Below are positions 1-64,000 of a stretch of 64,000 bases of DNA, piece after piece. Both the position numbers and the translations under genes were made by a program. The DNA is from Micromonospora globbae (GTDB lineage: Bacteria; Actinomycetota; Actinomycetes; Mycobacteriales; Micromonosporaceae): positions 248,001-312,000 of the forward strand of contig NZ_RAQQ01000001.1 of assembly GCF_003610785.1 (NCBI RefSeq), in the 5' to 3' direction. The notes beneath the pieces were generated by a model, which was not told the DNA's origin, did no database searches, and saw nothing but the letters and a program-made list of their open reading frames with translations. Each line of letters starts with the position of its first letter. Position 1 is the first letter of the stretch.

Positions 1-1056
1 GTCGTCGCCGCCTAACTGGATCATCAGCCAGGCGCCGCCCTCGGGCAGTTCGCGCAGCGCCGCCGGGTGCAGGCTCTTGCGCCGCTCGAAGTCGATCAGC
101 TTGTCGTCGATGCCCTCCAGCGCGATCGGCTGGTGCTCCAGGACGCGCGGCACGTCGTCCCCCGCCGCCGCGATGTCCGGGTAGCTGAGGAAGACCAGGG
201 ACTGCGCCGGTACCACGGGCACCAGCCGCAGGCGGGCGCGCAGGACGGTGACCAGCGTGCTCTCCGAGCCGACGAGCGCCTGCGCCACGTTGAACGTCTT
301 CTCGGGCAGGAGGCTGTCGAGGTTGTAGCCGGACACGCGGCGGGGGATCCTCGGGAAACGCTGCCGGATCTCCGCCGCGTACTCGTCGCGCAGCGCCCGC
401 AGTTGCCGGTAGATCTCCGCCTGCCGCCCGCCGCGGCGCTGGATCTCGGCGTACGCCTCGTCGCTCGTCTCCCCCACCCACATCCGGGTGCCGTCGTAGA
501 GCAGCACCTCCATCTCGACGATGTTGTCGACGACCTTCCCCGTGCGCTGCGCCGTGGAGCCGCACGAGTTGTTGCCGATCATCCCGCCGATCGTGCAGTG
601 GTTGTGGGTCGCCGGGCGGGGGCCGTACTCCAGGCCGGTCGGCGCGAGCCGCTCGTTGAGTGTGTCGAGCACGACGCCAGGCTCCACCAGGCAGGTGCGC
701 GCACCGACGTCGACCTCCAGGAGACGGTGGCAGTACTTGGACCAGTCGATCACGACGGCGGTGTTGGTGCACTCGCCGCCGAGGCTGGTGCCGCCGCCGC
801 GCGAGAGCAGTGGCGCGCCGTGGCGGCGGCACACGGCGACGGCGGCCACGGCGGCCTCGACGGTCCGGGGTACGACCACGCCGAGGGGCACCTGCCGGTA
901 GTTGGACGCGTCGGTGGAGTACGCGGCCCGCGAGCCGGCGTCGAAGCGCACCTCCCCGTAGACCTCGCCGCGCAGGTCGGCGGCCAACGCCCCGAGGTCG
1001 ACGTCCCGCACCGGCTCGGGCGTCCGCAGGACCGGCGGGGGCAGCAGGCCGGTCAC
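1..1056 (-). CDS. FAD-binding oxidase (glycolate/lactate dehydrogenase type), partial
   Basis: The reverse strand is open from a GTG at 1056 to the window edge (352 codons, no stop), so the C-terminal part is missing. The N-terminal part reads as a PCMH-type FAD-binding oxidase: after a short leader come the motifs LLSRGGGTSLGG and CTIGGMIGNNSCG, which bind the FAD pyrophosphate in the D-lactate/glycolate dehydrogenase family. The family oxidises 2-hydroxy acids; many large members carry a C-terminal Fe-S domain, which would lie outside the window. The GTG overlaps the TGA of the upstream ThDP enzyme (GTGA), so the two are probably co-translated. Coupling a hydroxy-acid oxidase with a pyruvate-oxidase-like enzyme suggests lactate/pyruvate oxidation. 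The substrate is not visible. Confidence 0.85.
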   Translation of the reverse strand, partial: MTGLLPPPVLRTPEPVRDVDLGALAADLRGEVYGEVRFDAGSRAAYSTDASNYRQVPLGVVVPRTVEAAVAAVAVCRRHGAPLLSRGGGTSLGGECTNTAVVIDWSKYCHRLLEVDVGARTCLVEPGVVLDTLNERLAPTGLEYGPRPATHNHCTIGGMIGNNSCGSTAQRTGKVVDNIVEMEVLLYDGTRMWVGETSDEAYAEIQRRGGRQAEIYRQLRALRDEYAAEIRQRFPRIPRRVSGYNLDSLLPEKTFNVAQALVGSESTLVTVLRARLRLVPVVPAQSLVFLSYPDIAAAGDDVPRVLEHQPIALEGIDDKLIDFERRKSLHPAALRELPEGGAWLMIQLGGDD

Positions 1057-2819
1057 GACCGCAACTCGTTGATCTTGTCTCGCGCGACGCTGGCGAGCGT
1101 GGCCACCTTGCGGGGCTGACCGCGCAGGAACGCCTCGGTGAAGTGCTTCGCCTGCTCGTAGCGGACCTTGCCGGGCATCGGCGGCTCGTCCGCGTTGACG
1201 TCGCAGTCGACGAGCGCGGGACCGGGGTGCGCCAGCGCCTCCCCGATGGCCCCGGGCAGGTCCTTCGGGTCGGTGACCTTCACCCCGTAGGCGCCGCACG
1301 CCCGTGCCCAGGCGCCGAAGTCGGCCTCCGGCCGCAGGTGCCGCACGGCGTACTCCGGGTAGCCGAGGATGATCTGCTCCCACAGGATCTGGCCGTACGC
1401 GTTGTTGTTGTTGACGACCACCTTGATCGGCAGCTCGTTGCGTACGGCCGTGAGGAACTCCGCCATCAGCATGGCGAAGCCGCCGTCGCCCACGAACGCG
1501 ATGACCTGCCGGTTGGGGTACGCGTGCTGGATGGCGATGGCGTACGGCAGGCCCGGCGCCATGGTGGCCAGGTTGCCCGAGAGGTAGTACTCGCGGTCGC
1601 CGCGGATCGTCCAGTGCCGGGCCGACCAGGTGGCGATGGTGCCGGAGTCGCAGGTCAGGATGGCGTCGTCGGCCGCCGCCTCGTCGATGCAGCCCATCAG
1701 GTACTGCGGTGCGATCGGGTGCCGCCGCGGGTCGCGCAGGCTCGCCATGTCGGCGCGCCACTCCCCCATCTTCCGCTGGTACTTCTCCAGGAAGGACCGG
1801 TCGGTCCGGCGGTCGACGAGGGACAGCAGGTGCCGCAGCGCGAGGCGGGCGTCGGAGCAGACACCGGCCGTCACCGGCAGGCGCATGCCGATGAGGCTCG
1901 GGTCGACGTCGATCTGCACCACCCGCGCCTGCCCGGGCGACGGCAGGTACTTCCCGTACGGATAGGAGGTGCCGACCATCAGCAGCGTGTCGCACTCCTC
2001 CATCAGCTCCTCGCTCGGGCGCGTCCCGAGCAGGCCGAGGCCCCCGGTGGTGAGCGGGTGGTCGTCGGGCACCACCTGCTTGCCGGGCAGGGTCTTCACG
2101 ATGGGGCTGGCCAGCGCCTCGGCCACGGCGAGCACCTCCTCGCGCGCGCCGCGGGCGCCCACCCCGACGAGCATGGCGATCCTGCTGCCCTGCCGCAGCA
2201 CCTCGGCGGCCCGCGCGATCTCCTCCGGATCGGGCGACAGCCGCGGGTAGGCCATGTTCGCCGCGCTCTTGGGCGGCGTGCCGGGGCTGACGTGCCGGTA
2301 GGGGTCCTCGCCGATCGGCGCCACCTGGAGGTCGTTGGGGAAGGTCAGGTGCGCCACGGTCCGCTTCCCGAGCGCGTTGCGGATGGCCAGGTCCACCACG
2401 GCCGGCATCTGCTGCGGGTTGGTGACCATCAGGTTGTACGCGGCCACGTCCTGGTAGAGGTGCGTGGTGTGCACCTCCTGCTGGTAGTGGGAGCCGAGCA
2501 CCGACGTCTCCTGCATGCCGGTGATGGCCAGCACCGGCACGTGGTCGAGCTTCGCGTCGTAGAGCCCGTTGAGCAGGTGGATGGCGCCCGGGCCGGAGGT
2601 GGCCGCGCACACGCCGAGCCGGCCGGTGGCCTTCGCGTAGCCGGTGGCCATGAAGGCCGCCGCCTCCTCGTGGTGCACCAGCACGAACCGCAGCTTGTCC
2701 CGGTGCCGGCGGAAGCCCTCCATGAGGCCGTTGATGCCGTCGCCGGGCAGGCCGAAGACGGTGTCCACCCCCCACTCGACCAGCCGCCGGGCCAGGCTCT
2801 CGCCAACGATCTCCTGCAC
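1053..2819 (-). CDS. ThDP-requiring pyruvate oxidase/dehydrogenase (PoxB-like)
   Basis: 588 residues in the three-domain order of ThDP enzymes. The N-terminal pyrimidine domain contains the motif VFGLPGDGINGLMEG and a catalytic-type Glu in HHEEAAAFMA. A central FAD/nucleotide-fold domain follows. The C-terminal PP domain has the Mg/ThDP motif VGDGGFAMLMAEF followed by VVNNNNAYG. Family members (pyruvate:quinone oxidoreductase, pyruvate oxidase, acetolactate synthase) decarboxylate 2-keto acids; the order and length best match PoxB-like enzymes. I chose the GTG at 2819 because AGGAGG lies 5 bases upstream; an in-frame ATG at 2906 has no such site. The stop overlaps the start of the FAD-linked oxidase, so the two form an operon. 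Exact substrate and electron acceptor are inferred. Confidence 0.88.
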   Translation of the reverse strand: MQEIVGESLARRLVEWGVDTVFGLPGDGINGLMEGFRRHRDKLRFVLVHHEEAAAFMATGYAKATGRLGVCAATSGPGAIHLLNGLYDAKLDHVPVLAITGMQETSVLGSHYQQEVHTTHLYQDVAAYNLMVTNPQQMPAVVDLAIRNALGKRTVAHLTFPNDLQVAPIGEDPYRHVSPGTPPKSAANMAYPRLSPDPEEIARAAEVLRQGSRIAMLVGVGARGAREEVLAVAEALASPIVKTLPGKQVVPDDHPLTTGGLGLLGTRPSEELMEECDTLLMVGTSYPYGKYLPSPGQARVVQIDVDPSLIGMRLPVTAGVCSDARLALRHLLSLVDRRTDRSFLEKYQRKMGEWRADMASLRDPRRHPIAPQYLMGCIDEAAADDAILTCDSGTIATWSARHWTIRGDREYYLSGNLATMAPGLPYAIAIQHAYPNRQVIAFVGDGGFAMLMAEFLTAVRNELPIKVVVNNNNAYGQILWEQIILGYPEYAVRHLRPEADFGAWARACGAYGVKVTDPKDLPGAIGEALAHPGPALVDCDVNADEPPMPGKVRYEQAKHFTEAFLRGQPRKVATLASVARDKINELRS

Positions 2820-2990
2820 GTCGTCCTCCTGGTCGTGGGACACCCACCGTCCGCCGTCGTACGCCCGCGGCGCGCTCGCGCGTCGGGGTGCCGCGGCTAC
2901 CGCCATCTTCGGCGGCGCGGCGCACGGATCGGCAGAAACGGGGTGAATTGCGCCCAGTCGGTGCAGGAGGTGCGGCGGCCGAGCCGGGAC

Positions 2991-3443
2991 TCAGCGCGGC
3001 GACCGTCGGCCGGCGGTCGCGCCGGCCGGCAGCACCCGGGAGGCGGTCTCGGCCACGGCCTCGTCGACCCGGTCGGCGAGGCGGGCGGACCCCCCTCCCG
3101 CCGCGTGCAGCTGGTTGAGTCCGAGGCGGCCCAGGACGGCGGCGGCCGCCAGGTAGCCGGCCGTCATCCCGGCCGCCGCCAGCTTCTTGGGCAGGAAGGA
3201 CTCCAGCATCCGGAGCACGGTCGTGGACGCCGCGCCGACGCCCAGCACGGCGCACGCTCCCGCCGTGCCCAGCAGCACGAACCCGACCCCGGCCGGGCGG
3301 AGCGCCCCGACCAGTTGGCCCCGCACGGCCCGCACCTCCGCCCGCACGACGTCGGCCACGCTCTCGGCCACGATCTCCACGAGGCGGTCGGGCGCGACGA
3401 CCCGCCCGTCCGCGCCCGACCCACCTGCGACGGCGTCGCTCAT
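2991..3443 (-). CDS. Membrane protein resembling phage-holin-superfamily / DUF1469 proteins
   Basis: 150 residues. An amphipathic N-terminal helix (RLVEIVAESVADVVRAEV) precedes two hydrophobic hairpin segments (GVGFVLLGTAGACAVLGVGAA near residues 60-80; AAGMTAGYLAAAAVLGRLGL near 100-120) and a basic tail. This layout is typical of the small actinobacterial holin-like superfamily III / DUF1469 membrane proteins, whose function is mostly unknown. The ATG at 3443 has a clear GGGAGG site 5 bases upstream; an upstream in-frame ATG at 3500 has none. It is transcribed in the same direction as the ThDP/FAD pair but separated by 170 bases. Nothing points to real phage lysis. Confidence 0.7.
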   Translation of the reverse strand: MSDAVAGGSGADGRVVAPDRLVEIVAESVADVVRAEVRAVRGQLVGALRPAGVGFVLLGTAGACAVLGVGAASTTVLRMLESFLPKKLAAAGMTAGYLAAAAVLGRLGLNQLHAAGGGSARLADRVDEAVAETASRVLPAGATAGRRSPR

Positions 3444-3497
3444 CAGACCTCCCGTTGGCTCGTTCCGGGCCGCCTGCGTACCCGGCACGGCCGTCGG

Positions 3498-3617
3498 CAT
3501 TCGGCCGCCTTCATGGCCCGGTACGACGAGCGCGAGATGGCGGCGATCGTCGACTACCTCGACAACACCGTCCGCGTCCTGCGGGAACAGACGGCCCGGC
3601 TCACCGCCGGCACGTGA
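3498..3617 (+). pseudogene. C-terminal remnant of a MarR-family regulator
   Basis: About 40 codons read as the last helix of a MarR-type regulator: ATG at 3513, then ARYDEREMAAIVDYLDNTV and VLREQTARLTAGT before a TGA. This amphipathic dimerisation helix normally ends MarR proteins, but no winged-helix DNA-binding domain lies upstream in any frame; that space is taken by the opposite-strand holin-like gene and its ribosome site. It is best read as the 3' scar of a lost gene. The adjacent opposite-strand DUF6069-like gene is also damaged, which suggests one deletion event affected both. The assignment rests on pattern similarity only. Confidence 0.5.
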
Positions 3618-3635
3618 CGGCCGCCCGAACCGTCG

Positions 3636-3849
3636 TCACCGGGTCACCTCGCGGCCGGGCAGCCCGACGATGAGCACGACGCCGACGGTCAGGTGCAGCA
3701 GCACGAATCACCGACACCGTCCGCGTCGACGCCCCCGTGCGCGCCGCCAGGTCGATGCCGGCCCCCCACCGCACCATCGTGTACTCCGCCACCGCCAGCA
3801 CGACCGCGCCGGCCGTCACCGCGGACCGACGCACCAGAATCCTCGTCAT
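3636..3849 (-). pseudogene. DUF6069-like membrane protein with internal deletion and frameshift
   Basis: The N-terminal piece starts at ATG 3849 (MTRILVRRSAVTAGAVVLAV, then RWGAGIDLAARTGASTRTV) and looks like the first membrane segment and signature loop of DUF6069 proteins. At about 3704-3711 the frame is lost. In the next frame the sequence resumes as VLLHLTVGVVLIVGLPG, the last membrane segment of such proteins, and ends at the TGA at 3636-3638. Intact members are about 130-140 residues with four membrane segments, so roughly 60 residues are missing as well as the frame. Family assignment is from remembered pattern and is moderate; the broken reading frame is direct. Confidence 0.5.
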
Positions 3850-3967
3850 GGCGGAAGTCTGTGTCCGCGGGCCGGCGCGGCACATCGCACCCGACGCCGC
3901 CACGGGTACGCCCACCAGGCCGCACGCCTCCTACCAAAGAAGGTGGTGGGGCGCGACGGCGCCCCGC

Positions 3968-3973
3968 TAGCCT
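3968..3973 (+). promoter_or_regulatory. -10 box (TAGCCT) for a leaderless two-component transcript
   Basis: TAGCCT ends six bases before the ATG of the histidine kinase, and no purine-rich ribosome site precedes that ATG. This spacing puts the transcript start at or next to the A of the ATG, the arrangement of leaderless actinobacterial mRNAs. Confidence 0.55.
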
Positions 3974-3979
3974 GCGCCC

Positions 3980-5152
3980 ATGCACGCCGTCACCCGGACC
4001 CTCTGCCCACCCTGGATGCGGCGCCGGGTCTGGGTGGTCCTCTCCACCGTGGCGCTCGGCCTCCTCGTCGGGACCGGGCTGTACGCCAGCGTCGGCTCGG
4101 GCACGCCGGCGCTCGTCTGGGCCGACGTCACGCTGGCGGTGGTCGCCGTCGCGCTCGTACCGCTGGTCATCGCCCGGCCGTTGGCGGGCGGGGTGCTCGG
4201 CGGACTGCTGGTGGCCGTGTCGCCGGTGGTCACCCCGGTGGCGAGCTTCGCGGTGCTCTTCACGGCCCGCCGCCGCCCGTTCCGGCAGGCCCTCGCGGTG
4301 GCCCTGCTGGGAGCCGCCGGGGAGGCCGTGCAGGGCGCGTGGCGACCCATGCCCGGCCTGTCGTACGGGTGGTGGCTCCTGTTGATGACGGTCGCCTTCG
4401 GGGCGCTGCTCGGCTGGGGCACCTGGGCGCAGGCGCGGCACGCCCTGCTGGAGGCGCTGCGCGACCGTGCCCGGCGCGCCGAGCGGGAGCAGGAGCGGCG
4501 GGTCGCCGAGGCGCGCGCCGCCGAACGGACCCGCATCGCCCGGGAGATGCACGACGTGCTGGCCCACCGGCTGTCGCTGCTGGCCGCCGCGGCCGGTGCG
4601 ATGGAGTACCGGCCGGACGCGCCGCCGGAGCGGCTGAGCGCCGCGGCCGGCGTCATCCGGACCAGCGCTCACCAGGCCCTCACGGAACTGCGCGAGGTGG
4701 TGACGCTCCTGCGCGGCGACGATCCGGACGCGCCGGTGGACGAACCGCTCGGGCAGACCCTCGCCGACCTGCCCCGGCTGGTGGAGGAGGCGCGGGCGGC
4801 CGGTCAGCGCGTCGAGATCGACGACGTGCGCGGGCCGTCGGTCGAGCCACCGGCGCGGACGGGTCGCACCGCGTACCGGATCGTGCAGGAGGCGCTGACC
4901 AACGCCCGCAAGCACGCCGACGGCCACGCGGTCACCCTCGCCCTCGCCGGCGCGCCGGGGTCGGGACTGCGCATCGCCGTCCGCAACGGGACCGGGGGCG
5001 GGCCCGCGGCCGGGGGCCCACCCCCGGCCGGCCCGGGCAGCGGGCTCATCGGTCTGGCCGAGCGGGCGGCGCTCGCGGGCGGCCGGCTGACCCACCACGT
5101 CGACGACAGCGGCCGCTTCCACCTCGACGCGTGGCTGCCGTGGTCGAGGTGA
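3980..5152 (+). CDS. Sensor histidine kinase, NarL/DesK type (HisKA_3)
   Basis: 390 residues. Hydrophobic segments fill roughly the first 150 residues, so the sensor part is membrane-embedded with little extracytoplasmic loop. A coiled linker (RRAEREQERRVAEARAAERT) leads into the HisKA_3 dimerisation helix REMHDVLAHRLSLLAAAAG with the phospho-accepting His near residue 190. The HATPase_c domain has the N-box EALTNARKHA and the G-box GSGLIGLAERA. It would phosphorylate the response regulator whose GTG start overlaps its TGA by four bases. The signal is unknown. The neighbouring gene scars leave no obvious target; autoregulation or control of adjacent genes is only a guess. Confidence 0.93.
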   Translation: MHAVTRTLCPPWMRRRVWVVLSTVALGLLVGTGLYASVGSGTPALVWADVTLAVVAVALVPLVIARPLAGGVLGGLLVAVSPVVTPVASFAVLFTARRRPFRQALAVALLGAAGEAVQGAWRPMPGLSYGWWLLLMTVAFGALLGWGTWAQARHALLEALRDRARRAEREQERRVAEARAAERTRIAREMHDVLAHRLSLLAAAAGAMEYRPDAPPERLSAAAGVIRTSAHQALTELREVVTLLRGDDPDAPVDEPLGQTLADLPRLVEEARAAGQRVEIDDVRGPSVEPPARTGRTAYRIVQEALTNARKHADGHAVTLALAGAPGSGLRIAVRNGTGGGPAAGGPPPAGPGSGLIGLAERAALAGGRLTHHVDDSGRFHLDAWLPWSR

Positions 5153-5802
5153 CGGGCCCGATCCGGGTCGTCGTCGTCGACGACGACCCGCTGGTCCGGG
5201 GGATGCTGACGATGATGCTCGACGGCGCGGACGGCATCGCCGTCGTCGGTGAGGCGGCCGACGGCGACGAGGCGGTCACCGCCGTGGACCGGCACACCCC
5301 GGACGTGGTGCTCATGGACATCCGGATGCCGCGGGTCAGCGGCATCACCGCCACCGAGCGGCTGCGCCGGCGCCCCCGGCCACCGGAGATCATCGTGCTG
5401 ACCACGTTCGACACCGACGACCACGTGGTCCGGGCCCTGCGCGCCGGCGCCAGCGGTTTCCTGCTGAAGGACACGCCGCCGGAGCGGATCAGCCAGGCCG
5501 TCCACGCCGTCGCCGCCGGGATGCCGATCCTGTCGCCCAGCGTCACCCGCCGGCTCATGCGGCACGTCGCGTCCGGAGCCGAGGCCTACGAGGAGGCGCG
5601 GGCCCGGTTGGGCCTGCTGACCGAGCGTGAACGCGACGTGGTCGTGGCCATCGGGCAGGGACGGGCCAACGCCGAGATCGCCCGCGATCTGCTGATGAGC
5701 GTGACCACCGTGAAGGCGCACGTCTCGCACATCCTCACCAAGCTGGACCTCACGAACCGTACGCAGATCGCGCTGCTGGCCCACGACGGCCGGCTCGTCT
5801 GA
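5149..5802 (+). CDS. Response regulator, NarL/FixJ (LuxR) family
   Basis: 217 residues. The receiver domain opens with RVVVVDDDPLVRGML, carries the phosphorylated Asp in DVVLMDIRMP and the conserved Lys in GFLLKDTPPE. The C-terminal LuxR helix-turn-helix is LTERERDVVVAIGQGRANAEI continuing to TTVKAHVSHILTKL. I start it at GTG 5149, which overlaps the kinase stop (GTGA) and gives the usual family length; GTG 5140 is an alternative three codons longer. It is the cognate partner of the upstream kinase and acts as a cytoplasmic transcription factor. Target genes are not evident from this window. Confidence 0.94.
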   Translation: MTGPIRVVVVDDDPLVRGMLTMMLDGADGIAVVGEAADGDEAVTAVDRHTPDVVLMDIRMPRVSGITATERLRRRPRPPEIIVLTTFDTDDHVVRALRAGASGFLLKDTPPERISQAVHAVAAGMPILSPSVTRRLMRHVASGAEAYEEARARLGLLTERERDVVVAIGQGRANAEIARDLLMSVTTVKAHVSHILTKLDLTNRTQIALLAHDGRLV

Positions 5803-5934
5803 CCGTGCCGGGGTGAGCCGCCCGCCCCGGTGCCGGGGCGCGGATCCACCGGCCGCCGTCCGCCGCACCGGCCCGGTCCGGCACCGCGCATCCGGCCGCG
5901 GGGCGGCGTGGCGCGCGGCGGTCATGCTGGAAGC

Positions 5935-6315
5935 ATGATCCGTTTCGTGCTGAACGTGCTGTGGTTGATCTTCGGCGGCGGCATCGTCCTCGCGATCGGC
6001 TACGGCATCGCCGCGCTGGTCTGCTTCGTCCTCGTCGTCACGATCCCCTTCGGCGTCGCCGCCCTGCGACTGGCGCTCTACTCGCTCTGGCCCTTCGGGC
6101 ACACCCTGGTGCCGAAGCCGGGCGCCGGCCTCGCCTCCGGGCTGGCCAACGTCCTGTGGGTGGTGCTGGCCGGCTGGTGGCTGGCCCTGTCCCACCTCGT
6201 CGCCGGCGTGGCGCTCTGCCTCACGATCATCGGGATCCCGTTCGGCGTCGCCAACTTCAAGCTGGTCCCGGCCGCGTTCTGGCCGCTGGGCCGGGAGGTC
6301 GTCGCAACGCCCTGA
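5935..6315 (+). CDS. YccF domain-containing inner-membrane protein
   Basis: 126 residues, nearly all hydrophobic. It contains the duplicated YccF signature: VVTIPFGVAALRLALYSLWPFG in the first half and LTIIGIPFGVANFKLVPAAFWPLG in the second. The family is widespread and has no settled biochemical role. Three to four membrane segments are predicted by eye. Start ATG 5935 was chosen because the family begins MIRF(V/I)LNVLW; a short GGAAG precedes it. A GC-rich hairpin follows the stop at 6326-6354. It is monocistronic by spacing. Confidence 0.9.
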   Translation: MIRFVLNVLWLIFGGGIVLAIGYGIAALVCFVLVVTIPFGVAALRLALYSLWPFGHTLVPKPGAGLASGLANVLWVVLAGWWLALSHLVAGVALCLTIIGIPFGVANFKLVPAAFWPLGREVVATP

Positions 6316-6325
6316 CCCTCGGCCG

Positions 6326-6354
6326 CCTCGGCCGCCGCGCTGGCGTGGCCGAGG
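6326..6354 (+). terminator. Possible hairpin terminator after the YccF gene
   Basis: CCTCGGCC (6326-6333) pairs with GGCCGAGG (6347-6354) around a 13-base loop. There is no T-run, which is common in actinobacteria. The stem is short, so confidence is modest. Confidence 0.4.
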
Positions 6355-6626
6355 CCACACCCACTGGCCCGGAGGCCCGCGAGTGGGCCACCCCACCCGC
6401 ATCGACGCAGCCTGACGCCGTACGCTCCCTCGGCGTCGCCCCGCCCGGCCGGGCGCGCGCCGGCGTGGTCGGCGCGCGACCCCGCGCGGAACGGGACGAT
6501 GGGCGTCACCGCATACCACACGCAACCACCGCCCCGTTACCACCTGTCACGAATGTGGCACGGATCGCACCCGGCGCCATGGTCGGCGGCTCGGGAAGGG
6601 GTCACTATTACCGGGTTGTTACGGAA

Positions 6627-6649
6627 TTCGCAGGCTCCCCGCTTGCGAA
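6627..6649. promoter_or_regulatory. Inverted repeat TTCGCA-N11-TGCGAA, candidate operator
   Basis: TTCGCA at 6627-6632 mirrors TGCGAA at 6644-6649. The right arm overlaps a candidate -35 (TTGCGA, 6643-6648), which sits 18 bases from a candidate -10 (TAGGTT, 6667-6672). A repressor bound here would block the sugar-transport promoter. The ROK-family regulator encoded after chvE is the natural candidate. Confidence 0.5.
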
Positions 6650-6669
6650 GGATCCTCTGGTCCGAATAG

Positions 6670-6684
6670 GTTGCCGACGGCAAC
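6670..6684. promoter_or_regulatory. Perfect 15-bp palindrome GTTGCCG-A-CGGCAAC, candidate operator
   Basis: Seven-base arms flank a single central A, overlapping the candidate -10/start-site area of the mmsA promoter. Position and symmetry fit a repressor operator. Which protein binds is not known. Confidence 0.55.
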
Positions 6685-6722
6685 AAACCCCGGTCCGGGC
6701 CAGACTCGTTCCGGAGGCATCA

Positions 6723-6752
6723 ATGACGATGGCGAGGTGGTACGAACGATGA
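6723..6752 (+). CDS. Nine-residue leader reading frame (MTMARWYER), possible
   Basis: ATG 6723 follows a GGAGG site with six-base spacing. The frame runs nine codons and ends in a TGA that overlaps the ATG of mmsA (ATGA). It could couple translation to mmsA. mmsA also has its own GAGGTGG site inside this frame, so the short frame may be incidental. Confidence 0.3.
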
Positions 6753-8296
6753 GCGACGTGCCCATCCTCCTGGAGATGCGCTCCATCACCAAGGAGTTCC
6801 CCGGGGTCAAGGCCCTGTCCGACGTGAACCTGGTGGTGCGCGCCGGCGAGATCCACGCGATCGTCGGGGAGAACGGCGCCGGCAAGTCGACGCTCATGAA
6901 GGTTCTGAGCGGGGTCTACCCGTACGGCAGCTACGACGGCGCCATCTTCTACCGCGGCGAGGAGATGCGCTTCGGGGACATCCGGGCCAGCGAGCGGGCC
7001 GGGATCGTGATCATCCACCAGGAGCTCGCCCTCATCCCGCACATGTCGATCACCGAGAACATCTTCCTCGGCAACGAGCCCCGCAAGGGCGGCGCGATCG
7101 ACTGGAAGGCCGCGAACCGGCAGGCGCTGGAGCTGATGGCCCGGGTCGGCCTGCGCGAGGACCCGGACACCCTGATCAAGGACATCGGCGTCGGCAAGCA
7201 GCAGCTGGTGGAGATCGCCAAGGCGTTCGCCAAGGACGTGAAGCTGCTCATCCTCGACGAGCCGACCGCGGCGCTGAACGAGGACGACTCGCAGCACCTG
7301 CTCGACCTGCTGCGCGGCTTCCGCGAGCGGGGCATCACCTCGATCATCATCTCGCACAAGCTGAACGAGATCGAGGCGATCGCCGACCGGATCACGATCA
7401 TCCGCGACGGCCGGACCATCGAGACGCTGGACGTCAAGGCCGACGGCGTCAACGAGGACCGGATCGTGCGGGGCATGGTCGGCCGCGAGCTGCACAGCCG
7501 CTTCCCGGACCACACGCCCAAGATCGGCGAGGTCTTCTTCGAGGTCCGCGACTGGACCGTCCGGCACCCGATCTCCGCCGAGCGGCTGGTCGCCAAGCAC
7601 TCGAACTTCGTCGTCCGCCGGGGCGAGATCGTCGGCTTCGCCGGCCTCATGGGCGCCGGACGCACGGAGCTGGCGATGAGCGTCTTCGGCCGCTCCTACG
7701 GCGTCTACGAGTCCGGCACGATCATCAAGGACGGCAAGGAGATCGTCCTCAAGACGGTGGCGGACGCCATCCACCACGGCCTCGCGTACGTGAGCGAGGA
7801 CCGCAAGGCGATCGGCCTCAACCTGCTCGACGACATCAAGACGTCGACGGTGGCCGCGAAGCTCTCCAAGATCACCCGGCACGGTGTCCTCGACCAGGTC
7901 AAGGAGTACCGGGCGGCCGAGGAGTACCGGCAGAGCCTGCGCATCAAGACGCCGACGGTCGACGACGGCGTCAACACGCTCTCCGGCGGCAACCAGCAGA
8001 AGGTCGTGCTCGCCAAGTGGATGTTCACCGACCCCGACCTGCTGATCCTCGACGAGCCGACCCGCGGCATCGACGTCGGGGCCAAGTACGAGATCTACGG
8101 CATCATCCAGCGGCTCGCCGACCAGGGGAAGGGCGTCATCGTCATCTCCTCGGAACTGCCTGAGCTGATCGGGCTCTGCGACCGCATCTACACGGTGTCG
8201 GAAGGCACCATCACCGGCGAAGTCGCCCGGCAGGACGCGGACCCGGAGACCCTCATGAAGCTGATGACCTCCTCGAAGAAGATGCAGACACGATGA
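6749..8296 (+). CDS. mmsA: Multiple-monosaccharide ABC transporter ATP-binding protein
   Basis: 515 residues with two ABC domains, the layout of sugar importers of the XylG/GguA/MmsA type. Domain 1 has Walker [10 protein letters not shown], an atypical signature region [16 protein letters not shown] and Walker [12 protein letters not shown]. Domain 2 starts near residue 260, has a degenerate Walker A ([10 protein letters not shown]), signature [15 protein letters not shown] and Walker [12 protein letters not shown]. It energises import of monosaccharides through the permease encoded next. ATG 6749 is preceded by GAGGTGG and begins [17 protein letters not shown], the normal start. The stop overlaps the permease ATG (ATGA). 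Expression is probably controlled by the palindromic sites upstream. Confidence 0.9.
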
Positions 8297-9591
8297 GCCG
8301 ACTGAAGGACCTTCAGAAGAACCTCTTCGGAGGTACCACCTCCAACGCCCGTCAGTTCGGGATGATCTTCACGCTGGTCGCGATCGTCGTCCTGTTCCAG
8401 ATCCTGACCGACGGCCTGACCCTGCGATCGGACAACCTGATCGCGCTGTTCCAGCAGAACTCGTACATCCTGATCCTGGCCATCGGCATGCTGATGGTGA
8501 TCGTCGCCGGGCACATCGACCTGTCGGTCGGCTCCGTCGCCGCCTTCACCGGCATCCTGGTGGCGAAGTCGATGGCGGACTGGAACCTACCCTGGCCCGT
8601 GGCGATCCTCTTCGGCCTCGCCATCGGCGCGGTCATCGGCGCCTGGCAGGGCTTCTGGGTCGCCTACATCGGGGTGCCGGCGTTCATCGTCACCCTGGCG
8701 GGCATGCTGCTCTTCCGCGGCGGCAACCAGTTCATCGGCAACGCGAACACGATCCCGGTGCCCGAGGGCTTCCGCGTGATCGGCTCCGGCTTCCTGCCGG
8801 AGACCGGGCCGAACACCGGCTACAACAACCTGACGCTGCTGCTCGGCCTCGCCGGCTGCATCGCGGTGGTGTGGCGGGAGCTGCACGCGCGGCGGGTCCG
8901 CCGGGAGATGAACGCCGAGCCGATCCCGATGTGGATCTCGATCCTGCGGATGGCCGTGATGGTCGGCGTGCTCGTCTTCGTGACGCTGCGCTTCGCCAGC
9001 GGCCGCGTCGGCACGAGCTTCCCGGTCTCCGGCATCATCCTGGTGGCGCTGGTGCTCGCGTACTCCTTCTACACCCGCAACACGGCGGGTGGCCGGCACA
9101 TCTACGCGGTGGGCGGCAACTCCCGGGCCGCGGAGCTGTCCGGTGTGAAGCTCAAGCGGGTCAACTTCTACGTCATGATGAACATGTCGATCCTGGCCGC
9201 GCTCGCGGGCATGATCTTCGTGGCCCGCTCGGCGGCCTCCGGGCCGCAGGACGGCAACGGCTGGGAGCTCGACGCGATCGCCGCGGTCTTCATCGGCGGC
9301 GCGGCCGTCTCCGGCGGCATCGGCACCATCAGCGGCTCGATCGTCGGCGGTCTGGTCATGGCCGTGCTCAACAACGGCCTGCAGCTCATGGGTGTCGGCG
9401 CCGACCGCGTCCAGATCATCAAGGGCCTGGTCCTGCTGCTGGCCGTCGCGCTCGACGTCTACAACAAGCGCCAGGGACGCTTCTCGGTCATCGGAAGCAT
9501 CACCCGCACCTTCCGGCGGGACACGCCAACGGCACCCCCGTCCTCCTCGGGGGCCGAGCGCGAGCCCGCCAAGACCCCGGTCGCCGGCTGA
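8293..9591 (+). CDS. mmsB: Multiple-monosaccharide ABC transporter permease
   Basis: 432 residues, about ten membrane segments, BPD_transp_2 family. Recognisable stretches are [20 protein letters not shown] and the C-terminal [20 protein letters not shown], both hallmarks of ribose/xylose-type permeases. A hydrophilic loop around residues 195-212 ([17 protein letters not shown]) is characteristic of the MmsB/GguB subgroup, which is longer than RbsC. It forms the membrane channel with the mmsA ATPase. The ATG overlaps the mmsA stop. A short charged C-terminal tail follows the last helix. Confidence 0.9.
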
Positions 9592-9641
9592 CGACCGCCG
9601 GACCGCAACCCGCACCATCCTCACGAAAGGCAACCACCCCA

Positions 9642-10745
9642 ATGCGCAAGTTCCTCGGCAAGTCGGTGGCCGTCGGTGCCATCGCCATGCTTGCCCTCAC
9701 CGCCTGCGGCTCCGGCCGCGACGAAGGCTCCAGCGGCTCCGGAAGCGGCGACGCCAAGGGCTTCCCGGCCAACTCGCTGATCGGTGTCGCCCTGCCGGCC
9801 AAGACCTCGGAGAACTGGGTCCTCGCCGGTGACCTGTTCACCAACGGCCTGAAGGAGGCCGGCTTCCAGGCCGACGTGCAGTACGCGGGCGCGTCGACCA
9901 CCGTCGCCGACCAGCAGGCCCAGATCACCGCCATGGTCACCAAGGGCGCCAAGGTCATCGTCATCGGCGCGACCGACGCCGCGCAGCTGTCGACCCAGGT
10001 CGCCGCCGCGCACCAGGCCGGCGCGAAGGTCATCGCGTACGACCGCCTGATCCTGAACACGCCGGACGTCGACTACTACGTCGCGTTCGACAACTTCAAG
10101 GTCGGCCAGCTCCAGGGCCAGGCCCTGCTGGACGGCATGAAGGCCAAGAAGCCGAACGGCCCGTACAACATCGAGCTGTTCTCCGGCTCGCCGGACGACA
10201 ACAACTCGAAGGTCTTCTTCGAGGGTGCGATGAGCGTCCTCAAGCCGGAGATCGACAAGGGCAACGTGGTCGTGGCCTCGGGTCAGACCGACATCAAGCA
10301 GACCGCCATCCAGGGCTGGAAGGCCGAGGGTGCGCAGGCCCGCATGGACCAGCTGCTGACCTCGACCTACGGCAACAAGGAGCTGGACGGCGTCCTCTCC
10401 CCGAACGACACGCTGGCCCGCGCGATCATCACCTCGGTCAAGGGCGCCGGCAAGCCGATCCCGGTCGTGAGCGGCCAGGACTCGGAGGTCGAGTCGGTCA
10501 AGTCGATCATGGCTGGCGAGCAGTACATGACGATCAACAAGGACACCCGGAACCTGGTCAAGCAGACCATCGAGATGGTCAAGGCCCTCCAGGCCGGCAA
10601 CACCCCGCAGGTGAACGACACCAAGTCGTACAACAACGGCGCCAAGGTGGTCGACACCTACCTGCTGCCGCCGGTCGCCGTCACCAAGGCGAACGCGGCT
10701 GAGGCGTACGCGAACGACCCGAAGCTCGCGCCGCTCACCAAGTAG
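9642..10745 (+). CDS. chvE: Sugar-binding lipoprotein of the monosaccharide ABC importer (ChvE-like)
   Basis: 367 residues. The signal peptide ends in the lipobox LTAC (Cys near residue 22), followed by a Ser/Gly linker, so the protein is a membrane-anchored lipoprotein. The mature part is a periplasmic-binding type-1 fold: VALPAKTSENWVLAGDLF, QAQITAMVTKGAKVIVIGAT and VVSGQDSEVESVKSIMAGEQ. These match the ChvE/XylF group that binds aldoses such as xylose, arabinose or galactose. It lies 50 bases after mmsB behind a GAAAGG site, completing the transporter. A strong hairpin follows. Ligand identity cannot be read from sequence. Confidence 0.9.
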   Translation: MRKFLGKSVAVGAIAMLALTACGSGRDEGSSGSGSGDAKGFPANSLIGVALPAKTSENWVLAGDLFTNGLKEAGFQADVQYAGASTTVADQQAQITAMVTKGAKVIVIGATDAAQLSTQVAAAHQAGAKVIAYDRLILNTPDVDYYVAFDNFKVGQLQGQALLDGMKAKKPNGPYNIELFSGSPDDNNSKVFFEGAMSVLKPEIDKGNVVVASGQTDIKQTAIQGWKAEGAQARMDQLLTSTYGNKELDGVLSPNDTLARAIITSVKGAGKPIPVVSGQDSEVESVKSIMAGEQYMTINKDTRNLVKQTIEMVKALQAGNTPQVNDTKSYNNGAKVVDTYLLPPVAVTKANAAEAYANDPKLAPLTK

Positions 10746-10763
10746 GTACCGCAACACGACGTC

Positions 10764-10787
10764 GGGTCCCGGAGCTCTCCGGGACCC
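10764..10787 (+). terminator. Terminator hairpin after chvE
   Basis: A perfect 11-base stem: GGGTCCCGGAG at 10764-10774 and CTCCGGGACCC at 10777-10787 with a two-base nominal loop, followed by TTCGTCGT. It separates the transporter operon from the ROK gene, though read-through remains possible. Confidence 0.75.
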
Positions 10788-10838
10788 TTCGTCGTCCTGG
10801 CGAGCGATCGGACCCGCGGGAGACGAGAGGAGGCGCTG

Positions 10839-12080
10839 ATGCACCGACTGCTGTCCGGTCTCCACCGGGGCGGAGGCGTCCCGTCCGTCCCGGCGCCCCC
10901 GGTGTCCGGCGCCAGCCAGGAGGAGATCCGCCGGCAGAACCTGGGCGCCGTGCTGCGGTACGTCCACGTGCACGGCCCCACCAGCCGCGCCGAGCTCACC
11001 GCGCGGCTCGGCCTCAACCGCAGCACCATCGGGGCCCTCGCGGCCGACCTCGCCGCCGCCGGCCTCGTCACCGAGGAACCGCCCGCCACCGTCCGCCGGG
11101 CCGGGCGCCCGTCGCTCGTCGTGAGCCCCCGGACCCGGGTGTACGCGCAGGCGCTGAGCATCGAACCGGACCGGCTGCGCGCGGCCCGCATCGGCCTCGG
11201 CGGGCGCATCCTCGACCTGCGGGAGACCGACCGCGACGCCGGGGCGTCCGCCCTCGACGCCGTCGCCCCGCTGGCCGCGCTCACCGAGGAGATGACGCGG
11301 GCCGTGGAGCCCGACGCGGTCCGCGCGGGCGTGGCCGTCGCGGTGACCGACACGAGCCGCGACCGCGACGGGCGGGTACGCATCGGCGGCCCCGACGAGG
11401 CCCTGCGCGCGGCGCTGGACGCCGCGTTCGCCGCCGGCGCCGCCGGTCCCGCCGTCCTCGCCGGCGACCTGGCCGACATCGCCGGGCTGGCCGAACACGT
11501 CCGGGGCGTGGCCGCGGGCGTCGACGACCTCGTCTACCTGCACGGAGGCGCCGGCGTGAGCGCCGGGATCATCATCGGCGGCCGGCTCGTCATGGGGCAC
11601 GGCGGCCGCAGCGGCAAGGTCGGCCACATGGTCGTCAACCCCGGCGGCCTGCCCTGCGAGTGCGGCTCCCGCGGCTGCTGGCAGACGGAGATCGGGGAGG
11701 CGGCGCTGCTGCGGCACGCGGGCCGCGACCCCGGCTCCCCCGACGGCGTACGTGAGGTGCTGTGCGCGGCGGCCGCCGGAGACCCGGTGGCCCGGGCCGC
11801 CGTCGAACGGGTCGCCGACTGGCTCGGCTTCGGCGTCGCGAACCTCGTCAACGTGGTCAACCCCGACACCGTGGTGTTCGGCGGCTCGCTCCGCGACGTC
11901 TACACGGCCGGGGCCGACACGGTGCGTCGCCGCCTCGACGAGCTGGCCCTGCCCGTCTCCCGCGAGCACGTGCAGTTGCGGCCGGCGGCGCTCGGCCGCG
12001 ACGCTGCCCTGATCGGCGCCGCCGAACTGGCGTTCGCCCACCTGCTGGCCGACCCGCTGAACGTCGGGAATCCGGCCTGA
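10839..12080 (+). CDS. ROK-family transcriptional regulator
   Basis: 413 residues. The N-terminal winged helix (near residues 28-80: EIRRQNLGAVLRYVHVHG and SRAELTARLGLNRSTIGALA) is followed by a ROK sugar-kinase-like domain with the zinc-type cluster PCECGSRGCWQ. ROK repressors such as NagC, Mlc and XylR sense sugars or sugar phosphates and control transport genes. The gene follows the monosaccharide importer directly and in the same direction, making it the best candidate to bind the palindromes at 6627-6684. ATG 10839 has a GAGGAGG site. The sugar-kinase domain appears regulatory rather than catalytic. Confidence 0.9.
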   Translation: MHRLLSGLHRGGGVPSVPAPPVSGASQEEIRRQNLGAVLRYVHVHGPTSRAELTARLGLNRSTIGALAADLAAAGLVTEEPPATVRRAGRPSLVVSPRTRVYAQALSIEPDRLRAARIGLGGRILDLRETDRDAGASALDAVAPLAALTEEMTRAVEPDAVRAGVAVAVTDTSRDRDGRVRIGGPDEALRAALDAAFAAGAAGPAVLAGDLADIAGLAEHVRGVAAGVDDLVYLHGGAGVSAGIIIGGRLVMGHGGRSGKVGHMVVNPGGLPCECGSRGCWQTEIGEAALLRHAGRDPGSPDGVREVLCAAAAGDPVARAAVERVADWLGFGVANLVNVVNPDTVVFGGSLRDVYTAGADTVRRRLDELALPVSREHVQLRPAALGRDAALIGAAELAFAHLLADPLNVGNPA

Positions 12081-12142
12081 CCCGTCGCCGGCGGCCGGCG
12101 GCTGGCCACCCCGGCCAGCCCTCGGACCCCTCACGACGCGTC

Positions 12143-12170
12143 GGGGCCGCCGGGGTGACCCGGCGGCCCC
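12143..12170. terminator. Bidirectional terminator between the ROK and MFS genes
   Basis: GGGGCCGCCGGG (12143-12154) pairs perfectly with CCCGGCGGCCCC (12159-12170) around a GTGA loop. It lies between two convergent genes and can serve both. A second smaller hairpin (GGCTGGCC/GGCCAGCC) is just upstream. Confidence 0.7.
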
Positions 12171-12186
12171 AACGGGACGGGGTGCG

Positions 12187-13772
12187 TCAGTGGATGACGA
12201 CCGGCGTCCTCGTCTCCTCGCCCTGCGGGCCGTCGAGCGGACGCGGCTGCTCACGCCGGCGCGACAGGAACGCGGCCGGGATGAACGTGAGCACGACCAG
12301 CGCGAACGCCACCCAGAACGTGCTGGCGAACGACTGGGCCGCGAAGTCGAGGCCGCGTTCGATGAGCTGCGACGGGACGGGGAACTGCTGGAGCAGCTCC
12401 GGCTTCTGCTGGCTGGCGATCGCCAGCCCGGCCTCGGTGACCGGCTTGCCGGTGACCGGGTCCGTCGCGCCCGGGATCTCCCGGGAGCCGTTCAGCTCGT
12501 TGGTGAGGATCACCGACATCACCGCGGCGCCCACCGACCCGCCGATCTGCTGAAGGATGTTGACCAGCGTCGGCCGCGGGCCACGTCGTGGGCCTTCAAC
12601 GTGCGCAGCGCCGACGTCATGATCGGCATCATCGTGCCGCCCATGCCCAGGCCCATGACGAACAGCGACCCGCACAGCAGCACGTACGACGTGTCCGGAC
12701 CGACCTGGGTGAAGGAGAAGAACCCGAGGACGATGAGCGCCAGCGCGAACGGCACCGTACGCCCGACGGGAACCCGGTCGGCCAGCGTGCCGGCGAGCGG
12801 CATCGTGAGCATCGCGCCGATGCCCTGCGGCGCCATCAGCAGACCGGCCGTGAGCGTCGACTCACCGCGCACCTGCAGGAAGTAGCTCGGGAAGAGCAGC
12901 CCGGCGCCCATGAACGCGATGATGAAGACGAACAGCGTCACCGTGGCGATGGTCAGGTTGCGGTTGGCGAACAGCCGCAGGTCGAGCAGCGGGTGCCGGG
13001 GCCGGAACGAGTAGATGACGAAGCCCACGAGCAGCGCGGCGCCGACCAGCATGGGCCCCCACACCTCCGCGTCGGCGAAGGTGCCGGCGTCGGGCAGCGT
13101 GGAGACGCCGTAGAGGAACAGCGCCAGACCCGGCGAGAGCATCAGCATGCCGAGGAAGTCGAAGGACTCCGACGGCTCCGGCGCGTCCTTCGGGAGCGCC
13201 ATCTGCGCGTAGACGAGCGCGACGACGCCGATCGGCAGGTTGATGAGGAAGATCCAGTGCCAGCTCGCCACGTCGATGAGCCAGCCGCCGAGGATCGGGC
13301 CACCGATCGGCCCGAGCAGCATCGGGATGCCGAGCACGGCCATCAGCCGGCCCATCCGCTTCGGGCCCGCGGCCCGCGTCATGATCGTCATGCCGATGGG
13401 CATCAGCATGCCGCCGCCGAGACCCTGCAGGACCCGGTAGAGGATCAGCTGGCCGATCGAGTCGGCCGTGGCGCACAGCCCGGACCCGATGGTGAACAGC
13501 GCCAGGGCCACCATGTAGAGGCGCTTCGTGCCGAACCGGTCGGCGGCCCATCCGGCGAGCGGGATCACGGTGGCCAGCGCCAACGTGTAGCCGGTCATCG
13601 TCCACGCGACCCGCGCGTAGGAGGCGTCGAAGTCGTTCTGGAACGTCGGCAGCGCGACGCTCACCACCGTCACGTCGAGGATCGACATGATCGCCCCGAG
13701 GACGACGACCCCCGCCACCTTGAGGACCGCGGCGTCCAGTTTCTCTGGGGCCGCGACAGCTTGCTGGGACAC
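12187..13772 (-). pseudogene. DHA2-family MFS drug exporter (EmrB/QacA type), frameshifted
   Basis: Reads from GTG 13772 (AGGAG five bases upstream) as a 14-helix drug:H+ antiporter: SILDVTVVSVALPTFQNDF, AWTMTGYTLALATVIPLAGW and GLGGGMLMPIGMTIM are DHA2 signatures. At about 12571 the frame breaks after LRTLKAHDVARG. The remaining roughly 128 codons (TLVNILQQIGGSVGAAVMSV onward, with the final helices) continue in another frame to 12187. Inserting one base would restore a normal protein of about 528 residues. Either a real one-base deletion inactivates the last helices or the assembly has an error. Everything else, including codon use on both sides, looks intact. Confidence 0.85.
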
Positions 13773-14207
13773 ACAATCTCCTGAGATCGGTCTGGGCCGG
13801 ACGTGAGCGGTGGGGGTGGTGCCGCGCCATGTCGCGGGGGCGGCGCGCGGAGGGCGAACGCTCGCACGAAGAGTAGCCGCCGGCACCGACAGGACGCCCC
13901 CGGATTTGCCCCTCCGACCCGTCCGGTCCGGGCGGCCTTCCGGCTGGATACGCCGACGTTCGTCCGGATTTCTCCACGCGGTTCGTGGCCCGCACGTCGG
14001 CTGTGACGTCAATCTGATCGTGACATCGCACACAGGCCGGGCGGCCTGGTCGCGCTCGGCGCGCCGCCCGAGGCGCCGGCCACCCGCCGCCTCGGCCACC
14101 ACCGACCCCGCCCCGCCGGGCTCGCTCGCCGACGCGGGTGTCCGATGGGGCGCGACGGGTCCTAGGCTGGCCGACGCCACCACAGGGTGTGACGAGGGGA
14201 GACCGTT
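13773..14207. other. Noncoding region between the divergent MFS and DUF5709 genes
   Basis: 435 bases. A TAGGCT box at 14163-14168 is a likely -10 for the DUF5709 gene, with a ribosome site GAGGGGAG following. I see no supported gene and no strong inverted repeat in the remainder. Confidence 0.5.
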
Positions 14208-14669
14208 GTGAGCCAGACCGACGACACCGCGCGCGTCGAGGAGTGGAACGTCGCCGAGGACGACGGCGTCCTCGACGCGTCCGACACTCTCGACGGGGAT
14301 CTGGTCACCGATCCCCTCGACACCGGCATCGCCGCGGCCGACCACTGGGCCGGGGCCGACCGGTACGGCACGACGCCCGCCGAGGAGCGGGCCGGGGAGT
14401 CCCTGGAGCAGCTGCTCGCCCAGGAGGAGCCCGACGTCGACCCGTACGCCGAGCCGACCGACGACGAGGACGAGCTGACCCGGCGGGGCTTCGAGCGGGA
14501 GCGGCGCGCCGGCCGCCTCGTGGCGTACGACGAGGGTCTCGGCGAGGACGAGGAGCCGGACTCGGTGGCCTGGGACGCCGGGATCGACGCCGGCGGCGCC
14601 AGCGCGGAGGAGGCCGCCGTGCACCTGGTCGACGACCCGAACGGCCCGGGCGACGGCCCGCTGCGGTAG
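14208..14669 (+). CDS. DUF5709 domain-containing acidic protein
   Basis: 153 residues, very rich in Asp/Glu and without hydrophobic segments, so cytoplasmic and probably largely disordered. The stretch GTTPAEERAGESLEQLLAQE followed by EPDVDPY is the DUF5709 signature. The family is confined to actinobacteria and has no known function. GTG 14208 is preceded by GAGGGGAG, and a TAGGCT -10 box lies about 40 bases upstream. It converges with the DUF3152 gene. Confidence 0.75.
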   Translation: MSQTDDTARVEEWNVAEDDGVLDASDTLDGDLVTDPLDTGIAAADHWAGADRYGTTPAEERAGESLEQLLAQEEPDVDPYAEPTDDEDELTRRGFERERRAGRLVAYDEGLGEDEEPDSVAWDAGIDAGGASAEEAAVHLVDDPNGPGDGPLR

Positions 14670-14704
14670 ATCGCGTACCGGGCGGGGCCGCCGGCAGCCG
14701 GTCG

Positions 14705-15508
14705 TCAGCCGGGCCGGCCCCGCTCACGGGGCGGGATCGGATCGTTGTACGCGCCGGAGGGCCCGGTGTGGCGCTCGCCGTCGAGGTAGGGGTACGGGTT
14801 GGCCCGGCACCCGTGCAGGCCGAGCGTCTGCTGCTGCATGACCGGCGCCGGCCGGCCCCGCCCGGGGCAGCGCTCGTGCCCGTGGCCGAGCCGGTGCCCC
14901 ACCTCGTGGTTCACCATGTACTCCCGGTACGTGGCGAGGTTCGCGCCGTAGCGCGGCACCCCCTTCACCCAGCGCGCCACGTTGAGCACCACCCGGTCGC
15001 CGTTGCGGCAGGAGGTGTAGCCGTCCGGCACGTCCTGGCACAGTTCGTCGCGCGTACCGGGGGTGGCCAGGTAGATGGTGAAGTCGGCCGGCTGGCCGGG
15101 GCCGACCCGGCGCAGCGTCAGCCTCCCGCCGGCGGTCCACCCCCGCGGGTCGGTGAGGATCCGGGTGATCTCGTCCGCGAAGTCGGGCACCGGCAGGCCC
15201 CGGATGTCGCGCTCCACCGCCACCCGGTAGCGCAGCAGCTCACCCGTACGGCGGCGCGCCGGTGACTCGGCCGCGGCGACCTGCCACCGGTTGCTCCCGT
15301 CGGCCGGGTAGCTCACGGCGACGAGCCGGGAGGGGGCCGGCGCCGGTGCGGACGCGGACACGGTCACGGGGTCGACGACGCCGGCTGCCTGGCCGGCCGC
15401 GGCGTCCCCGGCCGCCATCTGCCCGCAACCGGCGAGCAGCACAGCCGACAGTGCCGCCAGCGCCGGCCCGACGCCCCGAGCGCGCCGGCGCGTAGTCTTC
15501 CCGGTCAT
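14705..15508 (-). CDS. DUF3152 lipoprotein, putative zinc metalloprotease
   Basis: 267 residues. ATG 15508 has a GGAGGGAG site; the signal peptide ends in lipobox LLAGC, so the protein is exported and lipidated. After a Pro/Ala linker comes the DUF3152 domain with ELLRYRVAVERDIRG, the Cys-containing loop ELCQDVPDGYTSCRNGDRVV, and HEVGHRLGHGHERC. This last motif is a full HExxHxxGxxH zinc site of metzincin-like proteases, with the tail PVMQQQTLGLHGC resembling a Met-turn. The family is common in actinobacteria and its substrate is unknown. Convergent with the DUF5709 gene. Confidence 0.85.
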   Translation of the reverse strand: MTGKTTRRRARGVGPALAALSAVLLAGCGQMAAGDAAAGQAAGVVDPVTVSASAPAPAPSRLVAVSYPADGSNRWQVAAAESPARRRTGELLRYRVAVERDIRGLPVPDFADEITRILTDPRGWTAGGRLTLRRVGPGQPADFTIYLATPGTRDELCQDVPDGYTSCRNGDRVVLNVARWVKGVPRYGANLATYREYMVNHEVGHRLGHGHERCPGRGRPAPVMQQQTLGLHGCRANPYPYLDGERHTGPSGAYNDPIPPRERGRPG

Positions 15509-15651
15509 GCGTCTCCCTCCGCCGTGCGCCACCGGTCGGTGGCACGCAGCAGAAGAGACGCGTGGGTCCGCCGAAATGTTGATCATCCGGGGGCTCAACC
15601 TTCCGGCCCCGCCACCCGTCCTGTTCGTCGTGGAGTGCGGAGAGGGCGGGC

Positions 15652-16149
15652 ATGGCGCGGGGTGACGCGGAGTTCGTCGAGTTCGCCCGGGCCGCCTCCG
15701 GCCGGTTGGTGCACGCGGCCTTCCTCATGACGGGCGACCACCACCGCGCCGAGGACGCCGCCCAGACGGCGCTGGCCCGTACGTACGCGTCGTGGTCGCG
15801 GATCCGCGAGAACGACGCCTACGGGTACGCCCGCTCGGTGCTCGTCAACCACCTCGTCGACGGCTGGCGGCGGCCGATCCGCGAGTACCCGACGGAGGAC
15901 GTCCCCGACCGGCACGGCGACGACGTGGCCGACGAGGTGGCCACCCGGCGCTGGTTGCTCGCCATCCTCGGCACGCTCAGTCCCCGCGAGCGCGCCATCG
16001 TCGTGCTGCGCTACTACTTCGACCTCCCGGAGGCCCAGGTGGCCCGCGAACTCGGCGTCTCGGTGGGGACGGTCAAGAGCACGAGTTCCCGCGCCCTGGA
16101 GAAGCTGCGCGGCGTCGAGGCCGCCGCGCCGGAGGGGACACGCCGGTGA
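15652..16149 (+). CDS. RNA polymerase sigma factor, SigE-type ECF family
   Basis: 165 residues. Region 2 covers EFVEFARAASGRLVHAAFLM and DHHRAEDAAQTALARTYASW. Region 4 includes LSPRERAIVVLRYYFDLPEA followed by VARELGVSVGTVKSTSSRAL. Length and sequence match the actinobacterial SigE-family (sigma-70) ECF factors. ATG 15652 has a GAGAGGG site. The stop overlaps the GTG of the next gene, a membrane protein that takes the place of an anti-sigma factor. Targets are unknown. Confidence 0.93.
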   Translation: MARGDAEFVEFARAASGRLVHAAFLMTGDHHRAEDAAQTALARTYASWSRIRENDAYGYARSVLVNHLVDGWRRPIREYPTEDVPDRHGDDVADEVATRRWLLAILGTLSPRERAIVVLRYYFDLPEAQVARELGVSVGTVKSTSSRALEKLRGVEAAAPEGTRR

Positions 16150-16910
16150 ACGAGGCGGATCGGCTCCGCGCCGCGATGCGGGTCGGCGAGCGGAGCGGAC
16201 ACGGCGTACTCGACCTGGACGCGGTGCTGCGCCAGGGTCGCCGCCTGCGTCGACGCCGCCGGCTCACCGGCGCGGGCGCCGCCGCGCTGGCGCTCGCGGT
16301 CGTGGTGGGCGTACCCGTCGCGGTGCGCTCGGCCGGTGCGCCGCAGCGGCCGGCGGCGCCCGCCGCCCAGCCGGCCGCCGGCGCGACCGGCCACCCGTCC
16401 GGCCCGACGGCCGGCCCCACCGCCACGGCCGCACCCACCCCCGTCGCCACGGACGCGGCACCTCCCGAGCCGCTGGGCGACGTGGTGCGCAGCGGGATCC
16501 GGTACGGCGCCGAGGAACGGGTCTTCTACGTCGTCCCCGTCGACGTACCGCACCTGCCGGGGGTGACGATCGGGCTGATGGCGGGTCGCCGGACCGCCGA
16601 CGGCGGGCTGGCACCGGACTTCCTGGTCAACGACGTCGTGGGTGACGACCGCCGGGACGGGTTCCACGAGATCGGCTACGACCAGTCGGGGCCGCACCCC
16701 ACCCGGCCCCTCGTGCCCGCCTTCGGGTACTTCGTGGGACCGGCCGAGCGGATCGTCGGCACCGTCGACGGCCGCCAGGTGGCGGCCCGGCTGGTCCGGT
16801 GGAGCGAGGATCCGCGAGTGGTGATCTTCTGGTTCGACCCGGCGGTGCTGCCTCCCGGCGTACGGCTGGACGGCATCGCCGCCCACGACGCCCGCGGCCG
16901 GCGGCTCTGA
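16146..16910 (+). CDS. Membrane-anchored protein coupled to the ECF sigma factor
   Basis: 254 residues. The cytoplasmic N-terminus (about 38 residues, ending in an Arg-rich patch) precedes one membrane segment (LTGAGAAALALAVVVGVPVAV), an Ala/Pro/Thr-rich extracellular linker (near 65-110) and a folded outer domain of about 140 residues with no motif I recognise. GTG 16146 overlaps the sigma-factor stop (GTGA), so production is coupled. The topology is that of an anti-sigma factor, but there is no HxxxCxxC zinc motif and the cytoplasmic part is short. Anti-sigma function is therefore an inference from position only. Confidence 0.75.
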   Translation: MNEADRLRAAMRVGERSGHGVLDLDAVLRQGRRLRRRRRLTGAGAAALALAVVVGVPVAVRSAGAPQRPAAPAAQPAAGATGHPSGPTAGPTATAAPTPVATDAAPPEPLGDVVRSGIRYGAEERVFYVVPVDVPHLPGVTIGLMAGRRTADGGLAPDFLVNDVVGDDRRDGFHEIGYDQSGPHPTRPLVPAFGYFVGPAERIVGTVDGRQVAARLVRWSEDPRVVIFWFDPAVLPPGVRLDGIAAHDARGRRL

Positions 16911-16945
16911 GCGCCCACCGCTCCCCCGCCGGTAGGCTCGGCCGC

Positions 16946-17368
16946 GTGGGAGATCCGTTCCGGGTGCGCGTCACCGTCCGCGGTTACGAACTCGACACCC
17001 AGGGCCACCTCAACCAGGCCGTCTACCTCCAGTACGGCGAGCACGCCCGCTGGGAGTGCCTGCGCGCCGCCGGCATCTCGCAGGACCGCCTCCTCGCCAC
17101 CGGCGTGGGACCGGTGGCCCTGGAGGTCACCCTGCGCTACCTGCGGGAGCTGCGCGGCGGCGACGAGGTCGACGTGTCCTGCGCGTTCCGGTGGGGCGAG
17201 GGCAAGACGTTCCACATCGACCAGGCGTACACCCGCGCGGACGGCACCCCGGTCGCGACCCTGACCGGCGTCGGCGGCCTGCTCGACCTCGCGGCCCGGC
17301 GGCTGGTGCCCGACCCGCGGGAGCGGTTCCGCGCGCTGGCCACCGACCCGGGGCCGCTCAACCTCTGA
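16946..17368 (+). CDS. Acyl-CoA thioesterase, hotdog fold (4HBT)
   Basis: 140 residues, a single hotdog domain. The family signature is the Asp-containing stretch GYELDTQGHLNQAVYLQYGE, equivalent to the active-site loop of 4-hydroxybenzoyl-CoA-type thioesterases; LEVTLRYLRELRGGDEV forms the next strands. It hydrolyses acyl-CoA or acyl-ACP thioesters; the chain is unknown. GTG 16946 was chosen because TAGGCT (16933-16938) lies seven bases upstream with no ribosome site, indicating a leaderless transcript, and because the domain begins right there. Confidence 0.87.
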   Translation: MGDPFRVRVTVRGYELDTQGHLNQAVYLQYGEHARWECLRAAGISQDRLLATGVGPVALEVTLRYLRELRGGDEVDVSCAFRWGEGKTFHIDQAYTRADGTPVATLTGVGGLLDLAARRLVPDPRERFRALATDPGPLNL

Positions 17369-17446
17369 GCCCCGGACGCCCCACCGCCGCCGGGAAGCGG
17401 GCGAAAATGCCCCGGTCCCGCCCGCGCCGTCGCCTAGATTGGGCCG

Positions 17447-18151
17447 GTGGCCGAGACGGTGACGGTGGTCGACCGGGTGGTGACGAGCCGCGGTGAGCTG
17501 GTGCTCCGCCACAGCGCCGGGCACTTCGAGATCATCAGCAACGGCGTGTTCCTCATGGACACCCGCGCCGGCGGGTCGGAGCGGCTGCTCGTCCGTGAGG
17601 CGCTGAAGCTCGTGCCCGCCGGGGCCCGCATCCTCGTCGGCGGCCTGGGGGTGGGCTTCTCGCTGGCCGAGGCCGTGGCCTCCCCGGTGCCCGCGGAGAT
17701 CGTGGTCGTGGAGATCGAAAAGACGCTCGTCGACTGGCACCGGGGCAGCCTGGCCGGCCACAGCGGGCACGCCCTCGACGACCCGCGCGTGCGGATCGTC
17801 ACGGCCGACATCGTCACCTGGCTGCGGGCGACCCGTGAGGTCTTCGACGCCATCTGCCTGGACGTCGACAACGGTCCGGAGTGGACCGTGTTCCCGCCCA
17901 ACGCCGAGCTGTACGACGACGCCGGCACCATGCTGCTGCGCGACCGTCTCACCGACGGGGGTGTGCTGGCCGCGTGGAGCGCCTCGGCGGCCCCGGCGTA
18001 CGCGGCCCGGCTCGCGGCGCTGATCGGTCCGGTCGCCGTGCACGAGGTCGCGGTCCCGCGCGGCGAGCCGGACGTCGTCTACCTGGCCCGGCGCACCGCC
18101 GACGGGGTGCGCGGCGGCGACCGTGGTGACAGGGGGCGCGGCCGACGGTAG
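17447..18151 (+). CDS. Spermidine-synthase-like methyltransferase-fold protein
   Basis: 234 residues with a Rossmann fold of the polyamine-synthase type: GARILVGGLGVGFSLAEAV (nucleotide loop), IVVVEIEKTLVDWHRG (acidic residue binding the ribose), and FDAICLDVDNGPEW. The N-terminal tetramerisation beta-domain of true spermidine synthases is short here (FEIISNGVFLMDT). Such short actinobacterial members are usually annotated as spermidine synthase-like; actual polyamine synthesis is uncertain. GTG 17447 follows TAGATT (17435-17440) by six bases, so the transcript is probably leaderless. The last 20 residues are Gly/Arg/Asp-rich and probably unstructured. Confidence 0.82.
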   Translation: MAETVTVVDRVVTSRGELVLRHSAGHFEIISNGVFLMDTRAGGSERLLVREALKLVPAGARILVGGLGVGFSLAEAVASPVPAEIVVVEIEKTLVDWHRGSLAGHSGHALDDPRVRIVTADIVTWLRATREVFDAICLDVDNGPEWTVFPPNAELYDDAGTMLLRDRLTDGGVLAAWSASAAPAYAARLAALIGPVAVHEVAVPRGEPDVVYLARRTADGVRGGDRGDRGRGRR

Positions 18152-18200
18152 GTTCGCGGGCGGGACGTGGTCGATTCCCCCTCACCCCCGGGAGAGCCCG

Positions 18201-18686
18201 TTGTTCGAGGAGTTCATGGGCATCCCCGCCCATCCTCTCGTCCTCCACGCCGCCGTCGTCCTCGTGCCGCTGCTGGCCCTGCTCAGCGTCGGGTACGCCG
18301 CCGTTCCCGCGATCCGGCCGCACACCCGCTGGGTGCTGGGGCTGCTCGCCCTCGGCGCGCCCGTCTCGGCCCTGCTCGCGAAGCTCTCCGGGGACGCGTT
18401 CCTGGCGCGGCTCACGTCGGCGAACCGGGTGAGCCCCGAGTACGTGCCGAAGCTGGAGGCCCACCAGCGGCTGGGCGACCTGACGCTGTACGCCACCATC
18501 GGGCTGGCCGTCGTGACGCTCGCCGTGGTGTGGTTCCTCGCCCCGGCGGGCCCCGGCGTGGCGCGGCCCCGGCCGGCACTGGCCTGGGCGTTGCGGGGTC
18601 TGTCGCTCGTGGCCGCCGGCGTGAGCCTCTACTACGTGGTCCGCACCGGCGACTCGGGCGCCAAGGCGGTGTGGACCGGCCTCTGA
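18201..18686 (+). CDS. DUF2231 domain-containing membrane protein
   Basis: 161 residues with four membrane segments. The family motif IPAHPLVLHAAVVLVPLLAL lies near the N-terminus, and the last helix ends VSLYYVVRTGDSGAKAVWTG, the conserved end of DUF2231 proteins. Function is unknown; some relatives have been linked to haem or redox proteins. I chose TTG 18201 because GGGAG precedes it and family members begin (M/L)FEEF; ATG 18216 is a shorter alternative with poor spacing. Confidence 0.85.
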   Translation: MFEEFMGIPAHPLVLHAAVVLVPLLALLSVGYAAVPAIRPHTRWVLGLLALGAPVSALLAKLSGDAFLARLTSANRVSPEYVPKLEAHQRLGDLTLYATIGLAVVTLAVVWFLAPAGPGVARPRPALAWALRGLSLVAAGVSLYYVVRTGDSGAKAVWTGL

Positions 18687-18845
18687 GCCGATCACCCCGG
18701 CATCCACGGCCATTTTTTCGTCCACCGCAAATATTTACATGATCCTAACCAGCGTGCAGGCGGTACGGTCCTTACTACCGCGGCGCGCACGCGCCCCGAC
18801 GCGCGCGCTGCCACCACCGGGACGCACCGTGCGCGGAGGACACGC
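18687..18845 (+). promoter_or_regulatory. AT-rich promoter region upstream of the LVIVD protein gene
   Basis: A local AT-rich patch (CATTTTTTCG, then AAATATTTACATG near 18729-18741) stands out from the GC-rich surroundings. It probably contains the promoter of the secreted LVIVD-repeat gene. I cannot place -35 and -10 boxes with certainty. Confidence 0.4.
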
Positions 18846-20861
18846 ATGAATCGATCGGATCGCACGTCACGGCGGAGACGCCGCATTCTCGGCGCCGCGG
18901 CCACCGCGGCGCTTCTCGTCGCCCTGGTGCCGGGCACGGCATCGGGCCAGGAGGCCGAACCGGACCCGCGGATCGGGCTCGGGGCGGGCTGGCTGGACGC
19001 GCAGAGCGCCATCAGCAACCTCGAACTGCTGGCGCACCGCGACAAGCCGGCGGGCTTCGTGAACCCGGCCAACCCGGGCGACTTCGGCTTCGTCGCCTCG
19101 GACCTGGCCTTCGGCGGCACCCACGCCTTCGTCGGCAACTACAACGGCTTCAACGTCTACGACATCTCGCAGCCGGCGAACCCGACGCTGGTCACCAGCG
19201 TGGTCTGCCCGGGTGGGCAGGGCGACGTGTCGGTACACGGCAACCTGCTCTTCATGTCGGTGGAGGAGACCCGGGGCCGGCTCGACTGCGGCACGAATCC
19301 CGCCGCCGGCACCCGCTTCCAGGGCGTACGCGTCTTCGACATCAGCGACGTGGCGAACCCGGTGCAGGTCGCCGCGGTGCAGACCTGCCGCGGCTCGCAC
19401 ACCCACACGCTGGTGACCGACCCCGACGACAGCGCGAACGTCTACGTGTACGTCTCGGGGACCGCGGGGGTCCGTCCGGCGAGCACGATGGCCGGCTGCA
19501 ACAACACGCCCGCCTCCGGTGACAACCCGGCGCGGTGGCGCATCGACGTCATCAAGGTCCCGGTCGCCGCTCCCGAGCAGGCCGCGGTCGTGAACAACCC
19601 GCGCCTGTTCGCCGACCCGGCCACCGGCGCGGTCGACGGCCTCCAGAACACCCCGCCGGCGCCGACGCACCCGTCGGGCGGTTCGTGGAGCCCGTCGCCG
19701 GTCACCGACGCCTGCCACGACATCACCGCGTACCCCGCGCTCGGCCTGGCGGCCGGCGCCTGTGAGGGCAACGGCATCCTGATCGACATCTCGGACCCGG
19801 CGAACCCCGTCCGCATCGACGAGGTCTCCGACCCGAACTTCGCGTACTGGCACTCCGCGACGATCAGCAACGACGGCTCCAAGGTCGTCTTCACCGACGA
19901 GTGGGGCGGCGGCACGGGCCCCCGCTGCCGGACGACCGACCAGCCGCAGTGGGGCGCGAACGCGATCTTCGACATCGTGGACCGCAAGCTGAAGTTCGCC
20001 AGCTACTACAAGCTGCCGGTTCCGCAGACGCTCCAGGAGAACTGCGTCGCGCACAACGGGTCGCTGATCCCCGTGCCCGGCCGGGACATCCTGGTGCAGG
20101 CGTGGTACCAGGGCGGCATCTCCCTGATGGACTTCACCGACTCGGCCCACCCGCGGGAGATCGGCTACTTCGACCGCGGGCCGATCAGCGCCAGCACGAG
20201 CGTCCTCGGCGGCTTCTGGTCGGCGTACTGGTACAACGGCCAGATCTACGGCAGTGAGATCGCCCGTGGCTTCGACGTCCTCGGGTTGAAGCCCAGCGAG
20301 CACCTGACCGCGGCGGAGATCGCCGCGGCCCGCGAGGTGCAGATGCCGGAGTTCAACGCCCAGCACCAGACCCAGGTCAGCTGGGCGCCGAGCTTCGCGG
20401 TGGCCCGGGCCCGCTTCGACCAGCTGGCCCGCACCTGCACCACCACCGTCACGAACCGGCACAACGGGCCGCTGACGGTCTCGGGCGTCACCTGCCTGTC
20501 CGGGGCCACCGTCAACGGTCCGGTCACCGTGCGGCCCGGCGCGTCGCTGCTCGCCATCGACTCGTCGATCTCCGGCCCGGTGTCGGCGGCGAACGCCGAG
20601 GCCGTGCACCTCTACGAGAGCACGGTCCGCGGCCCGGTGAGCATCACCGGTACGCGGGGCAGCGCCGCCGTCGTGAAGAGCGAGATCCACGGGCCGGCGG
20701 TGCTGACCGGCACCCGCACCGGCGCCGTCGAGCCGATCGTGGCCGACAGCACCGTGCGCGGCACGCTCGCCTGCACCGGCAACTCGCCGGCGCCGATCAA
20801 CCTCGGCGCCGCCAACGAGGTGTCGGGGCCGGCCAGCGGCCAGTGCGCCAGCCTGGACTGA
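18846..20861 (+). CDS. Secreted LVIVD-repeat beta-propeller protein with beta-solenoid tail
   Basis: 671 residues. A Sec signal peptide (RRRRRILGAAATAALLVALV...ASG) is followed from about residue 60 by LVIVD repeats, recognisable as GFNVYDISQPANPTLV, GVRVFDISDVANPVQV and GILIDISDPANPVRI, which build a propeller. Six or so Cys residues in the propeller suggest disulfides outside the cell. From residue 531 (CTTTVTNRHNGPL) to the end lies a 140-residue repetitive domain with recurring GPV(T/S)(V/I) rungs, typical of a parallel beta-solenoid. It closely matches the tail of the NucH-UshA protein at 21924-26291. Role unknown; adhesion or scaffold at the cell surface is a guess. Confidence 0.88.
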   Translation: MNRSDRTSRRRRRILGAAATAALLVALVPGTASGQEAEPDPRIGLGAGWLDAQSAISNLELLAHRDKPAGFVNPANPGDFGFVASDLAFGGTHAFVGNYNGFNVYDISQPANPTLVTSVVCPGGQGDVSVHGNLLFMSVEETRGRLDCGTNPAAGTRFQGVRVFDISDVANPVQVAAVQTCRGSHTHTLVTDPDDSANVYVYVSGTAGVRPASTMAGCNNTPASGDNPARWRIDVIKVPVAAPEQAAVVNNPRLFADPATGAVDGLQNTPPAPTHPSGGSWSPSPVTDACHDITAYPALGLAAGACEGNGILIDISDPANPVRIDEVSDPNFAYWHSATISNDGSKVVFTDEWGGGTGPRCRTTDQPQWGANAIFDIVDRKLKFASYYKLPVPQTLQENCVAHNGSLIPVPGRDILVQAWYQGGISLMDFTDSAHPREIGYFDRGPISASTSVLGGFWSAYWYNGQIYGSEIARGFDVLGLKPSEHLTAAEIAAAREVQMPEFNAQHQTQVSWAPSFAVARARFDQLARTCTTTVTNRHNGPLTVSGVTCLSGATVNGPVTVRPGASLLAIDSSISGPVSAANAEAVHLYESTVRGPVSITGTRGSAAVVKSEIHGPAVLTGTRTGAVEPIVADSTVRGTLACTGNSPAPINLGAANEVSGPASGQCASLD

Positions 20862-20883
20862 CGTACGCCGCGACGCTTGGGGA

Positions 20884-20916
20884 AGGGCCGCGTCCTGCCG
20901 GGCAGGGCGCGGCCCT
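20884..20916. terminator. Strong terminator after the LVIVD gene
   Basis: A 16-base stem with one G-U wobble and a one-base nominal loop: arms AGGGCCGCGTCCTGCC (20884-20899) and GGCAGGGCGCGGCCCT (20901-20916). It lies between convergent genes and may serve both strands. Confidence 0.75.
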
Positions 20917-20939
20917 CACCGCTGCGGGCGGACGACACC

Positions 20940-21655
<716 letters not shown>

Positions 21656-21923
21656 GATTCGATCACCGTAGCCGAAACGGACGCGCCGGACGAGGGCCGG
21701 ACGGACGACCCGCCCGCCCTGACGCGGCCCCCGGGCGAGCGCTCCGCGACGCGCGTACGGTCACAAGTCCCATCCCGACAGTGACCGAGCAGCGGCGCGC
21801 GATGGTCGCTCGCGGCCCGTGCCCGATGAGTGGCCCGTTCCGCTCGTCCATCCGGCGGCTGCCGTCCGGACACCCCCAACCCATATCCTCCGACGGTCCA
21901 CTCCCATCGGAGGCCACAGTTTG

Positions 21924-24900
21924 ATGTCCAGGCGCGTGAACAGACGACCACTCGGCGTGCTCGGCGTGCTGCTCGCCACCAGCGCACTGACGCTGGCCAG
22001 CGGCACGGCCGCGCTCGCCGGTCCGGCGGCGACGAGTCCATTCATCAGTGAGATCCACTACGACAACGCCGGCACCGACACCGGCGAGGCGATCGAGATC
22101 CAGGCGCCGGCCGGTTACGACCTGACCGGCTGGCAGATCGTCCTCTACAACGGCGCGAACGGCGCCGCGTACAGCACCCGGACCCTCAACGGGGCCGTGC
22201 CGGCCGCCGGTGTCGTCGTCGAGGCGTACCCGACCGACGGCATCCAGAACGGGTCTCCGGACGCCGTGGCGCTCGTCGCGCCGGGCGGCGCCGTCGCCGA
22301 GTTCCTGAGCTACGAGGGGACGTTCACCGCGTCCGGTGGTCCGGCGAACGGGCGGACCAGCGTCGACATCGGCGTGGCCGAGACGTCCACCACGCCGGTC
22401 GGCCACTCGCTCCAGAAGATTGACGGCACCTGGCGGGACGCGGCCCCGCACAGCTTCGGCAGCCTGAACAGCGACTCCGGCGGCGGCGACCCCGACCCGG
22501 CCCCGGGCTGCACGGTCACCGTCGACCACACGATCGCCCAGGTCCAGGGCACCGGCGACAGCACCCCGCTGGCCGGCACGCGGGTCACCGTCGAGGGCGT
22601 GGTGACCGCCGACCACCGCAGCGGCGGCTACAACGGCATCTACGTGCAGTCCGCCGGCAGCGGTGGGGACCGGCCGGTCGCGGCCGGCACCGCCTCGGAC
22701 GGCATCTTCGTCTACCTGACGACCAACACCGCCAACCACCCCTCGGTCGCCATCGGTGACCGGGTGCGCGTGAGCGGCACGCCCAGCGAGTACAACGGGC
22801 TCACCCAGGTCACCATCGGCGCCAAGGCCGACGTGCAGGTCTGTGAGCACGACGCCCCGCTGCCCGCGCCGGTCGCGCTGAGCCTGCCGCTGGACGACGC
22901 GGCCCGCGAGTCGGTCGAGTCGATGCTGGTGGCCCCGGTCGGCGCGTACACCGTCTCCGAGGTCTACAACACCAACCGGTACGGCGAGGTCGTGCTCGCC
23001 GCCGGCGACCGTCCGGCGGCCAACCCGACCGACGTCGCCCGCCCCGGCTCCGACGAGGCCCGGCAGGTGGCGGCGGCGAACGAGCGCGGCCGCATCCTCG
23101 TCGACGACGGCAGGACGACGAACCTGTCCAGCGCCGGGCTGCTGCCGCCGTACCTGTCGAAGACCAGCCCGCTGCGGGTCGGCGACTCGGTGGAGGCGTT
23201 CGGGCCGTCGGTGCTGTCGTACGGCTTCGACGAGTGGCGGTTCCAGCCGACCCTGCCGGTCAGCGCCGACACCGCCCCGCCCGCCCGGACCACCTTCAAG
23301 TCCACCAACCCGCGCACCCCCGCCCCGGTGGACGTCGGCGGCGACGTGCGGGTGGCCAGCTTCAACGTGCTGAATTACTTCGTCCACTTCGGCGGCGACG
23401 CCCGCGGTGCGGCCGACGAGGCCGCGCTGGGCCGGCAGGAGGCGAAGATCGTCTCGGCCATCAGCGCGCTCGGTGCCGACGTCGTGGCGCTGGAGGAGAT
23501 CGAGAACTCGGTCCGCTTCGACCCGGACGACCCGCAGCAGGCGCTGAAGCGGCTGGTCGCCGCCCTGAACGCCAAGGACGGCGCGGGCACCTGGGACTAC
23601 GTCCGCACCCCGGCCGAGCTGCCCGCACCGGCGCAGCAGGACGTCATCACCACGGCGATCATCTTCAAGCCCGCCACGGTGCAGCCCAAGGGGCCGTCGC
23701 GCTCGGTGAACGACGAGACCGTGTGGTCCAACGCCCGTGAGCCGATCGCCCAGACCTTCACCGCGGGCAGGGTGTCGTTCGTCGTGGTCGCCAACCACCT
23801 CAAGTCCAAGAGCGGCACCGGCACCGGCGACAACGCCGACACCGGCGACGGTCAGGGCTCGTGGAACGGCGACCGGGTCCGGCAGGCCCGTGCCCTGGCC
23901 GCGTTCGTGGACCAGGTGAAGGCCGACAGCGGCACCGAGGACGTGCTGCTGCTGGGCGACTTCAACGCCTACACCCACGAGGACCCGATGCAGGTCCTCT
24001 ACGACAAGCAGTACAAGGACCTGAACGACACCGGCAAGGCGACGTACGTCTTCGGCGGCGAGTCGGGCTCGCTCGACCACGCTCTCGCCTCGCCGTCCCT
24101 GGCGAGCCGGGTGACCGGCGTCGACGTGTGGCAGATCAACGCTGTCGAGTCGTACGCCTTCCAGTACGACGGGCTCGCCGCCTTCTACGAGCCGACGCCG
24201 TACCGGGCCAGCGACCACAACCCGATCGTGGTGGGGATCAGCACCGACGCGAAGCCGGTCGACCTCCAGCTGCTGACCGTCAACGACTTCCACGGCCGGC
24301 TGGAGTCCCCGGCCACCGTCGACAACCAGCCCGTGGGCGGCGCGGCCCAGCTCGCCGGGCTGGTCGACCAGTTGCGCGCGCAGAACCCGAACACCGCGTT
24401 CGTCTCCGCCGGTGACAACATCGGGGCGTCCACCTTCATCTCGGCGATCGACGGGGACAACCCCACGATCGACGCGTTGAACCGGATCGGCGTGGCCGCC
24501 TCGGCGGTCGGCAACCACGAGTTCGACAAGGGCATCGCCGACCTCACCGGCCGCGTGTCCGACCGCGCCGACTTCCCGTACCTGGGCGCCAACGTCTACC
24601 GGGGCGACACCCGCGTGCTGCCGGCGTACTCGGTCAGCACGGTGGGCGGCGTCGCGGTCGGCTTCGTCGGCGTGGTGACCAAGCAGACCGCGTCGCTGGT
24701 CAGCCCGGACGGCATCGCCGGCATCACCTTCCGCGACCCGGTCGCCGAGGCCAACCTGGTCGCCGGCCAGCTCAAGGACGGCAACCCGGCCAACGGCGAG
24801 GCCGACGTGGTGGTGCTGCTCGCGCACGAGGGCGCCGCGACGGAGCACATCGACTCCGCCGAGGCGCTGGCCGCCGACCCGGTCTTCGGCCCGTTCACCC

Positions 24901-26291
24901 GGGTCGACGCCACCATCGACGCGATCGTCAGCGGTCACACCCACCAGCCGTACGCCTTCGAGCTGCCGATCCCCGGCACGGACCGGCTGCGTCCGGTGGT
25001 GCAGGCCGAGGACTACGGCAAGCGGCTGGGCAAGGTGACGCTGACGTTCGACCCGGACGCCGGCCGGGTCACGGCCGCGGACGCGGCGCTGGTCGACGTG
25101 GTGGGCGCGCCGCAGGACCCGGCGGTGGCCGACATCGTGGCCGCCGCGAAGGTCAAGGCCGCCGAGCTGGGCAAGCAGCAGCTCGGGTCGATCACCGCGG
25201 ACATCAGGCGGGCCTACACCGACGGCAACGAGGACCGGGGCAAGGAGTCGGTGCTCGGCAACTTCATCGCCGACGTGCAGCTCGCCGGCACCCGGGACGC
25301 GGGCCGCGGCGGCGCGCAGATCGCGTTCATGAACCCGGGTGGGCTGCGTGCGGACCTGCTGTACCGCACGGACGGCACGGTGACGTACGCCGACGCCTTC
25401 GCCGTCCAGCCGTTCGCCAACGACGTGGTCACCAAGAGCTACACCGGCGCCCAGATCAAGCAGGTGCTGGAGGAGCAGTGGCAGCCCGACGGCGCGTCCC
25501 GGCCGGTGCTGTGGCTGGGTGTCTCGAAGGGGTTCACCTACACCTACGACCCGGAGGCGCCGAAGGGCTCGCGGATCACGTCGATGAAGCTGGACGGGAC
25601 GCCCATCGACCCGGCCGGCACCTACCGGGTCACGGTGAACTCGTTCCTCGCCGCCGGTGGTGACAACTTCGCCACCCTCGGCGACGGCACGGACCCGGCG
25701 ACGACCGGCGACAACGACCTCACCATGCTGGTGAGCTACTTCGCCGCGAACTCGCCGGTCACCGCCGACACGCAGCCGCGGTCGGCCGTGGGGCGGCCCG
25801 GCCCGCAGTGCACCACGACGATCACCGGCCGCCACACCAAGCCGCTGGTCGTCACGGCGGGCCTGACCTGCCTGGAGAACGCCACGATCGCCGGCCCCGT
25901 GACGGTCGCTCCGGGCGCCTCGCTGGTGGCGACCGGCGGCGCCGTCAACGGCCCGATCTCGGCGGTCCGCCCGGTGCTCTTCGCGCTCGACGGCACGACG
26001 GTGGCCGGTCCGGTGACCGTCTCCGGCGCGACCGGCGGGCTGACGATCAGCGAGGGCAGGGTGAACGGTCCGGTGTCGGTCACCGCCAACAGCGGTGGGG
26101 TGCGGATCGACTCGGTCGTGGTCGGCGGACCGGTGACCGTGACCGGCAACTCCGGCAGCCAGCCGGTGGTCGTCGCGGCGAACACCGTCAGTGGGCCGCT
26201 GAACTGCTCCGGCAACGACCCGGCCCCGGTGAACGAGGGCAGGCACAACACGGTGAAGGGCCCGGCCACGGGCCAGTGCGCCCGGCTCTGA
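21924..26291 (+). CDS. Secreted NucH-type nuclease fused to UshA-type 5'-nucleotidase
   Basis: 1,455 residues. Signal peptide 1-32; lamin-tail domain about 35-150 (SPFISEIHYDNAGTDTGEAI); an OB-like region about 160-330; an endonuclease/exonuclease/phosphatase domain about 470-770 with VASFNVLNYF, LEEIEN, LLLGDFNAYTHEDP and ASDHNPIVV; a metallophosphatase domain about 775-1040 with LTVNDFHGRLE, SAGDNIGAS, VGNHEFDKG and SGHTHQPYAF; a 5'-nucleotidase C-terminal domain about 1075-1275 (NPGGLRADLLYR, FAVQPFAND); and from 1296 the beta-solenoid tail shared with the LVIVD protein. It would cut extracellular DNA to nucleotides and then release phosphate. ATG 21924 starts at the signal peptide; GGAGG is ten bases upstream. 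TTG 21921 is possible. Confidence 0.9.
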   Translation: MSRRVNRRPLGVLGVLLATSALTLASGTAALAGPAATSPFISEIHYDNAGTDTGEAIEIQAPAGYDLTGWQIVLYNGANGAAYSTRTLNGAVPAAGVVVEAYPTDGIQNGSPDAVALVAPGGAVAEFLSYEGTFTASGGPANGRTSVDIGVAETSTTPVGHSLQKIDGTWRDAAPHSFGSLNSDSGGGDPDPAPGCTVTVDHTIAQVQGTGDSTPLAGTRVTVEGVVTADHRSGGYNGIYVQSAGSGGDRPVAAGTASDGIFVYLTTNTANHPSVAIGDRVRVSGTPSEYNGLTQVTIGAKADVQVCEHDAPLPAPVALSLPLDDAARESVESMLVAPVGAYTVSEVYNTNRYGEVVLAAGDRPAANPTDVARPGSDEARQVAAANERGRILVDDGRTTNLSSAGLLPPYLSKTSPLRVGDSVEAFGPSVLSYGFDEWRFQPTLPVSADTAPPARTTFKSTNPRTPAPVDVGGDVRVASFNVLNYFVHFGGDARGAADEAALGRQEAKIVSAISALGADVVALEEIENSVRFDPDDPQQALKRLVAALNAKDGAGTWDYVRTPAELPAPAQQDVITTAIIFKPATVQPKGPSRSVNDETVWSNAREPIAQTFTAGRVSFVVVANHLKSKSGTGTGDNADTGDGQGSWNGDRVRQARALAAFVDQVKADSGTEDVLLLGDFNAYTHEDPMQVLYDKQYKDLNDTGKATYVFGGESGSLDHALASPSLASRVTGVDVWQINAVESYAFQYDGLAAFYEPTPYRASDHNPIVVGISTDAKPVDLQLLTVNDFHGRLESPATVDNQPVGGAAQLAGLVDQLRAQNPNTAFVSAGDNIGASTFISAIDGDNPTIDALNRIGVAASAVGNHEFDKGIADLTGRVSDRADFPYLGANVYRGDTRVLPAYSVSTVGGVAVGFVGVVTKQTASLVSPDGIAGITFRDPVAEANLVAGQLKDGNPANGEADVVVLLAHEGAATEHIDSAEALAADPVFGPFTRVDATIDAIVSGHTHQPYAFELPIPGTDRLRPVVQAEDYGKRLGKVTLTFDPDAGRVTAADAALVDVVGAPQDPAVADIVAAAKVKAAELGKQQLGSITADIRRAYTDGNEDRGKESVLGNFIADVQLAGTRDAGRGGAQIAFMNPGGLRADLLYRTDGTVTYADAFAVQPFANDVVTKSYTGAQIKQVLEEQWQPDGASRPVLWLGVSKGFTYTYDPEAPKGSRITSMKLDGTPIDPAGTYRVTVNSFLAAGGDNFATLGDGTDPATTGDNDLTMLVSYFAANSPVTADTQPRSAVGRPGPQCTTTITGRHTKPLVVTAGLTCLENATIAGPVTVAPGASLVATGGAVNGPISAVRPVLFALDGTTVAGPVTVSGATGGLTISEGRVNGPVSVTANSGGVRIDSVVVGGPVTVTGNSGSQPVVVAANTVSGPLNCSGNDPAPVNEGRHNTVKGPATGQCARL

Positions 26292-26302
26292 CCGGTCGCT
26301 GA

Positions 26303-26342
26303 TCCTCCCGTCCGCGGCCGGAACCGGTCGCGGACGGGAGGA
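26303..26342 (+). terminator. Terminator after the nuclease-nucleotidase gene
   Basis: A perfect 14-base stem: TCCTCCCGTCCGCG (26303-26316) with CGCGGACGGGAGGA (26329-26342) around a 12-base loop, starting 11 bases after the stop codon. Confidence 0.75.
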
Positions 26343-26407
26343 CTCCCACCGCCCGGGAGGCGGGGATGCCTCGGGCGGTCGCGCACCCGCGCCGGCACGA
26401 TCCCCGA

Positions 26408-26413
26408 TAGCCT
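26408..26413 (+). promoter_or_regulatory. -10 box (TAGCCT) upstream of the SDR gene
   Basis: TAGCCT lies seven bases before an ATG (26421) that opens a ten-codon frame ending in a TGA overlapping the SDR start (GTG 26450). Transcription probably starts at that ATG, making the short frame leaderless and the SDR coupled to it. Confidence 0.45.
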
Positions 26414-26449
26414 CGGCCGCATGGTCCTCGACCCCGCCCGGGCAGCCCG

Positions 26450-27259
26450 GTGACGCCCCACCGCCCGCCCGCCACGGTGGTGCTCACCGGAGCGACGAGC
26501 GGGATCGGCGCGGCGGCGGCCCGGCGGCTCGCCGGGTCGGCCGGGCGACTGCTCGTCCACGGGCGCGAGGACGAACCGGAGATCCGGCCGCTGCTCGACC
26601 AGCTCCGCGCCGCCGGCCCCGCGGAGATCGTCTACGCCCGGGCGGACTTCGATCGCCTCGACGACGTCGTGGACCTGGCCGACCGCGTGGCGGACGTCAC
26701 CGACCGGGTCGACATCCTGGTCAACAACGCCGGCCGCCCCGGCGCGCCGCGGCGCCGGACCAGCGAGGACGGCTACGAGGCGACCCTGCAGACCAACTAC
26801 CTCGCGGCCGTGCTGCTCACCGAGCGGCTCCTGCCCCTCCTGCCGCCGTCGGGGCGCGTCGTGCACGTGTCCTCGGCCACCCATCTCTCCGCCACCTTCG
26901 ACCTCGACGACCCGCAGCTGCGCCGCGCGTACGCGCCGACCACCGCGTACGCCCGCTCGAAGCTGGCCCTGGTCGCCCACGCCGTGCGGCAGGCCGCGCA
27001 TTACCGGCCCGCGATCGTGGCCGTCCACCCCGGCGTCATCAGCACCCCGCTGCTGCACGCGATGTTCGCCATCGGCGGGGACTCCCCGTCCCACGGCGGC
27101 GCGAACGTGGTCGAGGCCGCCCTGCGGGCCGACGTGCCCAGCGGCGCGTACCTGGACGAACGGCGGATCGCCGACCCGGCGCCGCAGGTCCGCGACGCCA
27201 TCTTCCGGGACGGCCTGCACCGGCTCACGATGTCGTTGCTGGCGCCCTGGCTCGGCTGA
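26450..27259 (+). CDS. Short-chain dehydrogenase/reductase (SDR)
   Basis: 269 residues, classical SDR. The cofactor motif is VVLTGATSGIGAAAARRLAG (TGxxxGxG), the structural motif is LVNNAGRPG, catalytic Ser is in VVHVSSATH, and the active-site Tyr/Lys pair is in TTAYARSKLAL. It reduces or oxidises an alcohol/carbonyl with NAD(P); the substrate is unknown. GTG 26450 overlaps the stop of a ten-codon upstream frame and gives the usual short N-terminus. There is no ribosome site of its own, consistent with translational coupling. Confidence 0.9.
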   Translation: MTPHRPPATVVLTGATSGIGAAAARRLAGSAGRLLVHGREDEPEIRPLLDQLRAAGPAEIVYARADFDRLDDVVDLADRVADVTDRVDILVNNAGRPGAPRRRTSEDGYEATLQTNYLAAVLLTERLLPLLPPSGRVVHVSSATHLSATFDLDDPQLRRAYAPTTAYARSKLALVAHAVRQAAHYRPAIVAVHPGVISTPLLHAMFAIGGDSPSHGGANVVEAALRADVPSGAYLDERRIADPAPQVRDAIFRDGLHRLTMSLLAPWLG

Positions 27260-27414
27260 TCCGACACCCGTCCGCCCCCGTCGATCACCGGGCGCTCGCC
27301 GGACCGGCCCGCTCGCCGGCCGGGTGATGATCGGCGGTCGGGTAGAGTCGACTCCGGTGTGCCGGGAAGTCTGGTCGGCGGTCAGATCACCGACCCCGCC
27401 CGGAGGAATCCCCC

Positions 27415-28728
27415 ATGGCGATGCCGCCTGCCAACCGCACACCCCACCTGTTGAGCCGCGGCAGCTGGCCCGAGGTCCGCCGGATCGGCGACATCCTCCG
27501 TACGGAGACCGTCGGCGGGATGCTCCTGCTGGCCGCCGCCGTACTCGCCCTCGTCTGGGCGAATTCGCCCTGGTCCGGGGCGTACGAGCGGCTCGGTGAC
27601 CTCCGGGTCGGCCCGGCCGGCCTGCACCTGGACCTCTCGCTGGCGCAGTGGGCGGCCGACGGCCTGCTGGCCGTCTTCTTCTTCGTGGCCGGGCTCGAGT
27701 TGAAGCGCGAGTTCGTGGCCGGTGACCTGCGGGAGCCCCGGCGGGCGATGCTGCCGGTGGCCGCCGCGCTCGGCGGCATGACGCTGCCGGCCGTGATCTA
27801 CACGGCGTTCAACGCCACTGCCGGCGGAGACGCGCTGGCGGGCTGGGCGATCCCGACCGCCACCGACATCGCGTTCGCCCTCGCGGTGCTCGGGGTGATC
27901 AACACGCACCTGCCCGCCGCGATGCGGACGTTCCTGCTGACGCTCGCCGTCGTCGACGACCTCCTGGCGATCGTGATCATCGCGGTGTTCTACACCAGCT
28001 CGCTGCACTTCGGGCCGCTGCTGCTGGCGCTGCTGCCGTTGGCGCTGTTCGGCCTGCTGGTGCAGCGGCGGGTGCGCTCGTGGTGGCTCCTGCTGCCGCT
28101 GGCCGCCGTGACGTGGGCCCTCGTGCACGCCTCCGGCGTGCACGCCACGGTGGCCGGGGTGGCGCTCGCCTTCACCGTGCCCGTGCTGCGCCGCAAGCCG
28201 GGGCCGGGTCCCGGGCTCGCCGAGCACTTCGAGCACCGGTTCCGGCCCCTGTCGGCGGGGGTCGCGGTGCCGGTCTTCGCGTTCTTCGCCGCCGGGGTCT
28301 CGCTCGCCGGCGCGGGCGGCCTCGGCGCGGCCCTCACCGACTCGGTCGCCCTCGGGGTGGTCGTCGGGCTCGTCGTCGGCAAGGCCGTCGGCGTCTTCGG
28401 CGCCACCTGGCTGGTGCAGCGGTTCAGCCGGGCCCGCCTCGCCGAGGGCATCGACTGGTGGGACGTGTTCGGCCTCGCGCTGCTGGCGGGCATCGGCTTC
28501 ACGGTGTCGCTGCTGATCGGCGAACTGGCCTTCGGCGCCGGCAGCGAGCGCGACGACCACACCAAGCTCGGCGTCCTCGTCGGCTCGCTGCTCTCGGCCC
28601 TGCTCGCCACCGTCGTCCTGCGCGCCCGCAACCGCCACTACCGCCGCCTGCGCGAGATCGAGGAGCGCGACAGCGACGCCGACGGCGTGCCGGACGTCTT
28701 CCAGGGCGAGCAGGCGGACCGCGCCTAG
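27415..28728 (+). CDS. nhaA: Na+/H+ antiporter NhaA
   Basis: 437 residues with about twelve membrane segments. NhaA hallmarks are present: [20 protein letters not shown], the discontinuous-helix region [13 protein letters not shown], and the ion-binding Asp pair in [17 protein letters not shown], plus [15 protein letters not shown] near the end. It exchanges cytoplasmic Na+ for external H+ for pH and salt homeostasis. ATG 27415 follows GGAGG with eight-base spacing. The last 30 residues are charged and end with DADGVPD, a calcium-loop-like string of unclear meaning. Confidence 0.95.
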
Positions 28729-28874
28729 CGGCGGTCAGCCACGTGCCCGCCGGCCGGTGCCCGCCGGGGAACGCCCGGCCGGCACCGTGGTGTGATCGCA
28801 CCGGTCCGGGTTACGACCGCGTGCCCGGCCCCCGCGCCAGCCTGCGACACCTCCGGCGCGCCCGCGCCCCGGGG

Positions 28875-29990
28875 TCAGGTCGTCAGCAGCACGCCGGCGT
28901 ACGACACATCGGCGACGACACCCCACGCGCTGAGCCCGAGGAGGGCCGCCCGGCCTCCGGTGCGGGCCAGCGTGGGCAGGTGCACGGCGCTGCCGAGCCC
29001 GAACAGCGCCGCGGCGAGCAGGATCTCCTGCGCGTGCGCGGCACCGTCGAGCACGGTCCCGGGCAGCCAGCCGGTGCTGCGCAGCCCGATCATGGCGAGG
29101 AACCCGAGGACGAACAGCGGCACCGGGGACGGCTTCCGCCCGGCGACGCCCCGCGTCCCGGCGCGCCGCCCGAGGCCGAGCGCCACGACGGCGACCAGCG
29201 GGGCGAGCAGCGCCACCCGCATGAGCTTCACGAGGACGGCGTCGCCGAGAGCGGCCGGGCCGGCGGTCTGCGCGGCCGCGACGACCTGCCCGACGTCGTG
29301 CACGCTCGCCCCGACCCAGCGTCCGAACTGCGCGTCGTCGAGCCCCAACGGCTGGTGCAGCAGGGGGAGCACGGCGATGGCGAGGGTGCCGCAGAGCGTG
29401 ACGAGGGCGACGGACGAGGCGGCGTCCTCCTCGTCGCTGCCGGTCGCCGCGCTGACCGCCCCGATCGCCGAGGCGCCGCAGATGGCGTAGCCGGCCGCGA
29501 TGAGGAGGGGCTGGTCGCCGGGCAGGCCGATGCGGCGGCCCAGCCACCACGTGCCGGCGAACGTCGCGGCGACCACCGCGACCACCATGAGCGCCGACGG
29601 CCAGCCGAGATCGCGTACGTCCTGCACGCTGAGCTTCAGCCCCAGCAGCACGACGCCCAGCCGCATCAGTCGCCGGCCGGCGAGGCTGAGCCCGGGCCGG
29701 GCCGCGCCGCGTACCCGGTCCCGGAGGCCCGGAAGGTGGGCGGCCGCGATCCCGAGCACGATGGCGGCGGTCAGCGCCGGCACGGCGGGCAGCGCCCGGT
29801 GCACCGCGAAGGCGACGGCCGTCCCGGCGGCCGCCGCCACGAGCCCTGGCAGCAGGCGCCGACCGGCGTCCGCGGACCGTCGTACGCGGCCACTCCGGCC
29901 GCCGTGCGCGGTGCCGCCGCCGTGGGCCGCGCCGTCCCCGTGGGCCGCCGCCGGGGCGGGGTCGAGCGCGCTCGTCCTGGTCAGCGCCAT
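28875..29990 (-). CDS. YeiH-family (UPF0324) putative sulfate/anion exporter
   Basis: 371 residues, about ten membrane segments. Family motifs include RLGVVLLGLKLSVQDV, AAGYAICGASAIGAVSAATG, VGASVHDVGQVVAAA and the end segment LFGLGSAVHLPTLARTGGRA. YeiH-type proteins are annotated as putative sulfate exporters; evidence is limited. The first 45 residues are His/Gly/Ala-rich and basic. ATG 29990 lies 20 bases after the cysteine-dioxygenase-like gene, in the same direction, so the two form an operon. Export of sulfite or sulfate made from cysteine oxidation would explain the pairing. Confidence 0.85.
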   Translation of the reverse strand: MALTRTSALDPAPAAAHGDGAAHGGGTAHGGRSGRVRRSADAGRRLLPGLVAAAAGTAVAFAVHRALPAVPALTAAIVLGIAAAHLPGLRDRVRGAARPGLSLAGRRLMRLGVVLLGLKLSVQDVRDLGWPSALMVVAVVAATFAGTWWLGRRIGLPGDQPLLIAAGYAICGASAIGAVSAATGSDEEDAASSVALVTLCGTLAIAVLPLLHQPLGLDDAQFGRWVGASVHDVGQVVAAAQTAGPAALGDAVLVKLMRVALLAPLVAVVALGLGRRAGTRGVAGRKPSPVPLFVLGFLAMIGLRSTGWLPGTVLDGAAHAQEILLAAALFGLGSAVHLPTLARTGGRAALLGLSAWGVVADVSYAGVLLTT

Positions 29991-30010
29991 GCCCGGCGTC
30001 CCCGCCGCGG

Positions 30011-30577
30011 TCACCGCTCCTCGGTCCGGTGGTCGTACACCCGGCGGACGCTCGACCCGAGGCGCGAGATGTCGGCACCGTAGATGTGCAGGGACACGGC
30101 GGTGCCGTCGCCGCCGTTCCACACCCGGTGGATGTCACCGGGCGGGGCGAAGCCGCACACCTCGCCCTGCCGGTTCACGACGTCCTGCGTCGCGACGAGC
30201 CGGGCGGCGACCCCGTCCGACACCAGCCGGTAGCGGCGCTCGTGCTCCTCGCCCTGGTGCACCCCCGTGACGCACCAGGCGACGTGGTCGTGGATGGCCG
30301 TGCGCTGGCCGGGGAGCCAGACGAGGGCCACGATCGAGAACCCGCCGTCGGGCTCGGCGTGCAGGATGTGCTGGCGGTAGTGGTCCGGGTCACCCTCGCA
30401 CTGCCGCGCGGTGAGCAGGTCGGGCGCGCCGAGGTGCGGGGCGAGCCGCTCCCCCACCAGGTACGCCGTGAGGTCCGGCGGCAGACCACGGTCCACCACG
30501 TCGCGTACCTCCTCGACGAGGCGGGCGAGGCGGGCGGTGACCGTGGTGACGACGGGAGCGGCGGCCGGTGTGCTCAT
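30011..30577 (-). CDS. Cysteine dioxygenase family protein (cupin)
   Basis: 188 residues with a cupin barrel. Iron ligands are the two His in AIHDHVAWC and the third in GDIHRVWN, the spacing of cysteine/thiol dioxygenases. Bacterial members oxidise cysteine or related thiols (3-mercaptopropionate) to sulfinates using O2. The usual Arg near residue 60 cannot be assigned surely, so the thiol is open. It is first of a two-gene operon with the YeiH-type exporter and lies just downstream of a LysR regulator, with TGATCC/GGATCA elements in the gap. ATG 30577 is the only sensible start. Confidence 0.85.
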   Translation of the reverse strand: MSTPAAAPVVTTVTARLARLVEEVRDVVDRGLPPDLTAYLVGERLAPHLGAPDLLTARQCEGDPDHYRQHILHAEPDGGFSIVALVWLPGQRTAIHDHVAWCVTGVHQGEEHERRYRLVSDGVAARLVATQDVVNRQGEVCGFAPPGDIHRVWNGGDGTAVSLHIYGADISRLGSSVRRVYDHRTEER

Positions 30578-30597
30578 GACGACCAGCCTCGCCGCTC

Positions 30598-30655
30598 TGA
30601 TCCATCACGTCCAACAACAGTTTCTTACATGATCCCAAGAGCTGCTTATGGATCA
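30598..30655. promoter_or_regulatory. TGATCC/GGATCA elements upstream of the thiol dioxygenase operon
   Basis: TGATCC at 30630-30635 faces GGATCA at 30650-30655 (inverted repeat with a 14-base gap), and another TGATCC lies at 30598-30603. The region is AT-richer than its surroundings and sits between the LysR gene and the operon, fitting multiple half-sites for a LysR tetramer. Confidence 0.45.
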
Positions 30656-30669
30656 CGCGGCGAGGCCGC

Positions 30670-31578
30670 TCAGCGGGCGTCGGCCCGCCGCCCGGCCACC
30701 GACGCCAGGGCCTCCAGCACCCGGGCCGTCGCGGGGATGCGCAGGTGCTCCCGCAGGACGTACGCCGACACCTGCCGCCGTGAGGCGGGCGCCAGCGGGC
30801 GGCCCCGGACCTTGTCCCGGCGCAGGAAGGACAGGGTGAGCCCGGGCATCATGGCGACGCCGAGGCCCTGCGCGACGAGCGCCTGCACCGCGAGGTTGTC
30901 GTCGGTGGTGAACACGATGTCGGGCGTGAACCCGAGTTGGGCGCACTCGTGCAGGAAGTTGGTGCGGCAGCGCAGGCAGCCGGCGATCCACCGCTCCTCG
31001 GCGAGGTCGGCGAGCTGGACGGCGCGGCGGCGGGTCATCGGGTGCCCGACGGGCAGCAGGACGGTGAGCTGGTCCTCCAGCAGGGGGATCTCCACCAGCT
31101 CCTCCGGCACCTCCTCGCGCAGGCCGGGGTAGGTGAAGGCGAGCGTCACGTCGCTCTCGCCCTGCACGACGCGGCGCAGCGAGTCGGGGGGCTCGTCCTC
31201 GAGCAGTTCGACCCGGATGCCGGGGTGCTCGACGGCGAGCAGGGCCATGGCCTCGGGCACCAGGGTGGCGTTCGCGCTGGGGAACGCGCACACCCGCACC
31301 CGGCCGGTGCGCAGCCGTGCGATGGCGGCCATCTGCTCGCGGGCCACGGACATGCTGCCGAGGATGGTCTCGGTGTGGCGGGCGAGGGTCTCCCCCGCCT
31401 CGGTGAGCCGCAGCCGCCGGCCCACCCGCGTGAACAACGGCGTGCCGACCTCGCGCTCCAGCGCCTTCATCTGCTGGGTGATCGCCGGCTGGGTGTAGCC
31501 CAGGGCCTGCGCCGCCGCCGAGTACGACCGGGTCCGGACGACCTCGTGAAACGTCCGGATATGGCGCGAATCGAACAC
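30670..31578 (-). CDS. LysR-family transcriptional regulator
   Basis: 302 residues. The N-terminal winged helix reads HIRTFHEVVRTRSYSAAAQA and YTQPAITQQMKALEREVGTP, followed by the effector domain from about residue 90 (RVRVCAFPSANATLVPEAMA to the end). The effector domain has a Cys pair (AGCLRCRTNF), unusual for the family, which could sense thiols or oxidants. GTG 31578 places the HTH at the normal position. It lies upstream of the thiol dioxygenase and exporter genes in the same direction and probably controls them in response to a sulfur compound; the link is inferred from position. Confidence 0.9.
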   Translation of the reverse strand: MFDSRHIRTFHEVVRTRSYSAAAQALGYTQPAITQQMKALEREVGTPLFTRVGRRLRLTEAGETLARHTETILGSMSVAREQMAAIARLRTGRVRVCAFPSANATLVPEAMALLAVEHPGIRVELLEDEPPDSLRRVVQGESDVTLAFTYPGLREEVPEELVEIPLLEDQLTVLLPVGHPMTRRRAVQLADLAEERWIAGCLRCRTNFLHECAQLGFTPDIVFTTDDNLAVQALVAQGLGVAMMPGLTLSFLRRDKVRGRPLAPASRRQVSAYVLREHLRIPATARVLEALASVAGRRADAR

Positions 31579-31650
31579 CGTCGGATCATAGGTCGCCGGC
31601 CCGCCGACAGCCCACGGTCGGTGACCAGGCTCCCACCGCGACGGGACCGG

Positions 31651-31737
31651 CGGCCCGGCTGCACGGACTGCGCCACGGCGGCCCGGCTCGACGGACCGCG
31701 GCCCGGCTCGACGGACCGGCGGCCCGGATGGCTCAGG
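31651..31737. repeat. Imperfect tandem repeat, unit about 21-25 bp
   Basis: Four successive copies of a unit beginning CGGCCCGG (CGGCCCGGCTCGACGGACCG in the best two) occupy the gap between the LysR and TetR genes. Copies vary in length and the last is degenerate and reaches the 3' end of the TetR gene. Confidence 0.6.
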
Positions 31738-32404
31738 CCGGGTCCGGCGCGAGGAGGCCGCGCAGCAGGCCGCCCAGAGCACGGTCGAAGAGGTCGGTGG
31801 CCGGCGGTGCGGCGGGCGGCTGGGTGAGCGCCGCCACCAGGTGCGGGTAGGGCGTGAGGTCGAGGCCGGCGAAGGGGGACGCCCCGCCGGCCGTCCGCTG
31901 GCGGGCGAACAGGACGGCGATCCCGTTCATCATGGCGATGGCCTCGAACTTGGCGGTCGGTGGCGCCGGCAGCGGTGCCATGACCCCGAGGCAGGCGTCG
32001 AAGAACGCGAGCGTCTCGGGGCCGATGGCGGACGCCCGCTGGATCAGTTCGGACAGCCACGGGTGGCGCTCGTGCAGCGCCCGTTGCGCGCGGGCCATCC
32101 GCAGCAGCGTGTCGAGCCAGTGGCCGTCCGGCTCCGGGTACGGGCGCAGTTCGGCCGCGACCCGGTCGGCCATCAGGTCGAGCAGGTCGTCACGGGACGA
32201 GAGGTAGCGGTAGAGGGAGGCGGCTCCGGTCTCCAGCCGCGCGGCGACCGCTCGCATCGACACCGCGGCCAGCCCGTCGGCGTCCGCGATGGCGATCGCC
32301 GCCGCCACGATGTCGTCCCGGCTGTGGGCCGGCGCCGGCCCTCGGCTTCCGCGTACGGGTCGTTGCCAGACCGATTCCCGGCGGCCGGGTGGTGCGTCGC
32401 TCAC
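31733..32404 (-). CDS. TetR-family transcriptional regulator
   Basis: 223 residues. The HTH region is SRDDIVAAAIAIADADGLAA and MRAVAARLETGAASLYRYLS, the standard TetR pattern; the C-terminal ligand domain (from about 100) has a TetR_C-type composition with HPWLSELIQRASAIGPETLA. GTG 32404 is chosen because an earlier ATG (32449) would lie inside the 25-bp palindrome. The gene is divergent from an alpha/beta hydrolase and the palindrome sits between them, so it probably represses both. The ligand is unknown, possibly the hydrolase substrate. Confidence 0.9.
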   Translation of the reverse strand: MSDAPPGRRESVWQRPVRGSRGPAPAHSRDDIVAAAIAIADADGLAAVSMRAVAARLETGAASLYRYLSSRDDLLDLMADRVAAELRPYPEPDGHWLDTLLRMARAQRALHERHPWLSELIQRASAIGPETLAFFDACLGVMAPLPAPPTAKFEAIAMMNGIAVLFARQRTAGGASPFAGLDLTPYPHLVAALTQPPAAPPATDLFDRALGGLLRGLLAPDPA

Positions 32405-32415
32405 CGATTCACTGT

Positions 32416-32440
32416 AAACTGCAAACGTCGTTCGCAGTTT
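32416..32440. promoter_or_regulatory. 25-bp palindromic operator between the TetR and hydrolase genes
   Basis: Arms AAACTGC (32416-32422) and GCAGTTT (32434-32440) flank AACG and CGTT around a central T at 32428. Only one symmetric pair (32423/32433) mismatches. Size, symmetry and location between divergent genes fit a TetR operator. Confidence 0.75.
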
Positions 32441-32466
32441 TGGGCGCACGGGAAGGTGGAGCAGCC

Positions 32467-33279
32467 ATGGAACGAGTCACCGCCCCGGACGGCGCGAAGA
32501 TCGTGCTCCACTCCACCGGCACCGGCCCCGGAGTGGTCGTCGTGCACGGCGGCGGGATCACCATCGAGCCGTACCGGAGGTTGGCGAACGCCCTCGCCGA
32601 CCGGTTCACCGTGCACATGTACAACCGGCGCGGCCGGGCGGACGCACCCGCCCGCCGCGCGCCGTACACCATCGAGGACGAGATCGCCGACCTCGCCGCC
32701 GTGCTCGCGCACACCGGGGCACGCGCCGTCGTCGGGCACAGCTCGGGCGGGCTGATCGCGCTGCGCGCCGCGCTCACGCTGCCGATCGCGCGCCTCGTGC
32801 TCTACGACGCGGCCATCTCCGTCGACGGCGCCCGGTGGTACGACGTCGTCACCCCGGCCCGGGCCGCCCTGCGCGCCGGTCACACCGCCCGGGCCCTCGC
32901 GATCGTCGGCGCCGCGCTCAACCCGCAACTGCCCACGTCACGGCTGCCCCTCGTCGTGCAGACCGCCATCTGCCGGCTGTTCCTGCGCACCCCCATCGGA
33001 CGGGAGATGGGCGACCTGCTCGACATCACGCTCGACGAGACCGCCCAGGTCATCGCGCACCACGGCCCACCCGAGCAGTACGCGGGCGTCACCGCCGACG
33101 TGCTCTTCGCCTACGGGCAGGCGGGCCCGCCGTACTACCCGACGATCGCGGCGGCCCTGGCACCCGCCGTGCCGCGGATGCGGGTACTGCCCGTGCCCCG
33201 CTGCGGCCACGACGGCATCAACCGGGCGCCCGCCCAGCTGGTCGGACCCGTCGCGGACTTCCTCGCCCCGGCGCCGTGA
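32467..33279 (+). CDS. Alpha/beta-fold hydrolase
   Basis: 270 residues. The oxyanion region is VVVVHGGGITIEPY, the nucleophile elbow is VVGHSSGGLIAL (GxSxG), the acid is probably Asp in DVLFAYG or nearby, and the catalytic His is in RCGHDGIN. These are the residues of esterases, lipases and lactonases of this fold; the substrate is not evident. ATG 32467 follows GGAAGG. It is divergent from the TetR gene and almost certainly under its control through the shared palindrome. Function may be in degrading or modifying the TetR ligand. Confidence 0.88.
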   Translation: MERVTAPDGAKIVLHSTGTGPGVVVVHGGGITIEPYRRLANALADRFTVHMYNRRGRADAPARRAPYTIEDEIADLAAVLAHTGARAVVGHSSGGLIALRAALTLPIARLVLYDAAISVDGARWYDVVTPARAALRAGHTARALAIVGAALNPQLPTSRLPLVVQTAICRLFLRTPIGREMGDLLDITLDETAQVIAHHGPPEQYAGVTADVLFAYGQAGPPYYPTIAAALAPAVPRMRVLPVPRCGHDGINRAPAQLVGPVADFLAPAP

Positions 33280-33289
33280 CGGTCCGCCC

Positions 33290-33325
33290 GCACCGGAGGG
33301 AGCGCACGGGGGCTCCCTCCGGTGC
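33290..33325. terminator. Bidirectional terminator between hydrolase and M36 protease genes
   Basis: A perfect 14-base stem: GCACCGGAGGGAGC (33290-33303) with GCTCCCTCCGGTGC (33312-33325). It lies between two convergent genes. Confidence 0.8.
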
Positions 33326-33334
33326 GTGGTCGGA

Positions 33335-36160
33335 TCAGTCGGTGAAGCGGAAGTAGGTCCGGTACTGGAAGCCGGTGTCGAGGGTCAGTACGAACTCGCG
33401 GCAGGTGCCGGCCCAGGCGGGGTCGGTCTTCCACGGGTAGTTGTACTGGCCGTTGGCGTTGACCGACATCCGGGAACCACCCGGATTCACCGCCGCCACC
33501 GGCGTGGGCCGCGGCGTGATCGACCCGTCCGGGTTCACCGTCCGCAGCGTGTCGCAGTCCACCAGCCGCGAGTACGGCGAACCCGCCGCCAGGATGTCCA
33601 GACCCCGGTTCGTGGCGAGCTTGAACTTCATCGGCACGGCGTCACCGGCCGCGACGGTGTTCAGCTCCGGCTGGGCGGCCTGGTCGAGGAAGTCGCCCCG
33701 GCACGACGGGTGCGTGTCGAACGCCTCGCTGTTGTCGTCCCGGCCCGTGGTGCCCTGCACCGCGCTGTAACCCAGACCCCGCCGAGCGAACGACGCCCAC
33801 AACGTGCAGGCGTTCTCCCCACCCGTGAGCGCCGCGTCAGCCGCGATGATCGCATCCCGCCCGGTCACGAAGCCCGGACCACAACCCTGCATCTTCAACC
33901 CGTCGATCACGAGCTGGATGGCCAGATTGTTGCCACCGGTGTTCCACGGGTCGTAGACGTTGGGGTTGAACCCGTGCCGGTCGATCAGGTTCCAGGTCAT
34001 GTCCCACAGCACGGAGGCCCAGCCGTGACCCACCCCGTGCGGGGTCGCCAGGGAGGTGCCGTTCAGCCAGCCGCCGGTCCTGATGCTGTCGTACGTGAAC
34101 GGCTGGATGTCCATGTTGCGCGAGTACGGCCGCGGGCGGATGCCGGCACCGTGCCGGTCGTCCTGGTAGAGGACGTACGGACCCATGCCGCGTTGCCCGT
34201 CCGCCGAGTCGAATCTCGGGTCGAGCAGCATGGTGACCGCGAGGAAGTCGCTCCAGCCCTCACCCATCTGCTCCTGCCCCGTGAGGCAGTTGACCGTCGG
34301 GCCACCGGTCAGCCGGTTGGAGATGCCGTGCGTGTACTCGTGGATGATCACACCGGCGTCGAGGTCACCGTCCCGGATGCCCGGGTGGTCCGGGTGCTTG
34401 CGCACCGACCCGGTCACGTCACCGGCGGCGATGGCGGCCTTGATGCTGTTGCCGTCGGCCTGGGTCACGGCGACCGCCGGGATGGTGACCGGCGGGGTCG
34501 TCATGGCACCGGTGAGCACCGGCGCGCTCCCGCTGGCGTTGTGGGCGACCACCAGCGCCTTCGCGCCGAGGGACTGCGCGACCTGTGCGCGCTGGAGGTA
34601 GCTGCAGGCGGCGGTGCCGCCGTCGACCACGCTGATCCACTCGCCCGTCGGCACCGTGGCGGGGTACGTCCCCGTGGTGCAGCCGGTGCCGCCGTACACC
34701 AGCCGGCGCCCGGGCAGTCCCGCGGTGCTGGGGGCCGGGGAGAACCGCGACCAGGACGCGTCGAAGGCGCCGACGCCGTCCACGACGACCTGGTTCTGGC
34801 TGCCGAACTGGTTGCCCGGCCAGAGGTACATCTGCATGCGCGGGGCGCCCACGCCGTCGACGGCCGGGGTGGAGAAGTTCGCGTTGTTGGTGCCTCCGCC
34901 GTCGGCCGCCTCGGCGCGCACGTAGTCGCCGCCCGCCCCGCCGCGGCCGTAGTTGTTCGCCTGGAAGTTCCCCGACGCCTCGTCGAACCCGTACTGGTAG
35001 GTGACGTCGTGGATGATGTTGTTCCAGTAGAAGAGGTTGGCGGTGGCGGCGTCCCGGTAGCTCTGTGCGTGCTCGTCCAGGTCCAGAGGGAAGTCGAAGC
35101 TCAGGTTCGCCCCGCCGTCCGGGCTGCTGCCCGCGTCGGGCGCGTTGTTGTTGTCCTGGTCCTGGTAGGCGTGGACGTTGTTGCCCTGGGTGATCGTGTG
35201 CTCGGCGCCGGCGGCGCCGTCGGTGTCGTGCCAGCCGTACGGCGACGCCGTCCCGTCGGCCGGGTTGGTCACGACGGTGCGCGGCCCGTCGTTCGGGCTC
35301 TCGGTCGGTCCGGCGAACACGTGGTAGCTGGACCCGTCCTGGACCGGGTTGCGCGAGCCGAAGGCCGCGGTGTTGAGCGTCCTCGACCGGTTGGGTGCCA
35401 TCCGGTCCAGGTTGTCCGCGACCTCCTTGACGTCCTCGTGGGTCGTCCAGTCGTCGGCGCCGAGCAGCTTGCCGGTCTCGGCGTCCACCGTGGCGTTCCA
35501 CAGGTGCGCGTCGGTGGCGTCGTCGATCACCAACTGCCAGGCCAGCCGCAGTCCCTCGCCCGTCGGCTGCCACCCCAACCGGGCCGGGATCGGCTGATCC
35601 GAGATCCCACCGCCGGACACCACGGTCCGCTGCGCCGCCCCGCTCGCACGGCTCATCACCCGCGGGCTCGCCGGCTCCGGGAGATCCAACGCCTCGGCGG
35701 CCGCCTCGACGGCCTCCACCGCGTCCAGCGACGCCGCGCCGGCCGCGCGGCCGGCCACGCCCGGCACCAACGTGTCACCCACGAAGACGACGCTGCCGTC
35801 GCGGGCCACGTTCACCGTCGCGGTCGCCCCGAAGACCTCCAACTCCTTGTACCGCTGCACCAGGTTGACGTGTGTCACCCCGCTGTGCCGACTCGTGTAG
35901 CTCGACGCGACCGACAGGTCCGTCAGGTCCGCGGACCGCACGCCGTACCGCTCCGGGTGCGCTCGCAGGTACCGCATGGCGATCTCGTTCGGTGAGCCCT
36001 CGTTCGGGCCGGTGAGGAACGCCGACGTACCCGGCCCGGCCGGGTCGGGCTCGGCCCAGGCGGGGTTACCGGTGGCGGTCGTCACCGACGCCACCAGGAC
36101 CGTGGACAAGGCGAGCGCCGTTCGACGCCGTCCACGGCGAGGACGGGGAGATAGGGGCAC
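33335..36160 (-). CDS. Secreted M36 (fungalysin) metalloprotease with PA and PxKF domains
   Basis: 941 residues. Signal peptide 1-35; an FTP-type propeptide (YGVRSADLTDLSVASSYTS region) to about 230; a catalytic domain with HEYTHGISNRLTGG (HExxH) and the third zinc ligand in QMGEGWSDF, interrupted before the zinc helix by a PA domain (about 490-610). The C-terminal 130 residues form a PxKF-type domain (VPMKFKLATNRGLDILAAGS) found on many secreted actinobacterial proteins. It degrades extracellular proteins. I start at GTG 36160 because AAGGGAG precedes it; GTG 36175 is five codons longer without a site. Confidence 0.9.
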   Translation of the reverse strand: MPLSPRPRRGRRRTALALSTVLVASVTTATGNPAWAEPDPAGPGTSAFLTGPNEGSPNEIAMRYLRAHPERYGVRSADLTDLSVASSYTSRHSGVTHVNLVQRYKELEVFGATATVNVARDGSVVFVGDTLVPGVAGRAAGAASLDAVEAVEAAAEALDLPEPASPRVMSRASGAAQRTVVSGGGISDQPIPARLGWQPTGEGLRLAWQLVIDDATDAHLWNATVDAETGKLLGADDWTTHEDVKEVADNLDRMAPNRSRTLNTAAFGSRNPVQDGSSYHVFAGPTESPNDGPRTVVTNPADGTASPYGWHDTDGAAGAEHTITQGNNVHAYQDQDNNNAPDAGSSPDGGANLSFDFPLDLDEHAQSYRDAATANLFYWNNIIHDVTYQYGFDEASGNFQANNYGRGGAGGDYVRAEAADGGGTNNANFSTPAVDGVGAPRMQMYLWPGNQFGSQNQVVVDGVGAFDASWSRFSPAPSTAGLPGRRLVYGGTGCTTGTYPATVPTGEWISVVDGGTAACSYLQRAQVAQSLGAKALVVAHNASGSAPVLTGAMTTPPVTIPAVAVTQADGNSIKAAIAAGDVTGSVRKHPDHPGIRDGDLDAGVIIHEYTHGISNRLTGGPTVNCLTGQEQMGEGWSDFLAVTMLLDPRFDSADGQRGMGPYVLYQDDRHGAGIRPRPYSRNMDIQPFTYDSIRTGGWLNGTSLATPHGVGHGWASVLWDMTWNLIDRHGFNPNVYDPWNTGGNNLAIQLVIDGLKMQGCGPGFVTGRDAIIAADAALTGGENACTLWASFARRGLGYSAVQGTTGRDDNSEAFDTHPSCRGDFLDQAAQPELNTVAAGDAVPMKFKLATNRGLDILAAGSPYSRLVDCDTLRTVNPDGSITPRPTPVAAVNPGGSRMSVNANGQYNYPWKTDPAWAGTCREFVLTLDTGFQYRTYFRFTD

Positions 36161-36618
36161 CGCTGCTCCCTTCACAGGATGGACAGGACCGCGCAGGGCG
36201 GCGCCTCACGACCGCCACCGCGACCCGCTCCCCCGTCCGCGCCACCCATGCGGTCACGTTCGGCGATCGGGCCGGTACGACGTGAAGCGCCTCGGACGCT
36301 ACGGCGCAGCCGGCCACCGTTCATCCGACGGGTGGCGAAACATTTCGATGTCTGGTCCTACGCGTGTCGGGGGGCTGGCGCTCCGACGCCCGCGGCCTGA
36401 CCAGCCCGCTCGCGGGCAGGGTGCCCTGCCGCGGCGCCGCGGTCCGCGCGGTGGTCGTGCGGCCGGCGGGGCGCGGCTGCCGGCATGACCGACGAGACAT
36501 CGGCCGCCTCGCGGTCGGGTGTCCGCCCACGACGGTCGCGGTCCCCTCGCCTCGCCGTACGGCCGTGCGCGGGGCACGTTCCCTCACTCCCGCCGCACGG
36601 GAGGGGCGGCGCCGGGCG
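36161..36618. other. Noncoding region between the M36 protease and NADH-dehydrogenase-like genes
   Basis: About 460 bases. Part must hold the M36 promoter. I find no coding pattern, strong hairpin or long palindrome; only short symmetric pieces such as CGAAACATTTCG near 36334. Confidence 0.45.
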
Positions 36619-37917
36619 TCAGCGGTGGACGCGTTCCGGTGCGGCCGTGTCCAGCGGCACGGCCGTGGCGGGAACCAGCCCGAGCTGCGTCACGGGCCGG
36701 GTGCCGAGCCCCGCGAACAGCCAGTCGGTGGCCGTACGGGCCCGGTTCGCCGGCAGCGAGAGCAGGTGGTAGCCGCGGGCGACGGCCCGTGCGAGCGGGC
36801 CGGACAGCGGCACGTGCAGCGGGTTCGCCGCGGCCTGCCAGCCGCCGAGGTCGACCACGAATCCCAGGTCGCGGTGGCGGTAGGGGCGACGTCGGCCCAC
36901 CCCGTAGGAGGCGGCGATGTTGTCCGCCGCGAGCCGCCCCTGGCGTACGGCGTGCTGGGCCGTCATCGGCGTGATCTCGCCGGGGCGGGACGGGTCCGGC
37001 ACGGCCGCGGCGTCCCCGCACGCGAGGATCTCCGGGTGCCCGGGCACGGAGAGGTACTCGTCGACGGTGAGGCGTCCCCGGGTGAGCGGCAGGCCGGTGG
37101 CCTCCACCAGCGGGTCGGGCCGGACCCCGACGCACCAGACGAGGGTCCGCGACGGCACGAAGCCGCCGTCGCTGAGCCGTACCCCGTGGGCCGTGGCCTC
37201 GGTCACCGACGTCCCCAGGCGCACCTCCACGCCCCGGGTGCGCAACACCCGCCCGGCCACCCGCGACATCCGGGGGTCCAGGCCGGGCAGGACGCGGTCG
37301 GCCGTGTCCAGCAGCAGCCAGCGGGGCGTCACGTCGCCGAGCCGGGGGTGCCGGCGGGCGATCTCCGCGGTGAACAGCTGGCCCTGCCCCGCGACCTCCG
37401 TCCCCGTGTAGCCGGCGCCCACCACCACGAACGTGCACCGGGCCTGCCGTTCGGCCGGGTCGTCGGCGGCGTCGGCCAGTTCGATCTGCTGGATCAGGCG
37501 TTCACGCAGGTGCACGGCCTCCGGGATGCCCCGGAAGCCGTGCGCCTGGTCGGCCACGCCGGGAATCGGCAGCAGCTTGTTGACGCTGCCCGCGGCCAGC
37601 ACGAGCCGGTCGTACGCGAGTTCGCCCGGGCGGCCCTCCGGGTCCACGTAGGACACCGACCGCCCGGCGGGGTCGATGCCGTCGACCTCGCCGAGCAGCA
37701 GGCGGACGCCGGGCAGTGTCTGCGCCAGCGGCACGGCGACGCGGCGTGGGTCCAGCACACCGCCGGCCACCTCCGGCAGCAGTGGCAGGTAGAGGAAGTA
37801 GTCGGTGGGGTTGACCAGCACGACGTCGGCGGCGCCCCGGGCGAGCCGGGCCAGCCGGCGGGCGGCGTGGAAGCCGGCGAATCCGGCGCCGACGATGACG
37901 ATCCTGGGCCGGGCCAT
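36619..37917 (-). CDS. NAD(P)/FAD-dependent oxidoreductase, type-II NADH dehydrogenase-like
   Basis: 432 residues with two Rossmann folds. FAD binding is IVIVGAGFAGFHAARRL at the N-terminus, NADH binding is FVVVGAGYTGTEVAG near residue 165, and the second FAD motif is ILACGDAAAVPDPS near 305. The C-terminal part (SGPLARAVARGYHLLSLPAN) is the membrane-associating region of NDH-2 enzymes. It would pass electrons from NADH to quinone without pumping protons. ATG 37917 starts MARPRIVIVGAG, leaving almost no leader. Neighbours give no functional link; a ferredoxin-reductase-like role is possible but less likely. Confidence 0.88.
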   Translation of the reverse strand: MARPRIVIVGAGFAGFHAARRLARLARGAADVVLVNPTDYFLYLPLLPEVAGGVLDPRRVAVPLAQTLPGVRLLLGEVDGIDPAGRSVSYVDPEGRPGELAYDRLVLAAGSVNKLLPIPGVADQAHGFRGIPEAVHLRERLIQQIELADAADDPAERQARCTFVVVGAGYTGTEVAGQGQLFTAEIARRHPRLGDVTPRWLLLDTADRVLPGLDPRMSRVAGRVLRTRGVEVRLGTSVTEATAHGVRLSDGGFVPSRTLVWCVGVRPDPLVEATGLPLTRGRLTVDEYLSVPGHPEILACGDAAAVPDPSRPGEITPMTAQHAVRQGRLAADNIAASYGVGRRRPYRHRDLGFVVDLGGWQAAANPLHVPLSGPLARAVARGYHLLSLPANRARTATDWLFAGLGTRPVTQLGLVPATAVPLDTAAPERVHR

Positions 37918-38108
37918 GGCGGTGTCCCCCTCGACGGTGCTGCGGTCCCGTATGGACCGCTACCCTCCCGCCCCGCCCGGAAACCGACGCCGGTCATCGA
38001 GGAGCGGGGCCACCGACAATCGGCCACCCGCCGTGCCGAGGCGCGCGGCGAGGGCCGCCCGAAACGGTCTGCCGGTCACCGTCGCCCGGATCCCGGGAGT
38101 CGACCGTT

Positions 38109-38318
38109 CTAGCTCTCGTCCGGGTTGGCACCCTGCGCTTGCCAGGGCCGGTGCTCGGAGATCCACGCCTCGACGTCCTCCACGAGCCACACCGCTCCCC
38201 CCGCCAAGCGATCGAACGGCTCCGGGAAATCCGGCCGGCTGGTGATCTGCACGATCCGGGCACGGGAGACGCCAAGGCGTTCCTGGAGCTCGGCGCTGCC
38301 GTACAGCCTGCGGACCAT
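38109..38318 (-). CDS. Small AlpA/excisionase-like helix-turn-helix protein
   Basis: 69 residues. The sequence LYGSAELQERLGVSRARIVQ followed by ITSRPDFPEPFDRLAGGAVW is the HTH_17 / AlpA (MerR-like) pattern, with the wing ending in VWLVEDVEAWISEHRP. Members act as phage or plasmid excision factors or as small transcription factors. No integrase, attachment site or phage gene is near. A 14-bp palindrome 26 bases upstream of its start is a likely own operator. Confidence 0.8.
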   Translation of the reverse strand: MVRRLYGSAELQERLGVSRARIVQITSRPDFPEPFDRLAGGAVWLVEDVEAWISEHRPWQAQGANPDES

Positions 38319-38343
38319 ACATCGACGCTATGCAACGCGAGAC

Positions 38344-38357
38344 TGTCACATGTGACA
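38344..38357. promoter_or_regulatory. Perfect 14-bp palindrome TGTCACATGTGACA
   Basis: The palindrome lies 26 bases upstream of the small HTH gene, within an AT-rich divergent region that holds further TGTCA/TGACA pieces at 38360-38390. It is a strong operator candidate for the HTH protein or a GntR-like regulator elsewhere. Confidence 0.6.
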
Positions 38358-38501
38358 TCTGTCAGACTTGACACTGACGGGTATGACAGGAAGGCTGTCC
38401 CTGTAGGGCAGTCCGGACGGCAACACGTCGGCCCGGTCCCTGCACGGTCCGGGTACCTGAACGGGGTTCGGTGCCCGGACCTGCCGGTTCTGGAGGTGGG
38501 C

Positions 38502-38699
38502 GTGGTCGAGCGAGAGTTGTCCCGAGCGGAGTGGGTGCCGGAGGCAGCCAAGAGGATCATCCGGCGGCACTGGATCCTCGGCTACTGCGAACGGTGCGAA
38601 GGCCGGACCGGTCCGTGCCCGACGCTGCGATGGGCCCAGGACCGACTTCGGGCTCTGCGTCTGGCCGGCAATCAGCCACCGACGCACCGCCACCGCTGA
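38502..38699 (+). CDS. Small Cys-containing hypothetical protein
   Basis: 65 residues starting at GTG 38502 with GGAGG five bases upstream. The sequence WVPEAAKRIIRRHWILGYCE then RCEGRTGPCPTLRWA contains CERC and a further Cys, so it may bind zinc. Hydrophilic, no membrane segment. I recognise the pattern as a small protein of actinomycetes but know no function. It is divergent from the AlpA-like gene, sharing the palindromic region, which suggests common control. Confidence 0.6.
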   Translation: MVERELSRAEWVPEAAKRIIRRHWILGYCERCEGRTGPCPTLRWAQDRLRALRLAGNQPPTHRHR

Positions 38700-38810
38700 C
38701 ATGCGCGCGGACCGCGATCCGCGGGCGGTCGTACACCATCACGGCCGGCACGATGGCCGGTCGTGGCCAGCGTCGTCCGGCACGGGAGATCACCGTCCGC
38801 CCGCCCCGGC

Positions 38811-40340
38811 TCAGCCGGGTTCGCGGCCGACCGGCAGTGGGGACGGCGGGGACGACGGCGACGGCGGCCCGGGCGCGCCCGCGCCTGTGCCCGCCGCCTC
38901 CACCGGGGCCTCGGAGTCGACCACCCGCCGGTCGAGGCTCACCTGCGCCAGCCCCGTGCCACCCACCCGGATGTCGTCGTACGCCTCGAGGCGGTGGTCC
39001 GGGCCGAGGTAGAGGACGGACATGGCCAACGGGGTCGGCTCCTCGTGCTCCAGCCCACGCAGGCCCGCGCCGCCACTGGAACCCTGCACGGCGAGGCGGG
39101 TGCCGGGCCCGCCGTCCGGTGCGGGCAGGACGCGCACCTCCCGGCTGTGCGTGTGCCCGGCCAGGACCAGCGGCACCGTTCCGGCGAGCGGCTCGGCCGA
39201 CGCGGGGTCGTGCACGAGGGCGATGTCGACCGGGGCGCCGGCGGCGCGGACGGTCTCCGCGAGCCGGGCGCCGGAGCCGGCGAGGCTGGCCGGCCCCTCC
39301 GCCCACGGGCCGGCGTCCGCCTCCTGCTTGTCGGGGGTGAACCGCGGGTCGCCGATGCCGGCGATCCGCACACCGGCGACCTCGGCGACGGCGTCGTCGA
39401 GGACCACGGCGTTCGGTTGCGCGGCGACGGCCGCCGCCGTGCCCGCCGAGTCGTGGTTGCCGCGGATGTAGACGTAGGGCACGCCCAGCTGGCCGATCGT
39501 CGAGACGTACGACGTCTCGGGCTCGCTGCCCCAGTCGGTGATGTCCCCCGTGTCGATCACGAGGCCGATGTCGAACTGCTCGACCACGGTGCGGATGACC
39601 GGCCAGGCGGCCGGATTGAGGTGCAGGTCCGAGATGTGCAGGATCCGCGTGGTCTCCGGGGTGTCCTCGTAGACCGGCAGGCTGGACATGGTCGCGTACA
39701 GCTTGCCCACGTTGCCGACGAGCCGCTGCAACTGGTCGGCGTAACGGGCGTAGTCGTCGGCGATGCGCCGCGCGTCACCGACCAGGGTCGGCGCGTTGAC
39801 CAGCAGTCCCTCGTACCGCGGCTCGGCGATGGCGCCGGGTCGCACGGTGAGCGCGGCGGCGCCGAGGGCGCCGCCGGTGATGGCCAGGGCGAGGGTTCCG
39901 GCCCACGCCGCCCGGCGGGTCGAGCGGAAGATCAGCGCGGCGAGCAGCAGGGTGACCAGCACCGAGACGGCGACCGTACGCAGGCTCAGCCGGACCAGCG
40001 CGTCCCGGATGTCCCGCGGGGCGGAGGCGCCCGCCGCGGCGAGGCCGCCCGGTTCGTCGATGAGCGCCTCGGCACGCTGTTGGTCGAGCGAGTCGAGGCG
40101 GGCGGTGAGCCGGGCCGGCCCGGAGTGGGTGTCGAGGAAGAGCGAGCCCAGCGGCGGCACCGAGATCTCGCTGCCGCCGTCGGTCGACGGCGTCACCTGG
40201 AACTCGACCCGCAACGGGCCCACGTCGTCGGTCACCCGGCCGGCGAGCAGCGTCCCACCGGTCGCTCCGGCGAGGGCGACGAGGACGACGGCCAGGGCGA
40301 CGAGCCCTCGCCGCAGACCGCGGACGGCACGGTGCGCCAC
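38811..40340 (-). CDS. Membrane-anchored metallophosphoesterase
   Basis: 509 residues. An N-terminal membrane helix (GLVALAVVLVALAGATGGTL), an outer region, then two helices (near 120-165) bring the chain back before the calcineurin-like domain from about residue 230. Metal ligands are in ILHISDLHLN, VIDTGDITDW, YIRGNHDS, DIALVHDP and LAGHTHSRE, the full family set. It hydrolyses phosphoesters; the substrate is unknown. The C-terminal 40 residues are Gly/Pro/Ser-rich. ATG 40340 begins at the first membrane helix. It is divergent from the MarR gene. Confidence 0.88.
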   Translation of the reverse strand: MAHRAVRGLRRGLVALAVVLVALAGATGGTLLAGRVTDDVGPLRVEFQVTPSTDGGSEISVPPLGSLFLDTHSGPARLTARLDSLDQQRAEALIDEPGGLAAAGASAPRDIRDALVRLSLRTVAVSVLVTLLLAALIFRSTRRAAWAGTLALAITGGALGAAALTVRPGAIAEPRYEGLLVNAPTLVGDARRIADDYARYADQLQRLVGNVGKLYATMSSLPVYEDTPETTRILHISDLHLNPAAWPVIRTVVEQFDIGLVIDTGDITDWGSEPETSYVSTIGQLGVPYVYIRGNHDSAGTAAAVAAQPNAVVLDDAVAEVAGVRIAGIGDPRFTPDKQEADAGPWAEGPASLAGSGARLAETVRAAGAPVDIALVHDPASAEPLAGTVPLVLAGHTHSREVRVLPAPDGGPGTRLAVQGSSGGAGLRGLEHEEPTPLAMSVLYLGPDHRLEAYDDIRVGGTGLAQVSLDRRVVDSEAPVEAAGTGAGAPGPPSPSSPPSPLPVGREPG

Positions 40341-40518
40341 AGCCCCCCACCCCCTCCCCTGGCGGCCGGAACGTGCATGGGTGCAGGCGTTCCGTGGCGG
40401 CCAAGAGTACGTCGCGTGAGTGGCGGGCGACCAGCGCCGAACGGCCGGACGAAGGCGGCTGACCAGGGGCGATGCTCGTCGCCGGGCCCGTTTCGGGCAT
40501 CCGTGCCATCATGGCCCG

Positions 40519-41151
40519 ATGGACCTGTACGTGCACCCTCCGCGCACGTCAACGGGGGCCGACGCACGACTCGTCGACAGCCTGGCCGCCCTGAGCCGGG
40601 CCCTCGTCGGCATCACCGCCCGTACGCTCGCCGACCTGGACGTGGACGTCACGCTGAACCAGTTGCGGACGATCGTCGTGCTCGCGTCCCGAGGGCCGCT
40701 GCGGACCGTCGACCTGGCCGCCGCCCTGCACGTCCACCCGTCGACCGTGACCCGCACCTGCGACCGCCTGACGCGCCGGGGCCTCGTCGTGCGGCACCAG
40801 GGCGCCACGGACCGCCGTGTCACCTGGCTGGCGCTGACCGAGAGCGGGAAGGATCTCGTGGGCGAGGTGATGCGGCGGCGGGCCGCGCACATCCGCGACC
40901 TCCTCCGGCGCCCGGACGCCGGCCCGCACGGCACGGACCTGACCGGCACGGACGGCCGCCGGACCGGCGCGGACGGTGGCCTGGCCGGGACGCGTGGGTC
41001 GGCGGGCGCACTGGCCGAGGTCGCCGTGTCGGCCGACGCACTGGCCGAGTTCATCGACGGCTTGGTGGTCGCCTCCGGCGAGCCGACCGAGCGGCTGTGG
41101 TGGCAACGGTGGGAGCGCTGCGCGGAGCCGCCACCCGGGGTGGTCACCTGA
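40519..41151 (+). CDS. MarR-family transcriptional regulator
   Basis: 210 residues. The winged helix covers VTLNQLRTIVVLASRGPLRT, VDLAAALHVHPSTVTRTCDR and LTRRGLVVRHQGATDRRVTW, the typical MarR recognition helix and wing. The C-terminal dimerisation helix is interrupted by an unusual Gly/Thr/Asp-rich insertion of about 40 residues (near 135-175) before the last helix. ATG 40519 was preferred to the out-of-frame ATG at 40511. It may regulate the downstream ATPase gene; no operator was found. Confidence 0.85.
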   Translation: MDLYVHPPRTSTGADARLVDSLAALSRALVGITARTLADLDVDVTLNQLRTIVVLASRGPLRTVDLAAALHVHPSTVTRTCDRLTRRGLVVRHQGATDRRVTWLALTESGKDLVGEVMRRRAAHIRDLLRRPDAGPHGTDLTGTDGRRTGADGGLAGTRGSAGALAEVAVSADALAEFIDGLVVASGEPTERLWWQRWERCAEPPPGVVT

Positions 41152-41305
41152 GCGCGGCGCCACCCGTTCCCGGAGTACCTGTACGGGTGCAGGTATCGTA
41201 CGGCCCCATCGGCGAAGGTCAGGCACGTTCGGGAGGTGAGGTGTTCCGCTCCCCCGACCCGGCGTCCCCGGCCGTGGCCGGCGTGCCGCGGCCGCCGCTG
41301 GCGGC

Positions 41306-42031
41306 ATGACGGACGCGCCGTTCAGGTGGTCCGTACGCCGGGACTTCACGTCCGGGTCCACCACGGTGGCTCCCGCCGACGACGGCCGGCCCGGCCAAGG
41401 GCTGGTCGCCCTGCTCGACGACGCCAACCTCGACGCCCCCCTGACCCTGGTCGTCGACCTCGACGGCGTGCCGGAGAAGATCCTCATGTCGGCGGCCTCC
41501 CTGCTGGCCACCTGGGCCGCGGGTCGGACCGCCGGGCCGGAGCTGCGGCTGTCGGTGGACCCCGGGACGCCCGCCGGCCGGCTCCTGCCGGCGCTGCTCG
41601 GTCAGCACGCGATGTTCGCGACGGACGCGGACGCCCCACCGCGACGGCCGGCCCGGGTCCACCTGTACCTCACCAACGACCGGGAATCCCCCGCCGCCGG
41701 CCGGCGGCTCGTCGCCGACTGCTGCCACGCCTGGGGCTTCGAGGCGATCGCCGACCAGGCGCTGGTGGTCGTCTCCGAGCTGATCAGCAACGCCGTCCAG
41801 CACGCGGGCACGGATCTCGACCTCACCGTGGCGGACGTCGACGGCGTGCTCCGGCTGAGCGTCCGCGACCGCACGACCCGGCCGCCGCACCCGGCGCCGG
41901 CCGACGACGGGGGCCTCGCCGAGCGCGGACGCGGCCTCGCGATCGTCCGGGCGCTCTCCACCGGCTGGGGCTTCCTCACCTTCGCCGACGGGAAGACCGT
42001 CTGGGCCACCCTGGGCCGCCGGGACGGTTGA
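41306..42031 (+). CDS. ATP-binding anti-sigma-type regulatory protein (HATPase_c_2)
   Basis: 241 residues. The C-terminal 120 residues form a GHKL ATPase of the RsbW/SpoIIAB type: QALVVVSELISNAVQHAG (N-box), LRLSVRDRTT, and RGRGLAIVRALSTGWGF (G-box). The N-terminal 100 residues resemble a STAS-like fold (TLVVDLDGVPEKILMSAASL), so kinase and antagonist-like halves may be fused. Such proteins phosphorylate anti-anti-sigma factors or serve stress signalling. No partner sigma factor is adjacent. ATG 41306 is the first sensible start. Confidence 0.8.
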   Translation: MTDAPFRWSVRRDFTSGSTTVAPADDGRPGQGLVALLDDANLDAPLTLVVDLDGVPEKILMSAASLLATWAAGRTAGPELRLSVDPGTPAGRLLPALLGQHAMFATDADAPPRRPARVHLYLTNDRESPAAGRRLVADCCHAWGFEAIADQALVVVSELISNAVQHAGTDLDLTVADVDGVLRLSVRDRTTRPPHPAPADDGGLAERGRGLAIVRALSTGWGFLTFADGKTVWATLGRRDG

Positions 42032-42116
42032 GCCACCCCGCGGGTCACCGCGCCGGCCTGTCACCCGGGTGATGCACCCCGCCCGCGAATCGGTCATCGG
42101 GGACCCGCCGCGCGCC

Positions 42117-42122
42117 TAGGCT
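42117..42122 (+). promoter_or_regulatory. -10 box (TAGGCT) for the Dps gene
   Basis: TAGGCT lies about 70 bases upstream of the Dps GTG, which has its own GAGGAGG site. The -35 region is weak. Confidence 0.4.
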
Positions 42123-42191
42123 CGTCTCCGGCGGCCGGGCGCGGCTGCCGCCGTGGCGGCACGGGCAGGTCAGGGACATCGAGGAGGCGGC

Positions 42192-42770
42192 GTGACGACC
42201 GGACAGCCGAGCAGCGCGGACAGCCAACCCCGGCTGCACCAGCACGGCCGGGAGATCCAGGCCTTCGGCAGCGTCCGGCAGCTGCCGGTCGGCCTCGCGT
42301 ACGAGGCACGGATGTACTCGTGCGAACGGTTGAACCGCGTCCTCGCCGACACCCGCATCCTGTACGCGCTCTACAAGAAGTACCACTGGCTCATGCGGGG
42401 GCCGACGTTCTACCAGCTGCACCTCCTGCTCGACAAGCACGCCGGCGAGCAGCTCGAACTGGTCGACATGGTGGCCGAGCGGATCCAGACGCTCGGCGGC
42501 ATCGCGGTCGGGGACCCGAGGCACGTGGCCGAGCTGACCCGGGTGCCACGCCCGCCCGACGGCGCCGAGGAGGTGCCGGGCATGCTGTCTCGCCTCCTCG
42601 AGGCGCACGAGATGATCCTCACCGACGCGCACGACGCGGCGGCCCGGGTGGCCGAGGGCGGCGACGACGGCAGCAACGACCTCCTGGTGTCGAACGTGAT
42701 CCGCACCAACGAGCTGCAGACCTGGTTCGTCGCCGAACACCTCGTCGACACGCCGGTCGTCCGCGCCTGA
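42192..42770 (+). CDS. Dps-family ferritin-like DNA-binding protein
   Basis: 192 residues, four-helix ferritin fold. The ferroxidase signature lies in LYKKYHWLMRGPTFYQLHLL and DKHAGEQLELVDMVAERIQT, with His, Asp and Glu ligands at the dimer interface as in Dps. The first 40 residues (Gln/Ser/Pro-rich) are an extension that may bind DNA. It stores iron using H2O2 and protects DNA under stress. GTG 42192 has GAGGAGG five bases upstream. It converges with the iron-regulated siderophore-interacting protein, so this is an iron-handling pair. Confidence 0.92.
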   Translation: MTTGQPSSADSQPRLHQHGREIQAFGSVRQLPVGLAYEARMYSCERLNRVLADTRILYALYKKYHWLMRGPTFYQLHLLLDKHAGEQLELVDMVAERIQTLGGIAVGDPRHVAELTRVPRPPDGAEEVPGMLSRLLEAHEMILTDAHDAAARVAEGGDDGSNDLLVSNVIRTNELQTWFVAEHLVDTPVVRA

Positions 42771-42800
42771 CCGTCGGCCGGGCCGGCACCGGGCGGGCGG

Positions 42801-43706
42801 TCACGCGGCGTCGGCGCGGCCCAGTCGCCAGTAACCCATGAACGCCACCGTCCGCCGGTCGAGGCCCCGCTCCCCCACCAGGTGCCGGCGCAGCGTACGG
42901 ATGACGCCGGCCTCGCCCGCCAGCCACGCGTACACCGGCGCCGCCGGCACCGGGTCGGGCACCTCCCAGAGGATCTCGGCGTCCACGTCGACGTCGGCCA
43001 CCGGCCCGGCGGCGGCCGGCGCGGGACCGTCGACGAGGTCCGCCGCGGCGGCGACGACGGCCGGAACGAGCCGGCTGCCGTACCCGCCGGCGCCCCGGGC
43101 CAGCCAGGTCACCTCGACACCGGGCGGCGCCACCAGCGGCAGCGCGTCCTCGGCGGTGGGCACCTCGATCAACGCCCGGCCGGCCGCGTCCAGCGGCAGG
43201 CGTTCCAGGATGGCACCGATCGCGGGTGCGGCGGTCTCGTCCCCCGCGAGCAGGAGCCGCCCGGTCGACGGCGGCCGGAACTCGATGCCTCCGTGGTCGC
43301 CCGTGTAGCGGGAGTCCGGACCGAGGATGGCGATCTCGTCCCCCGGGCGGGCCGCGTGCGCCCACCGGGAGGCCGGGCCTCCGTCGCCGTGCAGGACCAG
43401 GTCGACGTCGACCTCGGCGAGGTGCGGCCGCACGGCCCGGACGGTGTACGTGCGGATGGGGTGGCGCAGGTGGTCGGGCAGGGCCCGCCACCGGCGGTAC
43501 CAGTCGGGGCCCTCCGGCAGGCGCACACCCTGCTGGCCGGGCAGCGGCAGCGCCAGCTTGATCCGCTGGTCGTAGCCGTTGTCGGCGAACCGGTCGAGGT
43601 CGGGTCCGGTGAACGTGACCCGCACGAACGACGGGCTGAGCCGGCGTACCGCCCGGACCTCGACGGCGAAGACGCGCCACGGCGCGATGGGCAGGGTCTG
43701 GGTCAT
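42801..43706 (-). CDS. Siderophore-interacting protein (FAD-dependent ferric reductase)
   Basis: 301 residues of the SIP family. FAD binding is by HPIRTYTVRAVRP (RxYT motif) and the NAD(P)H-binding half begins GRLLLAGDETAAPAIGAILE; the C-terminal WLAGEAGVIRTLRRHLVGER and VAFMGYWRLGRA complete the family. It reduces ferric siderophores in the cytoplasm to release iron. ATG 43706 follows GAGAGGA. An IdeR/DtxR iron box lies 116-134 bases upstream, so it should be repressed when iron is plentiful. Confidence 0.93.
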   Translation of the reverse strand: MTQTLPIAPWRVFAVEVRAVRRLSPSFVRVTFTGPDLDRFADNGYDQRIKLALPLPGQQGVRLPEGPDWYRRWRALPDHLRHPIRTYTVRAVRPHLAEVDVDLVLHGDGGPASRWAHAARPGDEIAILGPDSRYTGDHGGIEFRPPSTGRLLLAGDETAAPAIGAILERLPLDAAGRALIEVPTAEDALPLVAPPGVEVTWLARGAGGYGSRLVPAVVAAAADLVDGPAPAAAGPVADVDVDAEILWEVPDPVPAAPVYAWLAGEAGVIRTLRRHLVGERGLDRRTVAFMGYWRLGRADAA

Positions 43707-43821
43707 CGTTCCTCTCTCGATCGAGTCGCGCCGTGCACCACGGCCGTTCTCTGATGACCCAGGTCGAGGCCGGCACCCCGGAGGCTCGGCTCCCGGCCGG
43801 TCGACGTCAGCGCGTTCGACA

Positions 43822-43840
43822 TGAGGTTAGGCTAAGCTAA
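43822..43840 (-). promoter_or_regulatory. IdeR/DtxR iron box
   Basis: On the minus strand the 19 bases read TTAGCTTAGCCTAACCTCA, close to the consensus TTAGGTTAGGCTAACCTAA. It lies upstream of the siderophore-interacting protein gene. Confidence 0.8.
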
Positions 43841-43934
43841 GCACTTGATGATCAGTCAAGGGCACGGTGACGTCCCCGTGAGGAACCACCCGAACGGCGG
43901 AGTCGCGCCGGGCGTCGTCGCCGGTCGCCGCCAC

Positions 43935-43976
43935 GTGCGTCCCTCACCAGGGAGTCGACCCCGGTGAGGGACGCAC
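43935..43976 (-). terminator. Terminator after the CocE/NonD hydrolase gene
   Basis: A perfect 14-base stem: GTGCGTCCCTCACC (43935-43948) with GGTGAGGGACGCAC (43963-43976), 34 bases beyond the stop of the minus-strand hydrolase. Confidence 0.75.
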
Positions 43977-44009
43977 GGGCGGCCTACGCCGGCCGGAGCG
44001 GGCGCCCGG

Positions 44010-45908
44010 TCAGAAGCCCAGGGCGTCCGTGCCGCCGACGACCGGAAGCACCAGCTTGCTGCCGTTCAGGTGCACCGTGATCTCACTGCCCACGGCGGCC
44101 GCGTCGCGCGCGGGCCGGTTCGACGACGGGTTGGCGTTGTAGTTGCCGGTGAGGACGAGGCCGATGCGGTGCCCGGCCGGGATCACGTGCTCGGACGGCA
44201 GCGTCGTCCACCGCACGTTGTACTGCGCGCCGGGCGTCAGCGGCTGGCTGCGCCGCAGGTCCGGGGAGTTCTTCACGTCGATGTGACCCCAGGAGAGGAC
44301 CCGCTCGGGCGTGATCTCGACGCTGGTCTCCATCGGCTCGGCGCACCCGGTCCGGTTGGCGACGTCCTCGGGCTCGCAGGACTCCTGGACCACGTCCAGC
44401 GGCTCCTTGCCCGCCACCGTGACGGTCGGGCCCGCCCCGTAGTCGACGAGGAGGGCCGACATCAGCGCGGTGTCGGCCGTCGTCGACATCCGGACCGACA
44501 GCTCGGGCGTCCCGGACAGACGCAGGTCCCGCGCCAACGGCGGGCTCACGTAGGCGAGCCGGCCCGGCTTGGTCTGCTCGGCGTTGCCGATCTTGACGGC
44601 CTGGGACTCGACCACGTCCACGAAGCTCTGCGTGGGGCCGCCGGTCGTCGGGTCGAGCGACAGCGTGCCGGCCGCGTCGGCCGTGGCCGGGCCGAGGCCC
44701 AGCGCGACCTCCTTGGCGCCCGCGTCCGGCCAGGTCGCGTGGGTCTCCCAGCTGCCGTCCGGCCGCTGGATGTCGGCCATCGGCTCGTCCATGACGCCGT
44801 TCGGGATGTCGTACAGCCAGTAGTCCATCCACCTGTGCATGACGGCCTGCCACTCCGCGGGCCGGACGCTCATCGGGTTGACGTGGGCGCCCCGGTGGAG
44901 CCAGATCTTGCGCGGCATCTGGCGCCGCTCGACCTCACGCCACAGGTCGGCGAAGTGCATGGTCTTGACGTTGTAGTCGGTGAGGCCGTGCACCATGAAG
45001 ACCGAGGTGCCGACCGTCTTGATCTTGTTTGCGTCCGGCAGGTAGCTCCGCTCCTGCCAGAACGCGGTGAAGTCGGAGGCGCTGGCCTCCTCCGCGTCAC
45101 CCAGCCCGGTGATGACCGACTCGCAGGCCGGCGCCGACGCCGATCCCGGCAGCGTCCGTCCGACGGAGACGTAGTCCGCGAGGTACTCCGTGTACCGGAA
45201 GTCGACGTTCTCGCTCCAGGTGGACCACGCGACCCCCTGGTCGTTCACGTACCGGTACCAGCTGGAGATCGCGGCGATGGGCACCACGGTCCGCAGGCCG
45301 GGCACGCCCTGCGTGGCCACGGCGTTGGGCAGCGTGCCGACGTACGACACGCCCTGCATGCCCACGTTGCCGGTGCTCCAGTCGGCGACGGCCGCGCTGC
45401 CGTCGTGGTGGAAGCCCGGCGCGCGGCCGTTGAGCCAGTCGACGACGGCCTTGATGCTGGTCGTGTCCTCGACGCCGCCGGTGGTCGGGCATCCGAACGA
45501 CCGGCCGGTGCCCTGCATCTCGACCTGGACGATGGCGTAGCCCCGCGGGACGAAGTACTCGTCCCACCAGCCGGGGAAGCCCCGGGTCCGGTCCGGCGGC
45601 GGATCGCCGGCGTCGCGGCCGAAGTACGGGCTCGCCTCCATGATGGTCGGCACCCGCATGCCGGCCGCCGTCTCGGCCGGCCGGATGACGTCCACCTCGA
45701 TCAGGTCGCGGCGGCCGTCACCGTCGCTGTCCATCGGCGCCTCGACGTAGACGACCTCCTGGATGGCGTCGTCGTACGAGAAGACCGGCTGGGTCACGCC
45801 GTTCTCGATCACGATCCCGGGTGGTGCCGCGCCCGCCGCCACGGGCGCGCCCATGACCGCCACCCCGACGACCGTTCCCACGGCGACCAATCGCCGTACA
45901 AATCCCAT
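44010..45908 (-). CDS. Secreted CocE/NonD-family hydrolase (X-Pro dipeptidyl-peptidase type)
   Basis: 632 residues with a Sec signal peptide (LVAVGTVVGVAVMGAPVAAG). The alpha/beta-hydrolase core has the nucleophile elbow GMQGVSYVGTLP (GxSYxG), the acid in GLTDYNVKT and the His in HRGAHVNP. The C-terminal 230 residues form the jelly-roll PepX_C domain (GHRIGLVLTGNYNANPSS). Family members cleave X-Pro dipeptides or esters such as cocaine; which applies is unknown. ATG 45908 has a GGAGG site. It is followed by a strong terminator and preceded by the symmetric TCAATATTGA. Confidence 0.9.
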   Translation of the reverse strand: MGFVRRLVAVGTVVGVAVMGAPVAAGAAPPGIVIENGVTQPVFSYDDAIQEVVYVEAPMDSDGDGRRDLIEVDVIRPAETAAGMRVPTIMEASPYFGRDAGDPPPDRTRGFPGWWDEYFVPRGYAIVQVEMQGTGRSFGCPTTGGVEDTTSIKAVVDWLNGRAPGFHHDGSAAVADWSTGNVGMQGVSYVGTLPNAVATQGVPGLRTVVPIAAISSWYRYVNDQGVAWSTWSENVDFRYTEYLADYVSVGRTLPGSASAPACESVITGLGDAEEASASDFTAFWQERSYLPDANKIKTVGTSVFMVHGLTDYNVKTMHFADLWREVERRQMPRKIWLHRGAHVNPMSVRPAEWQAVMHRWMDYWLYDIPNGVMDEPMADIQRPDGSWETHATWPDAGAKEVALGLGPATADAAGTLSLDPTTGGPTQSFVDVVESQAVKIGNAEQTKPGRLAYVSPPLARDLRLSGTPELSVRMSTTADTALMSALLVDYGAGPTVTVAGKEPLDVVQESCEPEDVANRTGCAEPMETSVEITPERVLSWGHIDVKNSPDLRRSQPLTPGAQYNVRWTTLPSEHVIPAGHRIGLVLTGNYNANPSSNRPARDAAAVGSEITVHLNGSKLVLPVVGGTDALGF

Positions 45909-45955
45909 GCCCCCACCTCCGTCAGCTCCCGAGGCACATGATCGATACATCCTCG

Positions 45956-45965
45956 TCAATATTGA
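45956..45965. promoter_or_regulatory. Palindrome TCAATATTGA upstream of the CocE/NonD gene
   Basis: A 10-bp perfect palindrome in an otherwise GC-rich promoter region, 48 bases upstream of the start, with nearby CCTCG and CGAGG. It could be an operator or simply the AT-rich promoter core. Confidence 0.35.
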
Positions 45966-46067
45966 TCGTCGAGGTCAACGACCGGATGTAGCGAAGTCGT
46001 GCCGCTGCGCTACCGCTTCGCCCGTCAAATGACGTGACGCCGGCGCGCCGCGGGGGCGGACGGCCGA

Positions 46068-46096
46068 GGGCCGGGCACCCACACGGTGCCCGGCCC
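46068..46096 (-). terminator. Terminator after the M14 carboxypeptidase gene
   Basis: GGGCCGGGCACC (46068-46079) pairs perfectly with GGTGCCCGGCCC (46085-46096) around a five-base loop, 17 bases past the stop. Confidence 0.7.
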
Positions 46097-46112
46097 CCGC
46101 GCCGCCGTCAGG

Positions 46113-48713
46113 TCAGCCCTGGCCACCCAGGTACATCGCGTTGAAGAGCAGGCGGTAGGTGCCGTGCGACTGCGCCCGGTGCTGCGGCTTGAAGCCGATC
46201 ATCACCACCTGACCGTCGCCCACCTCCGCGGTCACCACCGCGGCCTTGCCGCCGATGACATCCTGGCCGAGGAGGAAACCGCTCTTCAGCAGGTTGGTCT
46301 TCGGCCAGGTGGCCGCCACCGTGACGCCCTTGGCGCCCTCGGCGACCTCGAACGCCGGGCCGTCGGCGACGAACGCCGACGTGTCCCGCCCGAAGCCGGC
46401 GCCGACCGGGTCGTCGCCGTCGACGTCGAGGTTCAGCACCGAGCCCGGGATGTTGTACTCCGTCTCCGGCACCCCGTCGGTGACGTCCCGGACCGGCACG
46501 TCGAACGCCGCGATCGGCAGCTGGGCCGCCCGGTTCAGCGTCACCAGCGTGCCCCCGGCCTCGACGAACCTCCGGAGGTTGGCGACGCCGGCGTCGGTCA
46601 TGCCGCCGGTGTACTCCGGCGGCAGCGAGCCGGCCGCCCGGCCGTTGCGCATCGAGTTGTACGTGGCGTCGGGCAGCACGATCGTGTCGAACCTCGCCCG
46701 CAGGTCGCCGGCGCGGACCGCGGCGTTCGTCAGCTTCTCGAACCCGAAGCCGAACTGCTCCAGGATCAGCCGGGTCCACCCCTCGTCGTAGTTGTTGAAC
46801 CCGTCGTACAGGCCGATCCGGGGTGCCGCGAGCGCGGTCACCTTCGCCGGCTTCGCGTCCACCGCCGCGATGCTGAGGCCGAGCCTCGTGGCGAGGTCGG
46901 TCACCCGCTTGTCGGTGCCGGTCCCGCGCGTGACCAGGAACGTGCCGGCCGGCAGCTTGCCGGTCCGGGTGGTCACCTCACCCGTGCTGCGGGAGACCTT
47001 GTCGCCGGCCGCCAGCAGCGCGTTCACGGCAGTGGCACTGTCGTTCACCCGGGGGTCGAGGGCGTACGCGTACCGCGGCGCGCCCGCGACCACGCCCTTC
47101 GGCACGGCCGGCCAGTCGACCCGCACGGTCCTGGCCCGTACGGGCTCGTCGAGCTTGTCGACCGTGACGCCCATCTGGAACGACAGCGTGTAGCCGGTGA
47201 TGTCGTACGGCGGCTCCAGCGGCCCGCCGGGGTAGAGCCGGCGGTCCGGGTACCGCTGCGGGTTGAGCAGGTCCAGGACCGCCGCCCGGTACGGCTGGCC
47301 CTCACGCACGAGGTAGCTGCCGGCCGGGTAGGTGCGCTCGCCCACCCGGAACGCGCTGACCGCCTTCTCGACCTGGATGTTGTTCCACCGCAGCTTGTCC
47401 ACCAGCTTCGTGGCGGTCGGGAAGTCCGCCTGGTCGGCCGGGATCACGTAGGTCGTGCCGGCGCCGTTGCGGGCGCCGTCCCGGGCCATCTTCGCCACGC
47501 CGGTGAGCAGCGCCTCGCGGTCGTCGCTGGCGACCCGCAGCATCGCCCACGACGCCGTCTTGATGTAGTCGCAGCTCTGCGACAGGTGCCACTCGCCGCC
47601 CTTCCACGGGCTCGGGTAGAACACCGACGGCTCGCTGGTCGAGGTGCCGTCCGCGAAGGTCTTCGGGAAGGTCGCCGGGTCGTACACCCGCGGCGTCGCC
47701 GAGGCGTGCGCCGTCTCGGTGAGGATGCCGATCTGGTTGTGGTAGTACGGGGCCGTCCGGGCACCGCCGTTCCACCAGATGTCGTACGACTGACGCGCCA
47801 GCGCGCCACCCTTGTCCTCGCGTTCGAGCCGCTGCCCCATGGCGTCGCCCACGAGGTTCACGCCGCGGACCACCTGCGGGTGGATGTTCGGGTTCAGCGG
47901 GTCCTCGTAGGGCGGGATGCTGATCCGGGCCGGGAAGACGGCGGTCTGGTGCACGTTGTGCATGACCTGCGGGATCCACTCGTGGAACAGCTGGCGCCCG
48001 ACGTTCTGCGTCTCCTGCAGGTTGAACATGTACCAGTCACGGTTGTTGTCGTGCCCGGCGTACTTCTGGTACAGCTCCGGGTAGTTGGCGTCCTGGTACG
48101 GCCCGCCCAGGTTCTTCCGATACCACTCGGCGACCTTCGTGCCGCCGTCCGGGTTGACGTTCGGCACCAGCAGCGTGATGACGTTCTCCCGGATCGCCCG
48201 CGCCTCCGGCGTCTCGCTGGTCACCAGGTCGTACGCGAACTGCGGGGCGGTCTGGTGACCGGCCACCTCGGTCGAGTGGATGCCGAAGTCGACCCAGGCG
48301 ATGGCCTTGCCGCTCTTGGCGAGGGCCTTCGCCTCCGACTCGGACAGTCCGTCGCCCTGCGACAGCCGTACCGACGTCTGCCGGTAACGCTCGAGTTCCT
48401 TGTCCTTCAGGTTCTTCTCGGCGGAGACGATCGCCATGAGCTGCGGCCGGCCCTCGCTGGTCTTTCCGATCTCGACCAGCTTCATCCGGTCACTGGCCTT
48501 GTCGAGCTTGCGGTAGTAGTCGGCGATCTGCTCGTACGTCGCCAGCTTGTAGTCCGCGCAGGGCACCCAGCCGATCACGGACTCGGGCTTCGGCACGCGG
48601 TCCCGGGCGGTGGCGACGGCTCCCGACGTCAGCACCGGCGTACCGATCAACGCCAGTACGCACGCGACGGGAACCGCCGTCCGAGACAGTCTTCGTTTCA
48701 CCTGACACCCCAT
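46113..48713 (-). CDS. Secreted M14-family zinc carboxypeptidase
   Basis: 866 residues. Signal peptide 1-36. The M14 domain spans about 55-400: zinc ligands are in WVDFGIHSTEVAGHQ (HxxE) and MHNVHQTAVF, with NVNPDGGTKVAEWYRKN between. A further 450-residue region follows, with a class-I glutamine amidotransferase-like fold near the end (GTLVTLNRAAQLPIAAFDVP), as in large actinobacterial M14 proteins. It trims C-terminal residues from extracellular peptides. ATG 48713 is used; GTG 48701 is four codons shorter. Same direction as the CocE/NonD gene but separated by a terminator. Confidence 0.88.
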   Translation of the reverse strand: MGCQVKRRLSRTAVPVACVLALIGTPVLTSGAVATARDRVPKPESVIGWVPCADYKLATYEQIADYYRKLDKASDRMKLVEIGKTSEGRPQLMAIVSAEKNLKDKELERYRQTSVRLSQGDGLSESEAKALAKSGKAIAWVDFGIHSTEVAGHQTAPQFAYDLVTSETPEARAIRENVITLLVPNVNPDGGTKVAEWYRKNLGGPYQDANYPELYQKYAGHDNNRDWYMFNLQETQNVGRQLFHEWIPQVMHNVHQTAVFPARISIPPYEDPLNPNIHPQVVRGVNLVGDAMGQRLEREDKGGALARQSYDIWWNGGARTAPYYHNQIGILTETAHASATPRVYDPATFPKTFADGTSTSEPSVFYPSPWKGGEWHLSQSCDYIKTASWAMLRVASDDREALLTGVAKMARDGARNGAGTTYVIPADQADFPTATKLVDKLRWNNIQVEKAVSAFRVGERTYPAGSYLVREGQPYRAAVLDLLNPQRYPDRRLYPGGPLEPPYDITGYTLSFQMGVTVDKLDEPVRARTVRVDWPAVPKGVVAGAPRYAYALDPRVNDSATAVNALLAAGDKVSRSTGEVTTRTGKLPAGTFLVTRGTGTDKRVTDLATRLGLSIAAVDAKPAKVTALAAPRIGLYDGFNNYDEGWTRLILEQFGFGFEKLTNAAVRAGDLRARFDTIVLPDATYNSMRNGRAAGSLPPEYTGGMTDAGVANLRRFVEAGGTLVTLNRAAQLPIAAFDVPVRDVTDGVPETEYNIPGSVLNLDVDGDDPVGAGFGRDTSAFVADGPAFEVAEGAKGVTVAATWPKTNLLKSGFLLGQDVIGGKAAVVTAEVGDGQVVMIGFKPQHRAQSHGTYRLLFNAMYLGGQG

Positions 48714-49073
48714 TCACAGCACGTGGGACGACGGAAAGGGACCGACAGGGGCGGCCGCGCCAGATCGGATGAGCTCGATTCAACAGACTGCGATCGATGT
48801 GTGGAACGCGGACGCGGGCAATTGAGGAAATCTTGAGGCTGGCCGGGGCGGCGTCGGGGAGCTGGGTGGGGCCGTTTCCGGCTCGCGGAGCCGGGTGTCC
48901 CGCTACGCTGGGCGTGCGCCGGCAGGCCCCCACCGCGCGCGCCGGCCGACCGCCGGCCCGCCCGCGAGACCGCTGTCGCGTCCGCCCCACCTCACCCCTC
49001 ACGACCGCACGCGCGCTCCCGGTCGCCCCCGCGACCCCGGCGTCTCCAGGTGACGGGAAGGATGTGGAGTCCC
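48714..49073. other. Noncoding region between the M14 and redoxin genes
   Basis: 360 bases holding the promoter of the M14 gene and of the redoxin gene. I see no supported gene or long palindrome. Confidence 0.45.
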
Positions 49074-49139
49074 ATGTCGACGGCAGCGCTGGCGCCGACC
49101 GCGCACGACGTCCGGGCCGCCGCCCGGTCGCCGCGATGA
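49074..49139 (+). CDS. Short upstream reading frame coupled to the redoxin gene, possible
   Basis: ATG 49074 follows GGAG with five-base spacing and opens 21 codons (MSTAALAPTAHDVRAAARSP...) ending in a TGA that overlaps the redoxin ATG (ATGA). The redoxin has no ribosome site of its own, so this frame may carry ribosomes to it. Confidence 0.4.
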   Translation: MSTAALAPTAHDVRAAARSPR

Positions 49140-50032
49140 GCGACGACACCCCGCGGATCCCGCCGCTGGAGGTCGAGCGGTGGGTGAACTCCCCGCCGCT
49201 GACCCCCGAGGCGCTGCGCGGCCGGGTGGTGCTGCTCGACATCTGGGAGTACACCTGCGTCAACTGGATCCGCACGTCCCCCTATCTCAGGGCCTGGCAC
49301 CGGGACTACGCCGACCTCGGCCTGAGCGTCGTGGGCCTGCACGCTCCCGAGTTCGCGTTCGGCCGGGACGCCGCCACCATCGAGCGGGGCGTCCGGGAGC
49401 ACGGCCTCACCTACCCGGTCGCGCTCGACAACGACTTCCGGGTGTGGGAGGCCCTCGGCAACTTCGCGTGGCCGGCCCGGTACCTCTTCGACGCAGGCGG
49501 CAGGCTCGCCGCCCGGTGGATCGGCGAGGGCGAGTACGACCGGACGGAGGCGCGGATCCGCGAGCTGCTCGTCGACCGGGCGCCCGGCGTCGACCTGCCC
49601 CCGGTCACCCCGGAGGCCGCTCGGTTCGCCGCGACCGAGCAGCCGTCGTACGCCGACGTGACGGAGGAGACGTACATCGGCGCGGACCGGCGGGTGCCCG
49701 GCTCGGTACGCCTGTCCGGCGAGTGGCGGACGAGCGGTGACCACGTCGAGCTCGCCGGCGGCACCGGCGAGATCACCCTGCCGTTCAACGCCGGCGAGGT
49801 GAACCTCGTGGCCCATCCGGGGCCGTCCGGCCGGGCCGCCGTGCGGGTGCTGCTCGACGGGCGACCCCTCGACGGCGAGCGCGGCGCCGACGTCGACCCG
49901 GACGGGGTGGCGCACGTCGACCGGGCCGCCATGTTCCGGCTCGTCGCCGGCGCGTCGCGCGGCGACCGGGTGCTGACGCTCGTCACCGACCAACCCGGAT
50001 TCCGGGCGTACGTCTTCACCTTCGGCCCGTAG
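49136..50032 (+). CDS. Thioredoxin-fold redoxin (TlpA-like, single Cys)
   Basis: 298 residues. A thioredoxin-like domain (about 10-160) has VVLLDIWEYTCVNWIRTSPY in the place of the WCxxC loop, retaining one Cys (TCxNW), which is the pattern of the DipZ/YfcI-like AhpC-TSA redoxins. The C-terminal 120 residues are a DipZ-type jelly-roll (GEVNLVAHPGPSGRAAVRVL and VLTLVTDQPGFRAYVFTFG). No signal peptide is visible. Role in thiol or peroxide chemistry is likely but unproven. ATG 49136 overlaps the TGA of a 21-codon upstream frame. Confidence 0.82.
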   Translation: MSDDTPRIPPLEVERWVNSPPLTPEALRGRVVLLDIWEYTCVNWIRTSPYLRAWHRDYADLGLSVVGLHAPEFAFGRDAATIERGVREHGLTYPVALDNDFRVWEALGNFAWPARYLFDAGGRLAARWIGEGEYDRTEARIRELLVDRAPGVDLPPVTPEAARFAATEQPSYADVTEETYIGADRRVPGSVRLSGEWRTSGDHVELAGGTGEITLPFNAGEVNLVAHPGPSGRAAVRVLLDGRPLDGERGADVDPDGVAHVDRAAMFRLVAGASRGDRVLTLVTDQPGFRAYVFTFGP

Positions 50033-50162
50033 CGCGGCGACGGGCCCGCGCCGTCGGGACGGCCCCGCGCAGGAGCTGCCCGGCGGTGCCGCACGCCCGG
50101 TGCCCGCCCGTCCGGAGCTGTCCGCGTGAAAGCGGAAACCGGCTTTCCCCGCCAACGCCTTT

Positions 50163-50207
50163 ACTTTCGTCGATGCCATAGATAGATTCTCGTCGTTCGA
50201 CGAAAGT
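50163..50207. promoter_or_regulatory. Perfect 11-bp inverted repeat upstream of the laccase operon
   Basis: ACTTTCGTCGA (50163-50173) faces TCGACGAAAGT (50197-50207) across 23 bases that include the AT-rich TAGATAGATT. It lies about 107 bases before the laccase start in the only promoter region of the four-gene operon, so it is a likely operator, or less likely a 5'-leader hairpin. Confidence 0.6.
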
Positions 50208-50313
50208 TCTGGGCTCCCCGAGAGAAGGTGGCACGAGGGCGCGCGATCCACCCCGCTCGACGATCGCCGCGCCCTTCCTTGTCGCGGGCCGGCCCGGTCG
50301 TGAACGGAGTCCT

Positions 50314-51315
50314 ATGGACGACCCTGCCCTCAGCTCACCCCGTCACCTGTCCCGCAGATCCCTGATGACCACCGGCGTGCTCGCCGCCGGAGCGATGGGC
50401 GTGGCCGCGCCCGCGGTCGGCACTCCCCTCACCGGTCCGGCACGAGCCAGCGCCGGGGTCACGAAGCGAGTCACCCTCTACGCCGAGCAGCTACCGGGCG
50501 GGCTGTACGGCTACGGCCTGGCACCAGGTCAGGCCACCGTGCCCGGCCCGGTGCTCGAGATGTACGAGGGTGACACCCTGGAGATCACCCTGGTCAACAC
50601 CACCAACCAGCGGCTGTCCATCCACCCGCACGGCGTGGACTACAGCACCGACTCCGACGGCAGCCCGCTCAACGCCTCCTACAACGATCCGGGCGAGACC
50701 CGCACGTACGTGTGGCGGTCCCGGGAGATGTTCGCGGCGTCGGGCCGACGGTTCATGCCGGGCAGCGCCGGCTACTGGCACTACCACGACCACGCCATGG
50801 GCACCGACCACGGCACGGCCGGGGTGGCCAAGGGGCTGTACGGCGCGCTGATCGTCCGCCGTCGCGGCGACATCCTGCCCGAGAAGCAGTTCACCGTCGT
50901 GTTCCACGACATGACGATCAACAACCGGATGGCGCCGGACACGCCGATGTTCGAGGCGAACCTGGGCCAGCGGGTGGAATGGATCGCCATCGGGCACGGC
51001 AACCTCTTCCACACCTTCCACCTGCACGCGCACCGGTGGGCCGACAACCGCACCGGAATGCTCGAGGGCCCCAGCGACCCGAGCCAGGTGATCGACAACA
51101 AGGACCTCAACCCGGGCAGCTCGTTCGGCTTCCAGGTGCTGGCCGGCGAGGGCGTCGGGCCCGGGGTGTGGATGTACCACTGCCACGTGCAGAACCACTC
51201 CGACGGCGGAATGGTCGGGCTCTTCCTGGTGCGCAACGCCGACGGCAGCATGCCGCCCGGCGCGGAGGAGGCGATCCACCGGTTCCGGGGCCACACCCAC
51301 CAGCACGGTCGATGA
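50314..51315 (+). CDS. Two-domain multicopper oxidase (small laccase), Tat-exported
   Basis: 333 residues. The Tat signal has SRRSLMTTGVLAAGAMG. All four copper motifs of a two-domain laccase are present: IHPHG, YWHYHDH, HTFHLHAH and YHCHVQNHSDGGM; the last two include the type-1 ligands (His, Cys, His, Met), so the mononuclear centre is in domain 2, as in SLAC from Streptomyces. Such enzymes form trimers with the trinuclear centre between subunits and reduce O2 while oxidising phenols or other donors outside the cell. It is the first gene of the operon; its TGA overlaps an ATG of the next gene. Confidence 0.93.
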   Translation: MDDPALSSPRHLSRRSLMTTGVLAAGAMGVAAPAVGTPLTGPARASAGVTKRVTLYAEQLPGGLYGYGLAPGQATVPGPVLEMYEGDTLEITLVNTTNQRLSIHPHGVDYSTDSDGSPLNASYNDPGETRTYVWRSREMFAASGRRFMPGSAGYWHYHDHAMGTDHGTAGVAKGLYGALIVRRRGDILPEKQFTVVFHDMTINNRMAPDTPMFEANLGQRVEWIAIGHGNLFHTFHLHAHRWADNRTGMLEGPSDPSQVIDNKDLNPGSSFGFQVLAGEGVGPGVWMYHCHVQNHSDGGMVGLFLVRNADGSMPPGAEEAIHRFRGHTHQHGR

Positions 51316-51332
51316 CGGAAGGGTGCACGGCG

Positions 51333-54300
51333 ATGACCAGAAACGTACGACGAGCGCTCGCCGCGCTGGCGGCGACCGCGACCCTGCTGCCGGCAACCAC
51401 GGCGGCAGCCGCACCACGGACCGCGCCGCAGGCGGCGCCGGACGACCCGACCAGGGTCCTCGTCTTCCACGGGCCCGCGGCGCAGCAGCAGGATCCCGTG
51501 GCCCGCGCCGTGGCGGCCATCAGGGACCTGGCCGCCGACCACGACATGGCGGTCACGGTCAGCACGGACCCGAAGGTGTTCACCCCGGCCGGCCTCGCGA
51601 GCTACCGCAGCGTGGTCTTCCTCTCCGCGACCGGCGCCGAGCTCAACCGTGAGCAGGAGTCGGCGCTACAGACCTACATGAAGGACGGCGGTGGCTTCCT
51701 CGGCATCGCCGACGCCGCCCGCGCCCAGGTCGACTCCACGTGGTTCACCGGCCTCATCGGCAGCCGCCCGGCCGGCGCCATCCCGGTCGCCGAGCCGGTG
51801 GCCCGGGTGACCGCGAGCGGCGAGAACCCGCCCAACGAGACGAAGGAGAAGCTGACCGACGGCGACTCCGGCACCAAGTGGCTCGCCCGGACGCCGACGG
51901 CCTGGGTCGCCTACGAGCTGAGCGCGCCCAAGCGGATCACCGGGTACGCCCTCACCTCGGCCAACGACTCCCCCGGGCGCGACCCGAGGGACTGGACGTT
52001 GCAGGGCTCGGCGGACGGCCAGAGCTGGACCGACCTCGACCGGCGGACGGGGCAGACCTTCGCCGAGCGCTTCCAGACCCGCCGGTTCGACATCGCCACG
52101 CCCCGGGAGTTCACGCACTACCGGCTCAACGTCACGGCGAACAGCGGCGAGCCCCTGACCCAGCTCGCGGACCTGCGGCTGTTCACGGACAACGCGATCC
52201 CGCCGCAGCGGCCTCCCGTGAACCGGGCAGTGGTCGACATCGTGGACCGGCACCACCCGGCCACCGCGTCGCTGCCGATGACGCTCACCCGGTCGGACCG
52301 CTGGGACAACTGGGACCCGAACCCCATCGGCACCGTCCACACGGTCGCCCAGGTGGAGGAACGCCACTACGACCCGGGCCCCGGCGCCAACGGTCCCTTC
52401 CACCCGGTCTCCTGGTGCCGGGACTACGAGGGCGGCCGGTCGTTCTACACCGGCATGGGCCACACCGAGGGCAGCTACGGCGAGGACGCCTTCCGCGCGC
52501 ACCTGGCCGGGGCCCTCGACTGGACGACCGGCCGCGTCCGCGGCGACTGCCAGGCGACGATCGCCGCGAACTACCGGATCGAGCGGCTGACCGCCGCCAA
52601 CCAGCCCGGCCAGCTCGACCAGATCGGCGAGCCACACGGGCTGACCATCGCGCCGGACGGCACCGTGTTCTACGTCGGCAAGGCCGCCTGCCCGACCGGC
52701 CCGATCCCCGACTGGGACGACCCGGACGTCGGCCTGGGCTGCGGCACCATCCACTCCTGGGATCCGCGTACCCGGCAGGTCAAGCTGCTCACCACCCTTC
52801 AGGTGATGGGCAACCGGGGCAGCGGCTCGGAGCTGGTGAAGAACGAGGAGGGGCTGCTCGGGATCGTGCCCGACCCCGCGTTCGCCGACAACGGATGGCT
52901 CTACGTGTACTGGATGCCGCACGAGTCGATCGACCGGGAGAAGCGGATCGGGCAGCGCACCATCTCCCGGTTCACCTACGACCGGCAGGCGCAGACCATC
53001 GACCAGGCCACGCGCAAGGACCTGCTGCGGTTCCCGGTGCAGATCCACAGCTGCTGCCACGCCGGCGGCGGGATGGCCTTCGACGCCGAGGGCAACCTGT
53101 ACGTGGGCTCCGGGGACAACAACTCCTCCGAGGGCTCGCAGGGCTACTCCGGCAACAACTGGACCCGGGAGTACGCGGGCATCTCGTTCCAGGACGCCCG
53201 CCGCACCTCGGGGAACACCAACGACCTCGCCGGCAAGATCATCCGGATCCACCCGGAGCCGGACGGCACGTACACCATCCCGGAGGGCAACCTGTTCCCG
53301 CCGGGCACCCCGAAGACCCGGCCGGAGATCTACGTGATGGGCGTACGCAACATCGCCCGCCTCCAGGTCGACCCGGAGCGCCAGTGGCTGACCGCCGGCT
53401 GGGTGGGCCCGGACGCCTCGTCGCCGAGCCCGGAACTGGGTCCGGCCAAGTACGAGACGGCCACCATCATCACCTCCGCCGGCAACCAGGGCTGGCCGTA
53501 CTGCATGGGCAACCGGCAGCCGTACCGCGACCGCAGCAACACCGACGCGAGCGTGCTCACCGGCTGGTACGACTGCGACAACCTGCGCAACGAGTCCCCG
53601 CGCAACACCGGCCTGGTCGACATCCCGCCCGCGCGGGACAACATGATCTGGTACTCCCCCGACGGCGGCGGGCCGGTCTTCCCGAAGCGCGCGGACGGCA
53701 GCGGCCTCCCGACGTACGTGGCCGCCGACGCCACCTACACCCAGCCGTACCTGCGGGGCGGCGGGCAGGCCGTCATGTCCGGTCCGACGTACCACCGCGA
53801 CCGGGTCGACACCGGCAGCGGCGTCGCCTGGCCGGAGCACTGGGACGACAAGTGGCTCATCGGTGACCAGTCGAACGCCAACAACCGGGTGGCCGTCACC
53901 GTCGACCCGGCCGGCGTGCCGCGCGCCGAACCGCCGGTGTTCGCCGAGTCGCTGCGGGCCATCATCCCCGGCGGCAACGGCGACAACCGCCTGCAGAGCT
54001 GGATGGACGCCAAGTTCGGGCCGGACGGCGCCCTCTACATGCTCGACTACGGCGGCGGGTTCTTCAGCCTGCACCCCAACCAGAAGCTCGTCCGTGTCGT
54101 CTACACGGGTGGGGCGCCGACTCCGGCGCCGGCCGCGAACGCGGTGGCCGTCCAGAACAAGCCGTTGACCATGGCCTTCACCGGCTCCCGCTCGGGCGGC
54201 GTCAGCTACCGCTGGGAGTTCGGCGACGGCGCGACGTCGACCGAGGCGAACCCGCGGCACACGTACGCCCGGGTCGGCACCTACCCGGCGAGCCTGACGG

Positions 54301-55262
54301 TCCGCTACGCCGACGGCGAGACGGCCACGGTGCGGACCACGGTCACGGTGGGCTGCGCGGTGCCGGACCGGCGGGAGACCGTCTGGCTCGGCGACACCGA
54401 CACCGGGGTGCCGAGCCGCACGGTCGGGCAGGGCTGCACGGCCAACGACCTGATCGACGACGAGAGCACCTGGCCGAGCCACGACGCCTTCGTGCGGCAC
54501 GTCACCACGGTGGCCCGCGCGTTGCAGGACGACGGCCTGCTCACCGGCCGCGAGGTCGGCACGCTGACCCGCCTGGCCGCCGGCTCGCCGATCGGCCGGG
54601 AGGGGCACACGGGGTACGAGCCGCTCTTCGACGGCACGGCCGGGTCGCTGCGCGGCTGGCAGCAGGCGCCGTCCGGGTCGTTCGGCATCCAGCCGGACGG
54701 GTCGCTGCGGTCCAGCGGCGGGCTGGGCATGCTCTGGCACACCAGGGAGCTGGCCGACTTCTCGCTGAAGCTCCAGTTCCGGGACATCGCGCCGGGCACG
54801 GGCCGCGCCAACAGCGGGGTCCTCACCCGGTTCCCCGATCCGCGGATCCCGCTGGAGGAGCGCCCGCCCGGCAGTTGCGGCACCGTCGGGTCGGCCCGCA
54901 CCTCACCGGCGTGGGTGGCCATCTACTGCGGCCACGAGATCCAGATCTACGACGGTGAGAGCGGCGAGCCGCAGAAGACGGGCTCGGTCTACAACTTCGA
55001 CCCGGTGCCGCTCGCCCAGGCCGGCGCCACCCCGAAGGAGCAGTGGAACGACTACGAGATCCGGGTCGTCGGGCAGCACTACACGATCGTCCGCAACGGC
55101 GTGGTGATCAACGAGTTCGACAACACCCCGGGCAAGCAGTCCTCGCGGGCCGGTGACCCGCCGACCGACCTGCGGCAGTTCCTCCGCGGCTTCGTCGGGC
55201 TGCAGAACCACGGCGACAACGACCTGATCGAGTTCCGCAACATCCGCGTGCGCGAACTCTAG
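51333..55262 (+). CDS. Secreted ThuA / discoidin / PQQ-type sugar dehydrogenase / PKD / DUF1080 protein
   Basis: 1,309 residues. Signal peptide 1-27; ThuA fold about 38-155 and 296-406, interrupted by an F5/8-type C (discoidin) insertion about 165-289 (TAWVAYELSAPKRITGYALT); glucose/sorbosone dehydrogenase propeller about 414-929 (EPHGLTIAPDGTVFYVGK, SCCHAGGGMAFDAEGNLYVG); PKD 933-1005; an unnamed 80-residue module 1008-1088; DUF1080 (LamG-like) 1092-1309. ThuA and DUF1080 families are tied to 3-keto-sugar breakdown, and the propeller type uses PQQ to oxidise sugars. ATG 51333 has GGAAGG upstream; ATG 51312, overlapping the laccase stop, is the alternative. Precise activity is inferred. Confidence 0.88.
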   Translation: MTRNVRRALAALAATATLLPATTAAAAPRTAPQAAPDDPTRVLVFHGPAAQQQDPVARAVAAIRDLAADHDMAVTVSTDPKVFTPAGLASYRSVVFLSATGAELNREQESALQTYMKDGGGFLGIADAARAQVDSTWFTGLIGSRPAGAIPVAEPVARVTASGENPPNETKEKLTDGDSGTKWLARTPTAWVAYELSAPKRITGYALTSANDSPGRDPRDWTLQGSADGQSWTDLDRRTGQTFAERFQTRRFDIATPREFTHYRLNVTANSGEPLTQLADLRLFTDNAIPPQRPPVNRAVVDIVDRHHPATASLPMTLTRSDRWDNWDPNPIGTVHTVAQVEERHYDPGPGANGPFHPVSWCRDYEGGRSFYTGMGHTEGSYGEDAFRAHLAGALDWTTGRVRGDCQATIAANYRIERLTAANQPGQLDQIGEPHGLTIAPDGTVFYVGKAACPTGPIPDWDDPDVGLGCGTIHSWDPRTRQVKLLTTLQVMGNRGSGSELVKNEEGLLGIVPDPAFADNGWLYVYWMPHESIDREKRIGQRTISRFTYDRQAQTIDQATRKDLLRFPVQIHSCCHAGGGMAFDAEGNLYVGSGDNNSSEGSQGYSGNNWTREYAGISFQDARRTSGNTNDLAGKIIRIHPEPDGTYTIPEGNLFPPGTPKTRPEIYVMGVRNIARLQVDPERQWLTAGWVGPDASSPSPELGPAKYETATIITSAGNQGWPYCMGNRQPYRDRSNTDASVLTGWYDCDNLRNESPRNTGLVDIPPARDNMIWYSPDGGGPVFPKRADGSGLPTYVAADATYTQPYLRGGGQAVMSGPTYHRDRVDTGSGVAWPEHWDDKWLIGDQSNANNRVAVTVDPAGVPRAEPPVFAESLRAIIPGGNGDNRLQSWMDAKFGPDGALYMLDYGGGFFSLHPNQKLVRVVYTGGAPTPAPAANAVAVQNKPLTMAFTGSRSGGVSYRWEFGDGATSTEANPRHTYARVGTYPASLTVRYADGETATVRTTVTVGCAVPDRRETVWLGDTDTGVPSRTVGQGCTANDLIDDESTWPSHDAFVRHVTTVARALQDDGLLTGREVGTLTRLAAGSPIGREGHTGYEPLFDGTAGSLRGWQQAPSGSFGIQPDGSLRSSGGLGMLWHTRELADFSLKLQFRDIAPGTGRANSGVLTRFPDPRIPLEERPPGSCGTVGSARTSPAWVAIYCGHEIQIYDGESGEPQKTGSVYNFDPVPLAQAGATPKEQWNDYEIRVVGQHYTIVRNGVVINEFDNTPGKQSSRAGDPPTDLRQFLRGFVGLQNHGDNDLIEFRNIRVREL

Positions 55263-55270
55263 GAGACGGC

Positions 55271-56794
55271 ATGAACAGACGACTGACAGCGGTGCTGGCC
55301 GCCCTCCTGCTCGCGGTGCTCCCGATGGCCGGTGGGTCCGCCACGGCCGCCCCGCGCGTCGCCGAGCAGGTGCTGACCTGGACCGCCGACGACGACATCA
55401 CCCGCTACAAGTCCGCGCCCACCCAGGTCGTGGCCGGCCAGACGACGATCGTCTTCGAGAACAGCGCGGCCACCGGCAACACCACCGGTATGCCGCACAC
55501 GTTGACGTTCGACACCACCACGGAGGGCTACAACCACGACGTCACCGTGAACATCCTCGCCAACCCGTACGACCCGAGCGACGGGCGGCACGAGGTGACC
55601 GTGACCCTGAGCCCCGGCCGCTACCGCTACTTCTGCGCCATCCCCGGCCACGACCAGATGGTCGGTGAACTGGTGGTGACCGACGGCGGCGGCACCGACA
55701 CCACACCGCCCGAGGTGGCCGCCACGGTCAGCGGCGACCGCGACCAGGACGGCAACTACGTCGGCGCCGCCACGGTGACCGTGACGGCCACCGACGCGGG
55801 GTCGGGGGTGGACACCGTCGAGTACCAGGTCGACGACACGAGTTTCCAGCCGTACACCGCGCCGGTGCGGGTCACCGCCGTCGGCGACCACTCGGTGCAG
55901 TTCCGGGCCACCGACCACGCCGGCAACACCAGCGAGGTCGGGTCGGTGTCGTTCCGGGTCGTCGAGCCCGGCGAGGAGGACACCACCCCGCCGGTGGTGA
56001 CCGCCGACCTGGCCGGCGAGACGGACGGCGACGGCAACTACGTCGGTACGGCCACCGCCACGCTGACCGCCACCGACGACCGGTCCGGGGTCGCGTCGAT
56101 CGAGTACTCGCTCGACGGGGCCGCCTTCACCGCGTACACCGCGCCGGTCGTGGTCGACGAGCCGGGGACGCACATGCTGCACTACCGCGCCACCGACGTC
56201 GCCGGCAACACCTCGGCGGAGCGGATGGCCCACTTCACCGTGGTTCCCCCGCCGGTGGAGGACACCACCCCGCCGACGGTCTCGGCCACGGTCACCGGGG
56301 AGCGGGACGAGAACGGCGGGTACGTGGGCGTCGCGACGGTGACGGTCACGGCGACCGACGACGACTCCGGAGTCGCGCGCGTCGAGTACGCGCTCGACGC
56401 CGGTGGCTGGACGACGTACGCCGGGCCGCTCTCCGTCCGCGCCACCGGCGCCCACACCCTGCGGTACCGGGCGACCGACGCCGCCGGGAACACCTCCGCC
56501 GAGCAGTCCGTGACGTTCACCGTGGTCTCCGACGGCACCGACGCCTGCCCCGGGTCGGACACGCGGGACACGGTGGTCGTCGACGGTGACGACACCGGGG
56601 TGGCCAACGTCGACACCGGCAACGGCTGCACGATCAACGACCTGATCGACGAAGGCGCCGCGTACCCGAGCCACGCGGCCTTCGTCCGCCACGTCGAGAC
56701 GGTCACGGCCACCCTCGTGACCGCCGGCACCCTGACCAAGCGGCAGCAGGGCGCCATCGTCCGGGCCGCGGCCCGATCGGACATCGGCGCATGA
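55271..56794 (+). CDS. Secreted cupredoxin with three Ig-like (OmpL47-type) repeats
   Basis: 507 residues. Signal peptide 1-27. A cupredoxin domain about 30-137 keeps the type-1 copper ligands: His in MPHTLTF and Cys, His, Met in YFCAIPGHDQM. Three repeats of about 94 residues follow, starting near 143, 237 and 331, each opening DTTPP and holding VTVTATDxxSGVxxVEY and HxxxxRATDxAGNTS. The last 83 residues (TRDTVVVDGDDTGVANVDTG to the end) match the unnamed module of the preceding protein. It lies 8 bases after that gene, so co-translated. A role as electron carrier or copper-binding scaffold for the laccase/dehydrogenase is inferred. Confidence 0.9.
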   Translation: MNRRLTAVLAALLLAVLPMAGGSATAAPRVAEQVLTWTADDDITRYKSAPTQVVAGQTTIVFENSAATGNTTGMPHTLTFDTTTEGYNHDVTVNILANPYDPSDGRHEVTVTLSPGRYRYFCAIPGHDQMVGELVVTDGGGTDTTPPEVAATVSGDRDQDGNYVGAATVTVTATDAGSGVDTVEYQVDDTSFQPYTAPVRVTAVGDHSVQFRATDHAGNTSEVGSVSFRVVEPGEEDTTPPVVTADLAGETDGDGNYVGTATATLTATDDRSGVASIEYSLDGAAFTAYTAPVVVDEPGTHMLHYRATDVAGNTSAERMAHFTVVPPPVEDTTPPTVSATVTGERDENGGYVGVATVTVTATDDDSGVARVEYALDAGGWTTYAGPLSVRATGAHTLRYRATDAAGNTSAEQSVTFTVVSDGTDACPGSDTRDTVVVDGDDTGVANVDTGNGCTINDLIDEGAAYPSHAAFVRHVETVTATLVTAGTLTKRQQGAIVRAAARSDIGA

Positions 56795-56826
56795 CGTATC
56801 GAACCTCACCCACAGGGAGTACCGCG

Positions 56827-57810
56827 ATGCCCAGACGTACCGTCACCAAGCTGGCCACCGTGAGCGCCGTCGTCGCCGGCTCGTTGCTGGTGGTGGCGCC
56901 CAGCGCGCACGCCGACCTGGTCACCCACTGCGTCGGCACCGGCGGCGCCGTGACGGTGCCCAACGACCTGCTGGTGCCCGCCGGCAAGTCCTGCACGCTC
57001 ACCGGCACGACGATCACCGGCAACGTGAGCGTCGCGGCCGGCGCGAACCTGGTGGTCGTCGGCGGCAACGTCAGCGGCGAGGTGCGCGTCGCCGCCGACG
57101 GCTACCTGGACGCCACCGACACCACCATCGGCGGTCAGGTCGTGCTGGCCGCCGGCGGGTACGGCGCGTTCCTCAGGGACGCGCGCACCGGCGCCGTGAC
57201 CGTGCGACCGAAGGGTTCGGCGACCATCGACAGCTTCCTCTTCGTGGAGGGGTCGACGATCGCCGGCAACGTCGTCGTCGGGGCCGGGGAGGTCCGGCTC
57301 GACCGCAACACCCAGGTGGAACGCAACGTCAACAGCACCGGCACCTACTACACCGACGTGCACGACTCGTTCGTCGACGGCACCCTGTCGGTGCTCAACA
57401 GCAGCACCGGGAGCGTCGTCTGCGGCAGCGCGGTCCGCGGGCGGGCGACCTTCGCCGGCAACCTGGGTGGCGTGCAACTGGGACCGAACGGCACCCTCGA
57501 CAGCTGCGCCTCCGGCGGCTACTGGGGCCGGGACGTGAGCATCAGCAGCACCACGGGCGGCGTCATCGTCGACGACAACATCATCGACGGCCAGTTGGCC
57601 CTCACGGCCAACGACCCGGTCGCCCAGGTGGCCGCCAACAACCGGATCCGCGGTGGCGTGACCGGTGACCAGGCGGGCGCCACGACCACGTCCCGGACGG
57701 CCCGGGCCGCGGCCGCCGCCGACCGGGAGGACGCCGGAGAGCAGCGGGCGCAGGCCCGCCGCGCCTCGGCGGTGCAGGAGGCCGCCGCGGCCGGCGTCGC
57801 GCGGCTCTGA
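56827..57810 (+). CDS. Secreted beta-solenoid repeat protein
   Basis: 327 residues. Signal peptide 1-33 (VSAVVAGSLLVVAPSAHA). The mature protein is built of short rungs such as TITGNVSVAAGANLVVVGGN, VSGEVRVAADGYLDATDTTI and TIAGNVVVGAGEVRLDRNT, the pattern of a parallel beta-helix as in bactofilins. The last 45 residues are Ala/Arg-rich and unstructured. It resembles the tails of the LVIVD and NucH-UshA proteins in rung style but not in detail. ATG 56827 has GGGAG eight bases upstream; ATG 56791 overlapping the cupredoxin stop is also in frame. Last gene of the operon; a surface scaffold is the simplest guess. Confidence 0.85.
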   Translation: MPRRTVTKLATVSAVVAGSLLVVAPSAHADLVTHCVGTGGAVTVPNDLLVPAGKSCTLTGTTITGNVSVAAGANLVVVGGNVSGEVRVAADGYLDATDTTIGGQVVLAAGGYGAFLRDARTGAVTVRPKGSATIDSFLFVEGSTIAGNVVVGAGEVRLDRNTQVERNVNSTGTYYTDVHDSFVDGTLSVLNSSTGSVVCGSAVRGRATFAGNLGGVQLGPNGTLDSCASGGYWGRDVSISSTTGGVIVDDNIIDGQLALTANDPVAQVAANNRIRGGVTGDQAGATTTSRTARAAAAADREDAGEQRAQARRASAVQEAAAAGVARL

Positions 57811-57894
57811 GCTGCCGGCTCCGGGCCACCGGCGAGCCGCCCGTGGCCCGGAGCCGCATCCGCCCGCGATCAGGAAGCCGCGAGTATCGAAGGG

Positions 57895-58086
57895 CTACGC
57901 CTCGGGTACGCCCGGGCCGACCTCGCCGCGGCTCAGGTGTTCGGCGTTGCGGTCGGCGTCGCTGTGGGCGTTGGCCGCTCCGGCGCGCGGGTCGGCCGTC
58001 CGGTTGCCCTCGACGTCCTGATACACCTCGCCGCGTTCGAGTGCGTCGTCTTCCTGCTGCCGCCGGCTGTGCTCAGGTGTGGTCAT
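57895..58086 (-). CDS. Small hydrophilic hypothetical protein
   Basis: 63 residues from ATG 58086 (MTTPEHSRRQQEDDALERGE...). Highly charged with no hydrophobic segment, contains EHLSRGEVGPGVPEA at the end. I do not recognise it. The ribosome site is poor (GGGGG adjacent to the ATG). Codon pattern fits coding sequence in this genome. It lies between the secreted operon and the GNAT gene, in the same direction as GNAT. Confidence 0.5.
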   Translation of the reverse strand: MTTPEHSRRQQEDDALERGEVYQDVEGNRTADPRAGAANAHSDADRNAEHLSRGEVGPGVPEA

Positions 58087-58159
58087 CCCCCGTCGGTACC
58101 CCGCGGCCGTGCCGGCAAACGGAGGCCGCACCGGTCGAGGCGCGGCGCGGCCGGTGGCC

Positions 58160-58657
58160 TCAGGTGACGACGGGGCTCCGGCGTTCCAGCAGGACGACGT
58201 CCCGCCAGCGGCCGTGGTGCCGCCCCACCCGCTCCCGGGTGCCGATCACCCGGAAGCCGGCCCGCTCGTGCAGGGCGAGGCTCGCCGCGTTCTCCGGGAA
58301 GATCCCCGACTGGATCGTCCAGATGCCCGCCGCCTCGGTCGAGGCGATGAGGGCGTCCAGGAGGAGCCGGGCGATGCCGCGGCCCTGGGCGGCCGGGTCC
58401 ACGTAGATGGAGTGCTCGACGACGCCGGCGTAGACCGCGCGGGCCGAGGTCGGTGAGACGGCCACCCACCCCAGCACGGTCCCGTCACCGTCGACCGCCA
58501 CGAACCGGTGGTCGGCCAGCCGGCCGGCGTCGAACGCCGTCCACGTCGGCGCGACGGTCTCGAAGCTGGCGTTCCCGCCGTCGAGGCCGGCCTGGTAGAT
58601 CGCCAGCACCCGGTCCGCGTCGTCTGCGGTCATCGGTCGGATGGTGAGGTCGGCCAT
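58160..58657 (-). CDS. GNAT N-acetyltransferase (phosphinothricin-acetyltransferase-like)
   Basis: 165 residues. The acetyl-CoA loop is VDPAAQGRGIARLLLDALIA (QxxGxG/A), preceded by VVEHSIYVDP and followed by GIFPENAASLALHERAGFRV, the order seen in Pat/MddA enzymes, which acetylate phosphinothricin or methionine derivatives. The true substrate is unknown; annotation as pat would be too specific. ATG 58657 has GGAG upstream. Confidence 0.88.
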   Translation of the reverse strand: MADLTIRPMTADDADRVLAIYQAGLDGGNASFETVAPTWTAFDAGRLADHRFVAVDGDGTVLGWVAVSPTSARAVYAGVVEHSIYVDPAAQGRGIARLLLDALIASTEAAGIWTIQSGIFPENAASLALHERAGFRVIGTRERVGRHHGRWRDVVLLERRSPVVT

Positions 58658-59053
58658 CAGCGGACTCCGTTTCTTGTGGGGGCCGGCGGTGAATTCCTGA
58701 CATATCCACTGACGTCATTCGTAATCTGCCGCGCACGACCACCGTCGGAGGTGGCGGCTCCATCCAGCTCCGGCAGCGGTAATTCGGGATCCGGATGGGC
58801 GCATCCGTAACTCGTTCTTAACACGCCCGCGCGGCGGCCATTAGCGTCTGGGCCCACGAGCCCCGGATCATCGCGATGCATCCCGGCGCAGGTCGATCCG
58901 CCATTCCGGCGGGACGCCCGCAGCCGGACGCGCGCTGCCGTCCGCACCGGACGACACGATGCCGGGCCGAATCGAGAGGGGCATTTCCAGCTCACCATTC
59001 CGGTCCCACCGAACCTACCACCGGATGCCCGGCAATCGCACAGAGAGGTAATC
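58658..59053. other. Noncoding region upstream of the enolase-superfamily gene
   Basis: About 400 bases between divergent genes. It holds CGGATG-GGCG-CATCCG near 58793-58808 and an AT-richer piece near 58808-58822 (AACTCGTTCTTAAC), which may form the promoter. No gene is supported. Confidence 0.45.
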
Positions 59054-60454
59054 ATGACGGCGAATTCGAATCTCGGAAGACGGGGATTCCTCGGTATGGC
59101 CGCAGCCGGCGCGGGCGGCCTGAGCCTGGCCGGCCTCGTCGCGGCCCCCATCGAGGACCAGGTGGCGTACGCCAGCCAGAAGGTGTCGAAGACGTCCAGC
59201 CCGTCGGATCTTCGGATCACCGACATGCGCACCGTCACCCTCCGGGGTGTGCCCTTCCGCAGCACCATCATCCGCATCGACACCAACCAGGGAATCTACG
59301 GCCTGGGCGAGGTGCGTGACGACGCGGACCGACGGTACGCGCTGCTGCTGAAGAGCCGGCTCCTGGGTCAGAACCCGCTCAACGTCGAGAAGCTGTTCAA
59401 GATGCTCAAGCAGTTCGGCGGGCACGGCCGCCAGGGCGGCGGGGTGTCGGCCGTGGAGATGGCGCTCTGGGACATCGCCGGCAAGGCGTACGGCGTGCCC
59501 GTCTACCAGCTGCTCGGGGGCAAGTACCGCGACAAGGTCCGCGCCTACGCCGACGCCGCGGTGTCGACGAACCCCAAGACGTACGCCGAGCGCCTGAAGG
59601 CCCGGGTCAAGGAGGGCTACACGTTCCTCAAGATGGACCTGGGCATCGAGATGATCCAGAACGTGAAGGGCGCCTTCAACGGCCGGAACCTGTGGCCGGG
59701 CGACCTGGCCCAGTACAACTTCACGCCCGGCGGGTACGGCGCCACCACGCACCCGTTCACCCGGATCCAGCTGACCCGCAAGGGCCTGGACGCGATGGCC
59801 GACTACGTCGAGACCGTCCGCGACGTGGTCGGGTACGGGGTGCCGATCGGACACGACCACATGGGGCACTTCGGGATCAACGACCAGATCAAGCTGGCCC
59901 AGCGTCTCGAGGAGTACGCCCCGGCGTACATGGAGGACGTCGTGGCGTGGATGTACACCGAGCAGTTCAAGCAGTTCCGGGCGGCCACGAACGTACCGGT
60001 GATGACCGGCGAGGACATCTACGGGCTCGAGCCGTTCAAGAAGCTCATCGACGAGCAGGCCGTCGACATCGTCCACCCCGACCCGGCGACCGCCGGCGGA
60101 ATCCTCGAGACCAAGAAGATCGGCGACTACGCCGAGGAGCACGGCGTCCCCATGTTCCTCCATTACGCCGGTTCGCCGGTGGGCGCCATGGCGGCGGTGC
60201 ACATCGCGGCGGCGACGCAGAACTTCGTCGCCCTGGAGAACCACTCGTTCGAGGTCGAGGGCTGGGACAACATCATCAACGGCCCGGCCAAGCCGCTGGT
60301 GAAGGACGGCTTCTACACGGTGCCGCAGGGCCCCGGCCTGGGCATCGAGTTGAACGAGCAGGAGGTCAAGCGCCGGATGGACCCGGACGAGGGCTACTTC
60401 AATCCCACCCTGGAGTGGGACAAGGCCAACTCCCACGACCGCATCTGGTCCTGA
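59054..60454 (+). CDS. Tat-exported enolase-superfamily protein (mandelate racemase/MLE type)
   Basis: 466 residues. The N-terminus has a Tat signal, LGRRGFLGMAAAGAGGLSLA, which is unusual in this superfamily. The capping domain (about 50-160) precedes a modified TIM barrel with metal ligands probably Asp near 267 (IGHDHMGH), Glu near 294 (YMEDVVAW) and Glu near 319 (TGEDIYG). Lys in TFLKMDLG fits the general-base position of the MR/galactarate-dehydratase subgroup. These enzymes dehydrate or isomerise sugar acids. Secretion suggests an extracellular sugar-acid substrate, perhaps linked to the oxidised-sugar operon upstream. A strong terminator follows. Confidence 0.88.
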   Translation: MTANSNLGRRGFLGMAAAGAGGLSLAGLVAAPIEDQVAYASQKVSKTSSPSDLRITDMRTVTLRGVPFRSTIIRIDTNQGIYGLGEVRDDADRRYALLLKSRLLGQNPLNVEKLFKMLKQFGGHGRQGGGVSAVEMALWDIAGKAYGVPVYQLLGGKYRDKVRAYADAAVSTNPKTYAERLKARVKEGYTFLKMDLGIEMIQNVKGAFNGRNLWPGDLAQYNFTPGGYGATTHPFTRIQLTRKGLDAMADYVETVRDVVGYGVPIGHDHMGHFGINDQIKLAQRLEEYAPAYMEDVVAWMYTEQFKQFRAATNVPVMTGEDIYGLEPFKKLIDEQAVDIVHPDPATAGGILETKKIGDYAEEHGVPMFLHYAGSPVGAMAAVHIAAATQNFVALENHSFEVEGWDNIINGPAKPLVKDGFYTVPQGPGLGIELNEQEVKRRMDPDEGYFNPTLEWDKANSHDRIWS

Positions 60455-60489
60455 CACCGCGGCCCGGTCGCGTGCCGGTGGGTGGTGGG

Positions 60490-60521
60490 CGAGGGGCCGG
60501 CCCCGACGGGCCGGCCCCTCG
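60490..60521 (+). terminator. Terminator after the enolase-superfamily gene
   Basis: A perfect 14-base stem: CGAGGGGCCGGCCC (60490-60503) with GGGCCGGCCCCTCG (60508-60521) around a CGAC loop. Confidence 0.8.
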
Positions 60522-60558
60522 GCGTCCGCCGGGATCGCCCCGGCCGCCCCGCGGCAAC

Positions 60559-60564
60559 TAGCCT
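60559..60564 (+). promoter_or_regulatory. -10 box (TAGCCT) for the leaderless formamidase-like transcript
   Basis: TAGCCT lies seven bases before the ATG, with no ribosome site, indicating a leaderless start. Confidence 0.5.
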
Positions 60565-60571
60565 GCGCAGA

Positions 60572-61501
60572 ATGCGACACACCCTCGAACCCGGCGACGA
60601 CACCCTTCACGGCCACTTCTCCCCCGACCTGGCGCCCGTGCTCACCGTCGACCCCGGCGACACCGTCACCTACCGCACCCTCGACTGCTGGTGGTCGGCC
60701 GGCCCGTACCAGGGCGGGCCGCACCGGGACCGTCCACGGGCCCCGCAGTACCAGCCCGACTGCGGGCACGCGCTGACCGGTCCGGTCGCGGTCCGCGGCG
60801 CCCGCGCCGGGCAGACCCTCGAGGTACGCGTCGACGCGATCGTCCCGGCGACCTGGGGCACCACCGTGGCCGGCGGCTGGCCGAGCGCGTTCAACGAGCG
60901 GTACGGCGTCGACGAGGGCGAGGGGGTGGTGCACGCCTGGGAACTGGACCCGGTGCGGATGGTCGGCCGCAACCAGCACGGCCACACGGTGACGCTGCGC
61001 CCGTTCATGGGGGTGCTCGGGATGCCGCCGGCCGAGCCGGGCCGGCACTCGACGATCCCGCCCCGGCCCTGCGGGGGCAACCTGGACTGCAAGGAACTGA
61101 CCGCCGGCAGCACGCTCCTTCTGCCGATCCCGGTCGACGGCGCGCTGTTCTCCGTGGGCGACGGTCACGCCGCGCAGGGCGACGGGGAGATCGGCGGCAC
61201 CGCGATCGAGTGCCCGATGGACGAGGTGACGCTCACCTTCGATGTCCGGGACGACTTCCCGGTCACCGGCCCGGTGGCCCGCACCGCCGACGCCTGGTTG
61301 ACCCTCGGTGTCGGCGCGACCGTGGACGACGCCGTGTTCATGGCCCTCGACTCGATGCTGACGCTCGTCCAGCGCTCGTACGGCGTCAGCCGCCCGGACG
61401 CGGTGGCGCTGGCCAGCGTCGCGGTCGACGTACGGGTCACGCAGATCGTCAACCAGACCGTGGGCGCGCACGCGGTACTCCGCCACGGGGCGGTGCGCTG
61501 A
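60572..61501 (+). CDS. Acetamidase/formamidase family protein
   Basis: 309 residues with the FmdA/AmdA beta-rich fold. Recognisable parts are TLDCWWSAGPYQGGP, CGHALTGPVAVRGARAGQTL, PPRPCGGNLDCKELTAGSTL and VGDGHAAQGDGEIGGTAIEC, the last two forming the metal-binding active site of the family. It hydrolyses small amides to ammonia and acid; here the actual amide is unknown. ATG 60572 is leaderless after TAGCCT. It sits behind the terminator of the enolase-superfamily gene, so it is transcribed alone. Confidence 0.9.
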   Translation: MRHTLEPGDDTLHGHFSPDLAPVLTVDPGDTVTYRTLDCWWSAGPYQGGPHRDRPRAPQYQPDCGHALTGPVAVRGARAGQTLEVRVDAIVPATWGTTVAGGWPSAFNERYGVDEGEGVVHAWELDPVRMVGRNQHGHTVTLRPFMGVLGMPPAEPGRHSTIPPRPCGGNLDCKELTAGSTLLLPIPVDGALFSVGDGHAAQGDGEIGGTAIECPMDEVTLTFDVRDDFPVTGPVARTADAWLTLGVGATVDDAVFMALDSMLTLVQRSYGVSRPDAVALASVAVDVRVTQIVNQTVGAHAVLRHGAVR

Positions 61502-61525
61502 GCCGCCCGACGGCCCCTGACGGGG

Positions 61526-62095
61526 TCACAGCCTGCGGTTCCACCAGGCACGGCGGCGACGGGCCCGCGCCTTCAGCCGCCGGTGCTCGGCGTGCTGCAT
61601 CGCGACGAGCGCCGGAGCGAGGCCGAGCATGAGCGCGGGCAGCGCCACGGGCGCGGTCCGGTTCTCGCGGAGGATCGCCAGCAGGCAGGCGGCCCCGGAG
61701 ACGTAGATGATGGGGTTGTAGTACCGCATCAGGTCGGGTCCGAGCCCTTCGCACGTCCGCAGCCACGGCACACCGAACCGCGTCCGGGTCGGCCACCCGG
61801 CGAGGTGCGCCACCACGGCGGCCAGGCCGAAGCCGTTCGCCGCGGCCAGCAGGCGGTCGGCCGAGGGCGACGGACGGCCGGCGGCGCGCCAGACGGCGGC
61901 GGTGCCCAACCCCCAGGCGGTGGCGGCGGGGTACGGACCGACCACCGAGGCCAGCGGCATACCGACGCCGGCCCCCAGCTCGAAGAACACGTGTGCGGCC
62001 AGGCCGCCGACGGCCGCCCGGGTCAGGGGTCGACGCCCAGGCGCGCCCGCGGCGAACCGGGCCCGGACGTCCGGTACCGGGGCTGTCCGGGCCAC
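61526..62095 (-). CDS. Hypothetical integral membrane protein
   Basis: 189 residues starting at GTG 62095 with AGGAG six bases upstream. Four membrane segments (about 25-45, 55-75, 85-105, 130-160) and a very basic tail (RRLKARARRRRAWWNRR). I recognise no family signature. It shares direction with the next upstream membrane-protein gene, 65 bases away, so the two may be co-transcribed. Confidence 0.7.
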   Translation of the reverse strand: MARTAPVPDVRARFAAGAPGRRPLTRAAVGGLAAHVFFELGAGVGMPLASVVGPYPAATAWGLGTAAVWRAAGRPSPSADRLLAAANGFGLAAVVAHLAGWPTRTRFGVPWLRTCEGLGPDLMRYYNPIIYVSGAACLLAILRENRTAPVALPALMLGLAPALVAMQHAEHRRLKARARRRRAWWNRRL

Positions 62096-62160
62096 CGTCG
62101 TCTCCTTCCGACCGGGGTGCGGGCGGTCCCTCCCCGGCCTGCGCTCGCGTGACCGCCGGC

Positions 62161-62751
62161 TCAGTCCGGCAGCAGGCGCCGCAGGACGCCCTTGCCGGTC
62201 GCTCCCATGCGGTACGACTGGACGAGGTACGAGCCGCAGGCGATGTTCGCCCCGGCGAGCACCGGCACCAGGTACTGCACCAGCCGCTGCCTCCGCTGCC
62301 AGACGGCGATCTCGGCCGGTGTCTCCGGGGTCGGCAGGGTCGCGTCGCGTACCTCGACCCGGTCGCCGCGGCGGTGGGCCTCCTCGGCGAGCCGGCCGAT
62401 CCTGCTCCCGCAGTAGGCGGCGTAGGCGGTGGCCGCGGCGCCGGCGACCGCCAGTCCGGCCTTGACGGCGCCGACCGTCCCGAACCCCTTCTGCAACGCC
62501 ATGCGCCGCCCGCCGACCCGGGCCAGTTGCGCGCCGGCGAGCAGCGTGGCTCCGATGCCGAGCCACTGCACGGGCCCGAACCGGCCCCACGCCGACTCGG
62601 CGACCCGGATGCGGTCGATGCCGTCCCGCAGGTCGCTGCCCGACTTGTTCACCCCGGCGACGCCCATCACGGTGCCACCGAACCAGAGGGCGGACCCGAT
62701 GTCGTGCACGGCCTGGGCGACGGCGTGGTTGTCGGTGGCGGTCAGCTGCAT
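62161..62751 (-). CDS. Hypothetical membrane protein
   Basis: 196 residues. ATG 62751 has GAGGAG six bases upstream. Segments at about 18-35, 65-80, 90-110 and 155-175 are hydrophobic: GSALWFGGTVMGVAGVNKSG, FGPVQWLGIGATLLAGAQLA and LVQYLVPVLAGANIACGSYL. I have seen related sequences in actinobacteria as uncharacterised membrane proteins but cannot name a family. It lies divergently from LtrA across about 316 bases. Confidence 0.72.
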   Translation of the reverse strand: MQLTATDNHAVAQAVHDIGSALWFGGTVMGVAGVNKSGSDLRDGIDRIRVAESAWGRFGPVQWLGIGATLLAGAQLARVGGRRMALQKGFGTVGAVKAGLAVAGAAATAYAAYCGSRIGRLAEEAHRRGDRVEVRDATLPTPETPAEIAVWQRRQRLVQYLVPVLAGANIACGSYLVQSYRMGATGKGVLRRLLPD

Positions 62752-63067
62752 CCCGGGCTCCTCGGCGGGGCGGACTTCGTCCGCGTTCCTGACAAACGTT
62801 CGGTTTGATCCGATTGAAGCATCTTCACCGCCCCCACGACGGCCGATCCGCCGTACGCCGCCCGGCGCGGTGCCGGTGGACCTGCGGCATCCTCCGGATT
62901 TCCCGACGCGCCTGCGACATGCTGGCAGCGCGGCCCGTGGCGCCGCGCCCGATGGCACGACCTCCTCATCCGCCTCCTGGGAACTGTCCGTTCCGGCAGG
63001 GCCCAGCCGTCGAAGCTGCGAGTGTTCCGGCGATGCCGCTGCGACCGACACGAAGGGTCCCGACGCC
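62752..63067. other. Noncoding region between membrane-protein and LtrA genes
   Basis: About 316 bases. An AT-rich patch (ACAAACGTTCGGTTTGATCC near 62792-62811) probably holds the divergent promoters; ACAAACGTTCGGTTTG there is partly symmetric (CAAAC...GTTTG). No gene is supported; a 12-codon frame ending at 63071 overlaps the LtrA start. Confidence 0.45.
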
Positions 63068-64000
63068 GTGACGGCGGGTCGCGCGCTGGAACTGCTCCGG
63101 CGCCCCAACCGTCCCCGGCGGGCCACCTACGTCGAACTCTTCTTCGACGTGGTCTTCGTGTTCGCGGTGACGCGGCTGTCGAACTTCCTGTTCGCCGATC
63201 TCACCTGGGCCGGGCTGTGGCGGGTGATGCTGCTCCTCGCGGCGTTCTGGTGGATCTGGGTGCTGACCACGTGGATGTCCGGCCGGCTCGACCCGGACCG
63301 GCCGAGCGTGCAGACCCTGATCGTCACCGTCATGCTGGCCAGTCTGCTGATGTCGGTCGCCGTGCCGACCGCGTTCGGCGACCAGGCGCTGTTGTTCGCC
63401 GGCCTCTACGTCGTCAGTCAGGTCGGGCGCACCGTCTTCGTCGTCCGGGCGCTGCGCCGTGGTGGCGTCACCGCGGCGGGCGGGCGGAAGGTGGCCTGGT
63501 GGATCCTGTCGGCGGGACTGTGGGTGGCCGGCGGGGTCGTGGACGACGCCCGGCTCCTGCTGTGGACGGTGGCCCTGGTCATCGACTACTCCAGCGCGGA
63601 GTTGCGGCTGCCCGAGTACGACCTGCGCGGGCACGGGCTCACCTCGTCGGCCGACCACCTGGCCGAGCGGTTCCAGCAGTTCACGATCATCGCCCTGGGC
63701 GACAAGATCATCGCGCCGGCGCTCAAGCTGGCCCAGTACCACTACGAGATCGAACGGATCCTCGCGCTCGTCGTCTCGTTCTGGACGACCGTGCTGCTGT
63801 GGCGCATCTACTTCTACCGCGCCGGCGTACTACTGCCGGCCGGCATCGTGGCCAGCCGCGATCCGGCCCGCTACAGCCGGTCCCTCTCGCACCTGCACCT
63901 CATCCTGATCGCCGGGTTGGTGATCAGCGCGGCGAGCGAGGACGTCATCGTGTCGCACCCCGTCGGGCACAACAACATCGTGTGGGTGGCGGCGATCGCG
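63068..64000 (+). CDS. Low-temperature-requirement protein A (LtrA family), partial
   Basis: 311 codons in frame to the window edge; the C-terminus lies outside. The family signature RATYVELFFDVVFVFAVTRL is near the N-terminus and RFQQFTIIALGDKIIAPALK near residue 205 (usually GE at the Asp position). About eight membrane segments are visible. LtrA was found as a low-temperature growth gene in Listeria; the molecular function is unknown. Start GTG 63068 was chosen for fit to the domain; its TGA-overlapping upstream frame gives possible coupling. Confidence 0.85.
   Translation, partial: MTAGRALELLRRPNRPRRATYVELFFDVVFVFAVTRLSNFLFADLTWAGLWRVMLLLAAFWWIWVLTTWMSGRLDPDRPSVQTLIVTVMLASLLMSVAVPTAFGDQALLFAGLYVVSQVGRTVFVVRALRRGGVTAAGGRKVAWWILSAGLWVAGGVVDDARLLLWTVALVIDYSSAELRLPEYDLRGHGLTSSADHLAERFQQFTIIALGDKIIAPALKLAQYHYEIERILALVVSFWTTVLLWRIYFYRAGVLLPAGIVASRDPARYSRSLSHLHLILIAGLVISAASEDVIVSHPVGHNNIVWVAAIA

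Follow-up and report, generated by a model that had tools for sequence, protein, structure and literature searches.

Much biotechnological work has been devoted to two-domain small laccases, and dozens of their structures are solved. They are seen as lignin- or dye-active, and the available sections of two reports (PMC13151041, 2026; PMC3527528, 2012) describe their role in the organism as poorly understood or unknown and do not mention the gene neighbourhood described here. Oxidation of phenols by small laccases is documented in the accessible parts of PMC3527528 and PMC8236229. According to the available part of PMC13151041, the T1 copper of type-B two-domain oxidases, including SLAC-like enzymes, sits in a tunnel in the middle of the trimer; one type-B two-domain oxidase of another superfamily is reoxidised slowly with O2.

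On the sugar side, the closest counterparts are the Caulobacter LacABC pathway (PMC9007349) and the Agrobacterium GlycDH pathway with OGE, a putative hydratase and Gfo (PMC10628242), with which the system described here likely shares its logic: oxidise, cleave, import, reduce. In the accessible part of PMC9007349, PF06439 proteins act as 3-keto-glycoside hydrolases, and other PF06439 proteins include an endo-xanthanase/lichenase. The locus from Micromonospora globbae has the PF06439 domain in common with the LacABC pathway, and isomerase-like TIM barrels and Gfo/Idh/MocA proteins, as in the GlycDH pathway, occur in a subset of the related loci. In contrast to LacABC and the flavoenzyme GlycDH, the dehydrogenase is a GSDH (glucose/sorbosone dehydrogenase) propeller, the proteins are secreted fusions, and copper proteins stand where those pathways have other acceptors; the available sections of PMC9007349 and PMC10628242 do not mention a copper acceptor.

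The propeller resembles the soluble PQQ glucose and aldose sugar dehydrogenases (1c9u, 3das) and the fungal AA12 pyranose dehydrogenase in its fold and in the equivalents of His144, Arg228 and Asn229. Those with solved structures act on the anomeric carbon of glucose or aldose substrates and are not known to oxidise C3. Roles of C-terminal arginines of PQQ sugar dehydrogenases in contacting the PQQ carboxylates are described in the accessible part of PMC6881789, and the AA12 enzyme CcPDH additionally comprises a cytochrome b domain as carrier and a carbohydrate-binding module (PMC5960967, available part).

Gene content of the locus

The window is a 64,000-nt stretch of M. globbae contig NZ_RAQQ01000001.1 (248,001 to 312,000), and all coordinates are positions within it. 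Four open reading frames on the same strand occupy 50314..57810, where the sequence-only reading had placed them, and with the preferred starts the intergenic gaps are 17, 8 and 32 bases. The anatomy given there was essentially borne out, including the domains, a Tat or Sec signal on each gene (by eye, gene 1 has a twin-arginine leader and the other three look Sec-like) and intact copper ligands in genes 1 and 3.

50163..50207, no strand: candidate operator, a perfect 11-nt inverted repeat with 23 nt between the arms, upstream of the laccase
50314..51315, + strand: gene 1, two-domain (small) laccase with Tat-type leader by eye (PF07732/PF07731)
51333..55262, + strand: gene 2, secreted ThuA(F5/8C insert)-GSDH-PKD-module-PF06439 fusion by domain matches; Sec-like signal by eye
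51807..52145, + strand: F5/8 type C domain inside the ThuA domain (PF00754, residues 166-278)
52602..54116, + strand: GSDH beta-propeller domain (PF07995)
53052..53060, + strand: Cys-Cys-His, two adjacent cysteines followed by the His that aligns with catalytic His144 of soluble glucose dehydrogenase; identical in 97/97 loci scored
53346..53351, + strand: Arg-Asn, equivalent in the alignment to Arg228/Asn229 of soluble glucose dehydrogenase; identical in 97/97 loci scored
53997..54008, + strand: Ser-Trp-Met-Asp where the canonical aldose dehydrogenase of the same genome (L151) reads Arg-Leu-Arg-Ala, by alignment, its register fixed by eye at the Pro-Asp-Gly that comes next
54354..54596, + strand: module of about 80 aa common to genes 2 and 3; 51% identity over 81 aa to the gene 3 copy
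54612..55253, + strand: PF06439 (formerly DUF1080) 3-keto-disaccharide hydrolase domain (E 6.7e-33)
55271..56794, + strand: gene 3, secreted cupredoxin with three OmpL47-type (Ig-like) repeats and the module (PF00127 and NF047446); Sec-like signal by eye
55349..55690, + strand: plastocyanin-type cupredoxin domain, ligands His 55496, Cys 55634, His 55649 and Met 55658; all four identical in 96/96 loci scored
56546..56788, + strand: module of about 80 aa at the gene 3 C-terminus; 51% identity to the gene 2 module
56827..57810, + strand: gene 4, secreted beta-solenoid protein, accessory (AlphaFold model); Sec-like signal by eye

By sequence and copper ligands, gene 1 is a member of the well-known small-laccase (SLAC) family (3cg8, 4m3h, 3t9w, 9ix9), which the sequence-only reading had overlooked. 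Among solved structures its best matches are small/two-domain laccases (e.g. 3t9w, 450 bits), and all 12 listed ligand positions (T1 and T2/T3) are intact; the residues of laccase and cupredoxin are taken to be copper ligands from family knowledge. As expected of two-domain small laccases, gene 1 would encode a putative homotrimer oxidising phenols with O2. Laccases of related loci are also close to solved enzymes: that of L134 matches 4m3h with 593 bits and 3cg8 with 588 bits, and the laccase of L102 (Streptomyces mexicanus) and 9ix9 are near-identical, scoring 684 bits over 314 residues. Of the 104 laccase matches from related loci, 12 carry a different residue at His156 of the trinuclear-site motif (Trp in nine, Gln in two, Asn in one), four lack the second T1-motif histidine (His295), and one each differs at His236, His238, Cys290 and Met300.

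Gene 2 has an alternative start at 51312, which overlaps gene 1. Its ThuA domain matches in two stretches, best at residues 300-405, its GSDH domain has the six-bladed propeller fold of the PF07995 family, and the module common to genes 2 and 3 gave no Pfam match over the cut-off. For gene 4, the ATG at 56827 is preferred over the listed start at 56791 because GGGAG lies just upstream. The AlphaFold model upholds the beta-solenoid fold proposed earlier: it is regular, with a mean pLDDT of 85.1 (mostly >90 after residue 40) and a pTM of 0.81, and the protein has no PDB match at E ≤ 0.001.

Conservation of the three-gene core

A total of 190 relatives of gene 2 were found among the genome contigs searched, and the best 80 were taken for counts of locus content. 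Of these 80 loci, 79 have the laccase and 77 the cupredoxin, the loci without them lying at contig edges; laccase, gene 2 fusion and cupredoxin occur in five arrangements. The beta-solenoid gene was detected in 42 of the 80 and is thus regarded as accessory. The four genes of this strain are real, the conserved core consists of three genes and not four, and a scaffold role of the beta-solenoid is not supported as a general feature.

In a class-wide sample of 296 evenly drawn genomes, 42 carry a two-domain laccase; gene 2 is present in 41 of these, always with a laccase at most 2255 bases away, and all 42 gene-2 matches of the sample have a laccase within 3 kb. As a control, four other GSDH loci of the M. 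globbae genome (13-19 kb each) contained neither laccase nor cupredoxin at E ≤ 1e-4. The grouping of the genes is far beyond chance. A lack of conserved gene order outside this strain had been named beforehand as a possible point of refutation, and the claim withstood it: the three genes are found together, in shuffled orders, across many actinobacterial genera, and this joint conservation supports the functional link between dehydrogenase, cupredoxin and laccase claimed from the sequence. According to this, small laccases are suggested to serve an extracellular sugar-oxidising pathway, and a near-constant genomic partner makes their role directly testable. Eight of 53 laccase rows show no gene 2 nearby, gene 2 was not found near a Streptomyces plasmid laccase, and two loci (L147, L148) have tandem laccases and a cupredoxin without gene 2.

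The M. globbae genome holds a second copy of the system elsewhere (L126), which had been overlooked and whose laccase lacks one copper-ligand histidine. All nine laccases with Trp at His156 are of this second-copy type, L126 included, and by sequence the Trp is real. A PF06439-type match belongs to gene 2 in all of the best 80 loci; in Streptomyces-type loci PF06439 lies instead in the cupredoxin gene (Pfam checked in L132 and S. fungicidicus), and in a haloarchaeon it is fused to GSDH. Some loci have additional genes for a TIM-barrel isomerase-like protein (17 of the best 80), a Gfo/Idh/MocA dehydrogenase (9 of the best 80), a sugar ABC importer and a ROK or LacI regulator. The 64-kb window contains no isomerase-like or Gfo gene, but the TIM-barrel gene is present in the second copy.

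A protein of Runella slithyformis (Bacteroidota, L164) has the order GSDH-PKD-cytochrome c-CBM6, with a GSDH domain of the gene 2 clade followed by PKD. It differs from gene 2 in lacking the Cys-Cys before the His, and its electron carrier is a cytochrome c built into the protein, which puts a one-electron carrier where the separate cupredoxin would act. No laccase is among the seven genes listed for its 11.6-kb stretch, for which the gene table is incomplete.

The putative cofactor site of gene 2

Unlike 1c9u, 3das and AA12, gene 2 has vicinal cysteines before the catalytic His, large inserts, and fused ThuA and PF06439 domains, and it lacks the Arg-x-Arg of canonical PQQ sugar dehydrogenases. 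Ser-Trp-Met-Asp is present in 26 of 26 gene-2-type rows of the alignment. Arg-x-Arg is missing from all 32 aligned sequences (the 26 and six paralogues, one of which keeps a single Arg) and, by eye, also from the Runella protein. In the genome of M. globbae, PqqC had no match and PqqE none over the cut-off. PqqC over the cut-off was absent from 37 of 41 sampled gene-2 carriers and present in 6 of the 296 class genomes, the latter being a positive control for the search.

The use of PQQ, assumed in the sequence-only reading, is thus in doubt: the His, Arg and Asn positions are kept, but the known site is retained in part only, and neither a PqqC match nor a PqqE over the cut-off was obtained. 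We still lean slightly towards PQQ, which would be taken up from outside in most species. The propeller itself is probably an active dehydrogenase.

Proposed electron path, alternatives and a candidate operator

It is very probable that laccase, gene 2 protein and cupredoxin cooperate in a single secreted system for sugar oxidation. For the main reading, in which secreted proteins process glycosides oxidatively and this is coupled to electron transfer through copper and to O2, we put the probability at roughly 0.55. Points that weigh against it are the loss of Arg-x-Arg, the scarcity of PqqC and PqqE matches, the anomeric specificity of the solved PQQ enzymes, the T1 tunnel and the slow reoxidation of a type-B oxidase, the replaced laccase ligands, the laccases that lack a gene 2 neighbour, the window's lack of isomerase-like and Gfo genes, and the silence of the available sections of PMC9007349 and PMC10628242 on a copper acceptor. 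The carbohydrate-binding and ThuA parts of gene 2 would hold a glycoside, and the propeller would oxidise a sugar hydroxyl, most likely at C3 of the bound glycoside. The PF06439 domain suggests subsequent cleavage of the 3-keto-glycoside. This substrate class, overlooked before, points to oxidation of a bound glycoside and not to simple aldose oxidation. Furthermore, some loci are flanked by isomerase-like, Gfo, ROK and ABC genes that resemble the C3-oxidation operon in the available part of PMC10628242, which counts for the main reading. For oxidation at C3 itself the chance falls a little short of even. Electrons from the propeller would pass one at a time to the gene 3 cupredoxin, which is slightly favoured as acceptor, and from there to the gene 1 laccase, which would reduce O2 to water. 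The laccase as final oxidase is rated lower, at even odds, because second-copy laccases have lost a copper ligand. Where importer, isomerase and Gfo/Idh/MocA genes adjoin, the freed keto-sugar may be imported and reduced.

A different use of the same proteins would dispense with transfer from cupredoxin to laccase: the laccase would turn small phenols into quinones or radicals, which the dehydrogenase would reduce back, the pair recycling mediators or stopping repolymerisation during lignocellulose attack. Such roles have been proposed for fungal sugar dehydrogenases. Phenol oxidation by small laccases (PMC3527528; PMC8236229) and the T1 tunnel of type-B enzymes (PMC13151041), which makes cupredoxin docking harder, fit this model, as does a fungal PQQ dehydrogenase that drives LPMOs, with free PQQ able to act as redox mediator (PMC5960967), each according to the accessible parts of these papers. 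We consider it unlikely, however, since it leaves an invariant cupredoxin (ligands 96/96) without a role and the Bacteroidota relative has cytochrome c, a protein carrier, within the same polypeptide.

The cupredoxin could instead supply the laccase with copper, with ThuA-GSDH-PF06439 acting on glycosides independently and the genes adjoining only through co-induction on plant material. The two loci with tandem laccases and cupredoxin speak for this, but the complete His-Cys-His-Met set, which we take to be typical of type-1 electron-transfer copper, and the cohesion of the three genes through five arrangements make it quite improbable. The fold also occurs without PQQ in Hedgehog-interacting protein, so that the propeller might be a binding or lyase domain and no redox enzyme; the catalytic His and Arg-Asn pair identical in 97/97 loci, the cytochrome c on a relative and the copper redox proteins adjoining in sampled genomes render this very improbable.

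Returning to electron transfer through copper, it would mean, if true, that 3-keto-glycoside chemistry can proceed extracellularly by means of copper proteins and O2, where the Bacteroidota relative fuses cytochrome c. Tentatively, and with less confidence than in the reading of this locus, the main natural role of actinobacterial two-domain small laccases might be that of the O2-reducing end of a secreted glycoside-cleaving machine of ThuA-GSDH-PF06439 and cupredoxin, and not lignin breakdown; its dehydrogenase would have a modified cofactor site (PQQ arginines lost, vicinal Cys-Cys at the catalytic His) unlike that of characterised quinoproteins.

The inverted repeat upstream of the laccase is a candidate operator. 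Of the 18 Micromonospora loci that share the window's type (L043-L057, L077, L095, L122), 14 have its arm cores CTTTCG/CGAAAG at the exact 37-nt spacing, as does L059; elsewhere this is seen less or not at all. The repeat has a single exact copy in this genome, and shuffles of the window gave 0 expected by chance.

Gene content and conservation of the locus

The locus lies within a genome of 7.09 Mb, and the four genes on one strand described in the sequence-only reading were confirmed. The features referred to in the text are:

50163–50207, upstream of the laccase gene: perfect 11-nt inverted repeat
50314–57810, + strand: gene 1 (small laccase), gene 2 (ThuA-GSDH-PF06439 fusion), gene 3 (cupredoxin), gene 4 (beta-solenoid)
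54354–54596, + strand, in gene 2: ~80-aa module
56546–56788, + strand, in gene 3: second copy of the ~80-aa module, 51% identity between the copies

By Pfam search, gene 1 encodes a multicopper oxidase of the two-domain kind. The gene 2 product, 1309 or 1316 aa long, is ordered as a ThuA domain split by an F5/8C domain, a GSDH propeller, a PKD domain, the ~80-aa module and PF06439 (Pfam search), while gene 3 consists of a plastocyanin-type cupredoxin domain, three OmpL47-type repeats and the second module copy (Pfam, NCBIfam). The module of genes 2 and 3, which is possibly a docking or wall-association domain, was assigned to no family by the Pfam search. Neither Pfam nor NCBIfam gave a match for gene 4; its predicted structure is a beta-solenoid, and a Foldseek comparison of this model with the PDB revealed no relative at E ≤ 0.001. 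Upstream of the locus a gene (48797–50032) encodes AhpC-TSA and thioredoxin-like C-terminal (PF17991) domains, which are not among the families common to most of the 80 gene 2 loci described below.

A species-level genome collection contained 190 relatives of gene 2, and the loci of the best 80 were fetched. They include Micromonospora (the nearest relatives by gene 2 among these best 80 of 190 matches), Actinoplanes, Saccharothrix, Umezawaea, Kibdelosporangium, Amycolatopsis, Streptomyces, Nonomuraea, Isoptericola and others. As determined by tblastn, laccase is present in 79 and cupredoxin in 77 of the 80 loci, and in each locus with a miss (L097, L114, L116) the contig breaks off on the side that matters. 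In 57 loci gene 2 lies between laccase (5′) and cupredoxin (3′), all on one strand. Cupredoxin is located upstream of gene 2 on the opposite strand in ten loci and on the same strand in seven, laccase is divergent from gene 2 in two, and both partners follow gene 2 in one; the remaining three, at contig ends, lack one or both partners. The persistence of the trio despite rearrangement is strong evidence for a shared function. The beta-solenoid had been proposed as the scaffold of the system. Since gene 4 was detected in only 42 of the 80 loci (tblastn, E ≤ 1e-8; strong divergence elsewhere could hide more), its role as a general scaffold was rejected.

The inverted repeat upstream of the laccase gene is a candidate operator for a regulator. 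It is the sole exact copy in the genome. The exact 37-nt core spacing upstream of laccase recurs in 14 of 18 window-type Micromonospora loci and in one further gene 2 locus (L059), and is not general in other loci (the alignment covers 16 sequences).

Co-occurrence of laccase and gene 2 in the class

The class was sampled evenly, giving 296 genomes, and a laccase relative (E ≤ 1e-40) is present in 42 of them. Gene 2 was searched (E ≤ 1e-150) in these 42 genomes and in two PqqC-bearing genomes without laccase; it was found in 41 of the former and was absent from both of the latter at this threshold. Most laccase matches (45 of 53, in 41 of the 42 genomes) lie at most 2255 bases from a gene 2 match, and in the genomes searched for gene 2 all of its 42 matches have a laccase inside 3 kb. 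The eight laccase matches without gene 2 belong to genomes G075 (three), G145 (two), G198 (two) and G087 (one). Six of them, with G198 left out, are covered by the fetched loci L147–L150: L147 and L148 carry tandem small-laccase pairs with an adjoining cupredoxin and no ThuA-GSDH gene, and the laccases of L149 and L150 have no adjoining cupredoxin. A laccase on a Streptomyces plasmid has neither gene 2 nor cupredoxin within 7 kb. As a control, four other GSDH loci of the host genome (L127–L130) were inspected and contained no laccase or cupredoxin at E ≤ 1e-4. One of them, L128 (G000:C16:35000-54000), combines two TIM-barrel (isomerase-like) genes with genes for a ThuA-PF06439-lectin protein and a pair of GSDH proteins, and resembles another kind of oxidative glycoside locus, one that lacks copper proteins.

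Of the 41 carriers of gene 2, 18 belong to a single genus, probably Streptomyces, with a shorter gene 2 (ThuA-GSDH, open frames of ~830–900 aa). In all eight fetched loci of this type (L131–L138) laccase is divergent, gene 2 is followed by cupredoxin, and a PF06439-type match lies 3′ of cupredoxin on the same strand; for L132 cupredoxin and PF06439 were confirmed as one protein of 755 aa. A replicon of Streptomyces fungicidicus shows the same layout followed by a LacI regulator. One Streptomyces-type laccase scored 588–593 bits against the solved structures 4m3h, 5lhl and 3cg8.

The PF06439-type domain, which in the Streptomyces type sits in the cupredoxin gene instead, is found 3′ of GSDH within gene 2 in every one of the 80 fetched loci, and nine of these possess a second such domain. 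Relatives outside the actinobacteria were drawn from a plasmid collection, with Pfam applied to one Bacteroidota and one archaeal protein and a Gemmatimonadota match inspected for motifs only. In the haloarchaeon Natronococcus PF06439 is joined directly to GSDH, and a plasmid protein of Runella slithyformis (Bacteroidota; L164:4917-7508) has the order GSDH-PKD-cytochrome c-CBM6, its cytochrome c (PF00034, E 1.4e-8) containing one C-x-x-C-H. Together with the actinobacterial clusters, this fusion shows two ways in which relatives of this GSDH are paired with a one-electron carrier: cytochrome c within the same protein, or cupredoxin encoded next to it. A cytochrome c was also considered for the actinobacterial proteins and discarded, as no C-x-x-C-H was present in the open reading frames called in five host loci (L126–L130). 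The label "cytochrome C" of an Actinoplanes relative (P0021) looks carried over, as no heme motif was seen by eye.

Copper ligands and a second gene set in the host genome

The copper ligands, previously considered intact, proved so on alignment: the window laccase keeps 12 of 12 listed ligand positions, and the cupredoxin ligands are identical in all 96 loci scored. By alignment-column count, His156 is changed in 12 of 104 laccase matches (nine Trp, two Gln, one Asn) and His295 in four, with single changes at other ligand positions. Regular expressions for four laccase motifs matched 104, 92, 100 and 97 of 104; these expressions are narrow, and the column count was therefore preferred.

All nine Trp156 laccases, one of them from the host, are of a diverged second-copy type. 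The host's second copy of the system (L126, G000:C15:7257-16829) comprises a cupredoxin-repeats-PF06439 fusion, in which the second PF06439 sits in the cupredoxin gene, a PF01261 TIM barrel, a diverged laccase (43–50% identity) and gene 2 (71% identical). The L126 laccase reads Trp-Trp-Tyr-His-Asp-His, the window laccase Trp-His-Tyr-His-Asp-His. Replacement of a trinuclear-site His by Trp puts O2 reduction by second-copy-type laccases in doubt. This leaves the window laccase untouched but lowers the odds of the laccase step a little.

A putative glycoside oxidation pathway

The extracellular chain of sugar oxidation suggested before gains partial support: laccase, gene 2 and cupredoxin are conserved together, and the solenoid is demoted. 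A proposed role in 3-keto-glycoside metabolism is now added. Building on the observed gene set, conservation, domains, ligands and folds, gene 2 would bind and then oxidise a glycoside, the PF06439 domain may cleave the keto product, the cupredoxin would carry the electrons and the laccase would pass them to O2. Judged by the laccase potential alone, which is reported as 0.35–0.45 V for two-domain enzymes (PMC8236229), electrons released by a sugar dehydrogenase would probably run downhill.

The scheme is least secure as to the cofactor, the position at which the glycoside is oxidised and the transfer from cupredoxin to laccase. The last counts among these points because in type-B enzymes the T1 copper looks into the trimer-centre tunnel (PMC13151041), and the main rival to a direct cupredoxin-to-laccase electron chain is a mediator model. 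Regarding the cofactor, PQQ had been assumed; the host genome gave no match for PqqC and weak matches only for PqqE (55 bits vs a cut-off of 381). An enrichment of PqqC among carriers (Fisher p 0.004) was set aside, since gene 2 was searched in only part of the 296 genomes and one genus supplies five of the six PqqC genomes.

The proposed glycoside role is accompanied by candidate pathway genes in some loci. A TIM-barrel (PF01261) gene is located near the cluster in 17 of 80 loci, with a Tat-like leader recognized by eye in both copies inspected, and a Gfo/Idh/MocA gene in nine; genes for ROK regulators and for ABC transporters of the sugar type are further neighbours in Amycolatopsis and several Streptomyces loci. 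A search of the whole window (64 kb) at E ≤ 1e-4 detected none of these genes. The neighbour set resembles an Agrobacterium operon (PMC10628242) in which a dehydrogenase acting at C3 of glycosides is encoded together with a Gfo reductase and a pair of isomerase-like enzymes, one a beta-eliminase and the other a putative hydratase. Every protein family involved is already known. No description of the combination of laccase, ThuA-GSDH and cupredoxin was found in the literature searched, which covered few subscription journals and no preprints, and it points to a role, open to experimental test, for a laccase family with a long history of study.
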